From Desulforamulus putei DSM 12395 (GTDB lineage: Bacteria; Bacillota; Desulfotomaculia; Desulfotomaculales; Desulfotomaculaceae), in contig NZ_FQUY01000001.1 of assembly GCF_900129195.1 (NCBI RefSeq), positions 310,001 through 374,000 of the forward strand: a stretch of DNA of 64,000 nt. The letters run 5' to 3'. The notes beneath the pieces are model-generated. The model saw only the letters and a list, made by a program, of their open reading frames with translations. It was not told where the DNA came from and ran no database searches. Both the position numbers and the translations under genes were made by a program. Shown piece by piece: positions 1-64,000 of this stretch. Position 1 is the first letter of the stretch; every line of letters starts with the position of its first letter.

Positions 1-1
1 C

Positions 2-43
2 AACAAAATCAGGGAGGTGTATGAACATGCTCCCGGAAATTGA
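2..43 (+). CDS. korA: 2-oxoacid:ferredoxin oxidoreductase alpha subunit, C-terminal tail (partial)
   Basis: Only the last 13 codons lie in the window. The frame starting at base 2 reads NKIREVYEHAPGN and stops at 41-43, inside the start of korB. The 'KIREV' ending resembles the tail of KorA-type alpha subunits, and korA normally precedes korB. The overlap with korB suggests translational coupling. The identification rests mainly on gene order, because the visible peptide is very short. Confidence 0.5.
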   Translation, partial: NKIREVYEHAPGN

Positions 44-842
44 ACAGTACTTTCGCCTGGAGAAATTACCCCATATGTGGTGCCCCGGCTGCGGCAACGG
101 CATTGTCCTGCATTGCCTGGTGAAGGCCATTGATAAATTATGCCTGGACCAGGACCGCACCGTCATGGTCTCCGGCATCGGCTGTGCTGCCAGGGCCTCC
201 GGCTACCTGGATTTTGATACCCTGCATACCACCCACGGCCGTGCCCTGGCCTTTGCCACCGGCGTCAAATTCGCCAAACCGGAACTGAATGTTTTTGTTC
301 TAACCGGTGACGGGGACTGCACCGCCATCGGCGGAAACCATTTTATTCATGCAGCCCGTCGCAATATTAATCTTACCACCATAGTATTTAATAACAACAT
401 TTATGGCATGACCGGAGGGCAATACTCCCCCATGACGCCCAATGCTTGCCGGGCCACCACTTCTCCCTACGGCAACCTGGAACGCCCCTTCAACCTAGCG
501 GAACTGGCCATCGCTGCCGGCGCAACCTTTGTGGGGAGGGCCACCACCTATCATACCAAGCAGCTGACGGACTTGATAATAGAAGGCTATAAAAATAACG
601 GTTTTTCCCTCATCGAAGTGGTAACCCATTGCCCCACTTCCTTTGGTCGGCACAACAAAATGGGTTCACCGGCAGACATGTTAAAGTGGCAGCGGGATCA
701 TGGCGTCACGGCCATGCGTTATGAAAATCTAAGCCCCGAAGAACGGTCCGATAAATTTATCGTGGGTGTGTTGCACAGATGCGAGGCACCCGAATATACG
801 GCGGAATACCAGAAATTGCAGGAAAAATTCCGGGGGAGGTAG
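27..842 (+). CDS. korB: 2-oxoacid:ferredoxin oxidoreductase, beta subunit
   Basis: Thiamine-diphosphate subunit that, with the alpha and gamma subunits, oxidatively decarboxylates a 2-oxoacid (probably 2-oxoglutarate) to acyl-CoA and reduces ferredoxin in the cytoplasm. The N-terminus has the CPGCG motif and the centre has the TPP/Mg motif GDGD followed 26 residues later by NNN. The length of about 271 aa is normal. Two ATGs are possible, at 21 and 27; the GGAGG at 13-17 is correctly spaced only for 27. The order korA-korB-korC is usual. Substrate choice (2-oxoglutarate, pyruvate or branched-chain acid) cannot be settled from motifs alone. Confidence 0.88.
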   Translation: MLPEIEQYFRLEKLPHMWCPGCGNGIVLHCLVKAIDKLCLDQDRTVMVSGIGCAARASGYLDFDTLHTTHGRALAFATGVKFAKPELNVFVLTGDGDCTAIGGNHFIHAARRNINLTTIVFNNNIYGMTGGQYSPMTPNACRATTSPYGNLERPFNLAELAIAAGATFVGRATTYHTKQLTDLIIEGYKNNGFSLIEVVTHCPTSFGRHNKMGSPADMLKWQRDHGVTAMRYENLSPEERSDKFIVGVLHRCEAPEYTAEYQKLQEKFRGR

Positions 843-847
843 GGATT

Positions 848-1414
848 ATGCCAGGAACATGGGAAGTAAGACTCAGCGGGTCCGGCGGCCAGGGACTGAT
901 TCTAGCCGGAATCATTCTGGCCGAAGCCGCCATCATTGACGGTCAAAATGTGGTGCAGACCCAGTCCTACGGTCCGGCAGCCCGGGGTGGCGCCAGCAAG
1001 GCAGAGGTCATTATCAGCCAGGAAGAGATTGATTACCCCAAGGTTGATCGTCCGGATATCTTTCTGGGGCTAAACCAGGAGTCGGTGCTCAAATACATGG
1101 ATGGCTGCAAAGATAACGCCCTGGCCATTGTGGATGCCGGCCTGGTCAATCATATTCCCCCCAGCAAGGCCAGGGTTTACGCCCTGCCCATTACCGAGAC
1201 CGCCCGCAAACAGGTGGGCCGTGAACTGGTGGCCAACGTGGTGGCCCTGGGAGCCCTGTCGGCCCTGTCCGGCATAGTCAGCCGGGAATCCGTCACCACC
1301 GCCCTGCTGCGCCGGGTGCCCAAAGGCACCGAGGATATGAACCGCAAAGCATTGGAACTTGGCTTCAACCTAGGGGAGCAGGCCCTGGCCGGCGCCCAAG
1401 CGGGCCACAACTGA
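848..1414 (+). CDS. korC: 2-oxoacid:ferredoxin oxidoreductase, gamma subunit
   Basis: Gamma subunit of the same oxidoreductase. It begins with the family signature SGSGGQG near residue 10 and has the SYGPAARGG segment near residue 40. It is 188 aa long, as expected. The start at 848 is preceded by GGAGG at 835-839 with 8 nt spacing; a longer reading from 779 would overlap korB by 64 nt and has no such site. It lies five bases after korB, so the subunits are co-translated. A hairpin terminator follows at 1437. Confidence 0.87.
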   Translation: MPGTWEVRLSGSGGQGLILAGIILAEAAIIDGQNVVQTQSYGPAARGGASKAEVIISQEEIDYPKVDRPDIFLGLNQESVLKYMDGCKDNALAIVDAGLVNHIPPSKARVYALPITETARKQVGRELVANVVALGALSALSGIVSRESVTTALLRRVPKGTEDMNRKALELGFNLGEQALAGAQAGHN

Positions 1415-1436
1415 TCCTTTTAATGTATCCGTGTAA

Positions 1437-1472
1437 AATCACAGTTTGGTATGAGCTGTGGTTTTTCTTTTT
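1437..1472 (+). terminator. Rho-independent terminator after korABC
   Basis: AATCACAG (1437-1444) pairs with CTGTGGTT (1456-1463) with one G-U pair, followed by a T-rich run to 1472. It closes the kor operon 22 bases after korC. Confidence 0.65.
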
Positions 1473-1553
1473 CAAGAAAGGAAAAAGGCGCGCTTTTAAT
1501 CACTTCCCTTGGCGCGCCATCGGAATTAAATTCTTAAAAGTGTAAAAAAAGTG

Positions 1554-1582
1554 TTTGCATTCTTATAAAGACCATAGATAAT
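1554..1582 (+). promoter_or_regulatory. Candidate sigma-A promoter of the glycyl-radical operon
   Basis: TTTGCA (1554-1559), 17 nt spacer, GATAAT (1577-1582), about 45 bases upstream of the activase start. The surrounding leader is AT-rich. Upstream, two near-identical GGCGCGC words (about 1488 and 1511) form a dyad that could bind a regulator. Confidence 0.4.
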
Positions 1583-1627
1583 ATATACAAACAAAGAATG
1601 ACTTGGTCATAATTCCTTGAGGTGTTT

Positions 1628-2530
1628 ATGAAAAAAGCTATTGTTTTTAATATACAGAAGTTTTGCATTCACGATGGACCGGGTATAAGAACCACCGTGT
1701 TTTTTAAGGGCTGCCCCCTGCGCTGCCTGTGGTGTCACAACCCGGAGAGCCAGTCTTTTAATAAAGAAATTCTTTTTAACCCGGAGAAATGCACCGGGTG
1801 CGGGCAGTGCCGGCAAAGGTGCCCCCGGGGGGCCATACAAGCAACCCCAAGGGGCTGGATACACGATAACACTAAGTGCATCTTCTGTGAAAACTGCATT
1901 GATGTTTGCGTCAACAATGCTAGGGAAATGGCCGGCCGCGCCTACACCGTCAATGATTTAATGGAAGAAATAGAAAAGGACCGCCCCTTTTATGAACAGT
2001 CCGGCGGGGGTGTTACCCTTTCAGGCGGGGAAGCCATATGTCAAATTGGTTTTGTGGCTGAACTGGTAAAAACCTGTAAGAAGAGGAGTATTTCCGTCGC
2101 CATTGATACCTGCGGCTACGTACCCTTTAGCAGTTTTGAAAGGATTTTAGGGGATGTTGATGTCTTTCTCTATGACATAAAACTGATGGACCCGGTCCTC
2201 CACGAAAAATACACCGGTAAAGACAACCGCCTGATCCTTGACAACCTGCAACGGCTGGTGGCCGGAGGGGCCAGGATTAACCTGCGAGTCCCCTTGATTG
2301 AGGGCATCAATACAGACCGGTCCCATATTTTAGACCTTATCGATTTTGTCAAAGGGTTAAATATTTCGCTCGTTAACTTACTGCCTTACCACGCTACCGG
2401 CAGTTCAAAATATCTGAAGTTGCATAGAGATTACCCGCATCATTTACTGGCCCGGCCATCTGATGAAAAAATGGAAGAAATCAAAAACCTGTTTGAGGTT
2501 CACAACCTTAAGGTAAAAATTGGAGGTTGA
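1628..2530 (+). CDS. Glycyl-radical enzyme activating protein (radical SAM)
   Basis: Radical SAM enzyme that installs the glycyl radical on the enzyme encoded just downstream. The radical SAM cluster motif is CPLRCLWC (CxxxCxxC) near residue 33. Two extra [4Fe-4S] ferredoxin-type motifs follow (CTGCGQCRQRC and CIFCENCIDVC), the layout of activases for HypD/CutC-type enzymes rather than simple PflA. SGGEA is the SAM-binding GGE-like motif. The start at 1628 is chosen because GAGG at 1619-1622 fits it; a GTG at 1622 overlaps that site. The stop overlaps the ribosome site of the next gene, so the two are coupled. Confidence 0.88.
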   Translation: MKKAIVFNIQKFCIHDGPGIRTTVFFKGCPLRCLWCHNPESQSFNKEILFNPEKCTGCGQCRQRCPRGAIQATPRGWIHDNTKCIFCENCIDVCVNNAREMAGRAYTVNDLMEEIEKDRPFYEQSGGGVTLSGGEAICQIGFVAELVKTCKKRSISVAIDTCGYVPFSSFERILGDVDVFLYDIKLMDPVLHEKYTGKDNRLILDNLQRLVAGGARINLRVPLIEGINTDRSHILDLIDFVKGLNISLVNLLPYHATGSSKYLKLHRDYPHHLLARPSDEKMEEIKNLFEVHNLKVKIGG

Positions 2531-2534
2531 TATA

Positions 2535-4910
2535 ATGGAAAGGGGTATGAACGAACGAATCCGCAAGCTCAGGCACCAGAGTGTTACCGTTGAACCAAGG
2601 ATTTCCATGGAAAGGGCGGCGCTGGTCACCGAGGCCTATCAAAAATATGCCGGAACGGTGGAAATTCCCATCTTGCGCGCCTTAACTTTTAAACACATCA
2701 TGGAAAATAAAACCCTTTGCATTCTCGATGGGGAACTGATTGTGGGCGAGAAGGGGGAGGGACCCCAGGCCGCACCCACATATCCTGAACTATGCTGCCA
2801 TACCCTTGAGGACTTTGAGATCATGCACAAGCGAGAAAAAATATCCTTCAAGGTCAGTGAGGAAGCGAAACGGATACAGGCTGAGAAGATTATACCCTAC
2901 TGGCAGGAGCGCTCCTTGCGCAAAATAATCTTTAACCACATGTCCCCCCAGTGGAAGGACTGCTATGAAAGCGGCATCTTTACCGAATTTATGGAACAAC
3001 GGGCGCCGGGCCATACTGTGGCAGACGGCAAGATCTATGAAAAGGGCTTTTTAGACTTTAAGCATGACATCCAGCAAGCCATTGATGCCCTGGATTTTTT
3101 AAACGATGAAGAAGCCTACGAGAAAAAAGTTCAGTTGGAAGCCATGAAAATATGCTGTGATGCCATTATGATCTATGGCCAGCGGTATGCAAAGTACGCC
3201 AGAGAACTGGCGGCAAAGGAGACAGACCCCCGGCGACAAAGGGAGTTACTGGCTATTGCAGCGAACTGTGACGTGGTACCCGCCCATAGGCCGCAAACCT
3301 TTGCCCAGGCCATTCAGATGTACTGGTTTGTGCATATCGGAGTTACTTCGGAGCTGAACAACTGGGATGCCTTCAGCCCCGGCAGGTTGGACCAGCACTT
3401 GTATCCTTTTTATAAAAAAGAGATCGAAGATGGAACCCTGACGGAGGAACAGGCTAAAGAATTGCTGTCATGCCTGTGGGTTAAGTTCAATAACCAGCCG
3501 GCGCCCCCCAAGGTAGGCATTACCTTAAAAGAAAGCGGCACCTACACAGACTTTGCCAATATTAACAGCGGCGGAGTGAAGCCTGACGGCTCAGACGGGG
3601 TCAATGATGTGACCTACCTGATACTGGACGTCATGGATGAACTGAAACTCCTGCAGCCCAGTTCCAACGTCCAAATCAGCCGCAAATCACCCCACAAATT
3701 TGTCCAAAGGGCCTGTGAGATTGCTCGCAAGGGCTGGGGGCAGCCGGCCATGTATAACACCGATGCCATCATTCAGGAACTTTTAAGGGCGGGCAAAGAC
3801 ATTGTGGACGCCAGGGAAGGCGGCGCCAGCGGTTGTGTGGAGACAGGGGCCTTTGGTAAAGAGGCCTACATCCTGACGGGTTATTTTAACCTTCCGAAAA
3901 TTCTGGAACTGACATTGAATAACGGTTTTGATAAACTCACGGGTAAACAGTTGGGACTCCAGACAGGCTACGCCGCCGACTTTCAGAGCTATGAGGAATT
4001 ATTTGAGGCCTTCAAAAAGCAAATCAACCATTTTGTGGACATTAAAATCGCGGGCAATCATATCATTGAAAAAATTTACGCCACCCAAATGCCCTGTCCC
4101 TTCCTATCCATCATCATCAGCGACTGCATCAAAAAGGGCAAAGATTACAACGCCGGCGGGGCTAGGTACAACACGTCGTATATTCAAGGGGTGGGTATCG
4201 GCACTCTGGCGGATTGCCTGTCCTCGATAAAATACAATGTATTTGATAAAAAGAGGTTCACCATGCAGGAGTTGCTGCAGGCCCTGGATGCTAATTTTGT
4301 CGGGTATGAACACATTCGTCATCTAGCGCTGAATAAAACACCGAAATACGGTAATGACGACGACTATGCTGATCAGTTAATGATTGAGGCCTTTAACGCT
4401 TTTTATGACGCAGTGAACGGCAGAAAAAACAGGAAAGGCGGCGTCTACCGCATCGATATGCTACCCACCACCTGTCATGTTTACTTTGGTTCGGTGACGG
4501 GAGCCACGCCCAACGGTAGACTGGCCGGGAAGCCCCTCTCCGAAGGGATTTCCCCGGAACAGGGCGCTGACAGGCGAGGACCCACTGCTGTGATTAAATC
4601 TGCAGCCAAAATGGACCACCTGCGCACCGGGGGGACCCTGTTAAACCAAAAGTTTAATCCTTCGGTGGTGGCCGGTGATGAAGGTCTCGAAAGCATGGTA
4701 TCTTTAGTCCGAACCTATTTTAATATGGACGGCCACCACATTCAATTTAACGTCATTGATCGCAAGACCCTGCTGGATGCCCAGCAGCATCCTGAGGAAT
4801 ACAAAGATTTAATCGTTCGGGTAGCCGGCTACAGCGACTATTTCCATAATCTTAACAAAGAACTGCAAGACGAAATCATCGCCAGAACAGAACATACCTG
4901 TATGAGATGA
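2535..4910 (+). CDS. hypD: Glycyl-radical dehydratase, probable trans-4-hydroxy-L-proline dehydratase
   Basis: Large glycyl-radical enzyme of about 791 aa. The C-terminal radical-site motif is RVAGYSD and the thiyl-cysteine motif is GASGCVETGAFGKEAY, with the GCVE pattern of dehydratase-type enzymes. Long stretches match remembered HypD sequence, including FMEQRAPGHTV, ELNNWDAFSPGRLDQH, PAPPKVGITLKES and DMLPTTCH. HypD turns trans-4-hydroxy-L-proline into 1-pyrroline-5-carboxylate. No proC-type reductase gene is adjacent, unlike many hypD loci. The start at 2535 has GGAGG 8 nt upstream; a TTG at 2520 does not. A related substrate cannot be excluded without checking active-site residues on a structure. 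Confidence 0.78.
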   Translation: MERGMNERIRKLRHQSVTVEPRISMERAALVTEAYQKYAGTVEIPILRALTFKHIMENKTLCILDGELIVGEKGEGPQAAPTYPELCCHTLEDFEIMHKREKISFKVSEEAKRIQAEKIIPYWQERSLRKIIFNHMSPQWKDCYESGIFTEFMEQRAPGHTVADGKIYEKGFLDFKHDIQQAIDALDFLNDEEAYEKKVQLEAMKICCDAIMIYGQRYAKYARELAAKETDPRRQRELLAIAANCDVVPAHRPQTFAQAIQMYWFVHIGVTSELNNWDAFSPGRLDQHLYPFYKKEIEDGTLTEEQAKELLSCLWVKFNNQPAPPKVGITLKESGTYTDFANINSGGVKPDGSDGVNDVTYLILDVMDELKLLQPSSNVQISRKSPHKFVQRACEIARKGWGQPAMYNTDAIIQELLRAGKDIVDAREGGASGCVETGAFGKEAYILTGYFNLPKILELTLNNGFDKLTGKQLGLQTGYAADFQSYEELFEAFKKQINHFVDIKIAGNHIIEKIYATQMPCPFLSIIISDCIKKGKDYNAGGARYNTSYIQGVGIGTLADCLSSIKYNVFDKKRFTMQELLQALDANFVGYEHIRHLALNKTPKYGNDDDYADQLMIEAFNAFYDAVNGRKNRKGGVYRIDMLPTTCHVYFGSVTGATPNGRLAGKPLSEGISPEQGADRRGPTAVIKSAAKMDHLRTGGTLLNQKFNPSVVAGDEGLESMVSLVRTYFNMDGHHIQFNVIDRKTLLDAQQHPEEYKDLIVRVAGYSDYFHNLNKELQDEIIARTEHTCMR

Positions 4911-4994
4911 CCCTTCACAAATTGTTTTAACACAATAAACAGGAGCGGCAGGAACCACCTTTTTTGTACGGTTCAGGCAGTAAGCCAGGAATGT

Positions 4995-5026
4995 AAAGCT
5001 GCACAGGCCTCGTGCAGCTTTTTAAA
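4995..5026 (+). terminator. Rho-independent terminator after hypD
   Basis: AAAGCTGCAC (4995-5004) and GTGCAGCTTT (5012-5021) form a perfect 10-bp stem with a 7-nt loop, followed by TTAAAA. It ends the activase-hypD operon. Confidence 0.7.
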
Positions 5027-5101
5027 ATTTATAAATCCATTTTTAAAACAGACCCGCATTCAACCACCGGCGACGGCACATACTTAGGATGATTTAATCA
5101 T

Positions 5102-5217
5102 AAGGAGGAATAAATATTATCTATGCTGTACGAAGTCGGGGGTCAATTTTTCTACTCATGAAACCACAGCGGATGAAGGAACTGCTGCCCGCCGGTTACG
5201 TAAAACCTAAAGAATAG
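5102..5217 (+). other. Two overlapping mini-ORFs with a strong ribosome site
   Basis: AAGGAGGAA (5102-5110) stands before an ATG at 5123 that encodes 12 aa (MLYEVGGQFFYS). Its stop overlaps the ATG at 5158 of a 19-aa frame (MKPQRMKELLPAGYVKPKE) that ends at 5217, 12 bases before the membrane gene at 5230. The ATGA overlap is typical of coupled translation. They could be a leader peptide for the downstream gene or the frameshifted remnant of one small gene. The rest of the gap from 4911 to 5101 holds only the terminator. Confidence 0.3.
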
Positions 5218-5229
5218 GGTGATCATCAA

Positions 5230-5676
5230 ATGCATTATGTAATTTATACGCTGCTGGATTGGGGACTGATTTATTTTTTTGTGGGGAAACGTTTTTTTCT
5301 ATTGTGGAAGGCAGCTTTAATCGGTCTGGCCATTGCCGTCATTGTGGACTACTTTGGGATAAAGTACAATTTGTACTACTATACCAAAGGCTATGTTTAT
5401 ATCGGCAAGCAGCCGGTGTTTGCACTGATCAATGTCTTTGCCAATGTGATCCTGTATATGAATTGGCTGCCCCGGCAGTGGCATAAACGATTTCTCTATA
5501 CTGCCTATGTCAGTGTTTTATTGCTGGCGGTGGAGGCCGCCATGTACCGGGCAGGGGCCATTCAGTATCCCAATTGGCAGCTATGGTACAGTTACTTTTT
5601 ATTGAACGCAGGTTTACTGCTGGTGGCCTTCCTGTCGGATTTATTAAAAGTAACCCCCCCAACCAAGTTAACTTAG
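5230..5676 (+). CDS. Multi-pass membrane protein, possibly CBO0543 family
   Basis: A 148-aa integral membrane protein with four or five hydrophobic segments and short charged loops (for example LPRQWHKRF). I do not recognise a catalytic motif. Size, aromatic-rich helices and position next to a spore germination operon fit the CBO0543-type membrane proteins of endospore formers, whose role is unknown. The ribosome site AGGGTGAT is partial, and translation may be coupled to the small frames just upstream. A weak hairpin follows at 5679-5712, separating it from gerA. Confidence 0.5.
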   Translation: MHYVIYTLLDWGLIYFFVGKRFFLLWKAALIGLAIAVIVDYFGIKYNLYYYTKGYVYIGKQPVFALINVFANVILYMNWLPRQWHKRFLYTAYVSVLLLAVEAAMYRAGAIQYPNWQLWYSYFLLNAGLLLVAFLSDLLKVTPPTKLT

Positions 5677-5678
5677 AG

Positions 5679-5712
5679 AAACCCTGGTGGAGCGCTGAAC
5701 CCGCCGGGGTTT
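5679..5712 (+). terminator. Hairpin between the membrane gene and gerA
   Basis: AAACCCTGG (5679-5687) pairs with CCGGGGTTT (5704-5712) with one T-G pair. There is no long T run after it, so it may be a weak terminator or a processing site. Confidence 0.35.
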
Positions 5713-5790
5713 ACTGTTCCATTAACTTGATCAACTGAAAGATGCGGGATAATCTGGCGGTATATGGTCAAACTAATAGCGGTGATGATC

Positions 5791-7722
5791 ATGAACTGGT
5801 GGAAAAAGATTGTTAAGACATTTCAATACAGTCCCAATATGGACCGGGAAGGTTTTGTTTTAAAGGAAACCCCCGAAGAAAAGGAAAAAATCCAGGAACA
5901 GAAGAGTGACAAGGAGCCAAAAGACAATAGTGAACAGGAAAGCATCCGGGATCATGATGAAAAAAAAGAGTCCGGATACCGCAGCAGGTTAAGGAAAACC
6001 GGCAGGGTTTCCCGGCAAGAAAGGTCTGAGCAAGAAGGACAAAGGGGAAAGACAAAGGTTTCTCAAGGCGAGAAAAATGCCGACAACAAAGAAGAAACTG
6101 ACTCAAACGGCAAACAAGAGCACGGAGACCGCCGCCCGTTAAAAAAACCCTTAAGGGTATACGAGGCCCAGGAGCATCAGAACCCGGACCGGGTGAGTCC
6201 ATACCTGGAGGTCAATAAAAAAAGGATTTTTGAAATTTACGGGTTGCCGGAAAATAAGGATTTTATTATCCGGGAGTTTACCATCGCCATAAACCCGCCG
6301 GTCAGGGCCTTTGCGTTATTTATGGAGGGTTTAAGCGACAAGGCGGCGATCAACCAGTATGTGCTGCAGCCTATGATGCTGTTTTCTAATTTTCATGAAG
6401 AAGTGGACGGCTACCTGCTGGATTACATTGAAAAGCGGGTATTAATTACCAACCAGATCAATCAACATGACAAATTTGAGAAAATTGTGGGCGGTGTCAA
6501 CTACGGTTCCACAGCCATATTTATTGAAGGCTGCGACAGGGCACTGGTGGTGGAAACCAAGGGGTGGGAACACAGGGGGGTAGACACTCCCACCAACGAA
6601 CCGGTGATCCGGGGATCACAAGAAGGCTTTGGGGAAACCCTGCGTACCAATACCGCATTGGTAAGAAAACACGTCCGCTCCTCCCAATTAACCACCGAAA
6701 TGTTTAAAATCGGGGATGTGGGCCAAAATGACGTGGCCATTATGTATCTGCGTGATGTCGCCAATGAAAAACTGGTAGAGGAAGTCAAGCGTAGAATAAA
6801 GTCAATTAAGACAGCCGCCGTCATAGACAGCGGGATTTTAGAACAGTTTATTGAGGATCACCCCTGGAACATTGCGCCGCAGGTGATGGCCACCGAAAGG
6901 CCCGACCGTGTGGCTTACATGATTCTACGGGGCAAAGTGGCCATCTTTTTAGACGGCAACCCGTACGTCCTGGTGGTACCCACCACTATGTTTGACCAGT
7001 TGCACAGCCAGGAGGATTATTACCTGCGCCCCCTTTACGGGACGATGCTGCGGTTGATAAGAGCCTTTGCCTTCTATATGGCATTTTTAACCCCCGGCGT
7101 GTATTTGGCCATCGTATTATTTCACAAAGAAATGATTCCCACAGAACTGCTGCTGGCCATCTCCGGGAACAGGGAAAGAGTACCTTTTCCCAGCTTTGTA
7201 GAGGTTGTTATCATGGAAGTTTCCTTTGAGTTAATACGGGAGGCCGGTTTAAGGGTGCCCGGCATATTGGGCAGCACCATCGGCATTGTGGGAGCATTAA
7301 TCCTGGGCCAGGCAGCAGTTCAGGCCAATCTTGTCAGTCCGATTCTGGTCATCATTGTCGCCGTAACTGCACTGGCCGGTTTTGCCATACCTTCATATTC
7401 ACTGCAATTTTCCCTGCGTATTGTCCGCTTTGTCTATATCCTGCTGGGGACCTTGCTGGGGTTCGTGGGCATTGTCTTTGGCCTCTTTGTCCAAATGCAT
7501 ATGATGGCATCATTGAAATCCTTCGGTGTGCCATATCTATCCCCCATGGCGCCTGCCACCAAAACCACCGGTGATGTTGTGTTCCGTGTACCGGTATTCT
7601 CCTGGGAAAAGCGTCCCGATTACTTAAATACCCGGGAGGAGGAGTTCCAGCCCAACGTCGCCCGGGGCTGGGTGAAAGAAGAGACAAAGAAGCCAGGTAA
7701 CCAGAAAAAGAAAAGTCAATGA
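5791..7722 (+). CDS. gerA: Germinant receptor A subunit (GerA family)
   Basis: Inner spore-membrane component of a nutrient germinant receptor. After a highly charged N-terminal region of about 150 residues rich in K, E, Q and R, the conserved GerA body begins (INPPVRAFALFMEG, VNYGSTAIFIEG, KGWEHRGVDTP). Then come a PTTMFDQLHSQEDYY segment and five or so membrane helices, ending in PVFSWEKRPDYLNTR. At about 643 aa it is longer than usual because of the charged head. The start is uncertain: GGTGATGATC precedes the ATG at 5791, and an earlier in-frame ATG at 5764 has only GGCGG. First gene of gerA-gerB-gerC. Confidence 0.92.
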   Translation: MNWWKKIVKTFQYSPNMDREGFVLKETPEEKEKIQEQKSDKEPKDNSEQESIRDHDEKKESGYRSRLRKTGRVSRQERSEQEGQRGKTKVSQGEKNADNKEETDSNGKQEHGDRRPLKKPLRVYEAQEHQNPDRVSPYLEVNKKRIFEIYGLPENKDFIIREFTIAINPPVRAFALFMEGLSDKAAINQYVLQPMMLFSNFHEEVDGYLLDYIEKRVLITNQINQHDKFEKIVGGVNYGSTAIFIEGCDRALVVETKGWEHRGVDTPTNEPVIRGSQEGFGETLRTNTALVRKHVRSSQLTTEMFKIGDVGQNDVAIMYLRDVANEKLVEEVKRRIKSIKTAAVIDSGILEQFIEDHPWNIAPQVMATERPDRVAYMILRGKVAIFLDGNPYVLVVPTTMFDQLHSQEDYYLRPLYGTMLRLIRAFAFYMAFLTPGVYLAIVLFHKEMIPTELLLAISGNRERVPFPSFVEVVIMEVSFELIREAGLRVPGILGSTIGIVGALILGQAAVQANLVSPILVIIVAVTALAGFAIPSYSLQFSLRIVRFVYILLGTLLGFVGIVFGLFVQMHMMASLKSFGVPYLSPMAPATKTTGDVVFRVPVFSWEKRPDYLNTREEEFQPNVARGWVKEETKKPGNQKKKSQ

Positions 7723-8879
7723 AGCGTTTTCCGGGGGCGCCTGGAAAGAGGCCGGCGCTGGGACTAATTATGGTAAAGGAGAATTTCATTTTGCTCAGGG
7801 AAGGGAAAATAGGCTTTGCCGAAGGTTTCTCATTGCTCTATATATCCAGCCTTACCAGCCTTTTCTTAACTTTGCCGTCTAAAGTGATAGAAGATGGCAA
7901 AAACATGGCCTGGCTCCTGTTTTTAATCACTATTATCATGGTACTGCTGGCCTTCTGGATTGTTTCCGAACTGATGAGAAGACAGCAAGACATGACCCTG
8001 ATTGAGGCCACCGAAACGCTCCTGGGGCCCTATGTGGGAATGCTGGTGAACACAGTGTTTTTCATTTATTTTGTTATTCGGGAGGCCCTGCTGTTCAGGG
8101 AGTATGCCGAAGCATTTTTAGTGGCGGCTCTGCCAAGAACTCCCATCAGTGTGGTTATCGCCGTCCTGGTTGTGGCAGCCTTTACCAGCGCCTACTACGG
8201 CCTGGAAACCATCGCTCGAGCGGCCCGGGCAGCGCTGCCCTTTGTTGTCGTGGGTCTGGTTACTCTTTATATATCGGTACTGCCCTATGTTGATACCAGC
8301 TTTTTCTATCCGCTATGGCTGGACAAGCCGCTGTTCCTGCTGGGAAAAGCATTTCTGGATTATACGTCCACCAGTGAACTCATCGCCTCGGCCGTCATTA
8401 TTCATTCCTTCGGCGGTTGGCAATTCTACCGCAGGATCGGGTTTTTAACGCTGGCGGCAGCAGGGGGTACTATTTTAATTACCACTGTTTTAATACTTTT
8501 TGTATTTGGAGTTCAGGGGGCATCGGAATTAATATTACCATTCTTTAATTTGAGTCAAATTATCAGTATTGGACGTTTTTTTCAGCGCTTGGAATCCGTC
8601 TTTCTGTTAACTTGGGCTATGGTGGGCTTTTTTAAGATAGCCTTATTTCTTTATATATCCACGGTGATTCTTGCCCGCATGTTCCGCCTGGCGGATTACC
8701 GCCCGTTGTTATGGATCGTTACCCTGCTTTGCCTGGTTTTAAGCATCTTACCGCCGGATTTGCCAACCACCCTGTTGCTGGACGGCATCCTGATCGGAAA
8801 CTTGGGATTGATCCCCACTGTATTACTACCTTTTGTCTTATTACTGGTTTCATGGGTAAAGCGGGGTGTAAAGGAATGA
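7719..8879 (+). CDS. gerB: Germinant receptor B subunit, APC-type spore germination permease
   Basis: Polytopic membrane protein of the amino acid permease-like GerB family, part of the nutrient receptor. It has about ten hydrophobic segments, with EGFSLLYISSLTSLFLTLPS at the start of helix 1 and the typical KP...FLGKAFLDYTSTSELI region. The ATG at 7719 overlaps the gerA stop (ATGA). A second in-frame ATG at 7770 (MVKENFILLREGKIGF) matches where family members usually begin, so the first 17 residues may not be translated. It is about 370-386 aa, normal for the family. Confidence 0.9.
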   Translation: MKRFPGAPGKRPALGLIMVKENFILLREGKIGFAEGFSLLYISSLTSLFLTLPSKVIEDGKNMAWLLFLITIIMVLLAFWIVSELMRRQQDMTLIEATETLLGPYVGMLVNTVFFIYFVIREALLFREYAEAFLVAALPRTPISVVIAVLVVAAFTSAYYGLETIARAARAALPFVVVGLVTLYISVLPYVDTSFFYPLWLDKPLFLLGKAFLDYTSTSELIASAVIIHSFGGWQFYRRIGFLTLAAAGGTILITTVLILFVFGVQGASELILPFFNLSQIISIGRFFQRLESVFLLTWAMVGFFKIALFLYISTVILARMFRLADYRPLLWIVTLLCLVLSILPPDLPTTLLLDGILIGNLGLIPTVLLPFVLLLVSWVKRGVKE

Positions 8880-8974
8880 GTATATACGGACATGCGGTTT
8901 AATCCCCAAGGCAGGGCAGCCGCTGTTGTGGCCGCTGGTTTTCAAACTGAGAAAGGCAGGAGAGTTGCAACGAG

Positions 8975-10231
8975 ATGATGCGAAAACCGACTAAATTTTT
9001 CCTGCTGGCTAAGACCGTCATCCTCATCATGGCGGCCTCGCTCTGTACCGGCTGTTTCGGCGGTCGGGAAACGGACGAAGTGGCCATTATCCTAGCGGTG
9101 GGCATTGACAAAGGAAAAACAGCGCCCCTGGAAGTGACCGTAACAGTGGCCAATCCCAAAGCCTTTGCTGCCGGCGAGAGTGGTGGAGGGGGGCAGGAGG
9201 ACCCCTTTTTGACAGCCAGCGTGGAGGGGCCGTCCATTTGGGAATGCTACCTGTTGTTTAACTCTTTCGGCGCCCGGGAAATGAGTTTTCAGCATACCAG
9301 GGCTTTTATTTTCGGTGAAGAGATCGCCCGGGAAGGTCTGTTAAAATATATCAATGCCCTGCTGCGGTACCGGGAGGTGCGCCGGAACAGCTCCTTGTTT
9401 GTTTGCCAGGGAACTGCCAAAGAATTTATGCAAAAGAACAAGCCCCGGCTGGAAGCTTCCCCCGCCAAGCAGTATGAATTTATGCAACGGATGTCGCAAA
9501 TTACCGGTCTGTTTCCGGATAGTGATATCCACCGTTTTTATATTACATTGAAATCCCTGCACAGCAGCCCGACAGCGGCCCTGGTGGGCATCACCAGGGG
9601 TGAAAAGGCTGAAGAAAAGACTGTACAACCCCTGCGGGTTCCCTATTATGCCGGGGAAGTACCGCAAGCCGGCGGTAAGTCCAATGCCGAGTTTATCGGT
9701 ACAGCGGTCTTCCGAAAGGACAAAATGATAGGAAAATTAACCGGTGATGAATCACGAACCATGTTATTATTATCAGGGCATTTTGATTTGTCTACCTTTA
9801 CCCTGGAAGACCCGCAACATAAAAACAATGTTATTACATTAAGATTGAGACAAGGCAAAAAACCGGACATAGAATTTAAGCGGCAGGGAGACAAACTGCT
9901 GATCCATGAAAAAATTTACCTGGAAGGGGAATTCTGGTACATTCAAAGCGGAGAGAACTACGAGGATCCAAAAAAGAAAAAAATTGTGGAAGAAGCCTTT
10001 GACAGGCAGATGGAACAACTGGCCCGGCAGTTGGTTAACAAAACCAAAGAAAAGGATTACGGTGATATTTTTGGGTTCGACCGGTATTACCGCAAACAAC
10101 TGAGCAGCTGGGAGGAATGGGAAAAACTGCCATGGAAAGAAATTTATGATCAGGCGGACATTGTTATAGATTTTAATACCAATATTCGTCGGACAGGATT
10201 AATGAGAAAGGAATCCCTTACTAAGGAGTAG
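8975..10231 (+). CDS. gerC: Germinant receptor C subunit, lipoprotein (Ger(x)C family)
   Basis: Lipoprotein subunit of the receptor, anchored on the outer face of the spore inner membrane. The N-terminus is a signal peptide ending in a lipobox-like SLCTGC with acylated Cys near residue 27; the -3 position is Cys rather than Leu, with Leu one place earlier. The body shows the GerC features ILAVGIDKG, the FGAREMSFQHTRAFIFGEEIAREG segment and a C-terminal DIFGFDRYYRKQ motif. It is 418 aa. The AGGAG is 12 nt from the first ATG, which is loose spacing. It ends five bases before a two-helix small gene. Confidence 0.9.
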   Translation: MMRKPTKFFLLAKTVILIMAASLCTGCFGGRETDEVAIILAVGIDKGKTAPLEVTVTVANPKAFAAGESGGGGQEDPFLTASVEGPSIWECYLLFNSFGAREMSFQHTRAFIFGEEIAREGLLKYINALLRYREVRRNSSLFVCQGTAKEFMQKNKPRLEASPAKQYEFMQRMSQITGLFPDSDIHRFYITLKSLHSSPTAALVGITRGEKAEEKTVQPLRVPYYAGEVPQAGGKSNAEFIGTAVFRKDKMIGKLTGDESRTMLLLSGHFDLSTFTLEDPQHKNNVITLRLRQGKKPDIEFKRQGDKLLIHEKIYLEGEFWYIQSGENYEDPKKKKIVEEAFDRQMEQLARQLVNKTKEKDYGDIFGFDRYYRKQLSSWEEWEKLPWKEIYDQADIVIDFNTNIRRTGLMRKESLTKE

Positions 10232-10236
10232 TGACG

Positions 10237-10407
10237 ATGAACTATTTATTAGCCCTAGGGGCGCTGGCCGTCGGTATTTATACCTTGTCCTTTGCTACCT
10301 GGTTGTGGAAACAACAGAACAAGCGGGGGGCCGTGGGCACCTTTCTATTGACGGTGATCACCCTTGCGGTATCTTTTTACTCCATCTTCCTCCGGCAACC
10401 CTTTTAA
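10237..10407 (+). CDS. Small two-helix membrane protein, candidate germinant receptor D subunit
   Basis: A 56-codon gene with AAGGAG at 10223-10228, 8 nt before its ATG, starting five bases after gerC. The product has two hydrophobic helices (LLALGALAVGIYTLSFATWLW and GTFLLTVITLAVSFYSIFL, each near 20 residues) joined by a short basic turn, KQQNKRG. Small two-TM proteins known as D subunits are encoded in some Bacillus ger operons and modulate receptor function. Position, size and topology fit that role. Assignment is by context and topology only, as such proteins have little conserved sequence. Confidence 0.6.
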   Translation: MNYLLALGALAVGIYTLSFATWLWKQQNKRGAVGTFLLTVITLAVSFYSIFLRQPF

Positions 10408-10482
10408 AAGGCGCCAGTTTCAGCCTCCGGCAAATTATTTTTATGGGAAGGCCAATGGGAAATTGCCTGTAAAATTAAAGCA

Positions 10483-10512
10483 TTTACTTCAAAATAACAG
10501 GATAATTATAAT
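10483..10512 (+). promoter_or_regulatory. Candidate promoter of the RQC/HEAT gene
   Basis: TTTACT (10483-10488), 18 nt spacer, TATAAT (10507-10512), about 48 bases before the next start codon. It suggests that the HEAT protein gene is transcribed separately from the ger operon. Confidence 0.4.
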
Positions 10513-10560
10513 ATCATGTGGAATACTTACCCTGGATTTACTTGGGGGATGTGATTGGCC

Positions 10561-12027
10561 ATGGATATTAAAGTACAGCCCAGGCCCGTGAACGGAGAAG
10601 GGGATTTGGCCCTCGGATTGGAAAAGATATTTACCGAGGAGTGGGGGGGACCGAAAAGCGCCTTGGCCCTGGCTTACCTGCGGGATACCGTGATTCCGGA
10701 CTTAATTTACTGCCTGAAAAAAAATTGGCACTTTCTTGATAACCCCTCCTTTCGGGAGATTCTGACTGCCAAGCTGAACACCCAGTTTGCTTACCCGCCG
10801 GCCTTTGCCGAAGGCCTGGCCGGGGATATCCTGGCCTGCGCCAAGGGGGTGCTGGGTGTCAGCCCGGTGGCCAACAACCACCCCTGGCAGCCCTGGGAAA
10901 TCATCCTGCGCATGTTTACCATCGGCTACCGCCTGCCGGAAATTGTCCGGAAGACCGGCTATCCGGAAGCTTACCTGGATGTTTTTCGCAAAAAATATTT
11001 AAAACTGCAGGAGATTGCGGAGGGGCTGGGCAACGCCTCCGAGGAACAACTGCTGGCCCACCGGGAACTGGCCGGCGCCGGGGTTCACCTGATCCGGTTT
11101 GTGGCGGATTTTCGCAACAGGTTTACGGTGTTTAAAAATTACTACGAACGCCTGCAGGCGGAACAAATCATCATGGACATGGAACTGGAACTGGACCCCG
11201 ATTGTTTGATCAAGCTATTTGAGGGACTGTTCCAGGTGGAAAAGCAGCTCAGCCCCGCCCGCTTTGCCGATATTTTAAAGGGCGCCAAAACTGCCTGGTT
11301 AACCGGCGAGAGTTATTATACCAAAACTGCCGGTTACGGTTTGCTGGCGGACTGGCCCAGGAAGCAAATCACCACCCTGCTGGACCGCTTGCTGGCAAGC
11401 AACCTGATCATCCATGACACCGGTCATGACAGCGTCCTGAGCCTGTCGGAACAGGCCGCCCGGCTCATCGTGCCGCTGGTGGTGCCGGCCCTGGCCGATG
11501 AAGTGCAGGCCATTATGCGCAGCAAAGCCCGGGATAAAATATCCCGCAGCACCGCCGTGTTGCTGGGAAAAAACCCGGAGATCACCGTTCATGTGATCCG
11601 GGAACTGGTGCGCCGGGGGGATCCCGCTGTGGTGCTGTGTTTTAAAGCCCTGCAGCGGCGGGTGCCCAAAAAGGTGTTTTTACAAATTGTCTGGGCCTGC
11701 GGGCAACTGGGGGGGAAAGATGCCGTTAACCTGTTAAGCAAAACCATTTTGGACCGGGACAGCCTGGTGAGGGTCCGCACCTGCCAGGCCATGGGACACA
11801 TGGCGGACCCCTCCTTTTACTTCGCCCTCATTAATGCCCTGGAGGACCCGGTGGCCATGGTAAGAGAACAGGCGGCCTTGGCCCTGGGCAGATTAAAAAT
11901 GCCCAGCGCCCTCAAACATATGGAGCGTATTCTGGAAAATCCTGCAGAGGAACCTCAGGTGCAGCGGGCAGCCAGGGAAACAAAGACCGTTTTATTAAAG
12001 GAAAAGGAGTTAAGGGAAAGTGAGTAG
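10561..12027 (+). CDS. Protein with RQC-like winged helix and HEAT repeats, unknown function
   Basis: A protein of about 488 aa. Residues near 215-290 resemble the RQC winged-helix domain of RecQ helicases: a conserved ILKGAKTAWL segment, then GYGLLADW, then a helix with LLDRLLASNLI. No helicase motors are present. The C-terminal 120 residues form HEAT repeats (ALQRRVPKKVFLQIVWACGQLG, VRTCQAMGHM, ALALGRLKM). The N-terminal 200 residues are helical and not recognised. Possible starts are TTG 10555 or ATG 10561; GGGGGA lies 5 or 11 nt upstream. The fold suggests a DNA-binding or protein-scaffold role, which is inference. A clear terminator follows. Confidence 0.6.
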   Translation: MDIKVQPRPVNGEGDLALGLEKIFTEEWGGPKSALALAYLRDTVIPDLIYCLKKNWHFLDNPSFREILTAKLNTQFAYPPAFAEGLAGDILACAKGVLGVSPVANNHPWQPWEIILRMFTIGYRLPEIVRKTGYPEAYLDVFRKKYLKLQEIAEGLGNASEEQLLAHRELAGAGVHLIRFVADFRNRFTVFKNYYERLQAEQIIMDMELELDPDCLIKLFEGLFQVEKQLSPARFADILKGAKTAWLTGESYYTKTAGYGLLADWPRKQITTLLDRLLASNLIIHDTGHDSVLSLSEQAARLIVPLVVPALADEVQAIMRSKARDKISRSTAVLLGKNPEITVHVIRELVRRGDPAVVLCFKALQRRVPKKVFLQIVWACGQLGGKDAVNLLSKTILDRDSLVRVRTCQAMGHMADPSFYFALINALEDPVAMVREQAALALGRLKMPSALKHMERILENPAEEPQVQRAARETKTVLLKEKELRESE

Positions 12028-12088
12028 CGCTTCCCGGATGGCCGAAAACTGCGTATCCTTAACAAACCCAATTGCCGGAACGCTGGCG

Positions 12089-12118
12089 GCAGTCCCCGTG
12101 GGGGACTTTGTTTTTTTT
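12089..12118 (+). terminator. Rho-independent terminator
   Basis: AGTCCCC (12091-12097), GTG loop, GGGGACT (12101-12107), then TTG and a run of eight T. Confidence 0.8.
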
Positions 12119-12219
12119 ATTCCCTTGCTTGACGGACTATTTTGTCAAATGAGATAATATTAATTGCAGTATGTTATGGAGCTTTTGTAGTATTTTGTTT
12201 ATTGGTGGAGGTGCTTTTT

Positions 12220-13143
12220 TTGCTGGAAAAAGAACTTGTGATTATCGGCGGAGGGCCAGCCGGATATGCGGCCGGCTTATATGCTGCCAGGGCTGACATA
12301 AATGCCGTCTTAATCGAACGAGGCATGCCCGGAGGGCAGGCTGCGTCCACCGAATGGATTGAAAACTATCCTGGTTTCCCCGGTGGCATCGGCGGCCTTG
12401 ATCTGGCGCTGAAAATGGACGAACAGGCCCGTTCCTTTGGTTTGGAAATCATGAACGCAGACGTGGAGAAGCTGGAGCGTCAGGGCGACGAATTTATTGT
12501 CTATACCGCTCAGGAACCCGTCAAAGCCAAAGCAGTGATCCTGGCCACCGGTGCCAAGCCGCAATTTTTGGGTGTTGAAGGTGAAAGCAAGTTCCATGGT
12601 CGGGGTGTTTCCTATTGCGCCACCTGCGACGGCGCCTTTTTCCGGGATAAAACCGTGGCCGTGGTAGGGGGCGGCGATGCAGCCGTGGAGGAAGCTATCT
12701 TTTTAACCAAGTTCGCCAGAAAAGTTTACATTATCCACCGGCGCGGGGAATTAAGAGCCACCAAGCTGATTCAAAAGCGGGCCATGGCCAATGAGAAAAT
12801 TGAATTCCTCTGGTTTTCGGTGGTAGACCGGGTGCTTGGTGAAGATAAGGTAGAAGCCGTGCGGATTAAGGATGTGCGCACCGAGGCCATGCAGGATGTG
12901 CCGGTGGACGGCGTCTTTGTGTATGTGGGCACCAGGGCCAATTCCGATCTGGTGCAGGATCTGGTAGAAACCGATGCCCGGGGCTACATTGCCGCCAATG
13001 ATAAAATGGAAACCGGTGTTCCCGGCTTGTATGTGGCGGGAGACATTCGTCAAAAACCCCTGCGCCAGGTGGTAACCGCCGTGGCAGACGGTGCGGTAGC
13101 AGCCATGGAAGTGGAGAAGTATTTGGCATCTCGCGAGGAATAA
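12220..13143 (+). CDS. trxB: Thioredoxin reductase (NADPH)
   Basis: Cytoplasmic flavoenzyme that passes electrons from NADPH to thioredoxin. It has the FAD motif IIGGGPAGYAAG at the N-terminus, redox-active CATC (SYCATCDG) near residue 135, an NADPH Rossmann motif VVGGGDAAVEEA, the HRRGELRA phosphate-binding segment, and the C-terminal GLYVAGDIRQKPLRQ FAD motif. An upstream in-frame extension to 12142 is hydrophobic and not part of the family. TTG at 12220 sits 8 nt after GGAGG (12207-12211), so it is the likely start, giving 307 aa. Compare the flavoprotein at 30605, which lacks the NADPH motif. Confidence 0.93.
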   Translation: MLEKELVIIGGGPAGYAAGLYAARADINAVLIERGMPGGQAASTEWIENYPGFPGGIGGLDLALKMDEQARSFGLEIMNADVEKLERQGDEFIVYTAQEPVKAKAVILATGAKPQFLGVEGESKFHGRGVSYCATCDGAFFRDKTVAVVGGGDAAVEEAIFLTKFARKVYIIHRRGELRATKLIQKRAMANEKIEFLWFSVVDRVLGEDKVEAVRIKDVRTEAMQDVPVDGVFVYVGTRANSDLVQDLVETDARGYIAANDKMETGVPGLYVAGDIRQKPLRQVVTAVADGAVAAMEVEKYLASREE

Positions 13144-13154
13144 ACGGAAAAAAA

Positions 13155-13232
13155 GCTGTATCTGGGTCAGATACAGCGTGAAAGGGAGAGGAGATTAGGT
13201 TGAGCATTTCAACCTGTTTAAGTAGTATCTCC
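13155..13232 (+). other. Structured region downstream of trxB: perfect hairpin plus nested hairpin
   Basis: GCTGTATCTG and CAGATACAGC (13155-13177) form a 10-bp stem with a 3-nt loop and no T run on this strand; on the minus strand it is followed by a T run. Next, GGAGAT (13190-13195) can pair with ATCTCC (13227-13232), enclosing AGGTTGA/TCAACCT (13197-13215). These precede the true terminator at 13296. They may stabilise the trxB mRNA or form a small RNA. Confidence 0.4.
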
Positions 13233-13295
13233 AAATCCGTAAAAAATATATGGATTTACTTGGGATTTTTACAAACTCAAAGTTTTCCAATGTCA

Positions 13296-13330
13296 GGTTG
13301 TTAACCATAACGGGTTAACAACCTTTTTTA
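13296..13330 (+). terminator. Rho-independent terminator after trxB
   Basis: GGTTGTTAACC (13296-13306) and GGTTAACAACC (13313-13323) form an 11-bp perfect stem followed by six T. Confidence 0.85.
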
Positions 13331-13397
13331 TGCGCTAAGTGCCGCGGCACTGCCTTTGGGAAAGTGCATTTGACAGGAGATCCTGCTAATTGAAAGG

Positions 13398-13426
13398 TTG
13401 TCAATTCGAAATAGTTAGATTATAAT
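13398..13426 (+). promoter_or_regulatory. Strong sigma-A promoter of the ATPase/wHTH operon
   Basis: TTGTCA (13398-13403), 17 nt spacer, consensus TATAAT (13421-13426), 38 bases before the ATPase start. An inverted repeat AATTGA/TCAATT overlaps the -35 box (about 13388-13406) and could be an operator, possibly for the wHTH protein of the same operon. Confidence 0.7.
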
Positions 13427-13464
13427 ACTACCAAACATATGTTCCGGTAAAGGGAGTGAAAGGT

Positions 13465-15330
13465 ATGTCTGCCATGGGTTGGCACAAAATTTTAGAACTC
13501 AGGGTACTGGGTGGTTTTTTGGATGGCCAGGTCATCACCTTTAGCCCTCATTTAAACTGCCTGGTGGGAGGCCGGGGAGCCGGTAAAACCAGCGTTATTG
13601 AATTAATTCGCTTTGCCCTGGACGCCTACCCGGAGGATTACCAGATAAGAAAAAGGTTAGAACAGCATATCACAGGGATCCTGGGAAACGGCAGGGTCAG
13701 GCTGCTGGTGGAAACAGCCGGAGGCCAGAGGTATGTGGTGCAGCGGTCGGTGGGGGACCGTGCCCCACGGGTTACCGATCAGGAGGGAAGACTGCTGGCA
13801 CTGGATTTAGCCCGGGGGCTTAATTTCGGAGTGGTCATTTTTAGCCAGAGTGAACTGGAAAGAATGGCCGAAATGCCGGAAGCCCAATTGTCTCTCATCG
13901 ACGGCAAATGTCCCTCGTACCCCTTCCTGAAAACTGAAATACAAGCCTGCTTAAAGGAACTGCAAGCCAAAAGGACGGAATTAAGCAGGGTCATTCAGGA
14001 GTCCCTGGAACTGGCGGAAAGGTTGGCCGTTCTTCCCGAGGTAAAGGAACGCCTGCAGGCTTTGGCCGGGGATCAATTGGACAATTTATTGCAGCGGCAG
14101 CGGGCAAGGGAACGGGAAAAGACCTTGCTGGACCAGTTGGTGCGGCTGGTCAAGCAACAACTGCAGCAGGATAAATGGATGCTTGCGTCACCCGGCCTCA
14201 ACCCGATTTTTTATGACGGGGAAAATCCTAACGGGGACATTCTGGAACAGGCCCTTGGGATCTTCATGGAAACAGATGCGGAGGTCAGTGAATTGGCAAG
14301 CAAAGCCGCCGCCCTGTGGGAAAATTCCTTAAACCGGTTGGAGAATCTGATGGCGGGTCTGGCGGACAGGCACCGGGCCGAGGAGTGGGAAGATGAAAGA
14401 ATACAGGAGAATTTACCGGTAAAGGGATTACGGGAAGCCATGCGGGAAAGAAGCCAGCTGTCTGCCATGCTGCTGGAATTGGAAAAGTTAGTTGACAGAC
14501 TGGCTGATAAGGAACAGGAGCAAGCGGCGCTGGCGGAACAAAGGCAGCAAGTAAAGAATAAATTGAAGCACTTGAAGGACAGTTTATATGAACAAAGGCT
14601 GCGGGCCTGCCAGGAGTATAACAACGTTCTGCTGCCGGATCTTCAGGTAAGTCTCATCCCCGGGGGAAACACCCGTAACTACCGGGAATTTCTGGCGTCA
14701 GCCCTCAGTAAATCAGGCTTGCATTATAACCGGTTGATTGACCAAATTATTTCCCGAGTACATCCCGGAGAACTGGCTGACATCATCCGCCACCGGGATG
14801 ACCGGTATTTGGAACAGTGCTCCGGCATCGACAGGGACAGGGCCCAACGGGTTGTTCAGGTTCTGGCTGCCCAGCTTTCGCCGGGTGAGCTGCTGGCTTT
14901 GGAAGACATCGTCATGGAAGATTTGGTGGAAATCCGGTTAAAGGACGGTGAGGAATACAAAACCACCCAGGTGCTGTCCAAGGGCCAGAAATGCACAGCC
15001 GTATTACCCCTGCTGTTGCTGGAGGATTTTCGTCCCCTGATTATTGACCAGCCGGAAGACCATTTAGATAACTCCTACATCTTTCATACTGTGGTACCCT
15101 CCCTGAAGAAAGTCAAGGCCGGGCGTCAAATAATCTTCGCCACCCATAATCCTAACATTCCGGTTAACGGCGAAGCGGAAAATAATCTGGTCTTGACAGC
15201 GGACGGCTGTCGCGGCAGGGTAGCATTGCAGGGGGACCTGAGCAATCGGCAGGTTAAAGATGCCCTGAACCGGCTGCTGGAGGGAGGTCCTGAGGCTTTA
15301 AAAGGCCGTCTGGAACGTTATGAGAACTAA
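13465..15330 (+). CDS. SMC/RecF-type ATPase with coiled coil, TrlF-like C-terminus
   Basis: A 621-aa ABC-class (SMC/RecF type) ATPase. Walker A is GGRGAGKTS near residue 37. A central coiled-coil region (about 155-400) is rich in E, L, Q and R. The ABC signature LSKGQK is near residue 510, Walker B LLIIDQPEDHLDN near 535, and the H-loop is FATHNPNIPV. The C-terminal segment resembles the ATPase domain of TrlF-type proteins, but the PHP nuclease domain of TrlF is absent. The start at 13465 has GGGAG 8 nt upstream; a GTG at 13456 lies within that site. It overlaps the following gene by 11 bases. Role unknown; DNA maintenance, regulation or defence are possible. Confidence 0.75.
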   Translation: MSAMGWHKILELRVLGGFLDGQVITFSPHLNCLVGGRGAGKTSVIELIRFALDAYPEDYQIRKRLEQHITGILGNGRVRLLVETAGGQRYVVQRSVGDRAPRVTDQEGRLLALDLARGLNFGVVIFSQSELERMAEMPEAQLSLIDGKCPSYPFLKTEIQACLKELQAKRTELSRVIQESLELAERLAVLPEVKERLQALAGDQLDNLLQRQRAREREKTLLDQLVRLVKQQLQQDKWMLASPGLNPIFYDGENPNGDILEQALGIFMETDAEVSELASKAAALWENSLNRLENLMAGLADRHRAEEWEDERIQENLPVKGLREAMRERSQLSAMLLELEKLVDRLADKEQEQAALAEQRQQVKNKLKHLKDSLYEQRLRACQEYNNVLLPDLQVSLIPGGNTRNYREFLASALSKSGLHYNRLIDQIISRVHPGELADIIRHRDDRYLEQCSGIDRDRAQRVVQVLAAQLSPGELLALEDIVMEDLVEIRLKDGEEYKTTQVLSKGQKCTAVLPLLLLEDFRPLIIDQPEDHLDNSYIFHTVVPSLKKVKAGRQIIFATHNPNIPVNGEAENNLVLTADGCRGRVALQGDLSNRQVKDALNRLLEGGPEALKGRLERYEN

Positions 15331-16054
15331 TTTACCTTTAGACAACCTGACCAAACAATTGGACCTGCCCTGCCGGCAGAAGTGGACAAGTGTAGCCCCT
15401 TACCTCCTGCACCCGGACCCCTGGTACCGGCGCCGGGCGGCCATGCTGTTTGAACATGACGGGGGACTGCTTTCCCTGGAGGAGGTGCTGCAGGGACTGG
15501 ACCGGTTTCCCGAGGACATCTTGCAGCAGGCCCTGGACTGGCTGCGGCAGTGGCAGTGGCCCGCAACAGAAGCGCCCGGCAGCAGCAGTTTGAAATTGTG
15601 CATAAAACTGGTGGACAATCCGGATGCCCGCATCGCCGCCGTGGGCAGAGAACTGCTGGGCAGGTTAAATAAACACAAGTGGCCGGGTCCTCTGAAAGAA
15701 GAGGCCATACCCTATCATACCGGCCCCGGGGACTTTGTTCAGGTCCCCCTCTTAACCATCCATCTTGCCAAATCTGAAGTATGGCTGGGCCACCAACAGC
15801 CGGAGCTGACCCGTGCGCAAAGAAGGATTCTTTTCCGCCTGGCAGAGGCCAGGGGGAACTTCCTGGAGGGGGAAATACTCTATTATGCTGTTCAGGGAGA
15901 AACCGCTGTCTATGGTTACTCGGGAGATGTAAAGTCCCATATCAAATTGCTGCGCCAAAAACTGGGTGACGATGCGAAGCGTCAGCTTTACATTGAAAGC
16001 AAGCGCTCTCGGGGGTATCGGCTGAATCTAACTCATGTGCAAATACGAGTATAA
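15320..16054 (+). CDS. HEAT-like protein with C-terminal OmpR/PhoB-type winged helix
   Basis: A 244-aa protein. The C-terminal 90 residues look like an OmpR/PhoB effector domain (LTRAQRRILFRLAEARG, GDVKSHIKLLRQKLG, KSRGYRLNL-like ending KRSRGYRLNL), but there is no receiver domain. The first 120 residues are helical and HEAT-like (YLLHPDPWYRRRAAMLF, VDNPDARIAAVGRELLGRL). It begins inside the end of the ATPase gene with no clear ribosome site, so it is probably translationally coupled and the two products probably work together. It may be a DNA-binding partner or autoregulator. I know of no described system with this pair. Confidence 0.65.
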   Translation: MRTNLPLDNLTKQLDLPCRQKWTSVAPYLLHPDPWYRRRAAMLFEHDGGLLSLEEVLQGLDRFPEDILQQALDWLRQWQWPATEAPGSSSLKLCIKLVDNPDARIAAVGRELLGRLNKHKWPGPLKEEAIPYHTGPGDFVQVPLLTIHLAKSEVWLGHQQPELTRAQRRILFRLAEARGNFLEGEILYYAVQGETAVYGYSGDVKSHIKLLRQKLGDDAKRQLYIESKRSRGYRLNLTHVQIRV

Positions 16055-16084
16055 ATACGGCCCGTTGAAGCGTCCCTCCTTGCC

Positions 16085-16205
16085 TGGCAAGGACAAGACA
16101 ATTTCGCCCGGAGCAAATCTTAGTGTACCCACGGACATAAGACTGTCGATGCAAAGACCTTAAGTGAAGGGGAATAACAGAACCACCCCTCGGGTTTGTC
16201 AGCAC
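16085..16205 (+). ncRNA. Structured leader candidate upstream of the ComK-like gene
   Basis: A 120-nt region between the wHTH gene and a terminator, with several dyads. GACAA (near 16095) can pair with TTGTC (near 16197). CTTAGTGT/ACATAAG encloses an 8-nt loop. GGGG/CCCC forms another hairpin near 16170-16190. Two GCAAA boxes (GAGCAAATC and GATGCAAAG) flank the central hairpin. This arrangement loosely recalls c-di-GMP-I (GEMM) riboswitches, but the tetraloop and exact cores differ. The following hairpin at 16211 could be the expression platform. Confidence 0.35.
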
Positions 16206-16210
16206 CCTGG

Positions 16211-16240
16211 AAAGCCTTGAAGCAAGGCTTTTTCTTTTTG
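16211..16240 (+). terminator. Rho-independent terminator
   Basis: AAAGCCTTG (16211-16219) and CAAGGCTTT (16223-16231) form a 9-bp stem with a 3-nt loop, followed by TTCTTTTT. It either ends the ATPase/wHTH transcript or serves as the switching terminator of the leader before the ComK-like gene. Confidence 0.8.
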
Positions 16241-16352
16241 CTTATTTTTCACCTATAAATCATCTGGTTTACACCGTAGCCATCCGGATTTCACGTATAT
16301 TTTACCAACGGACTATATAGTGGTGTCAAAAAGCCAGAAAGGAAGAGACAGT

Positions 16353-16922
16353 ATGACCAAAAACCGTTGGAAAGGTGACTTTGATCAAATAGCCTATTTT
16401 TGTCCCGTATACCTGCCGGAAGGGGACGGTACAGAAATTGCCGACAACCAGGGGAATCTCTACAACGATGCAAGAAATGTACGGAGTGTGCGGAAAGCGG
16501 TCTGCAGACACTTTGCCTTGGATTATACCGCCCTACGTAAGATTTTTCGTGAGCAGGGCGGTGCCGGATTGCCTCCGCTGACACTGGCGCCGGGCTATAC
16601 CCTGGTGGCTGTAAAGACCCGCACTGCCCGGTGTACGGGAGATCCTTGCTATGGTTTTATTCACCTGCAGTTGATTGACTCGGTCACGGAATCGGCACAG
16701 CCGGGGGAGAAATCCAGGATACTGCTGAAAAACGGCCTGAGCATAGGGGCCGTCAGTACAGTGAAAACCGTCAAGCATGCCATAGCCCTGGCCAACAGCA
16801 TGGCAAGAAACTGTCAGCATATTGAACAAAGAGATCGTTATCTCGCCGACTTATTCTATCGAATTCTTAAACTGTTAGAAAAGGAAAACAAAGGCGAATC
16901 TCGAATATTTAAATTAATGTGA
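16353..16922 (+). CDS. ComK-like protein, possible competence-type transcription factor
   Basis: A 189-aa protein. Its centre aligns by eye with Bacillus ComK: PPLTLAPGYTLVAVKT (ComK has PPIMVDP...FLFPT), CYGFIHLQLIDSV (ComK CGWISHVHVKEF), then RILLKNGLSIGAVSTVKTVKHAI (ComK TFSNGKTMELPISYNSFENQ). ComK binds AT-boxes and activates competence genes. The similarity is distant and the residues shared are mostly hydrophobic plus NG. The start at 16353 has GAAAGGA 9 nt upstream. It is preceded by a structured region and terminator. A ComFB-type gene lies at 52152. It may instead be an unrelated protein family. Confidence 0.45.
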   Translation: MTKNRWKGDFDQIAYFCPVYLPEGDGTEIADNQGNLYNDARNVRSVRKAVCRHFALDYTALRKIFREQGGAGLPPLTLAPGYTLVAVKTRTARCTGDPCYGFIHLQLIDSVTESAQPGEKSRILLKNGLSIGAVSTVKTVKHAIALANSMARNCQHIEQRDRYLADLFYRILKLLEKENKGESRIFKLM

Positions 16923-16945
16923 CTTTTTTTGAAGGGGGACATGGC

Positions 16946-18067
16946 TTGAAACTCTACGAGTATATGGGCAAGGACATTTTTCGCAGGGAAGGAATCCCCG
17001 TGCCCCGGGGAAAAGCTTTCTTTTCCCCGGAGGGTGTGGCTGACTTTGTGTCCGGTTTGCCATCCGCTGTGGTAAAGAGCCAGGTGTTATCCGGCGGTCG
17101 GGGGAAGGCCGGGGGTATCAAGTTTCCCGGCACACCTGCTGAGGCAGAAGCAGCTGCCGGAGAATTGTTGTCAACGGTCATCAAAGACCTGCCGGTTCAT
17201 GCGGTACTGGTGGAGGAAAGACTCCAAATTGATAAAGAGTACTATGTGGCCATCACGGTAGACGGCGCCAGACGTAAGCCGCTGGTTATCGCCTCGGCCC
17301 ATGGCGGGGTGGACATTGAAGAAGTTGCAGAAGAGCATTTGGTTAAGATGCATGTGGATGTGCATGCAGGTCTGCAGCCTTACTTCGGCCGGGAAGTGGC
17401 CAGAAGAATGGGTTTGCCGCCTGACGAGGCCAGGCAGTTATCTCAATTGTTGGTAAAGATGTACCATCTGTTCCGCACCTATGACGCGGAACTGGTGGAA
17501 ATTAATCCCCTGGTGGTCAGCGGCAATCAACTGGTGGCTGCGGACGCCAAGATTACCCTTGACGACGAAGCGTCCTTCCGGTTTCCGGATTGGCTGCCCA
17601 GGGTGGAGGAACGGACGGAAAAAGAGCAAAGGGCCGCCGAGATCGGCATCTCCTTTGTGGAACTGGGCGGCGACATTGGGGTGATGGCCAACGGCGCAGG
17701 CATTACCATGGCTACCCTGGACATGATTCATCACTTTGGCGGCAGTCCCCGCAACTTTATGGATGCCGGCGGCGGCGCGGGTACCGAAGCCACGGCCAGG
17801 GCCCTGGAAATCCTGCTATCCACCAACCCAAAGGCCATTTTGGTGAATATTTTCGGCGGCATCACCCGCTGTGATGATGTGGCCAGAGCCTTTGCCAGGG
17901 TAAAAGAAACGGTGGGTATTCCGGTACCCATTGTGATTCGGCTGGTTGGCACCAATGAAGAGGCAGGGGTAGAAATATTAAAGCAGCAAGGCATCAACGC
18001 GTACCGCACCGTTCAGGATGCGGTGGCTAGGGCAGTGGAGCTGGCGGCAGGCAAGGAGGCAATATAG
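16946..18067 (+). CDS. sucC: Succinyl-CoA synthetase (ADP-forming) beta subunit
   Basis: ATP-grasp subunit that with SucD interconverts succinyl-CoA and succinate with nucleotide phosphorylation. The N-terminus MKLYEYMGKDIFRREGIPVP is typical. KSQVLSGGRGKAGGIKF is the nucleotide-binding loop, and VNIFGGITRCDDVA and RLVGTNEEAG lie in the C-terminal domain. TTG at 16946 with GGGGGA 7 nt upstream is the start; a GTG frame at 16919 adds nine atypical residues. It is 373 aa. It ends two bases before sucD. A different acyl-CoA (for example a short-chain acid) is possible. Confidence 0.88.
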   Translation: MKLYEYMGKDIFRREGIPVPRGKAFFSPEGVADFVSGLPSAVVKSQVLSGGRGKAGGIKFPGTPAEAEAAAGELLSTVIKDLPVHAVLVEERLQIDKEYYVAITVDGARRKPLVIASAHGGVDIEEVAEEHLVKMHVDVHAGLQPYFGREVARRMGLPPDEARQLSQLLVKMYHLFRTYDAELVEINPLVVSGNQLVAADAKITLDDEASFRFPDWLPRVEERTEKEQRAAEIGISFVELGGDIGVMANGAGITMATLDMIHHFGGSPRNFMDAGGGAGTEATARALEILLSTNPKAILVNIFGGITRCDDVARAFARVKETVGIPVPIVIRLVGTNEEAGVEILKQQGINAYRTVQDAVARAVELAAGKEAI

Positions 18068-18937
18068 ATGGCAGTTATTATCGATAAAGACAATGTAATC
18101 CTGGTGCAGGGGATCACCGGCAAGCAGGGGAGCTTCCATACCGCCCAGATGCTGGCCTATGGCGCTAGGGTGGCCGCCGGGGTCTCACCGGGCAAGGGAG
18201 GCTGGGAGGTACACGGCGTGCCTGTCTTTGACACGGTGGCCGAAGCAGTAGAAAAGCACCCCATTACCTCATCCATCATTTTCATACCGGCCCCCGGCGT
18301 GAAGGATGCCGCTTTGGAAGCCATGTCAGCAGGTATTAAAACCTTGGTTATTATCACAGAGCATGTGCCCCTGCACGATGAGCTGGATATCATGGCCTAT
18401 GCCGAAAAACTTAATGTTACCGTGATCGGTCCCAACACCTTTGGCATTATCTCTCCCGGACAGAGCAAAATGGGGATTATGCCCAACAGCATCTACACCC
18501 CCGGTCCGGTGGGTGTGGTGGCCCGCAGCGGCACCTTGAGTTATGAAATTGCCTACAACCTCACCGTCAACGGCATCGGCCAGTCCACCGTGGTGGGTTT
18601 GGGCGGCGACCGGGTGGTGGGCCTGTCCTTCACCGATGTGCTGGAAAAATTTGAGCGGGACCCCGAAACCAAAGTCGTGGTAGTGGTGGGCGAAATCGGT
18701 GGCAATGCCGAAGAAGAGGCCGCCCTCTATATTCGCCAAATGACCAAGCCGGTGGTGGCTTTCCTGGCCGGCAGATCCGCCCCTCCGGGCAAACGTATGG
18801 GACATGCCGGGGCCATTATCGAGCGGGGCAAAGGAACCTTTGCCAGCAAAGTGGCAGCCCTCACTGCCGCCGGCGCCAAGGTGGCCGTCCTGCCCTGGGA
18901 AGTAGCGGAACTGGTCAAGGAAGCGCTGGAAGGCTAG
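18068..18937 (+). CDS. sucD: Succinyl-CoA synthetase alpha subunit
   Basis: CoA-binding and phosphohistidine subunit. [13 protein letters not shown] is the CoA-binding Rossmann start. The active-site histidine lies in [10 protein letters not shown] near residue 245, and [25 protein letters not shown] is the central motif in parts. It is 289 aa, normal. AAGGAGG (18054-18060) at the end of sucC serves its ATG. With the kor genes earlier in the window it could form part of a branched or reductive TCA segment, though the two loci are 15 kb apart. Confidence 0.92.
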
Positions 18938-19240
18938 GGGGTATTCCTCTCTGGTCTGGCCATTAGCAGTCAGCCCTCGGCCATCGGCTATAAAAAAGAA
19001 CCAATAACTTGATAAACGGGTACCGGCTACCATGGGTTAAGTTATTTTAGGCTAAGAAGCAGCACCGGGGCTAGCCTTCAGCTATCAGACTTTGGCTAAA
19101 GTATGCATATAAGGCAAGTAGGAGGCCCGTTGATAACCCGGATGCCTGGCGTATGAAATGTTTATTTATTTTCATTGAGGTATAAGCTAAATAGTGCCGG
19201 TTATTGAATTCAAACGGAATCAATTATAGGAGTTGATACC
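18938..19240 (+). other. Non-coding gap with degenerate GGCYATCRGC-type repeats
   Basis: No credible gene. The left part holds repeated words such as GGCCATTAGCAGTCAGCC, CGGCCATCGGCTAT and CTTCAGCTATCAG, resembling decayed short repeats. The final 15 bases contain the AGGAG ribosome site of the next gene. No clear terminator is seen after sucD. Confidence 0.4.
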
Positions 19241-19930
19241 ATGCGTCTTACCTTTTTGGGACATGCTGCTTTTTTGCTGGAAGCGGAGGGGGTAACCATC
19301 GCCATTGACCCCTTTATTACCGGCAACCCTGCGGCTCCCGCCGGTGTAAATATTAAGGCCGATTATATCCTGGTCAGCCACGGACACGGGGACCACGTAG
19401 GAGACGCCGTGGCAATAGCGAAGCAATCCGGCGGCACCATTGTGTCGGTTTATGAATTGGCCAACTACTGTGCCCGCCAGGGAACCAAGGTCCATCCCAT
19501 GCATATCGGGGGCGCCTGTGATTTCGGGCCCTTTAAGGTAAAACTAACCCAGGCCTTGCATGGCAGTTCTGCCGGCGGGGATACCGGTCCTGCGGAATAT
19601 CTGGGGAACCCCTGCGGGTTTCTCGTCACTGTCGGTGGCAAAACCATCTACCATGCAGGGGATACCGGCTTATTCGGTGATATGGCATTAATCGGTCGTT
19701 TAAACTCCATTGATGTGGCCCTGCTGCCCATCGGGGATAACTTCACCATGGGACCGGCAGACGCCCTGGAGGCCGTGAAGATGCTGAATCCCCAACAGGT
19801 GGTTCCCATGCACTACAATACCTGGCCCCTGATTGCCCAGGACCCCGCAGCCTTTAAAAAGGCCGTGGAAGAACAGACTGCTGCCAGGGTGACCATTCTT
19901 CAGCCGGGCGAATCTTTAAAAATGGGATAA
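19241..19930 (+). CDS. UPF0173 metal-dependent hydrolase (metallo-beta-lactamase fold)
   Basis: A 229-aa cytoplasmic protein of the UPF0173/YtkL family. It has the zinc motif SHGHGDHVGD near residue 49, a histidine at TQALHGSS, YHAGDTGLFGDM, and the final PMHYNTWP. The exact substrate of this family is unknown. AGGAG is placed normally before the ATG. It stands alone and is followed by a strong terminator. Confidence 0.9.
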   Translation: MRLTFLGHAAFLLEAEGVTIAIDPFITGNPAAPAGVNIKADYILVSHGHGDHVGDAVAIAKQSGGTIVSVYELANYCARQGTKVHPMHIGGACDFGPFKVKLTQALHGSSAGGDTGPAEYLGNPCGFLVTVGGKTIYHAGDTGLFGDMALIGRLNSIDVALLPIGDNFTMGPADALEAVKMLNPQQVVPMHYNTWPLIAQDPAAFKKAVEEQTAARVTILQPGESLKMG

Positions 19931-19935
19931 TATAC

Positions 19936-19978
19936 AAACAAGCCTGCACAGTCATTGAACTGCCAGGCTTGTTTTATT
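19936..19978 (+). terminator. Rho-independent terminator
   Basis: ACAAGCCTG (19938-19946) pairs with CAGGCTTGT (19964-19972), enclosing an inner CAGT/ACTG, followed by TTTATT. It lies between convergent genes and may work in both directions. Confidence 0.75.
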
Positions 19979-20013
19979 GTATAAACGCCTATACACCGTC
20001 CAGGGGATCTTAT

Positions 20014-20448
20014 TTATTCTTCCCAAACCTTCACTTCTTTCATCTTGTCACCGGGTTTAATTTGGTCAACATATTCCATACCCTCAACCACTTTCCCGAA
20101 GACCGTATGTACGCCATCTAAATGGGGGAACGCGTCATAGCAAATGAAGAACTGGCTGCCGCCGGTGTCTTTGCCGGCATGGGCCATGGATAAAGCGCCT
20201 CTTACATGCTTGTGCGGGTTGCCCTTGGTTTCGCACTTGATGGTGTAGCCGGGACCGCCGGTGCCGGTGCCGTAAGGACACCCCCCCTGGGCCACAAAAC
20301 CGGGGATAACGCGGTGGAAGGTAAGTCCGTTGTAAAACCCTTCGTTGGCTAATTTTTCAAAGTTAGCCACGGTTCCGGGGGCTGCTTCATCAAAAAATTC
20401 AATCATAATTTTCCCGCCCTTTTCCAGTTCGATACTGCCCTTCTTCAA
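20014..20448 (-). CDS. Peptidyl-prolyl cis-trans isomerase, cyclophilin type
   Basis: Cytoplasmic protein-folding enzyme of 144 aa. Cyclophilin motifs are [37 protein letters not shown] and [12 protein letters not shown] reading from 20478 is possible, but the ribosome site GAGGAGG lies inside it, 8 nt before a TTG at 20448. The resulting N-terminus [14 protein letters not shown] matches the family, so TTG is chosen. Confidence 0.9.
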
Positions 20449-20522
20449 AAGAGTACCCTCCTCATAAATAAACTCCAATTCATTCTACTACAGAAACCAT
20501 TCCCAGGCAAATAACAACAAGC

Positions 20523-20600
20523 AAATTCAAGTCGGGGACGGTTCTTGACTTGAATTTGTCTTTTTAAATTCTAGTCAAAGAACGTCCCCGACTTGAATTT
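20523..20600. repeat. Long imperfect inverted repeat, REP-like element
   Basis: Left arm 20523-20550 and right arm 20573-20600 are reverse complements over 28 bases except for one shifted G/T, with a 22-nt AT-rich centre. The core word GTCGGGGACG with TTCTT(T)GACT looks like the mobile REP/MITE-type repeats I recall from clostridia and their relatives. The right arm overlaps the stop codon of the minus-strand gene at 20599. Confidence 0.7.
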
Positions 20601-20949
20601 ATTTGGATTGTAAGTTTTTCATTTGATGAACAGCAGACTGCCAGTTTGCAGGGTCTTTAAGCTTGTCTAAAATTTCCGGGTATAATGGGTGGTTGGCAAG
20701 TTCCTTTAAGGATTCACCCAGCTGCAGGGTTTCCTGGACCCAGCGGGAGCGGGGCAGGCTGCCGGTGAGTTCCACCAGCGCCAAATCTTCCCGGGTCTTA
20801 TACCACAGTAAAACCAGCGGGTGCAGCCCCGGTGCCCCTTCCGGGTTCCAACCGTTAATTTTATGAACTTCTCTTTTAATCAGGTCCGGTCCTAGGGCCC
20901 CTTCCAATAGGCTCAGGGCTTCCCTGAGCCGGTCAGTTTCTGTGTTCAT
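20599..20949 (-). CDS. Hypothetical protein, 116 aa
   Basis: Not recognised. The product is hydrophilic, alpha-helical and without Cys, signal peptide or membrane segment. It contains LREALSLLEGALGPDLIKREV and a tryptophan-rich mid section (INGWNPEG, LVLLWYKTRED). The start at 20949 has GGAGG 8 nt upstream; the frame extends to 20988 but without a ribosome site there. Its last codon lies in the inverted repeat at 20523-20600, which may have shortened or replaced the original 3' end. Confidence 0.6.
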   Translation of the reverse strand: MNTETDRLREALSLLEGALGPDLIKREVHKINGWNPEGAPGLHPLVLLWYKTREDLALVELTGSLPRSRWVQETLQLGESLKELANHPLYPEILDKLKDPANWQSAVHQMKNLQSK

Positions 20950-21117
20950 AACAGAATCCTCCCATATGTAAAAGTAATCCTTCCTCAATTATACCAAATC
21001 TCATCAATGAAGCTTCCCTATGGTTTACACCTTCGGTATAATTATTTTGTTTAGGCAGGAACTCCGATTCCGTCAATCGAAAATGGTTGTTAGCAGAAGG
21101 TTGGGGGTAATGATGGT

Positions 21118-23916
21118 ATGTTAACCTTTGTGGCATTGGACCTGGAAACCACCGGTCTAAACTGTTGGAGTGACGATATCATTGAGATTGGGCTGGTAAA
21201 AGTCATTGACGGCCAGGAAGTGGATCGCTTTCAGTCCCTGGTTCGTCCGAAGGGTTCACTGCCGGTGAGAATAAAACGCCTGACGGGCCTGCGAGATGAG
21301 GATTTTAGCGAAGCGCCGGCGTTAAACGAAATCTTGTCCGGGGTTTTATCCTTTATTGCCGATTTACCCCTGGTGGGGCACAATATCAAATTTGATCGGG
21401 ACTTTTTAGCCGCCGCAGCCAGGCGTCCCCTTGCTAATGACCTTTATGATACCCTGGAACTGGCCAAATATTTACTTCCTTCGGCCGGTAACCACCGGCT
21501 GGGTGAATTGTGTAAAGAACTTAATATCGCAATGAATCACCGGCACCGGGCACTGGATGACGCCCTTGGCGCCGCCCGGCTGCTGGTGACTTTGCTGGAA
21601 CGCTTGGAGAAATTTGAAGCGGATTTAGTCTGGCAGTTGAGCCAGCTGCTCAAGCAGGCAGGTTCCGCCTGGTACCCGGTATTAGAGGCATTGAGCGGCA
21701 GAATCATCAAACAGTTTCCTGACAGGAAAATAACCCACCGGGTGCCGGGCGCCCGCGTCGAGGAGGTTCCCGTCAAAGACAGGCCCCAGCAGGAAAAGAA
21801 ACCGGTCTCTTTCGAGGAGTGCATGACTGTCCTGGGACCGGACGGGGCCCTGGCAGCCACGCTGCCGAGGTTTCATTACCGTCCCCAACAGTGTGATATG
21901 GTAGACCATGTGGTAAAGGGTCTTAATGAGAATAAATTTGTCCTGGTGGAGGCCGGGACAGGCACCGGCAAATCACTGGCTTATCTGGTGCCGGCCATCC
22001 GATGGGCCAGGCAGAACGTCGAACGGGTTCTCATCACCACCCACACCATTACCCTGCAAGAGCAGCTGTGGAATAAGGACCTCCCCCTGTTGGCCAATCT
22101 GCCGGACTTTGAGTTCACAGCCGCTTTAATGAAGGGCCGGAACAATTATTTATGTCTCCGCCGCTGGTCGGCTTTAATGTCGGAAGCTTACCACCAGCCG
22201 GAAGAAGCCCAATTCCTGGCGAAAATCCTGGTTTGGCTTTATGAAACCACCACCGGGGACAAAAGCGAGCTGGCCATTTCCTACCAGGAACTGGAATATT
22301 GGACAGCTGTGTGCTGCGAAAGTGACGGCTGTTTGGGCAACCGCTGCCGATATTTTAAAGAACAGTGTTTTTTTATGGCGGCCCGGCGCAGGGCAGACAG
22401 GGCGGATATTATGGTTGTCAATCATTCCTTGCTGCTCAGCGATGTCAACGCCGACAATAGGGTTCTGCCGGGCTACGGTCCTCTCATTATCGATGAGGCC
22501 CATCATTTAGAGGACTGCGCCACCGAGCACCTGGGCAGAACAACCGGTCGCACGGAAGTGATCCGGTGGATCTCGGTGGCTGGGAAACAACTGGGGAAAC
22601 TGGACAGTTTTACGGTGGCTTATGACCACAACGGTTGGCAAAACCTCATCAGCCAGTCTGCCGAAACAAGACAGAGATGCAGGGAAGCAGCCGTCACCTT
22701 CTTCGAAATGTTATCCCGCTGGATGGAAAACAGCGCAGGAGGCGGTGAAGGTCGGTACACTCTGAGATTCGGTGCGGCAGGGAATTCAGAGGGGATTCCC
22801 TGTTTGCCGGCGCCATTGGATTCTGAACTGGATAACCTGCTGGTCAACCTGCGTTCCCTGTGTCAACTGATGGTAAAGGTCGGCGACCGGCTGGCAGAAG
22901 GAGCCGCCTTTGCGGAGGATGTACCGGGTCTCGCCAGGGACCTGATGGCCTGGGCCTCCGTAGGTGAGGATTTAGCCCATAACCTTGAATGGATCTGCCG
23001 CCATCATGAAGAGGATAATGTTTACTGGGTGGAGGGGGGCGGCGGCGAACATTCCGAAGTGGTTTTACGGGCCGCGCCCATTGATGTGGGTCCGCTGCTG
23101 CAGGCTAAATTGTTTTCGGAACCACGCCCGGTTATTTTGACCTCTGCCACCATGACGGTTGACGGAAGTTTTAAGCATTTTATAAAAAGCATCGGGTTAG
23201 ATGCAATCCCTACAGACAGGATTATTGAAAAACAGTTGGATTCTCCCTTTAACTATGCAGAACAGGCCCTGTTGTGTGCCGCCAGGGATATCGCACAGCC
23301 CGCACAAATGGGCGACAGCCCCTATCACGATGAGCTGGCCCGGGCTATTTACAGTATTTCACTGGCCGCCGAGGGCCGCACGCTGGTTCTCTTTACTTCC
23401 CACCGCTCCCTGCGGGAGGTTTACCACCGGTTAAAGGATCCTTACGAAAGGGCAGATATTTGTTTGCTTGGACATGAATTGGACGGCAGCCGGCGTCGGT
23501 TGGTGGAACAGTTCATGGAAGGGAAGCGCACAGTGCTCTTTGGTGCAGCCAGTTTCTGGGAAGGGGTGGATATCCCGGGGGAGGCGTTATCCTGTGTCAT
23601 TATCGTTAAACTACCCTTTGCGCCACCAAACCACCCGGTATTGGAAGCCAGGCTGCAAAAAATTGCCCGGCAGGGGAGAAATGGCTTTCAGGATTACCAA
23701 ATTCCCCAGGCGGTAATCAAATTCAAACAGGGTTTTGGACGATTGATTCGGGACGCCCGGGATAAGGGAGTGGTGGTGATTTTGGATGGCCGTTTGGTAG
23801 AAAAAAAGTACGGGGCAAAATTTTTTAATTCCCTGCCCTTGGGAGAACATTTTCGAGGCAGTTGGCAACAGATCGTGACCAAAGTAAAATTTTGGTTAAC
23901 AGGCAAGGAAGAATAA
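21118..23916 (+). CDS. dinG: DinG-type helicase with N-terminal DnaQ-like exonuclease
   Basis: A 932-aa fusion. Residues 1-165 are a DEDDh exonuclease (DLETTG, GHNIKFDRDF, HRALDDALGAARLL). The rest is an XPD/DinG superfamily 2 helicase: Walker A EAGTGTGKS near 280, a four-cysteine Fe-S region (CCESDGCLGNRCRYFKEQC), Walker B IDEAHH, LTSATM, and the C-terminal motifs FWEGVDIPGE and QGFGRLIRD. Probably acts in DNA repair or resolution of damaged structures. The start follows GGGGGT and a GATGGT. This fusion is common in Firmicutes. Confidence 0.92.
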   Translation: MLTFVALDLETTGLNCWSDDIIEIGLVKVIDGQEVDRFQSLVRPKGSLPVRIKRLTGLRDEDFSEAPALNEILSGVLSFIADLPLVGHNIKFDRDFLAAAARRPLANDLYDTLELAKYLLPSAGNHRLGELCKELNIAMNHRHRALDDALGAARLLVTLLERLEKFEADLVWQLSQLLKQAGSAWYPVLEALSGRIIKQFPDRKITHRVPGARVEEVPVKDRPQQEKKPVSFEECMTVLGPDGALAATLPRFHYRPQQCDMVDHVVKGLNENKFVLVEAGTGTGKSLAYLVPAIRWARQNVERVLITTHTITLQEQLWNKDLPLLANLPDFEFTAALMKGRNNYLCLRRWSALMSEAYHQPEEAQFLAKILVWLYETTTGDKSELAISYQELEYWTAVCCESDGCLGNRCRYFKEQCFFMAARRRADRADIMVVNHSLLLSDVNADNRVLPGYGPLIIDEAHHLEDCATEHLGRTTGRTEVIRWISVAGKQLGKLDSFTVAYDHNGWQNLISQSAETRQRCREAAVTFFEMLSRWMENSAGGGEGRYTLRFGAAGNSEGIPCLPAPLDSELDNLLVNLRSLCQLMVKVGDRLAEGAAFAEDVPGLARDLMAWASVGEDLAHNLEWICRHHEEDNVYWVEGGGGEHSEVVLRAAPIDVGPLLQAKLFSEPRPVILTSATMTVDGSFKHFIKSIGLDAIPTDRIIEKQLDSPFNYAEQALLCAARDIAQPAQMGDSPYHDELARAIYSISLAAEGRTLVLFTSHRSLREVYHRLKDPYERADICLLGHELDGSRRRLVEQFMEGKRTVLFGAASFWEGVDIPGEALSCVIIVKLPFAPPNHPVLEARLQKIARQGRNGFQDYQIPQAVIKFKQGFGRLIRDARDKGVVVILDGRLVEKKYGAKFFNSLPLGEHFRGSWQQIVTKVKFWLTGKEE

Positions 23917-24011
23917 TTTGGCATACCTCTTTTACTTCGGTCAACGGGATGCTAAAATAAAGTAATGCAGAATGTGTTTCTGTTGCAAATACCATGACGG
24001 GGAGGTTCCCG

Positions 24012-24515
24012 ATGAAGGGACAACACATACCCAGTTTGTTTACACTGGGAAACTTGTTATTTGGAGTCTTTGCCCTGGTACTGGCACTGGATCAAGAGTA
24101 CATTCAAGGGGGGTTAATGGTCCTGCTGGCCGGCGTGATGGATTATCTGGACGGCAAAGTGGCCAGAAAACTCCAGGTAGCGTCCGATTTTGGCAAGGAA
24201 TTAGATTCCCTGGCAGATCTGGTTTCCTTTGGCGTGGCCCCGGCCATCCTGGCCTATGCACTGCAATTATCGGATTGGGGCTATTGGGGATTGGCCATCG
24301 CATTGGCCTTCGTCATGTGTGGCGCCTTACGATTAGCCCGTTTTAATGTGACTACCTTTAGCGGAAGCTTTATGGGGGTTCCCATCACAGCAGCCGGCGG
24401 CATTGTGGCCCTAATAATTATTTACCTGGGTAAACTGCCGGTTTTGGTACTCCCCATGGCCATGCTGTTGCTCTCTTATTTGATGATCAGTAAAATTAAA
24501 GTGCCAAAGTTCTAA
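24012..24515 (+). CDS. pssA: CDP-diacylglycerol--serine O-phosphatidyltransferase
   Basis: Membrane enzyme making phosphatidylserine from CDP-diacylglycerol and L-serine, the precursor of phosphatidylethanolamine. The CDP-alcohol phosphotransferase motif DYLDGKVAR...G...D...D is complete (near residues 40-65). It has about five membrane helices and is 167 aa. GGAGG at 24000-24004 fits the ATG at 24012; an upstream ATG at 23994 does not. It is followed by spoVM; psd is not adjacent. Confidence 0.88.
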   Translation: MKGQHIPSLFTLGNLLFGVFALVLALDQEYIQGGLMVLLAGVMDYLDGKVARKLQVASDFGKELDSLADLVSFGVAPAILAYALQLSDWGYWGLAIALAFVMCGALRLARFNVTTFSGSFMGVPITAAGGIVALIIIYLGKLPVLVLPMAMLLLSYLMISKIKVPKF

Positions 24516-24635
24516 CGAACCTGCAATCCAGTGGTATTTTTTTCTCCTGGTCGTCATATTGTTACACAGATGCACAAATTCAGCCCCAATCAAATAATAT
24601 GAAAAAGAATTCAAAATTAATGAGGGGTGATCGGA

Positions 24636-24701
24636 ATGCGCGTGTACTTTGTACGGCTTCCCAATCTTATACGTTCTATCCTGTTAAAAATCTGGAATTA
24701 G
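24636..24701 (+). CDS. spoVM: Stage V sporulation protein SpoVM, 21 aa
   Basis: A 21-codon gene with a very good ribosome site (GGGGTGATC at 24624-24632). The peptide MRVYFVRLPNLIRSILLKIWN matches the B. subtilis SpoVM pattern M-K-F-Y-x-I-K-L-P-K-F-L-x-x-I, including Tyr4, the LP pair and an amphipathic C-terminal helix. SpoVM recognises the convex forespore membrane and anchors SpoIVA for coat assembly. It is shorter than the 26-aa B. subtilis peptide. A hairpin follows directly. Confidence 0.78.
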   Translation: MRVYFVRLPNLIRSILLKIWN

Positions 24702-24704
24702 TTT

Positions 24705-24729
24705 CAAGGCAGGCCTTTGGCTTGCCTTG
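24705..24729 (+). terminator. Hairpin after spoVM
   Basis: CAAGGCA-GCC...GGC-TGCCTTG forms an approximately 10-bp stem with a TTT loop, four bases after the spoVM stop. There is no T run, so termination may be weak or the hairpin may stabilise the mRNA. Confidence 0.5.
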
Positions 24730-24783
24730 AATCATCTTGAGCCCTTTTAAGTTGAAAAACAATGAAATTATTCTTACAAAGGA

Positions 24784-26175
24784 TTGGTCAGGGCAGGATT
24801 CATACAAGTCGTGTCGTATTTACAATATATAACAAATTTGCCATACTTCATACAATTATCACTATATGCCTTTGGTGAAATACTAGCGAAGAAGGTGCTT
24901 TCTCTGACCAATCAATTATGGGTATTCGTTTTTATTTCAGTCATAGCGGTGCTTGGTTTTACTCGTTGGTTGAGTGAAGCCCTGGGGCTTCATGTATTGG
25001 TTTCCTACTGTTTTGACATACTGCTAACGGCAGGCGCCTTCATGTTCCTTTACAGGCGTGCCCGTGCAGACAGAATCAAATTACAGGATCAAATAAAAGC
25101 CTTACGGGAACCAAACAAACAACCTGTTTGCAACGGGTTCATCGAGGACCTGCCGGTTGCTTTAATTATTGCGGACAATAACGGCCAAATTACCGCTATA
25201 AACCATTTGGCCAGGGAAATTTGCGGCATCTCCCAGGAGGAAGGCCCCATCAACATTTTCCATCTGTCTTATGATGCCGACACCCCTTTGCATTTCCTGT
25301 CCCAAACCTTGCAAGGGAAGCAGGTGTACCATGAACAGCATTATACCTGTCAGCGGGAAGACGACTTGAAATACTATATTTTAAGCACAGCGGAAATTTT
25401 AAAGAATGGGGAAAAACCGTCCGGTGCCATGTTAATTGCCCTGCCTGTGTCGGAACAATCCTTTTTGAGCAGGCATTTAAGCCAGCGGGGAAAGTTAGCC
25501 ATGATCGGGGAACTGGCCGCCGGAACGGCCCACGAAATCCGCAACCCGCTGACCTCTGTCAGGGGACTGATTCAAATTTTATCCCGGCGTTTTGCTGACG
25601 ACGACCCGACCAGGGAATATATTTCGGTTATGCTGACTGAGATTGACCAGATTAACAATATCATTAAAGAACTGTTGCTGTTAGCACGCCGCACCACACC
25701 AAATCTTAGTTTTGCTTCACTGCCGTCCGTGCTGGATCATGTTTTGCTGCTGGTGGAAGCAGAGGCAACCCGCCGGGGAATTAAAGTTGATAAACAATAT
25801 AACCACGAGCTGCCGTTGATTGTGCTGGACGAAGACCAGATCAAACAGGTATTCTGGCACCTGGCAACCAACGCCATCCATGCCATGCCCTGCGGGGGGA
25901 AATTGACGGTTGCGGCCCGTTATGTGGACGCTGAACACGCCATTGAAATTACTTTTACAGACACCGGGACAGGCATCCCCAAGGAACACATGGCCCAGAT
26001 TTTTCATCCCTTCTTCACCACCCGACCCGAGGGGACCGGTTTGGGGTTGCCGGTCAGTTACCAAATCGTGGACAACCACGGAGGTAAGTTATCTGTAAAA
26101 TCGGTGCCAGGCAAGGGGAGTTCCTTTATCGTTAAACTCCCCCTGGTCAACTGTGAAAAAACAAAGGCCTCTTAG
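24784..26175 (+). CDS. Membrane sensor histidine kinase, sporulation-kinase type
   Basis: Two N-terminal membrane helices (about residues 42-65 and 70-95), a PAS-like domain (near 115-225), a HisKA domain with GTAHEIRNPL and an HATPase domain with NAIHAMP, DTGTGIP and EGTGLGLPVS. The architecture resembles Firmicute sporulation kinases feeding Spo0A. No response regulator gene is adjacent, as is usual for these orphan kinases. The start is uncertain: the TTG at 24784 overlaps AAAGGA, and a GTG at 24811 with a more distant GCAGGA is also possible. It ends in the hairpin shared with the convergent gene. Confidence 0.82.
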   Translation: MVRAGFIQVVSYLQYITNLPYFIQLSLYAFGEILAKKVLSLTNQLWVFVFISVIAVLGFTRWLSEALGLHVLVSYCFDILLTAGAFMFLYRRARADRIKLQDQIKALREPNKQPVCNGFIEDLPVALIIADNNGQITAINHLAREICGISQEEGPINIFHLSYDADTPLHFLSQTLQGKQVYHEQHYTCQREDDLKYYILSTAEILKNGEKPSGAMLIALPVSEQSFLSRHLSQRGKLAMIGELAAGTAHEIRNPLTSVRGLIQILSRRFADDDPTREYISVMLTEIDQINNIIKELLLLARRTTPNLSFASLPSVLDHVLLLVEAEATRRGIKVDKQYNHELPLIVLDEDQIKQVFWHLATNAIHAMPCGGKLTVAARYVDAEHAIEITFTDTGTGIPKEHMAQIFHPFFTTRPEGTGLGLPVSYQIVDNHGGKLSVKSVPGKGSSFIVKLPLVNCEKTKAS

Positions 26176-26192
26176 CATCATGCTAAGAGGCC
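26155..26192 (-). terminator. Terminator for the minus-strand membrane gene
   Basis: GGCCTCTTAGCA and TGCTAAGAGGCC (26166-26192) form a 12-bp perfect stem with a TCA loop. On the minus strand it is followed by TTTGTTTTTT. The stem contains the stop codons of both convergent genes. Confidence 0.75.
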
Positions 26193-26584
26193 AGACCAAC
26201 GCCAAGCATTCCTCCCAGTGCACCGGCAACCAGCGTTAAGGCAAATTTGCCCAGTGCACCCACCAGCAAGACATCACCGGGTAAAAACAGACCCACCAAC
26301 AGCCAGATAATAATAAAAGTGGCGATGCCGACCCCCAGGCCATTAAAAAGTCCCCTGCTGCGGGCCCTTTTGGCGGCATAGCCGCTGCCCACTACCACAC
26401 TGGTAAAAAATATGCCGGCTGCAACCCAGGGCATGGTGTTTTCGGACAGACCGGTAAAATAATAGGCCAGCCCGGCCAAAATACTCAAACCAAGGGAAAA
26501 TCCCAGGGATAACAGCGTGCCCCGCCAGACAGAGGGGAAATGAAGTACCGGAGTATCGGGTGTTTCCTGTTTAAGGAGTGCCAT
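26183..26584 (-). CDS. TIGR04086-type four-helix membrane protein
   Basis: A 133-aa membrane protein with a short cytoplasmic head and four glycine-rich helices, separated by a basic loop (YAAKRARSRG). The pattern fits the TIGR04086/YrzE family of small membrane proteins in Firmicutes, whose function is unknown. AAGGAGGT lies just upstream of the ATG. It is convergent with the sensor kinase and divergent from the radical SAM gene. Confidence 0.7.
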   Translation of the reverse strand: MALLKQETPDTPVLHFPSVWRGTLLSLGFSLGLSILAGLAYYFTGLSENTMPWVAAGIFFTSVVVGSGYAAKRARSRGLFNGLGVGIATFIIIWLLVGLFLPGDVLLVGALGKFALTLVAGALGGMLGVGLAS

Positions 26585-26666
26585 ATTTTTTTACCTCCTT
26601 ACACTATTTAACATATTTTTATTGTTTGAACTTGAAATTTATGACATAAAAGAAAGGGTCACGTAA

Positions 26667-27263
26667 ATGGAAAGAGAATTTATCGTAAGTTATCCGATCG
26701 GGGACAGCTTGTATTTAAACATCACCAACCGTTGTTTTAACAAATGCGCCTTTTGCATCCGGCAAACCAAAACCGGCGTGGGTTATAATTTATGGCTCAG
26801 TAAAGAACCGTCTTTACCGGAAGTTTTGGATGCAGTGCAGGACCCCCGGCAGTATAAAGAAATTGTTTTTTGCGGCTACGGGGAGCCCTTATGCAGATTG
26901 GAACTGGTCAGGGAAGTGGCGGCTGAACTGAAAAAGAGAGGTGCCCGGTCCATCAGGGTCAATACCAACGGGCAAGCCAACAGTCTTTATGGACGCAATG
27001 TGGTGCCGGAACTGGCGGGGTTGGTGGATACCATGTCCATCTCCTTAAATGCCCAGGACGCAGCTACCTATGTCAAGCTGTGCCAACCCAGGGAAGGCGA
27101 AAAGGCCTATTTCTCTATGCTAGATTTTGCCAGAAAATGTGTGGGGGTGATTCCCCGCGTGATCCTGTCCGTGGTTGAGTGGCCAGGTGTAGATGTAGAA
27201 GCCTGCCGAGCCATTGCCAGGGACCTTGGCGCAGAGTTCCGTCTAAGGAAGCCAACCCTTTAA
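26667..27263 (+). CDS. Radical SAM protein, TatD-associated type
   Basis: A 198-aa radical SAM protein with CFNKCAFC (CxxxCxxC) near residue 23, GYGEP (GGE-like SAM motif), the RVNTNGQ strand and SISLNAQD. Size and motifs match the short TatD-linked radical SAM family, often next to or fused with a TatD nuclease. No tatD gene is adjacent here. The reaction is unknown. AAAGGG precedes the ATG at 26667. Confidence 0.78.
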   Translation: MEREFIVSYPIGDSLYLNITNRCFNKCAFCIRQTKTGVGYNLWLSKEPSLPEVLDAVQDPRQYKEIVFCGYGEPLCRLELVREVAAELKKRGARSIRVNTNGQANSLYGRNVVPELAGLVDTMSISLNAQDAATYVKLCQPREGEKAYFSMLDFARKCVGVIPRVILSVVEWPGVDVEACRAIARDLGAEFRLRKPTL

Positions 27264-27290
27264 GAGGAGAGAAGTGAGAGGTTGGAAGTG

Positions 27291-27331
27291 GGAAAAACAA
27301 ATACCTCCGGTCTCAAGCAAGACCAGGGGCG
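27291..27331 (-). terminator. Candidate terminator for the 64-aa minus-strand gene
   Basis: GGTCT/AGACC with flanking pairs (27302-27331) and a T-rich run TATTTGTTTTT on the minus strand. Confidence 0.5.
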
Positions 27332-27335
27332 TTTA

Positions 27336-27530
27336 TCATTCCGCCAACGGATTGTCTCCGGTACCAAAATTACGTGCTTTTTCTTTATCCCGGTCATAAA
27401 AATCGTGATCCCACTTGCCGTCCACTTTAATATGAGTGGCTGAGCCGGTGGGTTCGTGGACAAATTTTTTGCCGGTATCATAATGTTTTTCTTCTTCCCA
27501 CCGGTAGTTGTTTCGATTATCCTTATCCAT
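27336..27530 (-). CDS. Small hydrophilic protein, 64 aa
   Basis: Very polar protein rich in D, K, N and aromatic residues (MDKDNRNNYRWEEEKHYDTG, HIKVDGKWDHDFYDRD) without Cys or membrane segments. AAGGAGG is 8 nt before the ATG at 27530. The frame continues upstream to 27665 only through low-complexity PLFF repeats encoded by the tandem repeat, which is not real coding. Function unknown; a stress or spore-associated small protein is possible. Confidence 0.65.
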   Translation of the reverse strand: MDKDNRNNYRWEEEKHYDTGKKFVHEPTGSATHIKVDGKWDHDFYDRDKEKARNFGTGDNPLAE

Positions 27531-27616
27531 CGTTTTTGCCTCCTTCACCCGGTTTTTATTATTCTTGCCCGGTGAGGTTTTGTTATACACTGGCCAATTT
27601 GATAATAACAGGCCAC

Positions 27617-27684
27617 CGGGAAAGAATAGGGGAAAGAATAGGGGAAAGAATAGAGGAAAGAACATAGAAAAGAATATAGAAAAG
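27617..27684 (+). repeat. Tandem 12-bp repeat (GGGGAAAGAATA)
   Basis: About five units of GGGGAAAGAATA, the first three nearly perfect and the last two degenerate (GAAAAGAATATA). It lies between the divergent small gene and copA. It may alter promoter spacing or simply be slippage-prone DNA. Confidence 0.8.
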
Positions 27685-27827
27685 AGCGAGTTTTAGCGCT
27701 GTCGGTGCGAAGCAAGCGAGGATACACCGTACCAGAGATTGTTAGTCTAACTGCGAAAGTTGAGTCAGTAACTATACATTGACCGGCTGTCTCTTAAGTT
27801 GTACAATTTTTGGTAACGTTTTTCTGA

Positions 27828-30263
27828 ATGGATGGTGTAAATTTGAGTACCGTACAAACCCGGTTAAAAATCACAGGCATGAGCTGTGCCGCTTGTTCCG
27901 CCAGGATTGAGCGCAGCATTGGTAAACTTGCTGGTGTGGAGAAAGCTCAGGTGAACCTGGCAGGGGAAATAGCTACCATTGATTATGATCCGACTGTTGT
28001 GCCGCTGGAGGAAATCATTCATAAGATTGAGGACATAGGTTTCGGTGTTGCCCGGGAGCAGTTGGAAATAAAGGTAAAGGGAATGACCTGTGCAGCCTGC
28101 TCGGCCAGGGTCGAGAGGGTTTTGAACCGCCTGCCCGGGGTCTTGCATGCAGCGGTAAACCTGGCCACAGAAAAGGCTGTGGTCAAATACAACCCGGCGG
28201 AAGTCAGCCCGGCAGACATCCGGCGGGCCATCCGGGATGCCGGTTATACGCCCGTATCCGAGACCGATGAGAGCAGCGCCGACCGGGAGCGTCAGGAAAG
28301 GGAACAAGAAATTCGCCGCCAGCAAAGGCTGTTTATGATTTCTGCCGTCCTGTCACTGCCGCTGGTGGCCTTTATGGTGGTTATGCTGGCCCAGTGGCAC
28401 CATGCCATGCGCTGGGGGATTTTTCATCCTTATACCCAGTTTGTCCTGGCTACGGCCATTCAGTTTGGCCCCGGCCTTCATTTTTATAAGGACGCCTGGC
28501 GCTCACTCCGCGGGGGCGGTGCCAATATGTCCGTCCTGGTGGCCCTGGGCACCAGCGCCGCTTATTTCTACAGCGTGGCAGCCACCTTCTTCGGTAAGCA
28601 AATCGGGCAGACAGAGGTTTATTACGAAACCGGCGCTGTCATTATCACCCTGGTTTTACTGGGTAAAATGCTGGAATCACTGGCCAGGGGTAGGACCTCC
28701 GAGGCCATCCGCAAACTGATGGGATTGCAGGCCAGGACCGCCAGAATCATCCAGGACGGGACGGAGAAGGAGATCCCCGTCGAGGATGTGCAGGTGGGAG
28801 ATGTCCTGGTGGTCCGTCCCGGGGAGAAAATACCCGTGGACGGCTTCATCACGGAAGGAACCTCTACGGTGGATGAGAGCATGCTGACCGGTGAAAGCGT
28901 TCCGGTGGATAAGCAGCCGGGGGACCCTGTCATCGGGGCCACCATCAATAAAATGGGAACCTTTAAATTTCAAGCCACCAAGGTGGGGAAAGACACCGCC
29001 CTGGCCCAGATTATTCGAATCGTGGAAGCAGCCCAGGGCAGCAAGGCGCCCATTCAACGGATGGCGGATGTGATTTCTTCCTATTTTGTGCCCGTGGTGG
29101 TGGCCATCGCCTTGGTGACCTTTGCCGCCTGGTACCTGTGGGTTAAACCGGGCGACCTTTCCCAAGCCCTTTTATCCGCCACGGCGGTACTGGTGATCGC
29201 CTGTCCCTGCGCCCTAGGCCTGGCCACCCCCACCTCCATTATGGTGGGAACCGGCAAAGGGGCTGAAATGGGGATATTAATTAAAGGCGGCGAATACCTG
29301 GAAAAAGCTTACCGCCTTAATGCCATTGTTTTGGACAAAACCGGAACCATCACGCATGGGCAGCCCAAACTTACCGACTTAATTACTGTCGGCGATTACA
29401 GCAACCAGGAAGCCAAGGTGCTGAGGCTGGCGGCCGCGGTGGAGCGAAATTCCGAACACCCGCTGGCCAGGGCTGTTATGGAGGCGGTGGGGGAAGCCGG
29501 TGAAAATCCCTATACCGTGACGGATTTTACGGCCATTCCCGGTTTTGGTGTGAAGGCCAGAATAAATGAAACAGAGATTTTATTAGGCACCGGCAAGCTA
29601 ATGTCGCAAAATAATATTGATTTTTCCCGGTGGGATGCCACCAGGGAGGCGTTGGAAGAGCAGGGCAAAACGGTCATGCTGATGGCGGTGGACGGTAAAC
29701 CGGCCGGTCTGCTGGCCGTGGCTGATACTGTGAAGGAAGAATCTGCTTCCGCCATTAAGAAGCTGGTGGAAATGGGTATCGAGGTCTGGATGCTGACCGG
29801 CGACAATCGGAGAACCGCCCGCAGCATTGCAGCCCAGGTGGGTATTCAAAATGTCTTGGCGGAAGTGCTGCCGGAAGACAAGGCCGAGAAAGTAAAGGAA
29901 CTCAAAGAACAAAATAAAATTGTAGGCATGGTTGGTGACGGCATCAATGATGCTCCGGCCTTGGCTACGGCGGATGTGGGTTTTGCCATCGGCACCGGCA
30001 CCGATGTGGCCATGGAGGCGGCGGATATTACATTAATCCGCGGCAACCTCTGGGGCGTAGTGGACAGCATCGCCCTCTCCAGGGCCACCATGAGAAATAT
30101 TCGGCAAAATCTTTTCTGGGCGTTGTTTTATAACACCGTGGGCATTCCGGTGGCGGCCATGGGTTTATTGAACCCAGTCCTGGCCGGTGCGGCCATGGCC
30201 TTCAGCTCGGTTTCGGTGGTTACCAATGCCCTGCGTTTGAAGCGATTTACGCCCCGCCATTAG
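27828..30263 (+). CDS. copA: Copper(I)-exporting P1B-type ATPase
   Basis: Membrane copper pump of 811 aa. Two N-terminal heavy-metal-associated domains carry [12 protein letters not shown] and [12 protein letters not shown]. The P-type core has TGES, the CPC metal site in [17 protein letters not shown] phosphorylation site, the SEHPLA histidine motif, TGDNRRTA and GDGINDAP. The last helices have YNTVGIP and [13 protein letters not shown], the pattern of Cu(I) pumps. The start may be ATG 27828 or TTG 27843; GGTG lies 5 nt before the TTG. copZ follows 32 bases later. No CsoR or CopY gene or clear operator is visible. Confidence 0.93.
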
Positions 30264-30295
30264 GGGTACCAGTTAAAAAGGGAGGAAATAATCAT

Positions 30296-30505
30296 ATGGC
30301 AGACACAATTATCCTTAAGGTAGAAGGCATGAGCTGCAATCACTGCAAAATGGCTGTGGAAAAGGCAGTGAAAAAGGTCCCGGGGGTACAGGCGGTGGAA
30401 GCTACGCCGACAGAAAAAAGTGTTAAGATAACCCACGATGGCAGCAGCAACCTGGAAGCCATTAAACAAGCCATTATGAATGAAGGTTACGTCGTTGTCG
30501 ACTAA
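30296..30505 (+). CDS. copZ: Copper chaperone CopZ
   Basis: A 69-aa heavy-metal-associated domain protein with MSCNHC near residue 12. It carries Cu(I) in the cytoplasm and hands it to the HMA domains of CopA. GGGAGG precedes the ATG. It is in the same direction as copA and 32 bases after it, so probably in one operon. Confidence 0.9.
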   Translation: MADTIILKVEGMSCNHCKMAVEKAVKKVPGVQAVEATPTEKSVKITHDGSSNLEAIKQAIMNEGYVVVD

Positions 30506-30510
30506 GGGAA

Positions 30511-30538
30511 TTAAACTGCACTCCGAAGTGCGGTTTAA
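30511..30538 (+). terminator. Hairpin after copZ
   Basis: TTAAACTGCACT (30511-30522) pairs with AGTGCGGTTTAA (30527-30538), 12 bp with one G-T pair and a CCGA loop. The following CCATTTT is only weakly T-rich. Confidence 0.5.
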
Positions 30539-30604
30539 CCATTTTCGGGCATAAGAACAACCTGCTCCAGCAACAATAACTTTGTTAAAACAGGGGGGAT
30601 CATC

Positions 30605-31534
30605 ATGGGAGACGGACTAAATATAAAGGAGCAATTTGATATTGCCGTCATCGGCTGCGGCCCGGCCGGCCTATCCGCAGCCATCAACGGTACCATCCGC
30701 AAAAAGAAGGTCGGCATCTTTGGCACGGACTTTTGCAGCCCGAAACTGCATCATGCGCCTCATATTGACAACTACCTGGGATTGCATAACATGACCGGTG
30801 AAGAACTGCGCAAGAGGTTTTTGGACCACGTAAAGGCCATGGGACTGGGGATCATTGAAAATAAAATAACCGGCGTGTACCCCGAGGAAGGCGGTTTTAT
30901 GTTACAGTCCCGGGACACATTTTATAAAGCCAGCGCTGTGATTTTAGCCACCGGTGTCAGCGCCGTCAAACCCATTAACCAGGAACTGGATTACCTGGGC
31001 CGGGGAGTCAGCTACTGCGCCACCTGTGACGGCCCCCTTTATAAAGGGAAAAAAGTGATTGTCCTGGCTTATAACCGGGAAGGTCTGGAAGAAGCCAATT
31101 TCTTAGCTGAAATAGCCTCGGAGGTATTGCTGGTTTCCCAGATAAAAGAAAAGGAAGCTCAGGGCATCACGCTGGATGAAAAGATTAAAGTGATTCAAGG
31201 GAAACCGGTGGGCATTACCGGTGATATGTGGGCTACGGGAGTTGCGCTGGAAGGGCAGAATTTAACCGCTGACGGTGTTTTTATCATCCGGGATTCGGTC
31301 CTGCCGGACCAGCTGGTGCCCGGCCTGAATGTCAGCAACACAGGGATTGTCGTTGACCGCAGCGGCGCCACCAACATACCGGGTGTCTTTGCCGCCGGGG
31401 ATTGCACCGGTGCCCCTTACCAACTGAGCAAAGCCACCGGAGAGGGTCAGGTGGCGGCCCTAAGCGCTGTCAAGTACCTGGATGAACTGAAAAACAAAGC
31501 CGGAGACACCAAAAAGGAACTTGCCGCAATATAA
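30605..31534 (+). CDS. Thioredoxin-reductase-like flavoprotein lacking NADPH motifs (FFTR/DTR-like)
   Basis: A 309-aa protein of the thioredoxin reductase fold. The FAD motif IGCGPAGLSAA, the redox pair CATC (SYCATCDG) and the C-terminal GVFAAGDCTGAPYQLSKA are present. The second Rossmann motif, GGGDAA in trxB at 12220, is replaced by LAYNREGLEEA, and the HRR segment is absent. Such loss is known in ferredoxin-dependent flavin thioredoxin reductases of clostridia and in related NADPH-independent enzymes. The electron donor here is therefore probably ferredoxin (inference). It starts after GGGGGGATC and may be co-transcribed with copAZ. A perfect palindromic terminator follows. Confidence 0.75.
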   Translation: MGDGLNIKEQFDIAVIGCGPAGLSAAINGTIRKKKVGIFGTDFCSPKLHHAPHIDNYLGLHNMTGEELRKRFLDHVKAMGLGIIENKITGVYPEEGGFMLQSRDTFYKASAVILATGVSAVKPINQELDYLGRGVSYCATCDGPLYKGKKVIVLAYNREGLEEANFLAEIASEVLLVSQIKEKEAQGITLDEKIKVIQGKPVGITGDMWATGVALEGQNLTADGVFIIRDSVLPDQLVPGLNVSNTGIVVDRSGATNIPGVFAAGDCTGAPYQLSKATGEGQVAALSAVKYLDELKNKAGDTKKELAAI

Positions 31535-31558
31535 AAGAAGGCCCGCGGGCCTTCTTTT
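31533..31558. terminator. Bidirectional palindromic terminator
   Basis: A perfect 26-base palindrome with AAAAGAAGG and CCTTCTTTT arms between convergent genes; T runs exist on both strands. Confidence 0.8.
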
Positions 31559-31562
31559 CATG

Positions 31563-32015
31563 TTAAACCAGTCTTTTCATCATGGGGAAATTCTCGTCAT
31601 CAAAGGCATAATGGACACCCGGCACAAAACCCTGTCGTCCCCAGAAACCCACTGAATTGTCCTTTGGGTTTAAGGAATTGACCCTTGCTTCCAGCACAAT
31701 GGAGGTACACCCTTGTTTGATAAGGAGTTTCTCCAGCAAACGATAAACCCTGGTACCCAGATGCTTATTTCTCAGTCGAAGGGGAATTTGTAAAAAATGT
31801 ATTTTTGCCTGGGGAAGCCCTCCCCGGTCCTTTTGTATTTCGTAAATCAAATAAAAATTCTCTTCCTCGATTTCATCGTTATGTTGAATGGAAGTGAGAT
31901 AGATACAGCCCGGGAAAAGAACATGCTTAATAAAGCAAAGAGAGTGCCCCAACATATTTTCCAAACTCATTTGGAATGAAATCAGCTCGCTGTTAGGAGC
32001 GGGAAGCACCTGCAT
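31563..32015 (-). CDS. GNAT-family N-acetyltransferase
   Basis: A 150-aa protein with the acetyl-CoA binding motif A in the form IPLRLRNKHLGTRVYRLLE, followed by beta strand CTSIVLEARV and the C-terminal SVGFWGRQGFVPG that is typical of the GNAT fold. Substrate unknown. It begins at the ATG at 32015, with GGGG about 10 nt upstream. It stands alone between convergent and divergent neighbours. Confidence 0.72.
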   Translation of the reverse strand: MQVLPAPNSELISFQMSLENMLGHSLCFIKHVLFPGCIYLTSIQHNDEIEEENFYLIYEIQKDRGGLPQAKIHFLQIPLRLRNKHLGTRVYRLLEKLLIKQGCTSIVLEARVNSLNPKDNSVGFWGRQGFVPGVHYAFDDENFPMMKRLV

Positions 32016-32225
32016 GAATCATCTACCCCTTATTGTTTTCTAGTTATACTATAACACTGTCCGGCCCATGAAGGAATGTTAATTTTCTAGAAACATGCAA
32101 GGTACACAGAATATTGTCAAAACACCATGGGATTTGACATACGATTTTAGGAATATTTGGAAGGATTAGTCAATTAGATGAGAGAATCCTATACCCAGAG
32201 TTTACGGCAAAGGAGCGATGCTAGG

Positions 32226-33308
32226 ATGTGGAGGCCCAAAGGTTTAATTTCCAAGGCCATTAATAAGGTAAAATTTTTTCAAATCATGGCCTGCTTGTTT
32301 GAAGCCGCCGGGGCAGGCAAACCAGCGTTGCGTTCCCTAAAAAAAGCAATTGAAATGAACCCCCATAAAACTGACTTGCATTTGCAAGCCAGTCGCATAT
32401 ATTTAAAACTGGGTCAGATCGACCAGGCTGCCCTGCACTGTAAAAAAGCTGCCTCCGGCCTGGGACCCGGCAGTTTTATCTACTGGCTGAACCGGGCCAG
32501 TAACGGGGGCATCAAGTCCAACCGTTGGGATAACATTGAATCATTGGAGCCCCTGCCGGACAAGCCCTACATTCCGGAGGCCCCGGCCGGCGATAAAATT
32601 ACGCAGTTTAATAACAGTGGACTTTTGCTGCTGGAAAACGGCAGGTACTGCGAAGCATTGGCCTGCTTCCAGCAGGCCCGTGCCCTGGGCGGCCATGATC
32701 CGGCCGTTTTGTTCAATACAGGTCTTGCCTTGAGCAAGCTGAACCGCCACCGGGAAGCGCTGGAGCTTTATACCGAGGCCCAATCCATGGGCTTTTGCAA
32801 CGTAGAATTGTTAAACAACAAAGGATACAGCCTCTTTCACCTGGAACGTTACGAAGAGGCCCTGTCCTGTTACGAAGTGGCCAGGCAGTTCATGCCCAAT
32901 GACCTGGGCTTGTTGAGCAACTTAGCCTCCTGCTATCATGTGCTGGGTAGGGTGGAAGAAGCGGTGGGCTGCTACCGCAGCGCCGTCAAAGTTTGCCCGG
33001 AGGACGCCACCCTGCACAACAATCTGGGTATTTGCCTGGAAAACCTGGATAAGATCCCGGAAGCCCTGGCATGCTACCGCCAGGCGGTGAATTTATCCCC
33101 TAAAAACAGCACCTTCCTGTTAAACTACGGCCACTGCCTGTTAAGTTTAGGTCACCTGGAGGAAGCACAAGAGGTAGTCGAAAGAATTCTGGAACAGGAA
33201 CCGCATAACCACCAGGCCTGGGGACTCCGGGGTGAACTGATGGCAAAACAGGGAAAAATGCGGGAAGCAGCAGAATGTTACGGCAGGGCGCTGGGATTGG
33301 CAGGATAA
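32226..33308 (+). CDS. Tetratricopeptide repeat protein
   Basis: A 360-aa protein with about seven TPR units (for example NNKGYSLFHLERYEEALSCY, SNLASCYHVLGRVEEAVGCY, NNLGICLENLDKIPEALACY, each 34 residues apart), spanning most of the length. There is no signal peptide or membrane helix, so it is probably a cytoplasmic scaffold. The start at 32226 has AAAGGAG 10 nt upstream; ATG 32178 upstream is in frame without a good site. The partner is not known. Confidence 0.82.
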   Translation: MWRPKGLISKAINKVKFFQIMACLFEAAGAGKPALRSLKKAIEMNPHKTDLHLQASRIYLKLGQIDQAALHCKKAASGLGPGSFIYWLNRASNGGIKSNRWDNIESLEPLPDKPYIPEAPAGDKITQFNNSGLLLLENGRYCEALACFQQARALGGHDPAVLFNTGLALSKLNRHREALELYTEAQSMGFCNVELLNNKGYSLFHLERYEEALSCYEVARQFMPNDLGLLSNLASCYHVLGRVEEAVGCYRSAVKVCPEDATLHNNLGICLENLDKIPEALACYRQAVNLSPKNSTFLLNYGHCLLSLGHLEEAQEVVERILEQEPHNHQAWGLRGELMAKQGKMREAAECYGRALGLAG

Positions 33309-33316
33309 TTTTATTA

Positions 33317-33347
33317 AGACTTGGTTTAATAGCCAAGTTTTTTTATT
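33317..33347 (+). terminator. Rho-independent terminator
   Basis: ACTTGG (33319-33324) and CCAAGT (33333-33338) followed by TTTTTTTATTTT. Confidence 0.7.
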
Positions 33348-33493
33348 TTATCCTACCTGAGTATTAGCAACTTAGATGTTTTTTCTCCAATTACCAAAAA
33401 ACTTATCTTTTCTGGAAGGGAGATGGCCGGCAAAAGAGAAATATATTAAAGTTTGGGGCCCGGAGAAATACTAGATTTTAAGGAGGAAGATAC

Positions 33494-33880
33494 ATGTACG
33501 AGTTGACAGTCCGAAGCAGGTTCTCCGCTGCCCACAGTCTCTGCGGTTACCCCGGCGATTGTGCGAGATTGCACGGGCATACCTGGACCCTTGAAGTGAA
33601 GGTGGTCGGCGAAAAACTGGATCAAATGGGTATGCTGGTGGATTTTAAGGAAATAAAGAAGCAACTGTCTTTGGTCATCGATCAATTGGATCATCGCTTG
33701 CTTAACGAGATCCCGGGCTTTGGGAAAGACGGCCTAAATCCCACAGCTGAAAACTTATCATATTATATTTACCAAACCCTGAAGCAGCCCATTGCTGCCA
33801 TGAAGGAAGGGATCCGGCTCAAGGAGATTTCCGTGTGGGAATCCCCGGATGCCTATGCTACCTATCGGGAGGATGTTTAA
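33494..33880 (+). CDS. queD: 6-carboxy-5,6,7,8-tetrahydropterin synthase
   Basis: First gene of a 7-deazaguanine operon. It converts 7,8-dihydroneopterin triphosphate to 6-carboxytetrahydropterin. Zinc histidines are in FSAAHSL and RLHGHTW, with the catalytic Cys in GDCARLHGH. It is 128 aa, normal. GGAGG precedes the ATG. The upstream 150-nt leader was checked for a preQ1 riboswitch and no convincing aptamer was seen. Confidence 0.92.
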   Translation: MYELTVRSRFSAAHSLCGYPGDCARLHGHTWTLEVKVVGEKLDQMGMLVDFKEIKKQLSLVIDQLDHRLLNEIPGFGKDGLNPTAENLSYYIYQTLKQPIAAMKEGIRLKEISVWESPDAYATYREDV

Positions 33881-34576
33881 TTGAACAGTGTGGTACTTCT
33901 ATCGGGCGGGCTGGATTCCGCCGTCAACCTGGCCTATGCCTTGACCGAAGGAAAGGTGAAACTGGCCCTTACCATGAACTACGGCCAACATGCAGCGAAC
34001 AAGGAGATAGATGCTGCAGCGGCATTGGCCCGGCATTACGATATTCCTCACCGGGTCATTGAGCTGCCCTGGCTGGCACAAATTACGCAAACGGCGCTGG
34101 TAAGCAATCAAAACGCTTTACCGGAGCCCTCAGCCGAGGAACTGGATAACATGGATGCTGCCCATAAAACAGCAGCTGCGGTTTGGGTTCCCAACCGCAA
34201 CGGATTGTTTGTTAATATCGCTGCCTGTTTTGCCGAGACTTTAAACTGTGGGCTGGTGGTGGCAGGTTTTAACCGGGAAGAAGCGGCTACCTTTCCGGAC
34301 AATACGCCGGAGTTCGCGGCGGCCGCCAGCAGGGCCATGGCCTATTCCACCTCCAATCAAGTAAAAGTCATCAGTTATACGAACCGTTTGGATAAGAAAG
34401 AAATCGTCGCCCTGGGGGACCGTTTAGGGGTACCCTGGGATTTCATTTGGAGCTGCTACCGGGGCGAGGAACAGATGTGTGGCAAATGTGAGAGCTGCCG
34501 ACGTATGATGCGGGCTTTTACGTCCCTCAATATAAACCTGCCCGCAGCCCTGAAGAACCGGGCCGGAGGTGAGTAA
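33881..34576 (+). CDS. queC: 7-cyano-7-deazaguanine (preQ0) synthase
   Basis: ATP-dependent enzyme making preQ0 from 7-carboxy-7-deazaguanine and ammonia. LSGGLDSAVNLA is the PP-loop, VPNRNGLFVNIA and GFNREEAATFPDN are family motifs, and the zinc cluster is CYRGEEQMCGKCESCRRM. TTG at 33881 follows queD directly; GGGAGG lies within the queD end. It is 231 aa. Next in the order is DUF366, then queE. Confidence 0.93.
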   Translation: MNSVVLLSGGLDSAVNLAYALTEGKVKLALTMNYGQHAANKEIDAAAALARHYDIPHRVIELPWLAQITQTALVSNQNALPEPSAEELDNMDAAHKTAAAVWVPNRNGLFVNIAACFAETLNCGLVVAGFNREEAATFPDNTPEFAAAASRAMAYSTSNQVKVISYTNRLDKKEIVALGDRLGVPWDFIWSCYRGEEQMCGKCESCRRMMRAFTSLNINLPAALKNRAGGE

Positions 34577-34577
34577 C

Positions 34578-35141
34578 GTGCTGGTCCGTGTGGTGGAAAA
34601 GCCGTTACAGTATGACGGCAGGCAATTGTCCTCACTGTTTGGTTTCCGCAATTTCGGCATACAGGGGGACAGCATCATCTGTTTTCGCGGGGGTTGCCGG
34701 GTGGAACTGACGGAAATGGTGGATTTGGCAGACGTCCGGGAAAATGCGCCCATTTACAGTGAAGACATGCTGCATTTTATCATTGAACATTTTGACATGG
34801 ATTTAGAAAAAACAGTGATTCGTCAGCGGTTGTTTATTGCCATCATTAAAGAAATTCTGGAAAGCAATACCGGAGTCACCTTCCGGAGAAGCGGTGACGA
34901 TCTTTACCAGGGCGAGCGAAAACTTTCCGTGTCCATTGCCACCGCCAGTCCTGTGTCCACCATGATTCACACCGGTCTGAATGTGTCTTCCCTGAACACC
35001 CCGGTACCCACCGTCGGTCTGGCTGATTTGGGGATACCGCCCGGTGAAATCCTGGCCATGGGTGAGATCATGGCCCGGGCTTATGCGGAGGAAATGAAAA
35101 GCATCCGGTTAGCCCGCTGCAAGGTCAGGGGGGTAGGCTAG
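34578..35141 (+). CDS. DUF366 family protein in the queuosine-precursor operon
   Basis: A 187-aa protein matching the DUF366 pattern: GDSIICFRGGCRVELTEMVD, then MLHFIIEHFDMDL, then RQRLFIAIIKEIL, and a late PVPTVGLADLG segment. The GTG at 34578 is 8 nt after GGAGG at 34565-34569; an in-frame GTG at 34569 lies inside that site. It is wedged between queC and queE with one-base overlaps or short gaps, so it is clearly translated with them. Function unknown; a role in 7-deazaguanine synthesis or use is inference from context. Confidence 0.78.
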   Translation: MLVRVVEKPLQYDGRQLSSLFGFRNFGIQGDSIICFRGGCRVELTEMVDLADVRENAPIYSEDMLHFIIEHFDMDLEKTVIRQRLFIAIIKEILESNTGVTFRRSGDDLYQGERKLSVSIATASPVSTMIHTGLNVSSLNTPVPTVGLADLGIPPGEILAMGEIMARAYAEEMKSIRLARCKVRGVG

Positions 35142-35884
35142 TGTCCGGCGCCTATCTCCAGGAAATCTTTTCTTCAGTGCAGGGAGAAGGTCCCTTTGTT
35201 GGTTGCCGGCAGGTTTTTATAAGACTGGCGGGCTGTAACTGGACCTGTACTTACTGTGACACACCCACCGATCCGGCGCCAAAGACCTGGGTCATGGAAA
35301 AAACCCCCGGATGCAGAAACTTTATGACCTTGGCCAACCCGGTAGAACCGGTGGAGCTGGCCGAAATGATTACGAGCCATTATGATTTAACCCTGCATCA
35401 TTCCGTCAGTCTCACCGGCGGTGAACCGTTACTCCACACGCAATTTTTAAAGAAACTCATCCCCGGGATTTGCGGCACCCGGGCAGGCATTTTCTTAGAG
35501 ACCAACGGCACACTGCCCGATAAATTATCTTCGGTGATTGACTGGGTTGATATTGTAAGTATGGATGTTAAACTGGAGAGTTCAACCGGTACCAAGACCC
35601 CCTGGGATGCTCATAAAAGATTTTTAACGGTGGCGGCACGAAAAAAGGTGTACGTGAAAGTTGTGGTCTCTGCGTCAACAAAGGAAGCAGAGATAGAACA
35701 AACAGGCAAACTCATTTACAGCATCGATCCGGAAATTGAATTAATTCTGCAGCCTGTCACAGCCAGGGGAGGCATTGTTACGCCATCCGTTGACAGGGTC
35801 CTGAGACTTCAGGAACGTGCCCTCAAAATATTGCAAAACGTGAGGGTGATTCCGCAAACTCACCTGATGATGGGGCAGTTATAG
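35141..35884 (+). CDS. queE: 7-carboxy-7-deazaguanine synthase (radical SAM)
   Basis: Radical SAM enzyme that rearranges 6-carboxytetrahydropterin to 7-carboxy-7-deazaguanine. The cluster motif is CNWTCTYCD near residue 32, SLTGGEPLLH supplies the GGE motif, and FLETNGTLP is typical. It has the EIFSSVQGEGPFVGCRQVF start characteristic of QueE. GTG start overlaps the DUF366 stop by one base, with GGGGGG upstream. It is 247 aa. Confidence 0.92.
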   Translation: MSGAYLQEIFSSVQGEGPFVGCRQVFIRLAGCNWTCTYCDTPTDPAPKTWVMEKTPGCRNFMTLANPVEPVELAEMITSHYDLTLHHSVSLTGGEPLLHTQFLKKLIPGICGTRAGIFLETNGTLPDKLSSVIDWVDIVSMDVKLESSTGTKTPWDAHKRFLTVAARKKVYVKVVVSASTKEAEIEQTGKLIYSIDPEIELILQPVTARGGIVTPSVDRVLRLQERALKILQNVRVIPQTHLMMGQL

Positions 35885-35896
35885 AGGAGTGACAAA

Positions 35897-36463
35897 ATGT
35901 TTGATCTGCCAAAAATAGAACAAGCCGTAAAAATGATTTTAGAAGCCATTGGTGAAGACCCGGCCAGGGAGGGTTTGGTGGAGACGCCGGCCAGGGTGGC
36001 CAAAATGTATCAGGAAATTTTTGCCGGTTTGGAAGAAGACCCGGAGGCGCATCTGGATAAAACCTTTTCCGAGGAACATGAGGAAATGGTGCTGGTGAAG
36101 GACATTCGTTTGTTTAGCATGTGTGAACATCATTTGATTCCTTTCATTGGCAAGGCACACGTTTGCTACATTCCGAGAAACGGCAATGTCACCGGCTTAT
36201 CCAAACTGGCCAGGTTGGTTAACGGGTATGCCCGCCGCCCGCAGCTCCAGGAAAGACTGACTAAGCAAATTGCCGATGCCATTATGTCCCGCTTAAACCC
36301 CTACGGCGTACTGGTGGTGGTGGAAGCGGAACACCTCTGCATGTCTATGCGGGGGGTCAGAGCACCGGGGGCTAAAACGGTTACCTCGGCAGTCCGGGGC
36401 ATCTTTAAAAAGAACGAGGCTTCCCGGGCTGAAGCTATAAGTTTAATTATGAAGAGTGAATAA
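35897..36463 (+). CDS. folE: GTP cyclohydrolase I
   Basis: Converts GTP to 7,8-dihydroneopterin triphosphate, feeding QueD (and folate). Zinc and catalytic residues appear in [19 protein letters not shown] and in [15 protein letters not shown]. It is 188 aa, with GAGGAGTGAC before the ATG. Its place at the end of the que genes shows the operon makes its own pterin precursor. Confidence 0.95.
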
Positions 36464-36478
36464 TCGGGAGGGAAATTT

Positions 36479-36661
36479 GTGAGCGCCGAAAGTAAAGGTT
36501 CGGATAAGCTTGAAATGATTGCCCAGCAAAGTTTTACCGCTTATCCGGAAATGTATAAAATAGTAGATTTTTTAAACAGGACGTTGAAGGATAAACAAAT
36601 CATTTTTGGCTTAACCAAAACGAAAGACGGCAAAATGACCATCTCGATTTATGAAACATAG
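36479..36661 (+). CDS. DUF4264/YpmA-like small protein
   Basis: A 60-aa protein with the pattern YPEMYKIVDFLNRTLKDKQIIFGLTK and a short terminal KMTISIYET strand, matching the small DUF4264 (YpmA-like) family of Firmicutes with unknown role. GTG start with GGGAGGG upstream. It lies between folE and surE with gaps under 20 nt, so it is probably co-transcribed. Confidence 0.7.
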   Translation: MSAESKGSDKLEMIAQQSFTAYPEMYKIVDFLNRTLKDKQIIFGLTKTKDGKMTISIYET

Positions 36662-36669
36662 GAGGATTT

Positions 36670-37431
36670 ATGCGGATACTCATTTCCAATGATGACGGGA
36701 TTTATGCCGACGGCATCGGTGAACTTCGCAAAGCCATGGAACAAATTGCGGACGAAGTCTATGTGGTGGCGCCGGACCGGGAACGAAGCGCCTGCGGTCA
36801 CGGCATTACGGTGACCCGGCCACTCAGGGCCAAAGTTCATAAGTTTAAGTCCGGCAAGGCAAAGGGCTGGGTTGTGGACGGCACCCCGGCGGATTGTATC
36901 AAGCTGGGCCTGGAGTCCATCTTAGAAGGCCCGCCGGACCTGGTGGTATCCGGCATCAACCTGGGTCCCAACTTGGGCACCGATGTTTTGTACTCCGGTA
37001 CGGTTTCCGCCGCCTTTGAGGGCGTGATTAATCACGTGCCGGCCATTGCCGTTTCCCTGGCCGCTTGGGAAGACCTTGATTACAAAGCAGCCGCCGAATT
37101 TATGAAGGAATTTGTGCCGCTGGTGATGGCCAATCCCCTGGACCCCGGCATTTTATTAAACATCAACATTCCCAACCGTTACGACGGGCGCGGCATCAGG
37201 ATCACCCGGCTGGCCCGGCGCCGTTATATCAAATGCTTTGACAAGCGGGTGGACCCAAGGGGCAAAATCTATTTCTGGATGGCCGGGGAACCCTATAACC
37301 TGGACGAAGACGATCCGGAAACCGATGCTGCAGCCATTAACGACGGGTTCGTATCCATTACCCCGCTGCATCTGGACCTCACCGATTATGCTTATCGAAA
37401 AAAAATGGCCGGCTGGTTGCCGACCAAGTAG
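36670..37431 (+). CDS. surE: 5'-nucleotidase SurE
   Basis: Metal-dependent nucleoside monophosphate phosphatase of 253 aa. The metal-binding NDDG is at residue 7, followed by APDRERSACGHGIT, VSGINLGPNLG and YSGTVSAAFEG. AGGAGG precedes the ATG. It is the last gene of the que/folE transcript, and a terminator follows at 37439. Confidence 0.93.
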   Translation: MRILISNDDGIYADGIGELRKAMEQIADEVYVVAPDRERSACGHGITVTRPLRAKVHKFKSGKAKGWVVDGTPADCIKLGLESILEGPPDLVVSGINLGPNLGTDVLYSGTVSAAFEGVINHVPAIAVSLAAWEDLDYKAAAEFMKEFVPLVMANPLDPGILLNINIPNRYDGRGIRITRLARRRYIKCFDKRVDPRGKIYFWMAGEPYNLDEDDPETDAAAINDGFVSITPLHLDLTDYAYRKKMAGWLPTK

Positions 37432-37438
37432 TTTTTTT

Positions 37439-37466
37439 AAAGCTCTCTTTCCGGAGAGCTTTTTTA
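37439..37466 (+). terminator. Rho-independent terminator after surE
   Basis: AAAGCTCTC (37439-37447), TTTCC loop, GAGAGCTTT with T run to 37465. It overlaps the stop codon of the convergent spore-protein gene. Confidence 0.8.
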
Positions 37467-37634
37467 CACCAATTCATTGGCCTTTTCCAAAGCGATCCGC
37501 ACAAAATTACCGCACTGACGGGAGGTCAAATTGCCGTAATCGCTTTTTTCGCCTAGAATTAATCCTTCCACACCCTGCACCCTGGCTGCATAGTGCTTCA
37601 TTCTGTAATCCATTACTTTATTACGCCTTGCCAT
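37464..37634 (-). CDS. Small acid-soluble spore protein, alpha/beta-type-like, 56 aa
   Basis: A 56-aa protein, MARRNKVMDYRMKHYAARVQ followed by a GEKSDYGNLTSRQCGNFV segment and an ALEKANELV end. The DYGNLTSRQCG motif and terminal helix are those of alpha/beta-type SASPs, which coat spore DNA. It is shorter than usual and lacks the GG of the common GGxM motif, where CGNFVR is found. AAGGAGG sits 8 nt before its ATG. It is convergent with surE. A CATACTA box typical of sigma-G promoters lies 200 bases upstream, at 37834-37840. Confidence 0.7.
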   Translation of the reverse strand: MARRNKVMDYRMKHYAARVQGVEGLILGEKSDYGNLTSRQCGNFVRIALEKANELV

Positions 37635-37833
37635 GATTGTTTCCTCCTTTGCAAAAATTTCGCTGTGCCGAATTTCTTTCCGCTCAGGCTAGATCTCGTC
37701 CTGGGTGATTTTAACCTGAGAGGCCTGTATTCGGCAAATGTACCGTTGGATTGCCTTTTTAGAAGGCTCCAGGCAGCAAAACCAGAACGATGTAAATCGA
37801 GTTAAAATAATTATTTTATCCTTACGTTAACCA

Positions 37834-37840
37834 TAGTATG
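37834..37840 (-). promoter_or_regulatory. Possible forespore (sigma-G/F type) -10 box
   Basis: The minus strand reads CATACTA, the sigma-G -10 consensus, between spoVB and the SASP gene. The -35 region (AAAATAA, 17-18 nt upstream) is a poor match and the leader would be about 200 nt, so this is tentative. The rest of the gap from 37635 to 37913 holds no gene that I can support. Confidence 0.25.
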
Positions 37841-37913
37841 TGATGTGTTTGGCAAAATTATTTTGCAAAAAAATTGGTCACAAAACCAACCAATACGAAA
37901 AATACTTATAAAT

Positions 37914-39461
37914 TTAAAATCGTTTGGTTACCAGTCGTACAACGTGCAGAAAATCCTTGCGGTGAATTCCTCCCAGCAAAAACAGGAGAATTACATAAAC
38001 CAGGCAACCTGCCACCAATGATACAATCAAGGTTAATAAAGGAGAAAAGGATAAAAATAACTTAATCTGCCAGATCACCATAGCCATGCCCAGGGCTGAT
38101 AGGAAGGGTTTGACAACATCGTGTGATAAATGTAGTCGATAACCGATTAATTTATTTAAATCAAGATAATTTAATAAAGCTATTAACACATAAAAAACGT
38201 TTAGTGCCAGGGCGGAACCCAGGATTCCCAGGGAGGGAATGGCTGTTAAGTAATAAAGCCCCAGTATTTTAAAGACCGAAGCAATGACCAGGTTTTTAAA
38301 AGGTTTTACCGCTTCGCCCATCCCTTGCAATATGCCGGTGGTTGTCTGCTGGAAATAGAGGAAGGGACCTCCGAAGGCCAATGCTGCCAGAATGATCCCC
38401 GCATCGGCATAGCCAAACAGAATGCCGCACATTTCTTTGGGTAATAACAAAAAAGCAACGGTACAGGGTAAACCGGCGCCGATGGTAATGCGCAAAGCCT
38501 GGGATGTTCTGGTTTGCACCAACTTGTGGTTTTCCAGAGCCAGAGCGTCCGAGATGGCCGGTACCAGAGCAGTGGCCAGAGCAATGGTAATCATGGTGGG
38601 AGTAAAAAGCAGGGTTTCTGCTATACCTACCAGTTGGCCATAGACAGAAGTTGCCTGGTGGACAGACATTCCCGCAGCCTGCAGCCGCTGGGGGATCAAA
38701 ACGGCATCCGCCGACATCAACAGTGTGCTGACAAACCTTGTCAAAGTAACCGGGACCCCCAGGCCAAAAATGCTGGCAATGGTCCGCCTAAAGGGTTCAT
38801 ATACCGGCCTTGACCTGGCAGTAACCCGTTGTTTCCTTGTGAAATAGAGATAAATCATGGTTAAACAGCCTGTGAACTCGCCAATCACCACACCCAGGGA
38901 AGCGCCTACGGCAGCGTACTCAACTCCCTTTGGCAGCAGCAGGTAAGCAATGCACAGTCCTGCCACAACCCGGACGATCTGTTCCAGGGTCTGGGTAATG
39001 GCCGTGGGGGTCATCTGCTGTAAACCCTGAAAATACCCTCGAAAGGCGGAACAGATGGAAACCACAATGATCCCGGGAATCAGGCAGAGGAAGATATAGT
39101 ACACTTTTGGGTTGGGAAAAACAAGCTTCATCAGCAGGGGAGAAGCCATCACCAGCAGAGCAGTAAAGATAACACTGGAGAGAATCAAAATAGAAAGGCT
39201 TATTTTAAAAACCCGGTTCGCCCCTCTGACATTATTCTTTGCCATTTCCTCCGCCACCAGCTTGGCAATGGCCACCGGGATGCCCATGGTTGCCAGGACC
39301 AGAACCAGGATATACAAAGGAAAAACCATATTAAACAAGCCGATTCCCTCGGGTTTGATTAACCTGATCATAACGATTTGATAAATGAAACCGATGATAC
39401 GGTTAACAAAGCTTGCTGACAGTAAAATCAAAGCGCCGATAACAAAGGATTGTCGAGACAT
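37914..39461 (-). CDS. spoVB: Stage V sporulation protein B (MOP-family flippase)
   Basis: Polytopic membrane protein of 515 aa with about 14 helices, of the multidrug/oligosaccharidyl-lipid/polysaccharide flippase superfamily. Family features are GFIYQIVMIRLIKPEGIGLFN-type helix 1 to 2 and SICSAFRGYFQG. SpoVB supports cortex peptidoglycan precursor export in sporulation. AAGGA lies 9 nt before the ATG at 39461; a GTG at 39467 gives two extra residues. Other flippases of the group are possible. Confidence 0.82.
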   Translation of the reverse strand: MSRQSFVIGALILLSASFVNRIIGFIYQIVMIRLIKPEGIGLFNMVFPLYILVLVLATMGIPVAIAKLVAEEMAKNNVRGANRVFKISLSILILSSVIFTALLVMASPLLMKLVFPNPKVYYIFLCLIPGIIVVSICSAFRGYFQGLQQMTPTAITQTLEQIVRVVAGLCIAYLLLPKGVEYAAVGASLGVVIGEFTGCLTMIYLYFTRKQRVTARSRPVYEPFRRTIASIFGLGVPVTLTRFVSTLLMSADAVLIPQRLQAAGMSVHQATSVYGQLVGIAETLLFTPTMITIALATALVPAISDALALENHKLVQTRTSQALRITIGAGLPCTVAFLLLPKEMCGILFGYADAGIILAALAFGGPFLYFQQTTTGILQGMGEAVKPFKNLVIASVFKILGLYYLTAIPSLGILGSALALNVFYVLIALLNYLDLNKLIGYRLHLSHDVVKPFLSALGMAMVIWQIKLFLSFSPLLTLIVSLVAGCLVYVILLFLLGGIHRKDFLHVVRLVTKRF

Positions 39462-39677
39462 GTCCACTTTCCTTTCGCCATGACAAGGCCGGATATTCCA
39501 CTATGTTATGTTTATGACAGTGGATACACTGGTATGAAAAGTAAGCCAAAAGAAAAAATAGCAACGCAAAAAAATAAAAGTCAATTTTCAATATATTAAG
39601 AGGATTTGGATAAAGCGTGTAGAAATGTTAACATAAATTTAATACCGTAAACCTTGATTTTGGGTGAAAAAACAGCC

Positions 39678-39729
39678 AACATGGTAGCATGTTGCCATTT
39701 TTACCTGGTTCTGGTTAAATGTATATAAT
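39678..39729 (+). promoter_or_regulatory. Promoter and dyad upstream of fusA2
   Basis: CAACATG and CATGTTG (39678-39695) form a 7-bp dyad. Just downstream, TTTACC (39700-39705), 18 nt, TATAAT (39724-39729) form a sigma-A promoter. The dyad abuts the -35 and may be an operator. The rest of the 39462-39773 gap is AT-rich with no gene. Confidence 0.45.
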
Positions 39730-39773
39730 TTGCTAAGAGAGGATACCATTATAAACAAAAGGAGGCCTGAACT

Positions 39774-41780
39774 TTGAAAAATTACCAATCCAATCAACTC
39801 CGCAATGTCGCAGTGGTTGCCCACGGTGGTTCTGGCAAAACTTCTCTGGTAGAAGCCATGCTGTTTAACACCGGAACGCTTTCCCGACTTGGCCGAGTAG
39901 AAGACGGCACCACTGTTTCAGACTACCATCCTGAAGAAACTGCCCGTAAAATGACCATTCATACTAGTTTGGTCCCCGTGGAGTGGAATAATACAAAGAT
40001 CAACCTGTTGGATACCCCGGGCTTCTCCGATTTCATAGGTGAAGTAAAAGGTTCTTTACGTGTGGCTGACGGCGCTTTATTTGTTGTTTCCGCTGTAGAC
40101 GGTGTTCAGGTTCAGCATGAAGTGATCTGGGATATGTGCAACGAGATGCCCAAGATTGTAGTTATTAATAAAATGGATCGTGAAAATGCGAACTTTGATA
40201 AGGTTTTAGAAGACCTGAAAGCAAAGTTTGGGGCTAACTTTGTGCCGATCCAACTTCCCATTGGCGCTTTCACCGACTTCAGCGGTGTTGTCAACGTAAT
40301 GGACCAAAAGGCCTTTACCGGTGACGGCAAGGGCAAAGAAACACCTGTTCCGGAAGATCTGGCTGACCAAATTGAAGTGTACCGTGAGGCCCTGGTGGAA
40401 GCTGCCGCTGAGGGCGACGATGAACTGACCATGAAATATCTGGAAGGGGAAGAGTTGACCCCGGATGAAATTAAAGACGGCTTCCGCAAGTGCCTAGCCC
40501 AGGGTAAGGTTGTACCTGTACTGGCTTGCAGCGCCACCAAGAATATTGGTGTAGCCCAAATCCTTGATTTTCTGGCTGCTTATTTCCCGGCTCCCAAGGT
40601 TGAGGAAGGTCCTGTGGCTGCCCTGGTATTTAAGACCATCGCCGACCCCTATGTAGGTAAGATGAACTTTATCCGGGTCTTCCGGGGGCAATTAAAGAAT
40701 GACTCTGCCATTGTTAACGTAACCAAAGATAAACCCGAAAAAATTGGGCAGATCCTGTATGTGCGCGGCAAAGCCACCAGCCAAACCGACGTTGTTCCTT
40801 GCGGCGACCTGGCGGTACTGGTGAAGCTGCAGGATACCAACACCGGGGACACCTTGGCCGATAAAGATAAGCCCATGGAGTTAGAGGGCATTGAATTCCC
40901 GGTTCCCACCCTGACCACTGCGGTTGCTCCCAAGAGTAAAAACGACGAAGATAAACTGGGGGATGCCCTGTTAAAGTTAACCGAAGAAGATCCCACCATT
41001 AAGGTCCAGAAGAATACTGAAACCAAGCAAACCCTGCTGATTACCATGGGCGAAGCCCAGACCCAGATCATGGTTGATCGCCTAAAGAAGAAATACGGTG
41101 TTGATGTGGTACTGGAAGAACCTAAAGTTCCCTATCGCGAAACCATTCGCAAGAAGGTTGAAGTGGAGGGCAAGCACAAGAAACAATCCGGCGGTCGCGG
41201 TCAATACGGCCATGTCTGGATTCGTTTTGAGCCCACCGATGAACACTTCGTCTTTGCCGAAGAAGTTTTCGGCGGCGCCGTTCCCAAGAACTACTTCCCG
41301 GCCGTTGAAAAGGGCCTGAGAGAAGCAATGGAAGAAGGCGTGCTGGCAGGATTCCCTGTCACCGGTCTGAAGGCCACCCTGTATGACGGCTCCTACCACC
41401 CGGTGGACTCCTCTGAAATGGCCTTTAAGATTGCAGCCCATTTAGCCTTCAAGAAAGGTTGCGAGCAGGCCAGCCCGGTTTTGCTGGAGCCCATTCAAAA
41501 CGTAGAAGTAACCGTACCGGAACAGTTCATGGGCGACATCATCAGTGACTTCAACACCAAGCGCGGTCGTGTGCTGGGCACCGAACCCATGGGCAAACTG
41601 GTAAAAATCCGTGCCCAGGTTCCTCTGTCTGAAATGTACCGTTATGCCATCGACCTGAAGTCTATGACCCAGGGCCGCGGTTCCTTTACCATGGAATTCT
41701 ACAGTTACGAAGAATTCTCCGGTCGCGAAGCTGAAATGGTTATTAAAAAGGCCCGGGAAGAAAAGGAAGCCAACAAGTAG
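39774..41780 (+). CDS. Elongation factor G-like GTPase (EF-G2 type)
   Basis: A 668-aa translational GTPase related to EF-G. The P-loop is AHGGSGKTSL instead of the canonical AHIDAGKT, the G3 motif is DTPGFSDF and the G4 motif NKMD; these are hallmarks of the FusA2-type proteins. Domains II-V follow, with the GRGQYGHVWIRFEP and VDSSEMAFKIAAHLAFK segments. TTG at 39774 has AAAGGAGG 8 nt upstream. Role in ribosome function is not established for this subfamily. Confidence 0.88.
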   Translation: MKNYQSNQLRNVAVVAHGGSGKTSLVEAMLFNTGTLSRLGRVEDGTTVSDYHPEETARKMTIHTSLVPVEWNNTKINLLDTPGFSDFIGEVKGSLRVADGALFVVSAVDGVQVQHEVIWDMCNEMPKIVVINKMDRENANFDKVLEDLKAKFGANFVPIQLPIGAFTDFSGVVNVMDQKAFTGDGKGKETPVPEDLADQIEVYREALVEAAAEGDDELTMKYLEGEELTPDEIKDGFRKCLAQGKVVPVLACSATKNIGVAQILDFLAAYFPAPKVEEGPVAALVFKTIADPYVGKMNFIRVFRGQLKNDSAIVNVTKDKPEKIGQILYVRGKATSQTDVVPCGDLAVLVKLQDTNTGDTLADKDKPMELEGIEFPVPTLTTAVAPKSKNDEDKLGDALLKLTEEDPTIKVQKNTETKQTLLITMGEAQTQIMVDRLKKKYGVDVVLEEPKVPYRETIRKKVEVEGKHKKQSGGRGQYGHVWIRFEPTDEHFVFAEEVFGGAVPKNYFPAVEKGLREAMEEGVLAGFPVTGLKATLYDGSYHPVDSSEMAFKIAAHLAFKKGCEQASPVLLEPIQNVEVTVPEQFMGDIISDFNTKRGRVLGTEPMGKLVKIRAQVPLSEMYRYAIDLKSMTQGRGSFTMEFYSYEEFSGREAEMVIKKAREEKEANK

Positions 41781-41785
41781 TAATA

Positions 41786-41818
41786 AAACCCAGGGGGCGC
41801 ATGCTCCTGGGTTTCTTC
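41786..41818 (+). terminator. Rho-independent terminator
   Basis: AAACCCAGG (41786-41794) pairs with CCTGGGTTT (41806-41814), followed by CTTC; loop contains GCGCATGC. Confidence 0.65.
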
Positions 41819-41831
41819 ATCTTTGGAAAAA

Positions 41832-41999
41832 CTATCCTTTGTTGCGTTCCGCAAAACGGGTTAATTCCTGTTCTTTTTCACAATAGGTCCAGTCTTCCGG
41901 TGATATCAGGTTGACTCTTTTGGGTTTGGGCTTCGGCTGCAGTTCCTCCGCGGTCTCCATATTACTTTTATTGGGGTCAAAATAGATAAAATGCCCCAT
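41832..41999 (-). CDS. Small hydrophilic protein, 55 aa
   Basis: A 55-codon frame, MGHFIYFDPNKSNMETAEEL then a KPKPKRVNLISPEDW stretch and a charged end. AGGTGAG lies upstream of its ATG. It is coding-like because the sequence is balanced and the start is well placed, but it resembles nothing I know. It is convergent with fusA2 and separated by a terminator. Confidence 0.55.
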   Translation of the reverse strand: MGHFIYFDPNKSNMETAEELQPKPKPKRVNLISPEDWTYCEKEQELTRFAERNKG

Positions 42000-42176
42000 T
42001 TTCACTCACCTGCCTGAGTCAATATTGTTGCTTAACATCTCCTTGTCATAATTAGTTTTAGCTGATAAAATATATTTATTCTCAGGTATTAAAACAAATC
42101 AAATCTGTTTTGCCGGGATGGGAAAATTAGGAAAAGGTTGAATGCTATTTTATAGTAAAAGGTGACATTTTTTATG

Positions 42177-42205
42177 TTGACTAACAACCGGGTTTTTGAT
42201 ATACT
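42177..42205 (+). promoter_or_regulatory. Promoter of tRNA-Trp
   Basis: TTGACT (42177-42182), 17 nt, TATACT (42200-42205), 32 bases before the mature tRNA. Confidence 0.75.
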
Positions 42206-42236
42206 AACTCTTGCGTCAGGGAAGTAAATGTTATAC

Positions 42237-42312
42237 GGGGGTATAGCTCAATTGGTAGAGTAGCGGTCTCCAAAACCGTTGGTTCTGGGTTCGAGTCCTA
42301 GTGCCCCCGCCA
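42237..42312 (+). tRNA. tRNA-Trp (anticodon CCA)
   Basis: A 76-nt cloverleaf with encoded CCA. The acceptor GGGGGTA (42237-42243) pairs with TGCCCCC (42302-42308), then G discriminator and CCA. The anticodon loop CTCCAAA has CCA at 42270-42272, which reads UGG. The T-loop is GGTTCGAGTCC-like. A terminator follows at 42318. Confidence 0.95.
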
Positions 42313-42317
42313 ATTAG

Positions 42318-42355
42318 GAAATCAGCAACCTGTGAGGGGCTGATTTCTTTTTTTA
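42318..42355 (+). terminator. Terminator after tRNA-Trp
   Basis: GAAATCAGC (42318-42326) pairs with GCTGATTTC (42339-42347), followed by a T run. Confidence 0.8.
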
Positions 42356-42396
42356 TATAATCAAACCGAATAATTTATAAAAATATCACCCCGGTA

Positions 42397-42429
42397 AATA
42401 AAAACCCGCCGTCTCAAGGGACAGCGGGT
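42397..42429 (-). terminator. Terminator for the coiled-coil gene
   Basis: ACCCGC/GCGGGT (42404-42429) with an inner GTC/GAC; on the minus strand it is followed by TTTTATTT. Confidence 0.7.
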
Positions 42430-42463
42430 AGTTCTGTTTACGAAAAAAAGGGCTGTTAACCCG

Positions 42464-42841
42464 TTAAGCTTCAATTTGCTTTTTTATACGATTAATTTCC
42501 TTTTTGTTTTGGCGTGTTTCGTGTTCTAATAATTCAACGTCCGCTGTCAAGTAAACCAGTTTGCCGTCTATGTCGTTCAGTCGGTTTTTGATTTCAATAA
42601 TTTCTGCTTTCATCTCATTCATTTCTGCCCTGATCTCATGTATTTCTGCCTTCATGCCGGCCATTTCTGCTTTCATCTCGTTTATTTCTGCCTTCATACC
42701 AGCCATTTCTGCTTTCATCTCGTTTATTTCTACCTTCATGCCGGTCATTTCTGCTTTTAGATCGTTCTGTCCCTCCAGAACCTTGCCCACCATGGTAATC
42801 AACTGGCTTACCATTTGCTCCATGTTTTTGTTTTCAACCAC
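42464..42841 (-). CDS. Coiled-coil protein with 14-residue repeats
   Basis: A 125-aa protein. Residues near 20-95 are near-perfect repeats of MKAEINEMKAEMAG, forming a long coiled coil of heptads with M and I at core positions; the ends are less regular. The GTG at 42841 is 7 nt after AGGAGG; the frame from 42862 is not needed. It has no membrane segment. Similar repeat proteins vary in repeat number. Function unknown; a structural or oligomerising role is likely. Confidence 0.72.
   Translation of the reverse strand: MVENKNMEQMVSQLITMVGKVLEGQNDLKAEMTGMKVEINEMKAEMAGMKAEINEMKAEMAGMKAEIHEIRAEMNEMKAEIIEIKNRLNDIDGKLVYLTADVELLEHETRQNKKEINRIKKQIEA
42587..42760 (-). repeat. Tandem 42-bp coding repeats
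   Basis: The coiled-coil gene contains about four 42-bp units (14 codons), the best conserved at 42671-42712 and the copies on each side. The repeat number may vary between strains through slippage or recombination. Confidence 0.75.
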
Positions 42842-42992
42842 CGGAATCCCTCCTTTTAGCAATTATAACATGGGTTTTATAAGATGGGGAGGAAAGTTTT
42901 AACTCCGGTAATAAAAAAGACCTTGCAAAAATTTCAAAATCTATTGATATTATTAATATAAATGGTATAACGACACCTGGGGGGACTAAAGG

Positions 42993-43328
42993 ATGGCAAC
43001 AAAAATTATTGTATCAACTGTTTTTCTTTTAATCCTTGGTTTAGTAATGACAAAGGGCACCCATGAGAAAGATAACATACAAGAAACCCCATTGGTCTAT
43101 CGCAATCCAACGGTTCAATATATTTTAAAACTTTCCATCCTGTTATTTATTGGTTTCTCGGGTTTTTTGTTATTTTATGACTGGAAATTGTTTATCGGCC
43201 TGCTGTTTGTGGGCATCCTTACCGCGAAGTTTACCACAATACCTATTTGGGATAAACTGTTTTACGTTTTGTTTGCCCCCCAGGCGGAATCGCTCGAACA
43301 GAAAAAACGCCGTAAGAAAAGAAAATAA
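42993..43328 (+). CDS. Small membrane protein, 111 aa
   Basis: Not recognised. One hydrophobic N-terminal helix (STVFLLILGLVMTKG), then a polar stretch, and one or two helices near residues 48-85 (SILLFIGFSGFLLFYDW, LFIGLLFVGILTAKF). The C-terminus is strongly basic, KKRRKKRK, and probably cytoplasmic. GGGGGG precedes the ATG. It is convergent with the hydrogenase-like gene, sharing a palindromic terminator. Confidence 0.65.
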   Translation: MATKIIVSTVFLLILGLVMTKGTHEKDNIQETPLVYRNPTVQYILKLSILLFIGFSGFLLFYDWKLFIGLLFVGILTAKFTTIPIWDKLFYVLFAPQAESLEQKKRRKKRK

Positions 43329-43339
43329 AACAGCAGCAA

Positions 43340-43361
43340 AAACCGGCCCCGGGGCCGGTTT
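43340..43361. terminator. Bidirectional palindromic terminator
   Basis: AAACCGGCCCC joined directly to GGGGCCGGTTT, a 22-base palindrome between convergent genes. Confidence 0.75.
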
Positions 43362-43362
43362 G

Positions 43363-44754
43363 TTACTTGGGTAATATAATGCTTTCACCTGCATGTTTTT
43401 CCACCGCTTTGGTACCTACCGCAGGGGTTACCATGGTTCCCGGTCCGCCCACGCAACCGCCTTCGCAGGCCATGCATTCGATAAAGGTAAAGCCTGCATC
43501 CTTTACTTTCTTGGCGGCTGTTTTCAGGGTAGAGAGGCATTGTCCCAACCCCTGCACCTGCAGCACTTCCAGGTTCATATCGCCTAAATGCTTCCGAACG
43601 GCGGTGCTTACGCCGCCGGCCCTCGCAAAAAGCCTTCCGTTGGGCGACGCACCGGTCATCTCGGTGGGAGGAAGGGCAGAGAGATCCAAGTCCAAGGCAG
43701 AGAAAATGGCTGCCAGTTCCTCAAAGGTTAAGACCAGGTCAATTTCATCACCCTGAGCAGCTTCTGCCTTTTTAGCGATGCAGGGTCCTATAAATACAGT
43801 GGTCACCTTATTGTCATAGTTGTCCTTAACTAACTGGCCGGCAACCCGCATGGGGGATAAGGTAGTGGAAATTTTGTCTTTCAGCTCGGGCAATTTTTTA
43901 GCCACAGCATTGGTAAAGGCAGGGCAACAGGAGTTGGTCATTAAATTTGTTTTTCCCGCTTGCTCCTTAATTTCATGCGCTTCTTTCTTAGAAACAATAT
44001 CCGCACCCAGGGCCGCTTCAACCACATCATCAAAGCCCAGCTGCAGCAAGGCTGTTTTAATTTGTTCCGGTGTGATTTTAGGACCAAATTGGCCCGCGAT
44101 GGAGGGGGCAATGATGGCCACATGGTGTTGTTCTTTAACCCGCAGGGAGCAAATGACGTCCAACATTTGTGAAAGATCGGTGATGGCTCCAAAGGGACAA
44201 ACCGTTACACATAAACCGCAGGATACACATACATCGTTATCAATGATCGCCTTACGGGAGTCGTCAACCTTGATAGCCCCTATGGCACAGGCCCTTTCAC
44301 AGGGGCGAGTAATTTCAATAATGGCGTTATAGGGACAAGCTTTGGCGCATTTGCCGCATTCCACACAAGAAACTTGATCAATAAAGGCCCGGTTCTGGAT
44401 CACAGAAATTGCTTTTTTAGGGCAGCTGTTGCGGCAGGGGTGAGCCACACAGTTTTGGCAGGCGTCCGTTACGATATACTTATTTAACGAGCAGCCGTTG
44501 CAAGCTTCGGAAATTACGGTAACCGGGTGATTGACCTGGGTTAACCCAACAGCGATTTTAATCCGTTCTTCTACAATGGCTCTTTCTTTATGAATACAGC
44601 ACCGGTAACGTGCAGGTCCATCGGGAATGATTTCCTTAACCAATGCCGATATATCCATCTCAAAGGGAGCATCCAAAGGATGGTTAAGAGCCCAGCGGGC
44701 GATCCTGGTAAAGTTATCTCTGCGGAGTTTTGTTACTTCCGAAACAGGATTCAT
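43363..44754 (-). CDS. [FeFe]-hydrogenase-like protein with multiple ferredoxin motifs
   Basis: A 463-aa protein. The N-terminal half carries several 4Fe-4S motifs (CQNC...CRNSC, CVECGKCAKAC, CVSCGLCVTVC). The C-terminal half has H-cluster motifs in modified form: TNSCCPAF (L1), GPCIAKKAE (L2) and ECMACEGGCVGGPG (L3). These variants fit the group B-type [FeFe] hydrogenases rather than classical group A (TSCCPxW, FMPCxxKxxE). The reaction (H2 production, uptake or sensing) is unproven. The ATG at 44754 has GGGAGGAG close upstream. A pair of direct repeats lies 65-145 bases upstream. Confidence 0.8.
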   Translation of the reverse strand: MNPVSEVTKLRRDNFTRIARWALNHPLDAPFEMDISALVKEIIPDGPARYRCCIHKERAIVEERIKIAVGLTQVNHPVTVISEACNGCSLNKYIVTDACQNCVAHPCRNSCPKKAISVIQNRAFIDQVSCVECGKCAKACPYNAIIEITRPCERACAIGAIKVDDSRKAIIDNDVCVSCGLCVTVCPFGAITDLSQMLDVICSLRVKEQHHVAIIAPSIAGQFGPKITPEQIKTALLQLGFDDVVEAALGADIVSKKEAHEIKEQAGKTNLMTNSCCPAFTNAVAKKLPELKDKISTTLSPMRVAGQLVKDNYDNKVTTVFIGPCIAKKAEAAQGDEIDLVLTFEELAAIFSALDLDLSALPPTEMTGASPNGRLFARAGGVSTAVRKHLGDMNLEVLQVQGLGQCLSTLKTAAKKVKDAGFTFIECMACEGGCVGGPGTMVTPAVGTKAVEKHAGESIILPK

Positions 44755-44820
44755 GCAATCTCCTCCCAATAGTATCTGCTTGTGCAAATTATCTCATGTT
44801 TTTCAGGTAGAAGTCAATTT

Positions 44821-44898
44821 GATAGCAATATGTTGTAATTTATCAAAATATCAATTGATTTAGAAAATACAATGATAGCAATCTATTGTTGATAAAAT
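44821..44898. promoter_or_regulatory. Paired direct repeats, possible operators between hydrogenase and ddl
   Basis: GATAGCAATATGTTG (44821-44835) and GATAGCAATCTATTG (44874-44888) are 53 bp apart, close to five helical turns. Each contains a CAAT-nn-RTTG dyad. They lie upstream of the minus-strand hydrogenase-like gene. The rest of 44755-45203 is AT-rich with no gene that I can support. Confidence 0.4.
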
Positions 44899-45203
44899 AT
44901 TTAAACAATTGCCAATTGGAGATAATGTTATGTTTTTTGTATTTCGCATGTTGATTTATATAGTTGAAATGATTTAGCATATAAGATAGTCGACGCACAT
45001 AAATAGTTTAATACGTCATACTACAAAATGTAAGTCATTTTTTATTTAAAAGTATTTGAAGTTTTGTAATAAGATACCAGGCATGGCCGGTTTCTTAAAG
45101 AAAAATGAAAACTCCGGATTCTGGCAAGGATTTTGTACTTATCCTCAGAATATAATAGAATTGTAGTATTGCCGTGCATGCACCGGTTGGGAGGTGAGAG
45201 ATC

Positions 45204-46145
45204 TTGACATTGCGTATCGGAGTCCTATGTGGTGGTCGGTCAGCGGAAAGACAGGTTTCTTTACGAAGCGGCGAAGCTGTTTACAGAGCATTGCTTGCAG
45301 CCGGGTATAACCATGTAACTAAGATAGATGTAGGTTTTGACCTGGTGGAGCAGCTAAAGGAAAATAAAATTGAACTGGCTTTTCTGGCCTTGCATGGAAA
45401 GTACGGTGAGGACGGAACCATTCAGGGTTTGCTGGAGATGTTGAATATCCCCTATACCGGAAGCGGCGTCCTGGCCAGTGCACTGGCCATCAACAAAATT
45501 GCCACTAAGAAAATATTTAAGATGGAGGGGATTCCGACCCCGCACTTCACTGTGGTCACCCGCAGGGAAGTGCTGGATACAGGCTTGGAACAAGCAGCCG
45601 CCAGGGCTTTAAAGGAAGTGGGCGTTCCCGCTGTGGTAAAAGCTAACACCCAGGGTTCTACCATCGGAATTTCCTTTGTCCATGAGCAAGAAAAAATGAG
45701 CGCTGCCATACAAAGCGCTCTGGAATATGATCATGACGTTTTAATTGAAGAATTTATATCCGGTATGGAAGTGACCGCATCGGTGTTAGGAAACCATGAT
45801 CCCATTGCGTTACCTCTGATAGAGATAACCTCCGTCAAGGGAATTTACGATTATGAGGCCAAGTACACCCCTGGCATGAGTGACCATATCATTCCACCCA
45901 GACTGCCGGAAGAGACACAAAAGAAAATTCGGGAACTGGCAGTAAAGGCCTTTTTAGCCCTGGGTTGCAGAGGTTTGGGTCGCGTTGATTTTATGGTAAA
46001 AGGCGGCGAAGCCTTCGCCCTGGAAATCAACACTTTACCGGGTATGACTGCCACCAGCCTGTTTCCGGACGCGGCAAAACATGCCGGCATCGAGTTTCCG
46101 GAGTTGGTTCGTCGCATTGTTCAACTGGCCTGGGAACAATCGTAA
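45204..46145 (+). CDS. ddl: D-alanine--D-alanine ligase
   Basis: ATP-grasp ligase producing the D-Ala-D-Ala dipeptide for peptidoglycan. Motifs include GVLCGGRSAERQVSLRSG at the N-terminus, LALHGKYGEDG, KANTQGSTIG, EAKYTPGMSDHIIP and EINTLPGMT. It is 313 aa, normal. The TTG at 45204 sits after GGAGG (45190-45194). Ligation of D-lactate is not suggested, since the KY-type loop of D-Ala ligases is kept. Confidence 0.93.
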   Translation: MTLRIGVLCGGRSAERQVSLRSGEAVYRALLAAGYNHVTKIDVGFDLVEQLKENKIELAFLALHGKYGEDGTIQGLLEMLNIPYTGSGVLASALAINKIATKKIFKMEGIPTPHFTVVTRREVLDTGLEQAAARALKEVGVPAVVKANTQGSTIGISFVHEQEKMSAAIQSALEYDHDVLIEEFISGMEVTASVLGNHDPIALPLIEITSVKGIYDYEAKYTPGMSDHIIPPRLPEETQKKIRELAVKAFLALGCRGLGRVDFMVKGGEAFALEINTLPGMTATSLFPDAAKHAGIEFPELVRRIVQLAWEQS

Positions 46146-46165
46146 TCACCGGAGAATCATCAGAG

Positions 46166-46192
46166 AGAGGCGGATCCAGTCCGTCTTTTTCT
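46166..46192 (+). terminator. Terminator after ddl
   Basis: AGGCGGA (46168-46174) pairs with TCCGTCT (46180-46186) with one G-T, followed by TTTTTC. Confidence 0.6.
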
Positions 46193-46340
46193 GTTTATAC
46201 CACTGAAAAATGGTTAAACATACTGCAAGGGTTGTGATTTTATTAACTTTATGCAATTCCAGGCAGGATTTTGGTCATCCCAGGCAGAATTGTCTTACTA
46301 ATCTGCCCATTTGAAGGGCGCACTAACGGGGGTGGCAGAA

Positions 46341-46535
46341 TTGGAAAACAAAGAAAAGGAAGTCCGTTGCATTATGTGTGGCCGGGTGATCGTGATTGAG
46401 AAATCCTTTGACCCGTGGGAAGAAGAGGATGATTTTATTCCGAAACCCAAGAAATCCGTATCCTTTTGCCAGCTTTGCGAAGCCAAGTTACGCAAAGAAT
46501 CGGACGATCAGATGAAGGGTACCAAACCCATGTAA
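46341..46535 (+). CDS. Small zinc-ribbon-like protein
   Basis: A 64-aa protein with two CxxC pairs (CIMC and CQLC) about 35 residues apart, predicted to bind zinc, similar in layout to the DUF2197/YlaI type. The middle is acidic (DPWEEEDDF). The TTG at 46341 is preceded by GGGGGTGG; the frame reaches up to 46311. It stands 43 bases before the UPF0182 gene. Function unknown. Confidence 0.6.
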   Translation: MENKEKEVRCIMCGRVIVIEKSFDPWEEEDDFIPKPKKSVSFCQLCEAKLRKESDDQMKGTKPM

Positions 46536-46578
46536 AGATAAAAGGTAAAACCCTTATTAATTGACCGGAGGTGTTGTC

Positions 46579-49374
46579 GTGCAGCGTGGGTCACGGTTTT
46601 CCCTTGGCCTTGTTATTCTTGTGGGAGCTTTACTCCTTTCACTGGTTGGCTGGGGGGCTGGACTATACATCGATTGGCTGTGGTTTAGCGCTTTAAAGTA
46701 TCCACAGGTCTTTATAACTAAAATCCTATCTGAAATCGGACTACGGGTTCTCATTGGAGCCATTATGTTTGTTTTGTTGCTTGTCAACCTGATGTTGACC
46801 AAAAAGTCAGTGCTGCAAGCAATACAGTCCTCAAAATCCTTCCGTCCCTTTTACCATGACGACGACAATGTCATCACCATTAATCAGCCCAATTATCCGA
46901 ACTGGCGCGAACAAATAACGCCCGGGCGGTTGACTGCCGTTTTTGCCGCTGTCAGTTTGGTGCTGGGTTTTCTCTACAGCACCACCGTTACCGGTCAATG
47001 GACCACTGTACTCAAGTATTTTAATCAAACGGTCTTTGGCTCTGCAGATCCAATTTTTAACAAAGATATTGGTTTTTATGTCTTTAGTTTGCCCTTTTAT
47101 GAATTCCTTTACAGATTATTGGCCTCTGCAATCTTTATCAACATCCTGTTAGTGGCCCTGGTTTACTTGGTCACCGACACAGCCAGGGGAGGCCTGGCCA
47201 AGATCTTCCGTTTCCCTGCCGCCAGGTATCACCTGTCTGTTCTGGCAGCCCTGTTCTTTATTTTGAAGAGCTGGGGGTACCGGTTGGACCAGTTCGGTCT
47301 CCTGTATTCAACCGGAGGAGTGGTCCATGGAGCCGGTTACACGGATATTCATGCCACTTTGCTGGCCTATAAGGTCTTAACCGTCCTTTCGCTGATCACT
47401 GCCCTGGTGATCATTGCCAACATTTTTCTCAAGCGGTTTCGGCTGGCTGCCTATGCCATCGGAGGTTTATTATTGGCCTCCATTCTGCTGGGCGGCGTCT
47501 ACCCGGCAATTATTCAAAAATTTGTGGTTCTGCCCAACGAATTCACCCGGGAAGCGCCCTATATCGCCAACAATATCAAGTTAACCCAACAGGCCTATCA
47601 ATTAGATACCATTGAGCAAAGGGACTTTCCCGCCGGACGTACTTTACAGGCTAGGGACATCCAGGAAAACCGCAACACCATTGAGAACATTCGCCTGTGG
47701 GACTGGCGCCCGCTGCAGCAGACCTACAGCCAGTTGCAGGAGATGCGGTTGTATTATGAATTTAAGAACATTGATATTGACCGCTACCAAATAGACGGTC
47801 AATACCGCCAGGTGATGCTGGCCCTGCGGGAAATGAATCAGGACCAACTGCCCCAGCAGGCCAAGACCTGGATCAACCAGCGTTTAAAATACACCCACGG
47901 GTACGGGGTCGCCATGAGTCCGGTCAACGAAGTATCCGGTGAGGGACTGCCCCATTTTTTCCTGAAAGACATTCCCCCGGTGGCCACCACCGGCATTAAA
48001 GTAACCCGGCCGGAGATATATTACGGCGAATCCGATGACGGCTACGTCATTGTCAACACCAAAACAGAAGAGTTTGACTACCCCAAGGGCGACGGCAACG
48101 CCTACAGCAAATATGAGGGTACCGGCGGGGTGAAGATCAACTCCATTTTCCGAAAACTTCTGTTTGCCATCAACTTTGCGGATTACAAGCTGCTGTTGAC
48201 CAGCGACATTACCAATGACAGCCAGGTGCTGTTTTACCGGAATATTAAGGAACGGGTTCCCAAAATCGCGCCTTTCCTGAGCTACGACAGCGATCCTTAC
48301 CCGGTCATCAACGCCCGGGGCGAAATTATCTGGCTGTGGGATGCCTATACCGTCAGTGACATGTATCCTTATTCCGAGCCCTTTGACAACAGGGGCAACA
48401 ACTATATCCGAAATTCCGTCAAAGTGACCGTAAACGCTTATAACGGGGATGTCAATTTCTACATTGCCGATGCCAGAGACCCCATCATTCAAACCTACAG
48501 CAAAATATTCCCCGGTATGTTTAAATCCCTGGATCAAATGCCCTCGGATTTGCGGTCCCATATCCGGTATCCAGAAGATTTATTCCTGATTCAGTGCCGC
48601 ATGTATACACTGTATCATATGACCGACCCGCAGGTCTTCTATAACAGGGAAGACAAGTGGACGCTGCCCACCGAAAAGGTTGGCACCGAAGAAAAGCCCA
48701 TGGAGGCCTACTACACCATTACGGTATTACCCGGGGAGCAAAAGCCGGAATATATCTTAATAATGCCCTTTAACCCGCAGAACAAGAAAAACATGATCGC
48801 CTGGCTGGCAGCCCGCTCCGACGGGGAGAACTACGGCAAGATGATTGTCTACGAGTTCCCCAAACAGGAACTTGTTTACGGCCCCATGCAGATAGAAGCC
48901 AGAATCGACCAGGATACCACCATTTCACAACAGCTAACCCTCTGGGATCAGCGGGGTTCATCGGTCATCCGGGGGAACTTGCTGGTGATTCCGGTGAAAG
49001 ACTCGCTGCTTTATGTTGAACCCCTGTACCTGCAGTCCGAACAAAGTAAAATGCCGGAACTGCGCAGGGTCATTGTGGCCTCCGGCGACAAAATCGTCAT
49101 GGAACCCACCCTGGACCTGGCCCTGCAGAGGATCTTTGGTGAAGGAGCAGCTTTGCCTGCCCCGCCAAAACAGGGGGCGCCTCCCCAAACCGGACAAACG
49201 GGCCAACAGCAGCCTGCTCCTCAGGCCACCCTAAAAGAATTGGCTGCCGAAGCAAACCGACTTTACGATGAGGCCCAGGCCAGACTTAAAGCCGGAGACT
49301 GGTCCGGTTACGGCCAATCCTTAAACCAGCTCAAAGAAATTCTGACAAAACTTCAAGAGCAAACATCTCAGTAG
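46579..49374 (+). CDS. UPF0182 family large membrane protein
   Basis: A 931-aa protein. The first 330 residues hold about seven membrane helices; the rest is a large extracytoplasmic domain with the family segments FVVLPNEFTREAPYIANNI, DRYQIDGQYRQVM and MPFNPQNKKNMIAWLAARSDG. The C-terminal 80 residues are proline/glutamine-rich and then helical (LYDEAQARLKAGDWSGYGQS). The family is widespread and its function is unknown. GTG 46579 has GGAGGTG upstream. Confidence 0.88.
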   Translation: MQRGSRFSLGLVILVGALLLSLVGWGAGLYIDWLWFSALKYPQVFITKILSEIGLRVLIGAIMFVLLLVNLMLTKKSVLQAIQSSKSFRPFYHDDDNVITINQPNYPNWREQITPGRLTAVFAAVSLVLGFLYSTTVTGQWTTVLKYFNQTVFGSADPIFNKDIGFYVFSLPFYEFLYRLLASAIFINILLVALVYLVTDTARGGLAKIFRFPAARYHLSVLAALFFILKSWGYRLDQFGLLYSTGGVVHGAGYTDIHATLLAYKVLTVLSLITALVIIANIFLKRFRLAAYAIGGLLLASILLGGVYPAIIQKFVVLPNEFTREAPYIANNIKLTQQAYQLDTIEQRDFPAGRTLQARDIQENRNTIENIRLWDWRPLQQTYSQLQEMRLYYEFKNIDIDRYQIDGQYRQVMLALREMNQDQLPQQAKTWINQRLKYTHGYGVAMSPVNEVSGEGLPHFFLKDIPPVATTGIKVTRPEIYYGESDDGYVIVNTKTEEFDYPKGDGNAYSKYEGTGGVKINSIFRKLLFAINFADYKLLLTSDITNDSQVLFYRNIKERVPKIAPFLSYDSDPYPVINARGEIIWLWDAYTVSDMYPYSEPFDNRGNNYIRNSVKVTVNAYNGDVNFYIADARDPIIQTYSKIFPGMFKSLDQMPSDLRSHIRYPEDLFLIQCRMYTLYHMTDPQVFYNREDKWTLPTEKVGTEEKPMEAYYTITVLPGEQKPEYILIMPFNPQNKKNMIAWLAARSDGENYGKMIVYEFPKQELVYGPMQIEARIDQDTTISQQLTLWDQRGSSVIRGNLLVIPVKDSLLYVEPLYLQSEQSKMPELRRVIVASGDKIVMEPTLDLALQRIFGEGAALPAPPKQGAPPQTGQTGQQQPAPQATLKELAAEANRLYDEAQARLKAGDWSGYGQSLNQLKEILTKLQEQTSQ

Positions 49375-49377
49375 GAC

Positions 49378-49411
49378 AACGGGACTGCAAACAATGCAGT
49401 CCCGTTTTTTA
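49378..49411 (+). terminator. Rho-independent terminator
   Basis: AACGGGACTGCA (49378-49389), AACAA loop, TGCAGTCCCGTT with six further T. Confidence 0.9.
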
Positions 49412-49471
49412 TGTTTAATAAATTGTACAAATTATCGTTTAAGAATTGCACTGAATTGATTGACATTTATA

Positions 49472-49501
49472 TTGACAGCCCTTGACCGGCTCGGCTACAA
49501 T
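49472..49501 (+). promoter_or_regulatory. Sigma-A promoter of the binding-protein gene
   Basis: Consensus TTGACA (49472-49477), 18 nt, TACAAT (49496-49501). A second TTGACA lies 13 bases upstream. Confidence 0.7.
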
Positions 49502-49619
49502 TGTTTTAAGTTGTTCATAATAACTTTAACGGAATACGGGGGTGGCGTGAAGTCTGTAAACTTTATTCTAAATGTTCTTTCTGTTTAACTGTCCAAGTAA
49601 TCAACGTGGAGGTAATATG

Positions 49620-50810
49620 ATGAGAAGAGTGAGAGTGAGCAAGGGTATTTTATTACTGGTAGCCCTCTTAATCCTGAGCCTGATTGCCGGCTGCAGCAGC
49701 CAGGAAAGCAAACCCAAAGCACAGGAAGCCGATGTGATCAAGATCGGCGGTAACTATGAATTAAGCGGACAGGTGGCCACCTTTGGTAACTCAGCCAAAA
49801 ACGGCATTAATTTGTATTTTGATGAAGTGAACGCCAGGGGTGGAGTGTTGGGCAAGAAAATAGAATTTATCTGCCTTGACAACAAAAGTGAGGCCACAGA
49901 GGCTGCCAACGTAGCTACCAGATTGATCAACCAGGAAAAAGTGGTTGCTATCCTTGGCGCCATTACCTCCGGCAACACCATGGGCTTCTCCCAAATCTGT
50001 ATGGATAACAAGATCCCCGTCATCACCACCGGCGGCACAAACCCGGACGTCACTGTGGATCCCGCTACCGGTAAAGTTCGTGAATATGTTTTCCGTTCGG
50101 TATTTATCGATCCCTTCCAGGGGACGGTAATGGCAACCTTTGCCACCAAAACTTTAGGCGCTAAAACCGCAGCTGTTTATGTGGAGAACAATTCTCCCTA
50201 CAGTAAAGGTCTTGCCGATTTCTTTATTAAATCCTTTGAGAAACAGGGCGGCAAAATCGTAGCCAAAGAAGCCTTCTTAACCGAGGACCAGGATTTCAGC
50301 GCCACCCTGACCAAAATTAAAGCCTTAAAGCCCGATGTAATTTACGTTCCTGCCTACTACGAACAAGTAGGTAAAATTGTCAAGCAGGGTCGTGACTTGG
50401 GCATTACGGTACCTTTCATGGGCGGCGACGGTTGGGATTCTCCCAAGCTGGTCGAAATTGCCGGGGCCAAAGCTCTTAACGGCTGCTACTTCAGCAACCA
50501 CTACTCTCCGGATTCCCAGGATCCTGCTGTACAGGAATTCGTGAAAAAGTACAAGGCCAAGTATAACAACGAAACCCCCGATGCCCTGGCAGCCCTGGCC
50601 TATGATGCAGCCATCCTGATTGTGAAGGCCATTGAACAGGCCGGCTCTGCGGAACCTGAAAAGATTAAGGACGCTCTGGCCGGCTTGAAAGATGTGCAGG
50701 CGGTGACCGGCAAATACACCTTCGACGCCAACCACAACCCCGTGAAGGGCGCCGCCATCCTTGAATTAAAAGACGGCAAGCAGGTATTTAAGGAGCAAAT
50801 CAATCCCTAA
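49620..50810 (+). CDS. ABC transporter substrate-binding lipoprotein, branched-chain amino acid (LivJ) type
   Basis: Secreted lipoprotein of about 396 aa. The signal peptide ends in LIAGC (Cys near 24). The mature part is a periplasmic-binding type I fold: IKIGGNYELSGQVATFG, NGINLYFDEVNARGG, and VYVENNSPYSKGLADFF. It binds amino acids or related small molecules. No livH, livM, livG or livF gene lies beside it, so it is an orphan here and must use a transporter encoded elsewhere. GGAGG fits the ATG at 49620. Confidence 0.85.
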   Translation: MRRVRVSKGILLLVALLILSLIAGCSSQESKPKAQEADVIKIGGNYELSGQVATFGNSAKNGINLYFDEVNARGGVLGKKIEFICLDNKSEATEAANVATRLINQEKVVAILGAITSGNTMGFSQICMDNKIPVITTGGTNPDVTVDPATGKVREYVFRSVFIDPFQGTVMATFATKTLGAKTAAVYVENNSPYSKGLADFFIKSFEKQGGKIVAKEAFLTEDQDFSATLTKIKALKPDVIYVPAYYEQVGKIVKQGRDLGITVPFMGGDGWDSPKLVEIAGAKALNGCYFSNHYSPDSQDPAVQEFVKKYKAKYNNETPDALAALAYDAAILIVKAIEQAGSAEPEKIKDALAGLKDVQAVTGKYTFDANHNPVKGAAILELKDGKQVFKEQINP

Positions 50811-50841
50811 ACGTATATCCATAATCCTTTAAAGCTATAAG

Positions 50842-50884
50842 TAATGACGGGCTTTTATCAAGAGAAGCCCGTTATTATTTTTTA
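50842..50884 (+). terminator. Rho-independent terminator
   Basis: TAATGACGGGCTT (50842-50854) pairs with AAGCCCGTTATTA (50865-50877), one mismatch, followed by TTTTTT. Confidence 0.8.
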
Positions 50885-51041
50885 GCAACCACCGCTTTTT
50901 TACTTAATTTAAGAAGGCATTAATTTACCTACCTGCCCAATTCTGTAACTGGTTCTGTTTCTGCTTTCAAATGCAAGTTTTGTATCCAATAATTTAAACT
51001 TATGGTAAAATAGCCTAAAGGCGAAACAGAGGGGTGATAGG

Positions 51042-52118
51042 GTGATTCAACGTGTTGCAGTATTGACAGGCGGTGGGGATGCCCCCGGCTTAAATGCAGT
51101 GATTCGTGCCATTGTTAAGACTGCCGTCAGGGAATATGGTATTGAGGTGATCGGTTTTCGGGACGGATTTAAAGGTGTAATGGAAAACCGTGTTACTTTA
51201 TTAACTGAGGCAGAGGTGTCGGGCATCTTGCCTCGTGGTGGTACCATTCTGGGAACCACCAACCGCGACAACCCATTTCATTACCAGGTTGCTGAAGGAA
51301 AATTCGAGGACAGATCCGATCAGTGCATCGAGACGATTAAAGAATATGCCGATGCTTTAATTGTTATTGGTGGGGACGGCTCCCTTTCCATCGGGTACGA
51401 CCTGGCCCAAAAGGGTCTCCATGTTGTAGGATGTCCTAAAACCATTGACAATGACCTGGCGGTGGGGCAGGCCAAGACCTTTGGTTTTGACACCGCCTAC
51501 GCCTTTGCCACCGAAGCCCTGGACAGGCTCCATGCAACGGCTGAATCTCATCACAGGATTATTGTTCTGGAAGTAATGGGCCGCTACGCCGGGCATATCG
51601 CCCTGCACGCCGGACTGGCGGGCGGGGCGGATGTTATTCTGCTTCCTGAAATACCCTTTACCTACGAAAAAATAATAGCTAAAATTAACGAACGGTTAAG
51701 TCAGAATAAACGTTTTAGTCTGGTGGTGGTTGCCGAGGGCGCCAAACCTCTGGGGGGAGAAATGGTGGTGCAAAAGGTTATTACGCAAAGCACAGACCCC
51801 ATCCGGCTGGGCGGGATCGGTGAAGTGGTGGCCAGGGAACTGGAAAGAAGAACGGGTATCGAATCGCGGGTCACCGTTTTAGGCCACTTGCAGCGTGGTG
51901 GCAGCCCCACCCCCTATGACCGCATCCTGGCCACCCGGTATGGCGTGGCCGCCATGGATTTGGCTGCCCGGGGACAGTTTGGTTACGTGGTTTCCCTGGA
52001 CGGGGAACACCTCAAGCCCGTTCCCCTGGCGGAGGTTGCCAAAGGTATTCGCAAAGTGGATGTAGAAGGGGAACTGGTGAAAGCTGCCAGGAAAATTGGC
52101 ATATGCCTGGGCGATTAA
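51042..52118 (+). CDS. pfkA: 6-phosphofructokinase, mixed-substrate type
   Basis: Glycolytic phosphorylation of fructose 6-phosphate; 358 aa. GGGDAPGLN is the nucleotide site, GGDGS carries Gly at the position that usually marks ATP use, and PKTIDNDL carries Lys at the position usual in PPi-dependent or mixed-type enzymes. RYAGHIAL, AEGAKP and GHLQRGGSPTPYDR are also present. This combination fits the mixed-substrate PFK group. GTG start with AGGGGTGATAGG upstream. Confidence 0.9.
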   Translation: MIQRVAVLTGGGDAPGLNAVIRAIVKTAVREYGIEVIGFRDGFKGVMENRVTLLTEAEVSGILPRGGTILGTTNRDNPFHYQVAEGKFEDRSDQCIETIKEYADALIVIGGDGSLSIGYDLAQKGLHVVGCPKTIDNDLAVGQAKTFGFDTAYAFATEALDRLHATAESHHRIIVLEVMGRYAGHIALHAGLAGGADVILLPEIPFTYEKIIAKINERLSQNKRFSLVVVAEGAKPLGGEMVVQKVITQSTDPIRLGGIGEVVARELERRTGIESRVTVLGHLQRGGSPTPYDRILATRYGVAAMDLAARGQFGYVVSLDGEHLKPVPLAEVAKGIRKVDVEGELVKAARKIGICLGD

Positions 52119-52151
52119 TCTGTTTAAAATCCCAAACGAGAGGTGTTCGGT

Positions 52152-52424
52152 ATGATTCGCAATTACATTGAATTGGCTGTGGAAGAAATGCTGGATGATC
52201 TATTAAAAAAATATGCCGAAAAAAATCCAGATACCTGTCTCTGTCCAAGGTGCCGCTTGGATATCATGGCCATTGCCCTGAATAACCTGCCAACCCGCTA
52301 TGTTGCCACCGACGAAGGCAGTATTTACACAAAGGTAGCCATGGAACAGGTGGGGGGCAGGGCCGAGATTGCAGCCGCCATCTTAAACGCCATACAAATT
52401 GTAAAAAATAACCCGAGACACTAA
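52152..52424 (+). CDS. ComFB-type late competence protein
   Basis: A 90-aa protein of the ComFB family: a helical N-terminus (NYIELAVEEMLDDLL), a CxxC zinc-like pair in CLCPRCRLDIMAIALNNLPTRYV and a second helical half. ComFB lies in the comF operon in Bacillus and has no clear role; some members bind c-di-GMP or c-di-AMP-like ligands. The ATG at 52152 has GAGAGG upstream. It is not near comFA or comFC here. Confidence 0.75.
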   Translation: MIRNYIELAVEEMLDDLLKKYAEKNPDTCLCPRCRLDIMAIALNNLPTRYVATDEGSIYTKVAMEQVGGRAEIAAAILNAIQIVKNNPRH

Positions 52425-52522
52425 AGTTTAGACAAAGTAAAGCGTATATCAGATAAAAATGTTTACCAATATACTCCTTTGTTAATACTTCTATTAGTTG
52501 TTATTAAAAAGGAGTGTTTTTT

Positions 52523-53695
52523 ATGCGAATTGGCATCTTCACAGACAGCTATAAGCCCTATATTGGCGGCGTGGTTCGCTCCATTGAAATCTTTACCGAG
52601 GAACTGAGAAATCTTGGTCATAAGGTTACCATATATGCTCCTAACTACCCAGGGGTGGATAAAGAGAAGGATGTCTTCCGGTTTCCTGCCATTCCTACCC
52701 CCACATACAAAGGATTTTACCTGGCCATTCCCTTTGCAACAGGTCTGGAACATTTTTTGGAACAAAACCTGCCGGATGTGATCCATGTTCATTCTCCTTT
52801 TATGCTGGGCAGATTGGGGGCGAGGGTGGCCAAAAAACTGGGCGTCCCTTTAGTCTTCACATTTCATACTCTGTATGATCAGTATACCCATTATGTTCCC
52901 TTTGCCAGGGAACTCAGCAAAGGAATCACCCGCAAAATGTGCGTAGATTTTTGCAATCGCTGTGATCTGGTAATTACACCCACTGAAAACATCAGCAACC
53001 ACATCCGAAACATGGGTGTAAAGTCCAACGTCAAATGGCTTCCTACGGGTATTCAACTGGATGAGTTTGCCGGTGTGGACAGGGCCTGGCTCAGACAAAC
53101 ATATGGCCTGGGGGACGATGAAATCATTTTGCTTTCGGTGGGGCGAACCGGCAAAGAAAAAAATATCCCCTTTTTATTGGATTGCTTTGCGGAGGTTCGT
53201 AAGCGATATCCCAATACAAAACTGGTATTGGTGGGGGAAGGCCCCGAATTGGAGAATTTAAAAAAATATGCCCGAAATCTTGGTTTAACAAACCACGTCA
53301 TTTTTACCGGCAAATTAACCCGGGATGACCTGATTAAAGCCTATGGCGGGGCGGATTTGTTTATCTTTGGTTCAATGACCGAGACCCAGGGCATCGTAAT
53401 TGCCGAAGCCAAGGCGGCAGGTCTGCCGGTGGTGGCTGTCAATGCCTACGGGGTGGCCAATATGGTGGTGGACGGGGAAGACGGTTTTTTGGTCAGCCCC
53501 GAACTCCATTCCTTCGTTGATAAAATGATTCTTCTCATAGAAGACATTGCATTGAGAAAGCGGATGAGTGAAAGGGCGCTAATAAATGTACAACAACTTT
53601 CTTCCCGCAAGTGCGCGGAAAAATTAATCACTTATTATGAATGTCTGTTGAGTGATTCAAACAGCGTAAAAGTACAGGTGAAAGCACAAAAATAA
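52523..53695 (+). CDS. GT4-family glycosyltransferase
   Basis: A 390-aa GT-B fold transferase: N-terminal FTDSYKPYIGGVVRSIE, the C-terminal nucleotide-sugar domain with LSVGRTGKEKN, LVGEGPE, and the EX7E motif in MTETQGIVIAEAKAAGLP. It resembles diacylglycerol glucosyltransferases and PimB-type enzymes, so a lipid acceptor is likely but unproven. AAGGAG lies 9 nt before the ATG at 52523. Confidence 0.82.
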   Translation: MRIGIFTDSYKPYIGGVVRSIEIFTEELRNLGHKVTIYAPNYPGVDKEKDVFRFPAIPTPTYKGFYLAIPFATGLEHFLEQNLPDVIHVHSPFMLGRLGARVAKKLGVPLVFTFHTLYDQYTHYVPFARELSKGITRKMCVDFCNRCDLVITPTENISNHIRNMGVKSNVKWLPTGIQLDEFAGVDRAWLRQTYGLGDDEIILLSVGRTGKEKNIPFLLDCFAEVRKRYPNTKLVLVGEGPELENLKKYARNLGLTNHVIFTGKLTRDDLIKAYGGADLFIFGSMTETQGIVIAEAKAAGLPVVAVNAYGVANMVVDGEDGFLVSPELHSFVDKMILLIEDIALRKRMSERALINVQQLSSRKCAEKLITYYECLLSDSNSVKVQVKAQK

Positions 53696-53718
53696 CCCCC
53701 TCATTGGGGTTTATTTTT
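53688..53718. terminator. Terminator between convergent genes
   Basis: AAATAACCCC (53690-53699) pairs with GGGGTTTATTT (53706-53716), with T runs on both strands. Confidence 0.75.
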
Positions 53719-54327
53719 ACAAGACCGGTGCTCCTTTTTTAGCTGTGTAAGTACATTGATCATCTCGTCCAACTGGTCCTCATATAACTCGAAAGAGATG
53801 GTCTGCCTGCTGGCCCCATCCATATTGTCCCTGGTGGTGATTTTTACCAGAACGGTTTCCAGAGAGGGGTATTGGGGGCTGGCCGGTTTTACCACCCGTT
53901 GGGCAGCGAACTGCTCCAAAACATTGCCGATGCAGGTACGGTAAAAATTGTAGGCATTCTGCAGACCGGTGGTTATGATCTGTTGTTTGACAGTATTTAT
54001 TTTTTTCTGCAAAATACCGTAATTTGTCTTGCCTTCGTCCTGGGCCTGCTTTAACATCTGCTCTTCCTGGTTATCCAGCAGCTTTACTGTGATATCCACA
54101 ACTTCCTCCGTGACCGCTTGAACCCTGGCCGAAGAGTATTGTGCAAAGGCCTCCCTGATTTGCGGAGAAGCATCAAAGGAGATGGCTGTTTCTTTATAAT
54201 TAAAGGAAAAGGTGGCCAAACCCTGTTTCATCAATCGCCCTACAATTGCAGTAATGTCGCTAAATATTTCTGTATTTTTATTAATGACTTCTTGCTCCAA
54301 ATGAACCACGTTATTTTGCTCCGTCAT
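53701..54327 (-). CDS. Hypothetical helical protein, 208 aa
   Basis: Not recognised. A soluble, mostly helical protein with a Q/K-rich mid region (LDNQEEQMLKQAQDEG, KKINTVKQQII) likely to form a coiled coil, no Cys-rich motif and one internal Cys near the centre. AAGGAGG lies 9 nt before the ATG at 54327; the longer frame to 54378 has none. It is divergent from the 95-aa gene at 54479. Confidence 0.65.
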   Translation of the reverse strand: MTEQNNVVHLEQEVINKNTEIFSDITAIVGRLMKQGLATFSFNYKETAISFDASPQIREAFAQYSSARVQAVTEEVVDITVKLLDNQEEQMLKQAQDEGKTNYGILQKKINTVKQQIITTGLQNAYNFYRTCIGNVLEQFAAQRVVKPASPQYPSLETVLVKITTRDNMDGASRQTISFELYEDQLDEMINVLTQLKKEHRSCKNKPQ

Positions 54328-54478
54328 TAAAAACTTCCTCCTTGAAGATTTTCTTCTTGCTATTATACCCCGGTACAAAGGTTCAATAAGAGTTCTCTCT
54401 ATCCTTTGAAGGAATTAAAATTACGACGTGGAAAAAAATAAAGTAGAACGTAATACAAATGGAGAGAGGAGATCCAAG

Positions 54479-54766
54479 ATGGTATTACCAATATTAAAAG
54501 CTTTAATTGACTGGGACTATGATTTTGAAAAGGAATTTCAAAACAGAGAAAAGGGATATACCTTCGTTATTGATGCCTGGGAAAGTCCTAAGCTTGCCTT
54601 GTATAAATTTACACCCTTTGGCATCAAATGCGACCACACAGAGATTCAACCCCCTGTTGAAATGCTGGAAGCAGCCATGCAGGCGCAAAAGGAGACCAGA
54701 GAACGTATATACAAAATTAACCAGGAAATCCGGGAGTGGATTGAAAAGAATTTATTGGCGGAATAA
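54479..54766 (+). CDS. Hypothetical protein, 95 aa
   Basis: Not recognised. Contains WDYDFEKEFQNREKGYTF, FGIKCDHTEIQPPVEML and a charged C-terminal helix (KETRERIYKINQEIREWIEKN). Soluble. The ATG at 54479 follows GAGGAG. It is followed by a 37-aa membrane peptide gene 109 bases downstream. Confidence 0.6.
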   Translation: MVLPILKALIDWDYDFEKEFQNREKGYTFVIDAWESPKLALYKFTPFGIKCDHTEIQPPVEMLEAAMQAQKETRERIYKINQEIREWIEKNLLAE

Positions 54767-54875
54767 TTTGGCGAAATCTTTTTAAAAATGTTTATATATC
54801 TGAAAGGAAAAAGAACTTCCAGCATGAATATATAAAATATAACTGGTTGACCAACGATTTAGGAGGTGTTTAGCC

Positions 54876-54989
54876 TTGCTCAGAGCCATTTGCAGCTTGT
54901 TATCGGTGTTTTCTGTAAGTCCCGTGATCGAATTTGTCATTTTCACAGCCCTGGTAGGAATAGTATTTTTAATTCAAATTGTACTCTAA
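54876..54989 (+). CDS. Single-helix membrane peptide, 37 aa
   Basis: TTG start 9 nt after a perfect AGGAGGTG (54861-54868). The product MLRAICSLLSVFSVSPVIEF plus a VIFTALVGIVFLIQIVL end has one membrane helix at the C-terminus. The ribosome site is strong, and a terminator follows 20 bases after the stop. Function unknown; it could be a regulatory or spore membrane peptide. Confidence 0.5.
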   Translation: MLRAICSLLSVFSVSPVIEFVIFTALVGIVFLIQIVL

Positions 54990-55006
54990 GTTTACATTTA
55001 TTTTAC

Positions 55007-55034
55007 ACCCGGCCATGTTTGGCCGGTTTTTCGT
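55007..55034 (+). terminator. Rho-independent terminator
   Basis: CCGGCC (55009-55014), ATGTTT loop, GGCCGG, then TTTTTCGTTTT. Confidence 0.75.
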
Positions 55035-55139
55035 TTTATTACCAAAGAAGGTTTATAGTCTAAGAAATGCCATACCGTAAATATACTATATCCCGGCCCG
55101 CCGCCGCAACCTGATAACACCCTGAACCCGACAATGCAA

Positions 55140-55188
55140 TAAAATACATAAGGGCTAAGACTTATCTTCAAGTCTTAGCCCTTATGAT
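55140..55188 (-). terminator. Terminator for the decarboxylase gene
   Basis: CATAAGGGCTAAGACTT (55147-55163) and its 17-bp perfect complement (55170-55186) with a 6-nt loop; TATTTTATT follows on the minus strand. Confidence 0.75.
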
Positions 55189-55199
55189 GCTGTTTGTGG

Positions 55200-56366
55200 T
55201 TAACTGACTGCCGCCATATTTTGCTGCAGTTTTTCTTTCACTTCTTCCCAGACCACAATCTCAGCTTTGGCAAAGCCATTGAATGTGGTGGCAGATGCCG
55301 AAGAGTAGGCGCCGCAGTTGGGAACAAGGATTAAATCGTCCACTTCCAGGGGGACAGTCTTCCGGTCGCGGAACACAATATCCAAAGAATCGCAGCTGGG
55401 TCCGGCAAAGATTGCTTCAATTTCAGGACCTTTTTTCGTTTTAGCTGTTTCCATTTCGTATTCCCAATGGTCAAAAAGAATCCCGGAAAATGTGCCGTAC
55501 AGGCCTTCATCCAGATAATACCATTGTTTACCGTTTCTTACCTGAGTACCAATGACCCTGGTAATTAAATTCATGGTTGTCCCGCTGATGAATCTGCCCG
55601 GCTCCGTCCAAATTTCGGTATGGGGGAACAGCTTGGCCAGTTGTTTCTGAATTTGTTCCACCATGGCGATCACGTCGATATTTAAATCACCCGTCGGAAT
55701 GGGAAAACCCCCACCGATATCTAAAATGCGAAGTTTAATTCCCTCGCGGGCGGCTGCATCAAAGATCCGGCGTGATACAGATAAGGCGTAGAGATACGCT
55801 TCCGCAGCGGTATTCTGGCTTCCTACATGAAAGCAAAGACCGGCCGCATCCAGACCTCTATCCCTGGCCCGGCGAAGCAGTGCAAGGGCTTCCCGTGGGT
55901 CAGTACCGAATTTTTTGTTTAAATCAACCAGGGAGGTGTTATTATCAATTCTGATACGCAGTAATACCGTAGCCCCGGGTATAAAACCAGCAATTTTGTC
56001 GATTTCACTTTCGCTGTCATAAGTAAATTGCCGCACTCCCATTTTTTGGGCAGCAGCCAACCCCCTCGGGGTTTTTACCGGATTAGCGTAAACCATTCGT
56101 TCCGGAGGAATCCCCATTTCACTTAACGCATAAATCTCACCGTCGGACGCTACATCGAAGGAGGAACCCAAATCAGCCAGTTTTTTGATAAGGCGAGGTT
56201 CAGGATTTGATTTCATGGCATAAAAAACCTTCACACCGGGAAGGTGCTGTTGGAAAAACTTATAGTTGTATTCCACCTGACTTAGTGACAATACGAGGAT
56301 TGGGGTAGCATAACGTTCAGCAAGTCTTTCCACTGCGTTCCAAGATAATTTAAAGGGTTGTTTCAC
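55200..56366 (-). CDS. PLP-dependent decarboxylase, ornithine/lysine type (fold type III)
   Basis: A 388-aa alanine-racemase-fold decarboxylase. FYAMKSNPEP carries the PLP lysine, FDVASDGE follows, HVGSQ and LDIGGGFP are pyridoxal phosphate binding motifs, EPGRF the phosphate loop, and GPSCDSLD the catalytic Cys of ornithine decarboxylases. This pattern favours ornithine or lysine decarboxylase over diaminopimelate decarboxylase. It probably feeds polyamine synthesis. The ATG at 56366 has only a weak ribosome site. Confidence 0.85.
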   Translation of the reverse strand: MKQPFKLSWNAVERLAERYATPILVLSLSQVEYNYKFFQQHLPGVKVFYAMKSNPEPRLIKKLADLGSSFDVASDGEIYALSEMGIPPERMVYANPVKTPRGLAAAQKMGVRQFTYDSESEIDKIAGFIPGATVLLRIRIDNNTSLVDLNKKFGTDPREALALLRRARDRGLDAAGLCFHVGSQNTAAEAYLYALSVSRRIFDAAAREGIKLRILDIGGGFPIPTGDLNIDVIAMVEQIQKQLAKLFPHTEIWTEPGRFISGTTMNLITRVIGTQVRNGKQWYYLDEGLYGTFSGILFDHWEYEMETAKTKKGPEIEAIFAGPSCDSLDIVFRDRKTVPLEVDDLILVPNCGAYSSASATTFNGFAKAEIVVWEEVKEKLQQNMAAVS

Positions 56367-56516
56367 CGGTCATTCCCCCGAAGAAAAAACTTTTGTTTTT
56401 ACACACAAAATTAATTGTACCATACATTGACCGATATGCAATATAAATGAATAAACTGTAATGGGGAACTGAATTAGTCAAACTGTCGCGAAACACAGAA
56501 ACACCAAAGCCAGGAG

Positions 56517-56547
56517 CTCTATAAATGCTCCTGGCTTGATAAATTTA
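56517..56547 (-). terminator. Hairpin at the end of the 108-aa gene
   Basis: AAGCCAGGAGC (56517-56527) pairs with GCTCCTGGCTT (56537-56547), 11 bp; the T run is weak on the minus strand. Confidence 0.5.
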
Positions 56548-56871
56548 GTCCAATGTATAAACCTTTCCGTTTTCTTTTTTCAGCCTGCCTTCCTTAACCA
56601 GCCTGTTGGCAACATCCACTAGGACGCCCATTTGTACAATGCCGGCTTTTTTCAGGACCTCACTTTTCCTGGCATCCGGCCCCAACTCTTTGAAAGCCTG
56701 GTAGACAACCTCCTTTTTTTCATCTAAAAAAGAGTTAATAAATTGAATGGCTTTCTCGGTATACTGCATATTCTCGGTTAAATAACCCTGGCTGATCAAA
56801 AACTTGGTTTCCGGATCTCCCGGCGTACGAACCATCATCAGGTCAATATACAGTTGTTCATTTGTATTCAT
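56545..56871 (-). CDS. Hypothetical protein, 108 aa, winged-helix-like end
   Basis: Not recognised. The C-terminal 40 residues (SEVLKKAGIVQMGVLVDVANRLVKEGRL) look like a small winged helix, while the N-terminal part is helical. AGGAGGTG precedes the ATG. It is downstream of and divergent from the zinc-finger gene. Confidence 0.55.
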   Translation of the reverse strand: MNTNEQLYIDLMMVRTPGDPETKFLISQGYLTENMQYTEKAIQFINSFLDEKKEVVYQAFKELGPDARKSEVLKKAGIVQMGVLVDVANRLVKEGRLKKENGKVYTLD

Positions 56872-57080
56872 TATTTACACCTCCTGTTGTTAGGTTCCAT
56901 AAAAAATCATTTTATCCTCTACAGTAAACCTTACATATTCCTGAAAAATCACAGACAGAATACATTTCTGTGTATATTTAAGGACTTGGGATGCAGGTTT
57001 TTCTGACTATCTAGTGAAATATAGAAAGGATTAAGAATGCAGATTTTTGTTTATTATGATAAATGCAAGGGGGTAAGGAG

Positions 57081-57329
57081 ATGAACTGTTTCTGTGGCGC
57101 ACCGATGCGGGAAACATCAGAGGTGTACCATGCAAAGTGGGGAGAATATCAGGTGAAGATAAACGGCGTGAAGGCATACATATGTGACGGTTGTAATAAA
57201 TTGGTGTACGACTCCGAAGAGGTCAATTTGTTATTAAATTTAACCGTCTTGCTATCCGGTCTTTCCGAAGATAAGAGGCCGCAAGTCATTGACTTTGAAA
57301 AATATAAAACATCCAAAAGGATTGAATGA
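57081..57329 (+). CDS. YgiT-type zinc finger protein
   Basis: An 82-aa protein with MNCFCGAPMRETSEVY, then AYICDGCNKLVYDSEEV: the CxC...CxxC zinc finger of YgiT/MqsA-type proteins, without the HTH domain of full MqsA. Such proteins often pair with a toxin (MqsR or DUF4258), but none is adjacent. GGGGG lies 6 nt before the ATG. The frame runs directly into a CBS remnant. Confidence 0.72.
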   Translation: MNCFCGAPMRETSEVYHAKWGEYQVKINGVKAYICDGCNKLVYDSEEVNLLLNLTVLLSGLSEDKRPQVIDFEKYKTSKRIE

Positions 57330-57428
57330 ATGATTGAACATAACATTAAACGCATCCCTGTTGTAGAGAACGGTAAAATTATCGGCATCGTCAGTAGGGC
57401 GGACATTATCAGAACCCTTGCCCAATGA
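57330..57428 (+). pseudogene. Remnant of a CBS-domain protein
   Basis: A 32-aa frame starting one base after the YgiT stop reads MIEHNIKRIPVVENGKIIGI and VSRADIIRTLAQ, exactly the second half of a CBS domain. The first half and any partner domain are missing, so this is a 3' fragment, probably left by a deletion that brought the YgiT gene next to it. A hairpin follows at 57437. Confidence 0.6.
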
Positions 57429-57436
57429 TTTCATGA

Positions 57437-57465
57437 AAGCGCCACCGGAGAGTCCGGTAGCGCTT
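57437..57465 (+). terminator. Hairpin after the CBS remnant
   Basis: AAGCGCCACCGGA (57437-57449) pairs with TCCGGTAGCGCTT (57453-57465), one mismatch, no T run. Confidence 0.45.
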
Positions 57466-57591
57466 AATTGCAGTTTAAAAAGCAGCGCTTGATCGACGGG
57501 GCAATGACTAATGGCTATAGAAATCTCTGCCAGAAAGATTTATACTAATTATCAATACAAGACCACTACGTTAAGTTAGGAAGTGGTTGTC

Positions 57592-57873
57592 GTGACTATA
57601 ATTGAAAAATTTTTTCAAATTAAAGCACAGGACCCGATGCCATATTGTCCCCGGGCATTTTTAAGTCAAATATATAACCTTGCTTACAGAAATCAAGGAT
57701 TTCTCATCGTTAAACTCATGGAACAAGAACAGGCGCCGGTTCATTATTATGCTGACACGCGAAAAGGAAAAATCATTTTTTATAAAAAACACGGCAGCCA
57801 GCGGATCTCCACTGAAATAATTGGAACGGTGGAAAGTCTTAAAAAAGAGTTATCGATGATCATGCCGTCTTGA
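57592..57873 (+). CDS. Hypothetical protein, 93 aa
   Basis: Not recognised. The protein is soluble, with a YNLAYRNQGFLIVKLMEQEQ segment and a basic-acidic end. GTG at 57592 has AGGAAG 8 nt upstream. Its 3' end abuts the truncated transposase on the other strand, so its C-terminus could have been altered by the insertion. Confidence 0.5.
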   Translation: MTIIEKFFQIKAQDPMPYCPRAFLSQIYNLAYRNQGFLIVKLMEQEQAPVHYYADTRKGKIIFYKKHGSQRISTEIIGTVESLKKELSMIMPS

Positions 57874-58248
57874 CTGCCAGTGTAAAGTTTTTTCCGCGTC
57901 AAAACGCTTACGGAAGTGCACCATAAGAGAAGGATCGAACGGAGGTTTGTCCTGGTATTCCCGGAGGCCGATGAAATACTGCAGATATGGGTTCTCTGTG
58001 ATCTGCTCAACCGTCTCGCGGTCGCTGTATCTACACTTTTCTTGGATGATGAGAGCCCCAAGAGCCACTCGAACGGGTTTAGCTACCTGTCCACGGTTGC
58101 CCTTAAAATGTTTAGCGTATCGGTCTTCAATGGTATCCCAGGGGATGATCTTAGCCAATTTGACCCAACGATTGTCAGCCCTCAGTTTACCTTCAAAGGG
58201 GAGTATGAATTCTTCGAGATACAGCTGTTTTTCCAATTTATGGAACAT
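57874..58248 (-). pseudogene. Truncated IS transposase (IS5/IS1182-like, DUF772 N-terminus)
   Basis: The N-terminal 110 or so residues of an IS5/IS1182-type transposase: IIPWDTIEDRYAKHFKGNRG, then PVRVALGALIIQEKCRYSD and PFDPSLMVHFRKRF. GGAGG precedes the ATG at 58248, so this end is intact, but coding stops making sense near 57874 (DAEKTLHWQ) and the catalytic domain is absent. It is a decayed mobile element fragment. Clear terminal inverted repeats were not identified. Confidence 0.75.
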
Positions 58249-58417
58249 ATTCTTCCTCCAGGTGCACAATTTTTCCGGCCTTTGCCGCATTTTCCTTGCA
58301 CCTTATTTCGACAATCATGCTTGTAAACCCTTGTTTTATATGGGGTTGCGATCCTTTCAGCAAACCCTAATTGAACTTGCCATAGGGGATTATTTCCCGG
58401 CATTTTTTGTTATGAAG

Positions 58418-58451
58418 GAGAAACTCCCGGCATTCAATACGGGAGTTTCTC
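58418..58451 (-). terminator. Terminator for tupA
   Basis: GAGAAACTCCCG (58418-58429) and CGGGAGTTTCTC (58440-58451), 12 bp perfect, about 15 bases after the tupA stop. Confidence 0.7.
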
Positions 58452-58466
58452 TGCAAGAGTATAATT

Positions 58467-59348
58467 TTATTTATCTTTGCCGGCATCGGGGAAGAACAGT
58501 GGTTCACCGTATTTATCAACGCCGAATTTACCGATAATTTCTTGGGTTTCCTTAGACACCATAAAGTCTACAAAAGCTTTGCCACCCTCGGCGTTTACCT
58601 TGCTAAACTTCTCAGGATTCACATTCATTACATGGTAGATGTTGAGTAAGGACTTGTCGCCCTGTTTAAGGATAGCCAGTTTAAGTTTACCCTTTTGAGC
58701 CAGGTAGGTAGCCCGGTCTGTCAGGGTGTAGCCCTGTTTTTCGGAAGCAATATTAAGGGTTGCTCCCATGCCGGTCCCGGATTCCTGGTACCACTTCCGG
58801 CCCTTGGGTTCCAATTTCGCTTCCTGCCACAGGCTAAGCTCTTTTTTATGGGTGCCGGAGTCGTCACCGCGAGAAATAAAGATGGCACCCTTGTCAAAGA
58901 TCTTTTTCATAGCCTCAGCAGTGGTTTTTGCTTCCTTGATACCGGCCGGGTCATTTTCGGGACCGACCAAAATAAAGTCGTTATGCATCACCAGAGAGTA
59001 GTTGACAGCCACACCGCTGTCCACCAGGGGTTTTTCAGATTTGGGGGCGTGGGTCAGCAGTACGTCAGCTTCACCTTTTTCACCCATCTTTAAGGCAGCA
59101 CCGGTACCAACGGCAATTACCTTAAGTTTATAGCCGGTTTTCTTTTCAAATTCAGGTTGCAGTACGTCTAATAAGCCGCTGTCCTGGGTGCTGGTGGTGG
59201 TGGCCAGAATTACTTCCTTGTTGGCTGCAGGTTTGGTTTCTTCCTTTTTGGCTTCTTCCTTGGAAGCCTGCTGCCGGGCACAGCCGGCAAATACCAGCAT
59301 AACCAGTGTTAACAACAGGGCAATCAGCGTGGTGATACGTTTTTTCAT
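58467..59348 (-). CDS. tupA: Tungstate ABC transporter substrate-binding protein
   Basis: Lipoprotein of 293 aa, with a signal peptide ending in LVFAGC. The mature N-terminus has the TupA hallmark TTTSTQDSGLLD, which is tungstate-specific, with RGDDSGTHKKE and WYQESGTGMG further on. Tungstate is used in aldehyde and formate oxidoreductases. No tupB or tupC genes are beside it, so it is an orphan here. A Moco/Tuco-type riboswitch precedes it, 116 bases upstream of the start. Confidence 0.9.
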   Translation of the reverse strand: MKKRITTLIALLLTLVMLVFAGCARQQASKEEAKKEETKPAANKEVILATTTSTQDSGLLDVLQPEFEKKTGYKLKVIAVGTGAALKMGEKGEADVLLTHAPKSEKPLVDSGVAVNYSLVMHNDFILVGPENDPAGIKEAKTTAEAMKKIFDKGAIFISRGDDSGTHKKELSLWQEAKLEPKGRKWYQESGTGMGATLNIASEKQGYTLTDRATYLAQKGKLKLAILKQGDKSLLNIYHVMNVNPEKFSKVNAEGGKAFVDFMVSKETQEIIGKFGVDKYGEPLFFPDAGKDK

Positions 59349-59463
59349 GATAACAACCTCCGGGTTTTATAATTTTTTGCCTTCCTCAGAATTGAATTTT
59401 TCTTCCAGTGCCCTGGCGTAAACCATCACCATATGGTTATTGGTTAACACAGTACACTAAAAA

Positions 59464-59630
59464 ATAAATAAAAAGCCGTGTACTGTGCGAAAAGACAAGT
59501 ACACGGCGACATGACCGCTGTCAAATCCCTCCTTTCCGCACCGGGAGGCCTGTCCGTTTCCAAACAAACCCTATCGGCTTAAGGGCCATAACCGGTTGTG
59601 ATCGTAGGCCCATAAGCTCGGAGCAAATAT
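59464..59630 (-). ncRNA. Moco/Tuco-type riboswitch with terminator, upstream of tupA
   Basis: Minus-strand leader. The aptamer spans about 59628-59515, with P2 GGGCC/GGCCC, CCGATAGGGTTTG, TGGAAACGGAC, GGCCTCCC and GGAAAGGAGG. The expression platform is a terminator with a 10-bp stem GCCGTGTACT/AGTACACGGC (59475-59507), then TTTTT. The same ordered motifs occur in the modA leader and at 62697. Rising Moco or Tuco would fold the terminator and repress tupA (known for this class, applied here by inference). Confidence 0.8.
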
Positions 59631-59806
59631 TAAATTTTTCCTATTATGTTTCTTTGACTTTTAAGGTACAATATTAATTTTATTAAATTAATTCTATTAA
59701 AACATTCAGATTCCTTTAAACATTGATATTTTTTCTGTATTTTTTCTTCATTCCTTCATTATGCAAACTTTATTCCTAATATTATTTTGCAGACATCATA
59801 GCTTAT

Positions 59807-60079
59807 TTGTTTTTTAAAAGGGATAATTTAAATTGCATAGAATTATTGCACAGAATCGTCCTGTCATTTGCCAACCGGGATCGTTTTACCATTGCTGATC
59901 AGGTCATCCTGTTGAAATCCTTTGACCAGGCCTTTAAGGACCTGGTTATCGACCAGGAAAGTTACTTTGATTATGTTATTTTTACCTGTTGTTTGTTGAG
60001 TTTTCAGCAAATATTATGTATTCTTGTCATCTGGCCATTGCTTATCCCTCCTGATTTTGATACTGTAAAAGAAAAGTAA
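59807..60079 (+). CDS. Uncertain ORF, 90 aa
   Basis: A frame that begins at a TTG without a ribosome site. Its middle (ADQVILLKSFDQAFKDLV) weakly recalls a Spo0E-like phosphatase, but the SQELD signature is not present. The C-terminus is hydrophobic. It lies in an AT-rich region before the modA riboswitch. It may be spurious. Confidence 0.2.
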   Translation: MFFKRDNLNCIELLHRIVLSFANRDRFTIADQVILLKSFDQAFKDLVIDQESYFDYVIFTCCLLSFQQILCILVIWPLLIPPDFDTVKEK

Positions 60080-60164
60080 TGACCTTTTCCTTAGCTTTAC
60101 CATAGAGTAGTGTTTTAAAAGACTCCATATTAAAGGACTATAGGACTGAGTGGTTGCTAACCAT

Positions 60165-60345
60165 TCAACCATTTCCGGGCTGTGTTCCTAAGGATTAGCT
60201 ATGGGACCTCATGCCAAGGCGAAGCGGCCTAAGGGTTTAAATGGAAACGTTTAGACCTTCCTTAATGGAAAGGAAGAAAATTTCATACCCAGTAAATTAG
60301 CGCCTACGTTAAGCCGCTGTCTTCTCAGCGGTTTTTTGTTTTCAG
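60165..60345 (+). ncRNA. Moco/Tuco-type riboswitch with terminator, upstream of modA
   Basis: Aptamer about 60165-60290: P2 GTTCC/GGGAC around 60184-60207 with a TAT before the 3' arm, then CCTAAGGGTTT, ATGGAAACG, AGACCTTCC and TGGAAAGGAAG. The same order is in the tupA leader. The terminator is CCGCTG/CAGCGG (60314-60331) followed by TTTTTTG. It controls the modABC operon starting at 60437. Confidence 0.82.
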
Positions 60346-60436
60346 TATGTCTTAACCGCAAAACAAGGTGATAGAAACAGGAAATTCTAACACCTTGATG
60401 ATTAAAATACAAAAAATAATAAGGAGGTAACGGCTG

Positions 60437-61228
60437 ATGAAGAAAATATGGGTAATGCTAGGTATTATGATATTTGCGTTTGCTGCTTTAACCGGCTGCG
60501 GGGATGAAAAAGAAAAAGGAAAACCCCAGGCTCAACCGGTAAACCTGACTATTTCAGCAGCAGCCAGTTTAAAGGATGCGGCCCTGGAGTTAAAGGAACT
60601 CTATGGAAAGCAACATGCTAATGTAACCATTGCTTATAATTTTGGAGCATCCGGTACGTTGCAAAAACAAATTGAAGAAGGTGCCCCGGTAGATATGTTT
60701 ATCTCGGCCGGCCAAAAACAAATGGATGAACTGGCTGTAAAAGGTTTAATTGTAGATGGTTCACGTAAGGATCTGTTGGGGAATGAACTGGTATTAGTGG
60801 CCCGAAAAGATTCCAAGATTGCCGGATTCGAAGATCTGGCCAAACCGGAAGTTGGCAAGGTCAGCATAGGCACACCGGAGTCTGTCCCGGCCGGTAAATA
60901 TGCCCAGGAGGCTCTGACAACCATGAAATTATGGGATGCTCTTCAGCCTAAGTTGGTACTGGCCAAGGATGTATGGCAGGTGCTGACCTATGTGGAAACC
61001 GGTAATGCTGATGCTGGCCTGGTCTATCGCTCAGATGCCATAACCGCAAAGGAATCGAAAATAGTCACTCCGGCTCCAGCCAGTTCCCACAAGCCTATCG
61101 TTTACCCGATGGCAATTCTCAGGAACACAAAACAGCAAAAAGCAGCGGAGGAGTTCGCCTCATTCTTGGCCAGTGAGGAAGCAGCCAAGGTGTTTGAAAA
61201 ATATGGCTTTAAATCACTAAAGAGATAA
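60437..61228 (+). CDS. modA: Molybdate ABC transporter substrate-binding protein
   Basis: Lipoprotein with lipobox ALTGC, 263 aa. SAAASLKDAALELKELY and YNFGASGTLQKQIEEGAPVD and FISAGQKQMDEL are the conserved oxyanion-binding segments. It captures molybdate (and possibly tungstate) outside the cell and delivers it to ModB. AAGGAGG precedes the ATG. It is the first gene of modABC. Confidence 0.93.
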   Translation: MKKIWVMLGIMIFAFAALTGCGDEKEKGKPQAQPVNLTISAAASLKDAALELKELYGKQHANVTIAYNFGASGTLQKQIEEGAPVDMFISAGQKQMDELAVKGLIVDGSRKDLLGNELVLVARKDSKIAGFEDLAKPEVGKVSIGTPESVPAGKYAQEALTTMKLWDALQPKLVLAKDVWQVLTYVETGNADAGLVYRSDAITAKESKIVTPAPASSHKPIVYPMAILRNTKQQKAAEEFASFLASEEAAKVFEKYGFKSLKR

Positions 61229-61240
61229 CAGGGTGGTGTT

Positions 61241-61912
61241 ATGTTCATACAATTAACTGACTGGTCTCCGGTGTTCCTTTCCTTGCGGACGGCTCTCATA
61301 GCAGTTGTAGTTGTTACTATCCTGGGATTGCCCCTATCTCGACTTATGGCTCGCAGGGAATTTCCCGGAAAAGACTTGCTGGAATCGGCCATTACCCTGC
61401 CAATGGTACTGCCGCCTTCGGTTATCGGCTACGGGCTGCTTATATTGATCGGCAAGAACGGTTTACTGGGTAAAGTCCTGAGCGAAATGGGTATTACCAT
61501 CATTTTTACCTGGTGGGCGGCGGCATTGGCGTCCACCGTGGTGGCCTTCCCCCTTATGTACCAGAGCGCCAAAGCGGCTTTTAAAAGCGTGGATATAAGC
61601 TTAGAAAAGGCAGCCAGAACCCTGGGGGCCGGCGAGGTGAGGATTTTCTTTACCATCACGCTTCCCTTGGCCTGGCCGGGAATCCTGGCGGGACTCGTAT
61701 TATCCTTTGCCAGGGCTCTGGGGGAATTTGGTGCTACGTTAATGGTGGCGGGTAACATACCGGGACAGACTCAGACCATACCGGTGGCCATTTTCTTTGC
61801 TGTGGATGCCGGAGATAATGATACCGCCAGAACTCTGGTAACAATCGTGACCATCTTTAGTTTCTTGGTTATTTTCTGGGTTAACCGCTGGGCCAAAAGA
61901 CAAAATTACTAA
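61241..61912 (+). CDS. modB: Molybdate ABC transporter permease
   Basis: A 223-aa inner-membrane permease with about five helices. The EAA loop is EKAARTLGAGEVRIFFTITLP, the contact with ModC. It starts 13 bases after modA and ends 14 bases before modC. It fits the ModB family in size and sequence. Confidence 0.93.
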   Translation: MFIQLTDWSPVFLSLRTALIAVVVVTILGLPLSRLMARREFPGKDLLESAITLPMVLPPSVIGYGLLILIGKNGLLGKVLSEMGITIIFTWWAAALASTVVAFPLMYQSAKAAFKSVDISLEKAARTLGAGEVRIFFTITLPLAWPGILAGLVLSFARALGEFGATLMVAGNIPGQTQTIPVAIFFAVDAGDNDTARTLVTIVTIFSFLVIFWVNRWAKRQNY

Positions 61913-61925
61913 GTGGGTGATAACA

Positions 61926-62597
61926 ATGTTAGAAGCGTCATTCAGGAAAAAATTATGGCATTTCACCCTGGAGATAAAAATAAAATCAGACAATCAAATC
62001 GTGGTACTGTGGGGTCCATCCGGTTCCGGGAAAACAACCGTCTTACACTGCCTGGCCGGCCTGTTTAATCCCTCCTCTGGTAGTATCAGAATTAACGACA
62101 GAATCATCTATTCATCTGAACAAAATATTAATGTCCCTACTCGCTTTCGCAACATTGGTTACCTTTTTCAGGATTACGCCTTATTTCCCCATATGACAGT
62201 GAAGGAAAATGTTTTATACGGTTTGAAAAGCCGCAGTGGAAATAATGCTCTTTCGGCACAAGAACCGATGGAATTGCTTAATTTCTTTGGCGTAGGGCAC
62301 CTCGTGAACCGTTATCCCCGGCAGTTATCGGGCGGGGAAAAACAGCGAGTAGCCCTGGCCAGAGCCCTAGTGGTCCGCCCGGAGTTACTGCTTCTGGACG
62401 AACCTTTCAGTGCTTTAGATAAACGCACCAGGATAAGTTTAAGACATGAATTGAAAAACCTCCACCGAAGATGGCAGATTCCCTTTATACTGGTAACCCA
62501 TGACGAGGAAGAGGCAGAATTCCTTGGGGACGAAATTATTTCTTTAGAAAAAGGGAAATCTAAAAAGATAAACCTTTTAAGAACCACCCGTTCCTGA
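61926..62597 (+). CDS. modC: Molybdate ABC transporter ATP-binding protein, short form
   Basis: A 223-aa ATPase: Walker A GPSGSGKTT, Q-loop FQDYALFPHM, signature SGGEKQRVALARAL, Walker B LLLLDEPFSALD, H-loop VTHDEEEAEFLG. It ends soon after, so the C-terminal Mop/TOBE oxyanion-sensing domain of many ModC proteins is absent. The ATG at 61926 follows GGGTGAT. Transport without Mop feedback is possible; regulation may rely on the riboswitch instead. Confidence 0.9.
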   Translation: MLEASFRKKLWHFTLEIKIKSDNQIVVLWGPSGSGKTTVLHCLAGLFNPSSGSIRINDRIIYSSEQNINVPTRFRNIGYLFQDYALFPHMTVKENVLYGLKSRSGNNALSAQEPMELLNFFGVGHLVNRYPRQLSGGEKQRVALARALVVRPELLLLDEPFSALDKRTRISLRHELKNLHRRWQIPFILVTHDEEEAEFLGDEIISLEKGKSKKINLLRTTRS

Positions 62598-62696
62598 GTT
62601 TGTCTACAACCTGACCTTTTTCTTGGAAATTTTTATTAAAAAAAGGATTTTTAAATATCTATAGAATACAATCATAACAAAAAACCTTTATTTTTA

Positions 62697-62800
62697 CCTT
62701 CGAGCCCTGGAACCTGTGACATCATGGTATGGTTCCCCGGCCGACAGGGTTTACCTGGAAGCGGGTAAGCCTCCCCCTTTGGAAGGGATCGATCATAGTG
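62697..62800 (+). ncRNA. Third Moco/Tuco-type riboswitch copy, without a downstream gene
   Basis: P2 GGAACC (62709-62714)/GGTTCC with TAT before the 3' arm, CCGACAGGGTTTACC, TGGAA-GCGGGTAAGCCTCCC and GGAAGGGA. All core motifs of the tupA and modA leaders are repeated in order. No gene starts before a terminator at 62922. It may have lost its gene, or it may be an independent regulatory RNA. Confidence 0.7.
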
Positions 62801-62921
62801 AAGAGGCGAATTTGGTAGGCCACCACTGAAAAAAGGTAACTTGTCCAGGCACAGACGGTTCATTTTTCAGCTACCCTGGAGGAAAATAAAGTTTGTACAA
62901 TGAATAATATTTGAGACTGAA

Positions 62922-62957
62922 AAGGACGACATCACTTCAGAAGTCGTCTTTCTTTTT
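62922..62957 (+). terminator. Terminator after the third riboswitch
   Basis: AAGGACGAC (62922-62930) pairs with GTCGTCTTT (62943-62951), followed by CTTTTTT. A GGAGG at 62878-62882 precedes only four or five codons before a stop. The 62958-63148 stretch is AT-rich and empty. Confidence 0.7.
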
Positions 62958-63148
62958 TATATTAATACGTAAGGGAGATTAGCTAAAGAAGCATAGCCCT
63001 TTTTGAAAAAAGTCTGAGAATTCGAACAGCTCACTGCCTGATTTTGAGAAAATAAAAATTTTATGTACCAAAAGGGTAATAATAACATATATTGAAACAA
63101 AATTATTAATTAACTATATGAGATATTTTGATATTTATTATTCAGTAG

Positions 63149-63411
63149 TTATGCAGTTTCAGGATAATAATCCCAATTCCATAACCTGGGTTCTAAAGAT
63201 TGTGGCCACTTAGCATTTTGATTTACAGAACTTGCATGATTAACTAGGCCGCAAATGTAGGCAAAAGCTAGAAGCCACGCTGAAATACCGGAGTGTTTGC
63301 GTATTCCAGACTGGGAAAACAGCAGAGACAGGTCAAACAAATCCCAGATTGACTTGAGTACCGGAATTCCGGCACCTTGACCGTGATCCTTTTTCTCAAA
63401 AGTCGGTTTAC
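63149..63411 (-). pseudogene. Transposase N-terminal fragment (IS4-like)
   Basis: The minus strand reads KPTFEKKDHGQGAGIPVLKS then IWDLFDLSLLFSQSGIRKHSG then ISAWLLAFAYICGLVNH, a pattern found at the N-terminus of IS4-type transposases. Coding ends without the catalytic domain. The fragment's inner end abuts the JetA-like relic, so the element probably inserted there and then decayed. Confidence 0.65.
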
Positions 63412-63786
63412 ACAGCTGCGTAAATTAAGAGAACTCCAATGGATTGATGTGGAAGTGCGGGACAATTTCCGACAGTATATCGTAATCCCTCACTACAGCA
63501 GTCGCATAATGGCCGTATTAAAGTAATTATGTGAGGAACGGTCAGTTGAATACCAGCGTTTTGCCTTTGTTACCTATCAACTGCTAACGGGAGAAGAAGC
63601 CAAACAGCGTCCCAGTTTTGCCATTCTGGAAACAGATAGGATGACCCAACAGTTTCTGGAAGAATTAAGAGTGTGGTCAACAATATGAAGTACCATATGG
63701 AGCAAGTGGCAGGTAAAGCCACCGTCCAGGAAGTGTTGGACCATCATTTTGACGAATATAAAGCTAAAATTGTGGATCGCAGCTAT
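63398..63786 (+). pseudogene. Decayed JetA-like gene of a Wadjet-type defence system
   Basis: The plus strand encodes LRKLRELQWIDVEVRDNFRQ, then a stop codon (TAA at 63524-63526), then in the same frame VEYQRFAFVTYQLLTG, KQRPSFAILETDRMTQQFLEEL. A 1-nt frameshift near 63684 leads to MKYHMEQVAGKATVQEVLDH and FDEYKAKIVDRSY. These blocks resemble JetA, the kleisin-like subunit of type I Wadjet (SMC-type) plasmid defence. The 5' end is removed by the IS fragment. Identification is from remembered family sequence. Confidence 0.5.
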
Positions 63787-64000
63787 CAAACCGTATTATT
63801 GCTGTGGGCGATTACCGGTTCCAGGCTGTTGGAACTGGTCCGACTGGCCTCTCACTATAAACTTCTGGAGCCGTTGGATGGTGACGTCCGTTCGGACGAG
63901 TACCGGTTTCGCCTGTTTCATACCTTGTTGCACGCCATCGATGCCGATCAAATAGAGCAATTACACGAAAAAATCCTGCGCTATGAAGCAGGCAACGAAG
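63787..64000 (+). CDS. Unrecognised reading frame running off the window
   Basis: The frame open at the end of the JetA-like relic continues as a plausible protein (LLLWAITGSRLLELVRLASH, SDEYRFRLFHTLLHAIDADQ) to the window edge. It is not JetA sequence as I recall it, so a deletion junction near 63786 may fuse JetA to another gene. No start or stop is visible here. Confidence 0.3.

Follow-up and report, generated by a model that had tools for sequence, protein, structure and literature searches.

An open reading frame of Desulforamulus putei that probably encodes a clostridial-type ferredoxin-dependent flavin thioredoxin reductase with an extra cysteine pair

In ferredoxin-dependent flavin thioredoxin reductases (FFTRs), the transfer of electrons from ferredoxin to FAD is described in PMC12796991 as two successive one-electron steps, followed by a domain swing, reduction of the CxxC pair and dithiol exchange with thioredoxin. 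The same text gives the FAD potential of the Gloeobacter violaceus FFTR as approximately -448 mV, and FFTR therefore prefers ferredoxin over NADPH (PMC12796991). The CaFFTR2 enzyme of Clostridium acetobutylicum lacks a C-terminal tail (PMC8469568). For two further NADPH-independent thioredoxin reductases, TaTrxR and DvTRi, the donor is given as not settled in PMC5627308.

We analysed a window of 64,000 nucleotides from D. putei DSM 12395 (the whole stretch, positions 310,001 to 374,000 of contig NZ_FQUY01000001.1). Judged by sequence, motifs, homology and gene order, the open reading frame (ORF) at 30605-31534 very probably encodes a clostridial-type FFTR, in which electrons would pass from ferredoxin to FAD, on to the CATC pair and then to thioredoxin, and the neighbouring cop genes have no conserved link to it. 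The donor, the acceptor and the domain movement in this reading are taken over from characterised homologues.

The probable FFTR gene and its former NADPH site

The features of the gene, and of the protein used for comparison, are as follows.
30592-30598, + strand: purine-rich, Shine-Dalgarno-like AGGGGGG ahead of the FFTR start, read in the sequence
30605-31534, + strand: predicted FFTR gene, 309 aa, ATG start
31016-31027, + strand: codons of the redox-active CATC (Cys138, Cys141); CxxC invariant in 139/139 aligned relatives
31055-31102, + strand: degenerate former NADPH-binding segment VIVLAYNREGLEEANF, without GxGxxA and without HRRxxxR
31533-31558, + strand: intrinsic-terminator-like hairpin at the end of the FFTR unit, -16.6 kcal/mol, z -4.2, 11-bp stem followed by TTTT
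12220-13143, + strand: NADPH-type TrxB of the window, the comparison protein; TIGR01292 388.5 bits (cut-off 343), GGGDAA and HRRGELR

The ORF at 30605-31534 encodes a low-Mr thioredoxin-reductase flavoprotein and is not an orphan. The GxGxxG FAD domain of the low-Mr TrxR is present (GCGPAG; PF07992, 6.5e-23), and the motifs YCATCDG and AAGDC are retained as well. A preliminary description of this DNA had stated that the FAD motif and the CATC pair are kept, while the GGGDAA and HRR motifs of trxB at 12220 are missing. Both statements were borne out: GGGDAA and HRRxxxR are both present in the window TrxB and absent from the ORF, and the NADPH motifs GxGxxA and HRRxxxR were found in none of the 136 FFTR rows examined. 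The TrxB ORF was delimited mechanically from 12142, and the TTG at 12220 is a better fit to the family start.

With two NADPH motifs gone, the protein could be seen as an NADPH thioredoxin reductase that has decayed or lost its function. We give this explanation next to no credence. Each of the nine Desulforamulus genomes examined has an FFTR, and the window protein shares 71-80% identity with the eight others. Moreover, the segment that replaces the former NADPH site, IVLAYNREGLEEAN, is nearly invariant across the FFTRs of the genus. Since the frame is intact, the identity in the eight genomes is this high and the replacement segment is so well kept, the absence of the NADPH motifs is not chance decay; the invariance of CxxC in the 139 sequences likewise speaks against a degraded enzyme.

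Among solved structures, the best phmmer matches of the protein were 6gnc (9.4e-85), 6gna (2.2e-79) and 6gnd (5.6e-78), followed by 5nii (5.8e-37) and by NADPH enzymes at approximately 1e-32 or weaker. The same three entries also came first by more than 100 bits when a profile of relatives was used. In the tree, the protein clusters with the CaFFTRs, apart from TrxB. Of the thioredoxin-binding motifs, GRG is found at residues 132-134, and LY stands where FF is expected, as it does in both CaFFTR sequences. Against TIGR01292, the equivalog model of NADPH thioredoxin reductases, the protein scored 186.4 bits, below the cut-off of 343.45. The preliminary description had proposed an enzyme that depends on ferredoxin or is otherwise independent of NADPH; this score and the full-length best matches, which are the crystallised C. 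acetobutylicum FFTRs, support NADPH independence, probably with ferredoxin as the donor. The enzyme thus belongs to an already known family, and the recently defined FFTR family is extended to a spore-forming sulfate-reducer genus that also retains an NADPH-type TrxB.

Several other assignments were considered and rejected. An NADPH thioredoxin reductase is ruled out by the TIGR01292 score and the missing NADPH motifs. A diflavin disulfide oxidoreductase (DDOR) is defined as lacking the GR/KG thioredoxin-binding motif, whereas the window protein has GRG, and its identity to 5ode is only 21%. The Fe-S ferredoxin-thioredoxin reductase (FTR) does not apply, the window protein being a flavoprotein of another fold and not FeThRed_B. 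The cyanobacterial FFTR subtype was set aside as well, the C-terminus LDELKNKAGDTKKELAAI being without Trp.

The comparison of a predicted structure with known FFTR structures, suggested in the preliminary description, gave a concordant result: the top six Foldseek matches were C. acetobutylicum Ferredoxin-Flavin Thioredoxin Reductase entries (44-47% identity, E down to 8e-34). The AlphaFold model had a mean pLDDT of 82, falling to 57-58 for residues 41-60, and was lowest at the Cys44 loop. Its domain arrangement is NTR-like, whereas the CaFFTR crystals are open, which explains the large whole-chain rmsd to the CaFFTRs and why VIA-align geometry places NTRs higher. Because the input alignment consisted mostly of NTRs, the model is no guide between the open and the NTR-like conformations.

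Gene order around the copper genes

Upstream of FFTR, the following features were found.
26667-27263, + strand: small radical SAM protein (PF04055) that always precedes FFTR in the genus, also where cop genes are lacking
27828-30263, + strand: copA, copper P-type ATPase, TIGR01511 627 bits (cut-off 397); neighbour outside the FFTR system
30296-30505, + strand: copZ-like HMA chaperone, PF00403 1e-15; neighbour outside the FFTR system
30511-30538, + strand: 12-bp hairpin in the copZ-FFTR gap, perhaps a weak terminator, z -3.3 for 30506-30555

The preliminary description had correctly identified copA and copZ just upstream of the gene, and had suggested on this ground a thiol-redox role under copper stress. 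In such a role, FFTR would function together with copA-copZ and keep copper-exposed thiols or CopZ reduced. That FFTR directly follows copZ on the + strand, with a gap of 99 bp, is in favour of this idea. In addition, the gap is only 23, 34 and 60 bp in three other genus members that carry copAZ, so read-through and co-transcription from copZ to FFTR are possible there.

To examine the copper link, we compared the gene neighbourhoods of the window and 28 other loci. All nine Desulforamulus genomes examined share the arrangement radical SAM - [cop genes] - FFTR, in which FFTR is constant and the cop genes are variable. Both copA and copZ lie between the radical SAM gene and FFTR in five of the nine (the window, G002, G003, G004 and G007). 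Two genomes have copZ without copA at the locus (G001 and G008; L020 6050-6259 and L021 6957-7166), where the gaps measure 207 and 382 bp; in the remaining two (G005 and G006) FFTR is in place with no cop gene at all. Thus, copA is missing from the FFTR locus in four of the nine genomes and copZ in two. Outside the genus, neither copA nor copZ was found beside FFTR in any of 20 loci. Moreover, copZ and FFTR of G003 are separated by an intrinsic terminator, a GC-rich hairpin followed by TTTTCTT, and the corresponding place in the window has a hairpin. A consensus scan of the copZ-FFTR gap returned no FFTR promoter, although one may still be present.

The varying presence of the cop genes, together with the terminator and the hairpin, makes the copper hypothesis weak, and we consider a copper-stress enzyme quite improbable. 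Membership of FFTR in a cop operon as a conserved association is rejected by the gene order. A link to the cop genes is not supported, and the copper role is best abandoned unless it gains support from expression data.

Other neighbours were noted at these loci. A small conserved ORF with the core MDKDNRNNYRWEEEKHYDTGKKFVHEPTGSATHIKVDGKWDHDFYD lies at 27336-27665 (- strand) and recurs at the corresponding position in several genomes of the genus. Downstream, 33494-36463 (+ strand) holds a preQ0/queuosine-like cluster, judged by eye (queD, queC, queE and a folE-like gene). Outside the genus, complex I subunits, NuoE/NuoF-like genes and a sulfite-reductase-like gene are among the neighbours of FFTR. 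FFTR adjoins NuoE/NuoF-like genes in another family of the order (L064 851-4321; PF01257, PF01512), and in family f8 it adjoins a small sulfite/nitrite-reductase-like protein (L058 5000-6709; PF01077, PF03460).

The Cys18-Cys44 pair

In addition to CATC, the window FFTR carries two cysteines in its FAD domain.
30656-30658, + strand: Cys18 codon (FAD motif GCGPAG), member 1 of the extra pair
30734-30736, + strand: Cys44 codon (FCSPK, in the FAD-domain loop that follows strand 2), member 2 of the extra pair

Cys18 occupies position 2 of the GxGxxG turn, and Cys44 belongs to FC[ST]PK, in the loop that comes after the next strand; in NTRs, the position of Cys44 falls in the stretch just ahead of GGQ. 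Among the 136 aligned FFTRs from this phylum, both cysteines occur together in 77 and neither occurs in 54, with the first alone in three and the second alone in two. By corrected mutual information, 18-44 is the top of 39,920 column pairs (z = 14), much of this signal being shared descent. Residues 69 and 274 co-vary with the two columns as part of a small set, and Leu274 accompanies the pair in 66 of the 77. A maximum-likelihood tree from which these columns had been left out showed 8 changes of each Cys trait, of which at least 5 were coincident, a number that wrong branching would inflate. As many coincident changes were reached by one in 6000 pairs of independently simulated traits, the pairs being sampled from a pool of 400. 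Support for the tree is weak, and an independent-pairs test gives only 3 contrasts on strongly supported branches.

No cysteine was found at the GxGxxG turn of the NTR and viral TrxR sequences matched, nor at that of 6gnc, 6gna or 5nii, and the extra pair is absent from the solved FFTR sequences examined. The consulted parts of the FFTR literature contain no mention of a second cysteine pair. Two further candidates were rejected: Cys267 (AGDC), considered as a third member of the pair, shows no covariation with residue 18 or 44, and the histidines of HHAPH do not qualify as metal ligands, His50 and His53 being lost within the genus (HRAPS in L019) and variable in the family. Residue 171 (31115-31117) lies in a column that is Cys in 57% of FFTRs and Ala in the window, and its Cys is independent of the 18-44 pair.

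From TrxR structures, the Cys18 and Cys44 segments presumably lie near the FAD pyrophosphate and away from the isoalloxazine ring, so a structural, regulatory or metal role would fit, and electron transfer to thioredoxin would not. Tentatively, and with more doubt than confidence, we propose that Cys18 and Cys44 adjoin each other by the FAD in many FFTRs of the phylum and may act as a reversible disulfide or a metal site that tunes FAD binding or activity. If true, this would be a redox-switched FFTR subtype that is missing from all FFTR structures examined here. The pair is easily mutated, is present in over half of the FFTRs sampled, and is not informed by the structures of CaFFTR and GvFFTR.

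Predicted electron flow and comparison with known systems

Following the characterised homologues, reduced ferredoxin would dock on the open FFTR homodimer and give two electrons to FAD, one at a time. The CATC domain would then swing in, allowing the flavin to reduce the Cys138-Cys141 disulfide, and after swinging out would reduce thioredoxin by dithiol-disulfide exchange. The likely acceptor is the only Pfam thioredoxin found in the host genome (PF00085, WCGPC), which lies on another contig than FFTR and would be shared with the NADPH-dependent TrxB. Such a common thioredoxin could therefore receive electrons from the pool of ferredoxin or from that of NADPH. If it is charged from ferredoxin, disulfide control would be tied to low-potential anaerobic electron flow.

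Loss of the NADPH motifs is also what would be expected of an NADPH-independent thioredoxin reductase with another donor, such as flavodoxin, a deazaflavin or a different carrier, and DvTRi and TaTrxR, as presented in PMC5627308, show that this loss alone leaves the donor unfixed. However, the closest relatives of the window protein are by far proven or assigned FFTRs, and the anaerobic host has many Fer4 proteins, some of approximately 68-80 codons. We therefore regard a donor other than ferredoxin as unlikely. The Fe-S-type FTR catalytic subunit (FeThRed_B, PF02943) had no match in the host genome.

When the probable FFTR of the window is compared with described enzymes, the window TrxB has the same fold, FAD motif and CATC, but also GGGDAA and HRRxxxR, at approximately 30% identity. 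The TRi of Desulfovibrio vulgaris (5NII) likewise comes from a sulfate reducer and is a thioredoxin reductase independent of NADPH that exists alongside an NADPH enzyme; it is 35% identical by fold alignment, but forms a separate long branch in the tree and has the active site CVSC instead of CATC. The G. violaceus FFTR (5J60; 6XTF with ferredoxin), whose donor is ferredoxin, shares the FAD and CxxC motifs and the lack of an NADPH site at approximately 28-29% identity, but its C-terminal tail carries a Trp that stacks on FAD, for which the window FFTR has no counterpart. TrxB1 and TrxB4 of Clostridioides difficile, assigned as FFTRs in PMC10880999, are also clostridial and come from a genome that has NADPH-type TrxBs as well. 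Their genes are in operons with trxA (PMC10880999), in contrast to the host of the window FFTR with its thioredoxin on another contig.

The closest described enzymes are those of C. acetobutylicum (6GNA/6GNB; 6GNC, CaFFTR2; 6GND, the FFTR-Trx complex), to which the window FFTR is homologous over its full length at approximately 47% identity. Both have CATC, with YKGK beyond the active site, and lack NADPH motifs and a C-terminal Trp tail. However, CaFFTR is without both extra cysteines, with GSGPAG and NLSNK or DLSKK where the window FFTR has GCGPAG and FCSPK, and this pair sets the window FFTR apart from a simple copy of CaFFTR.
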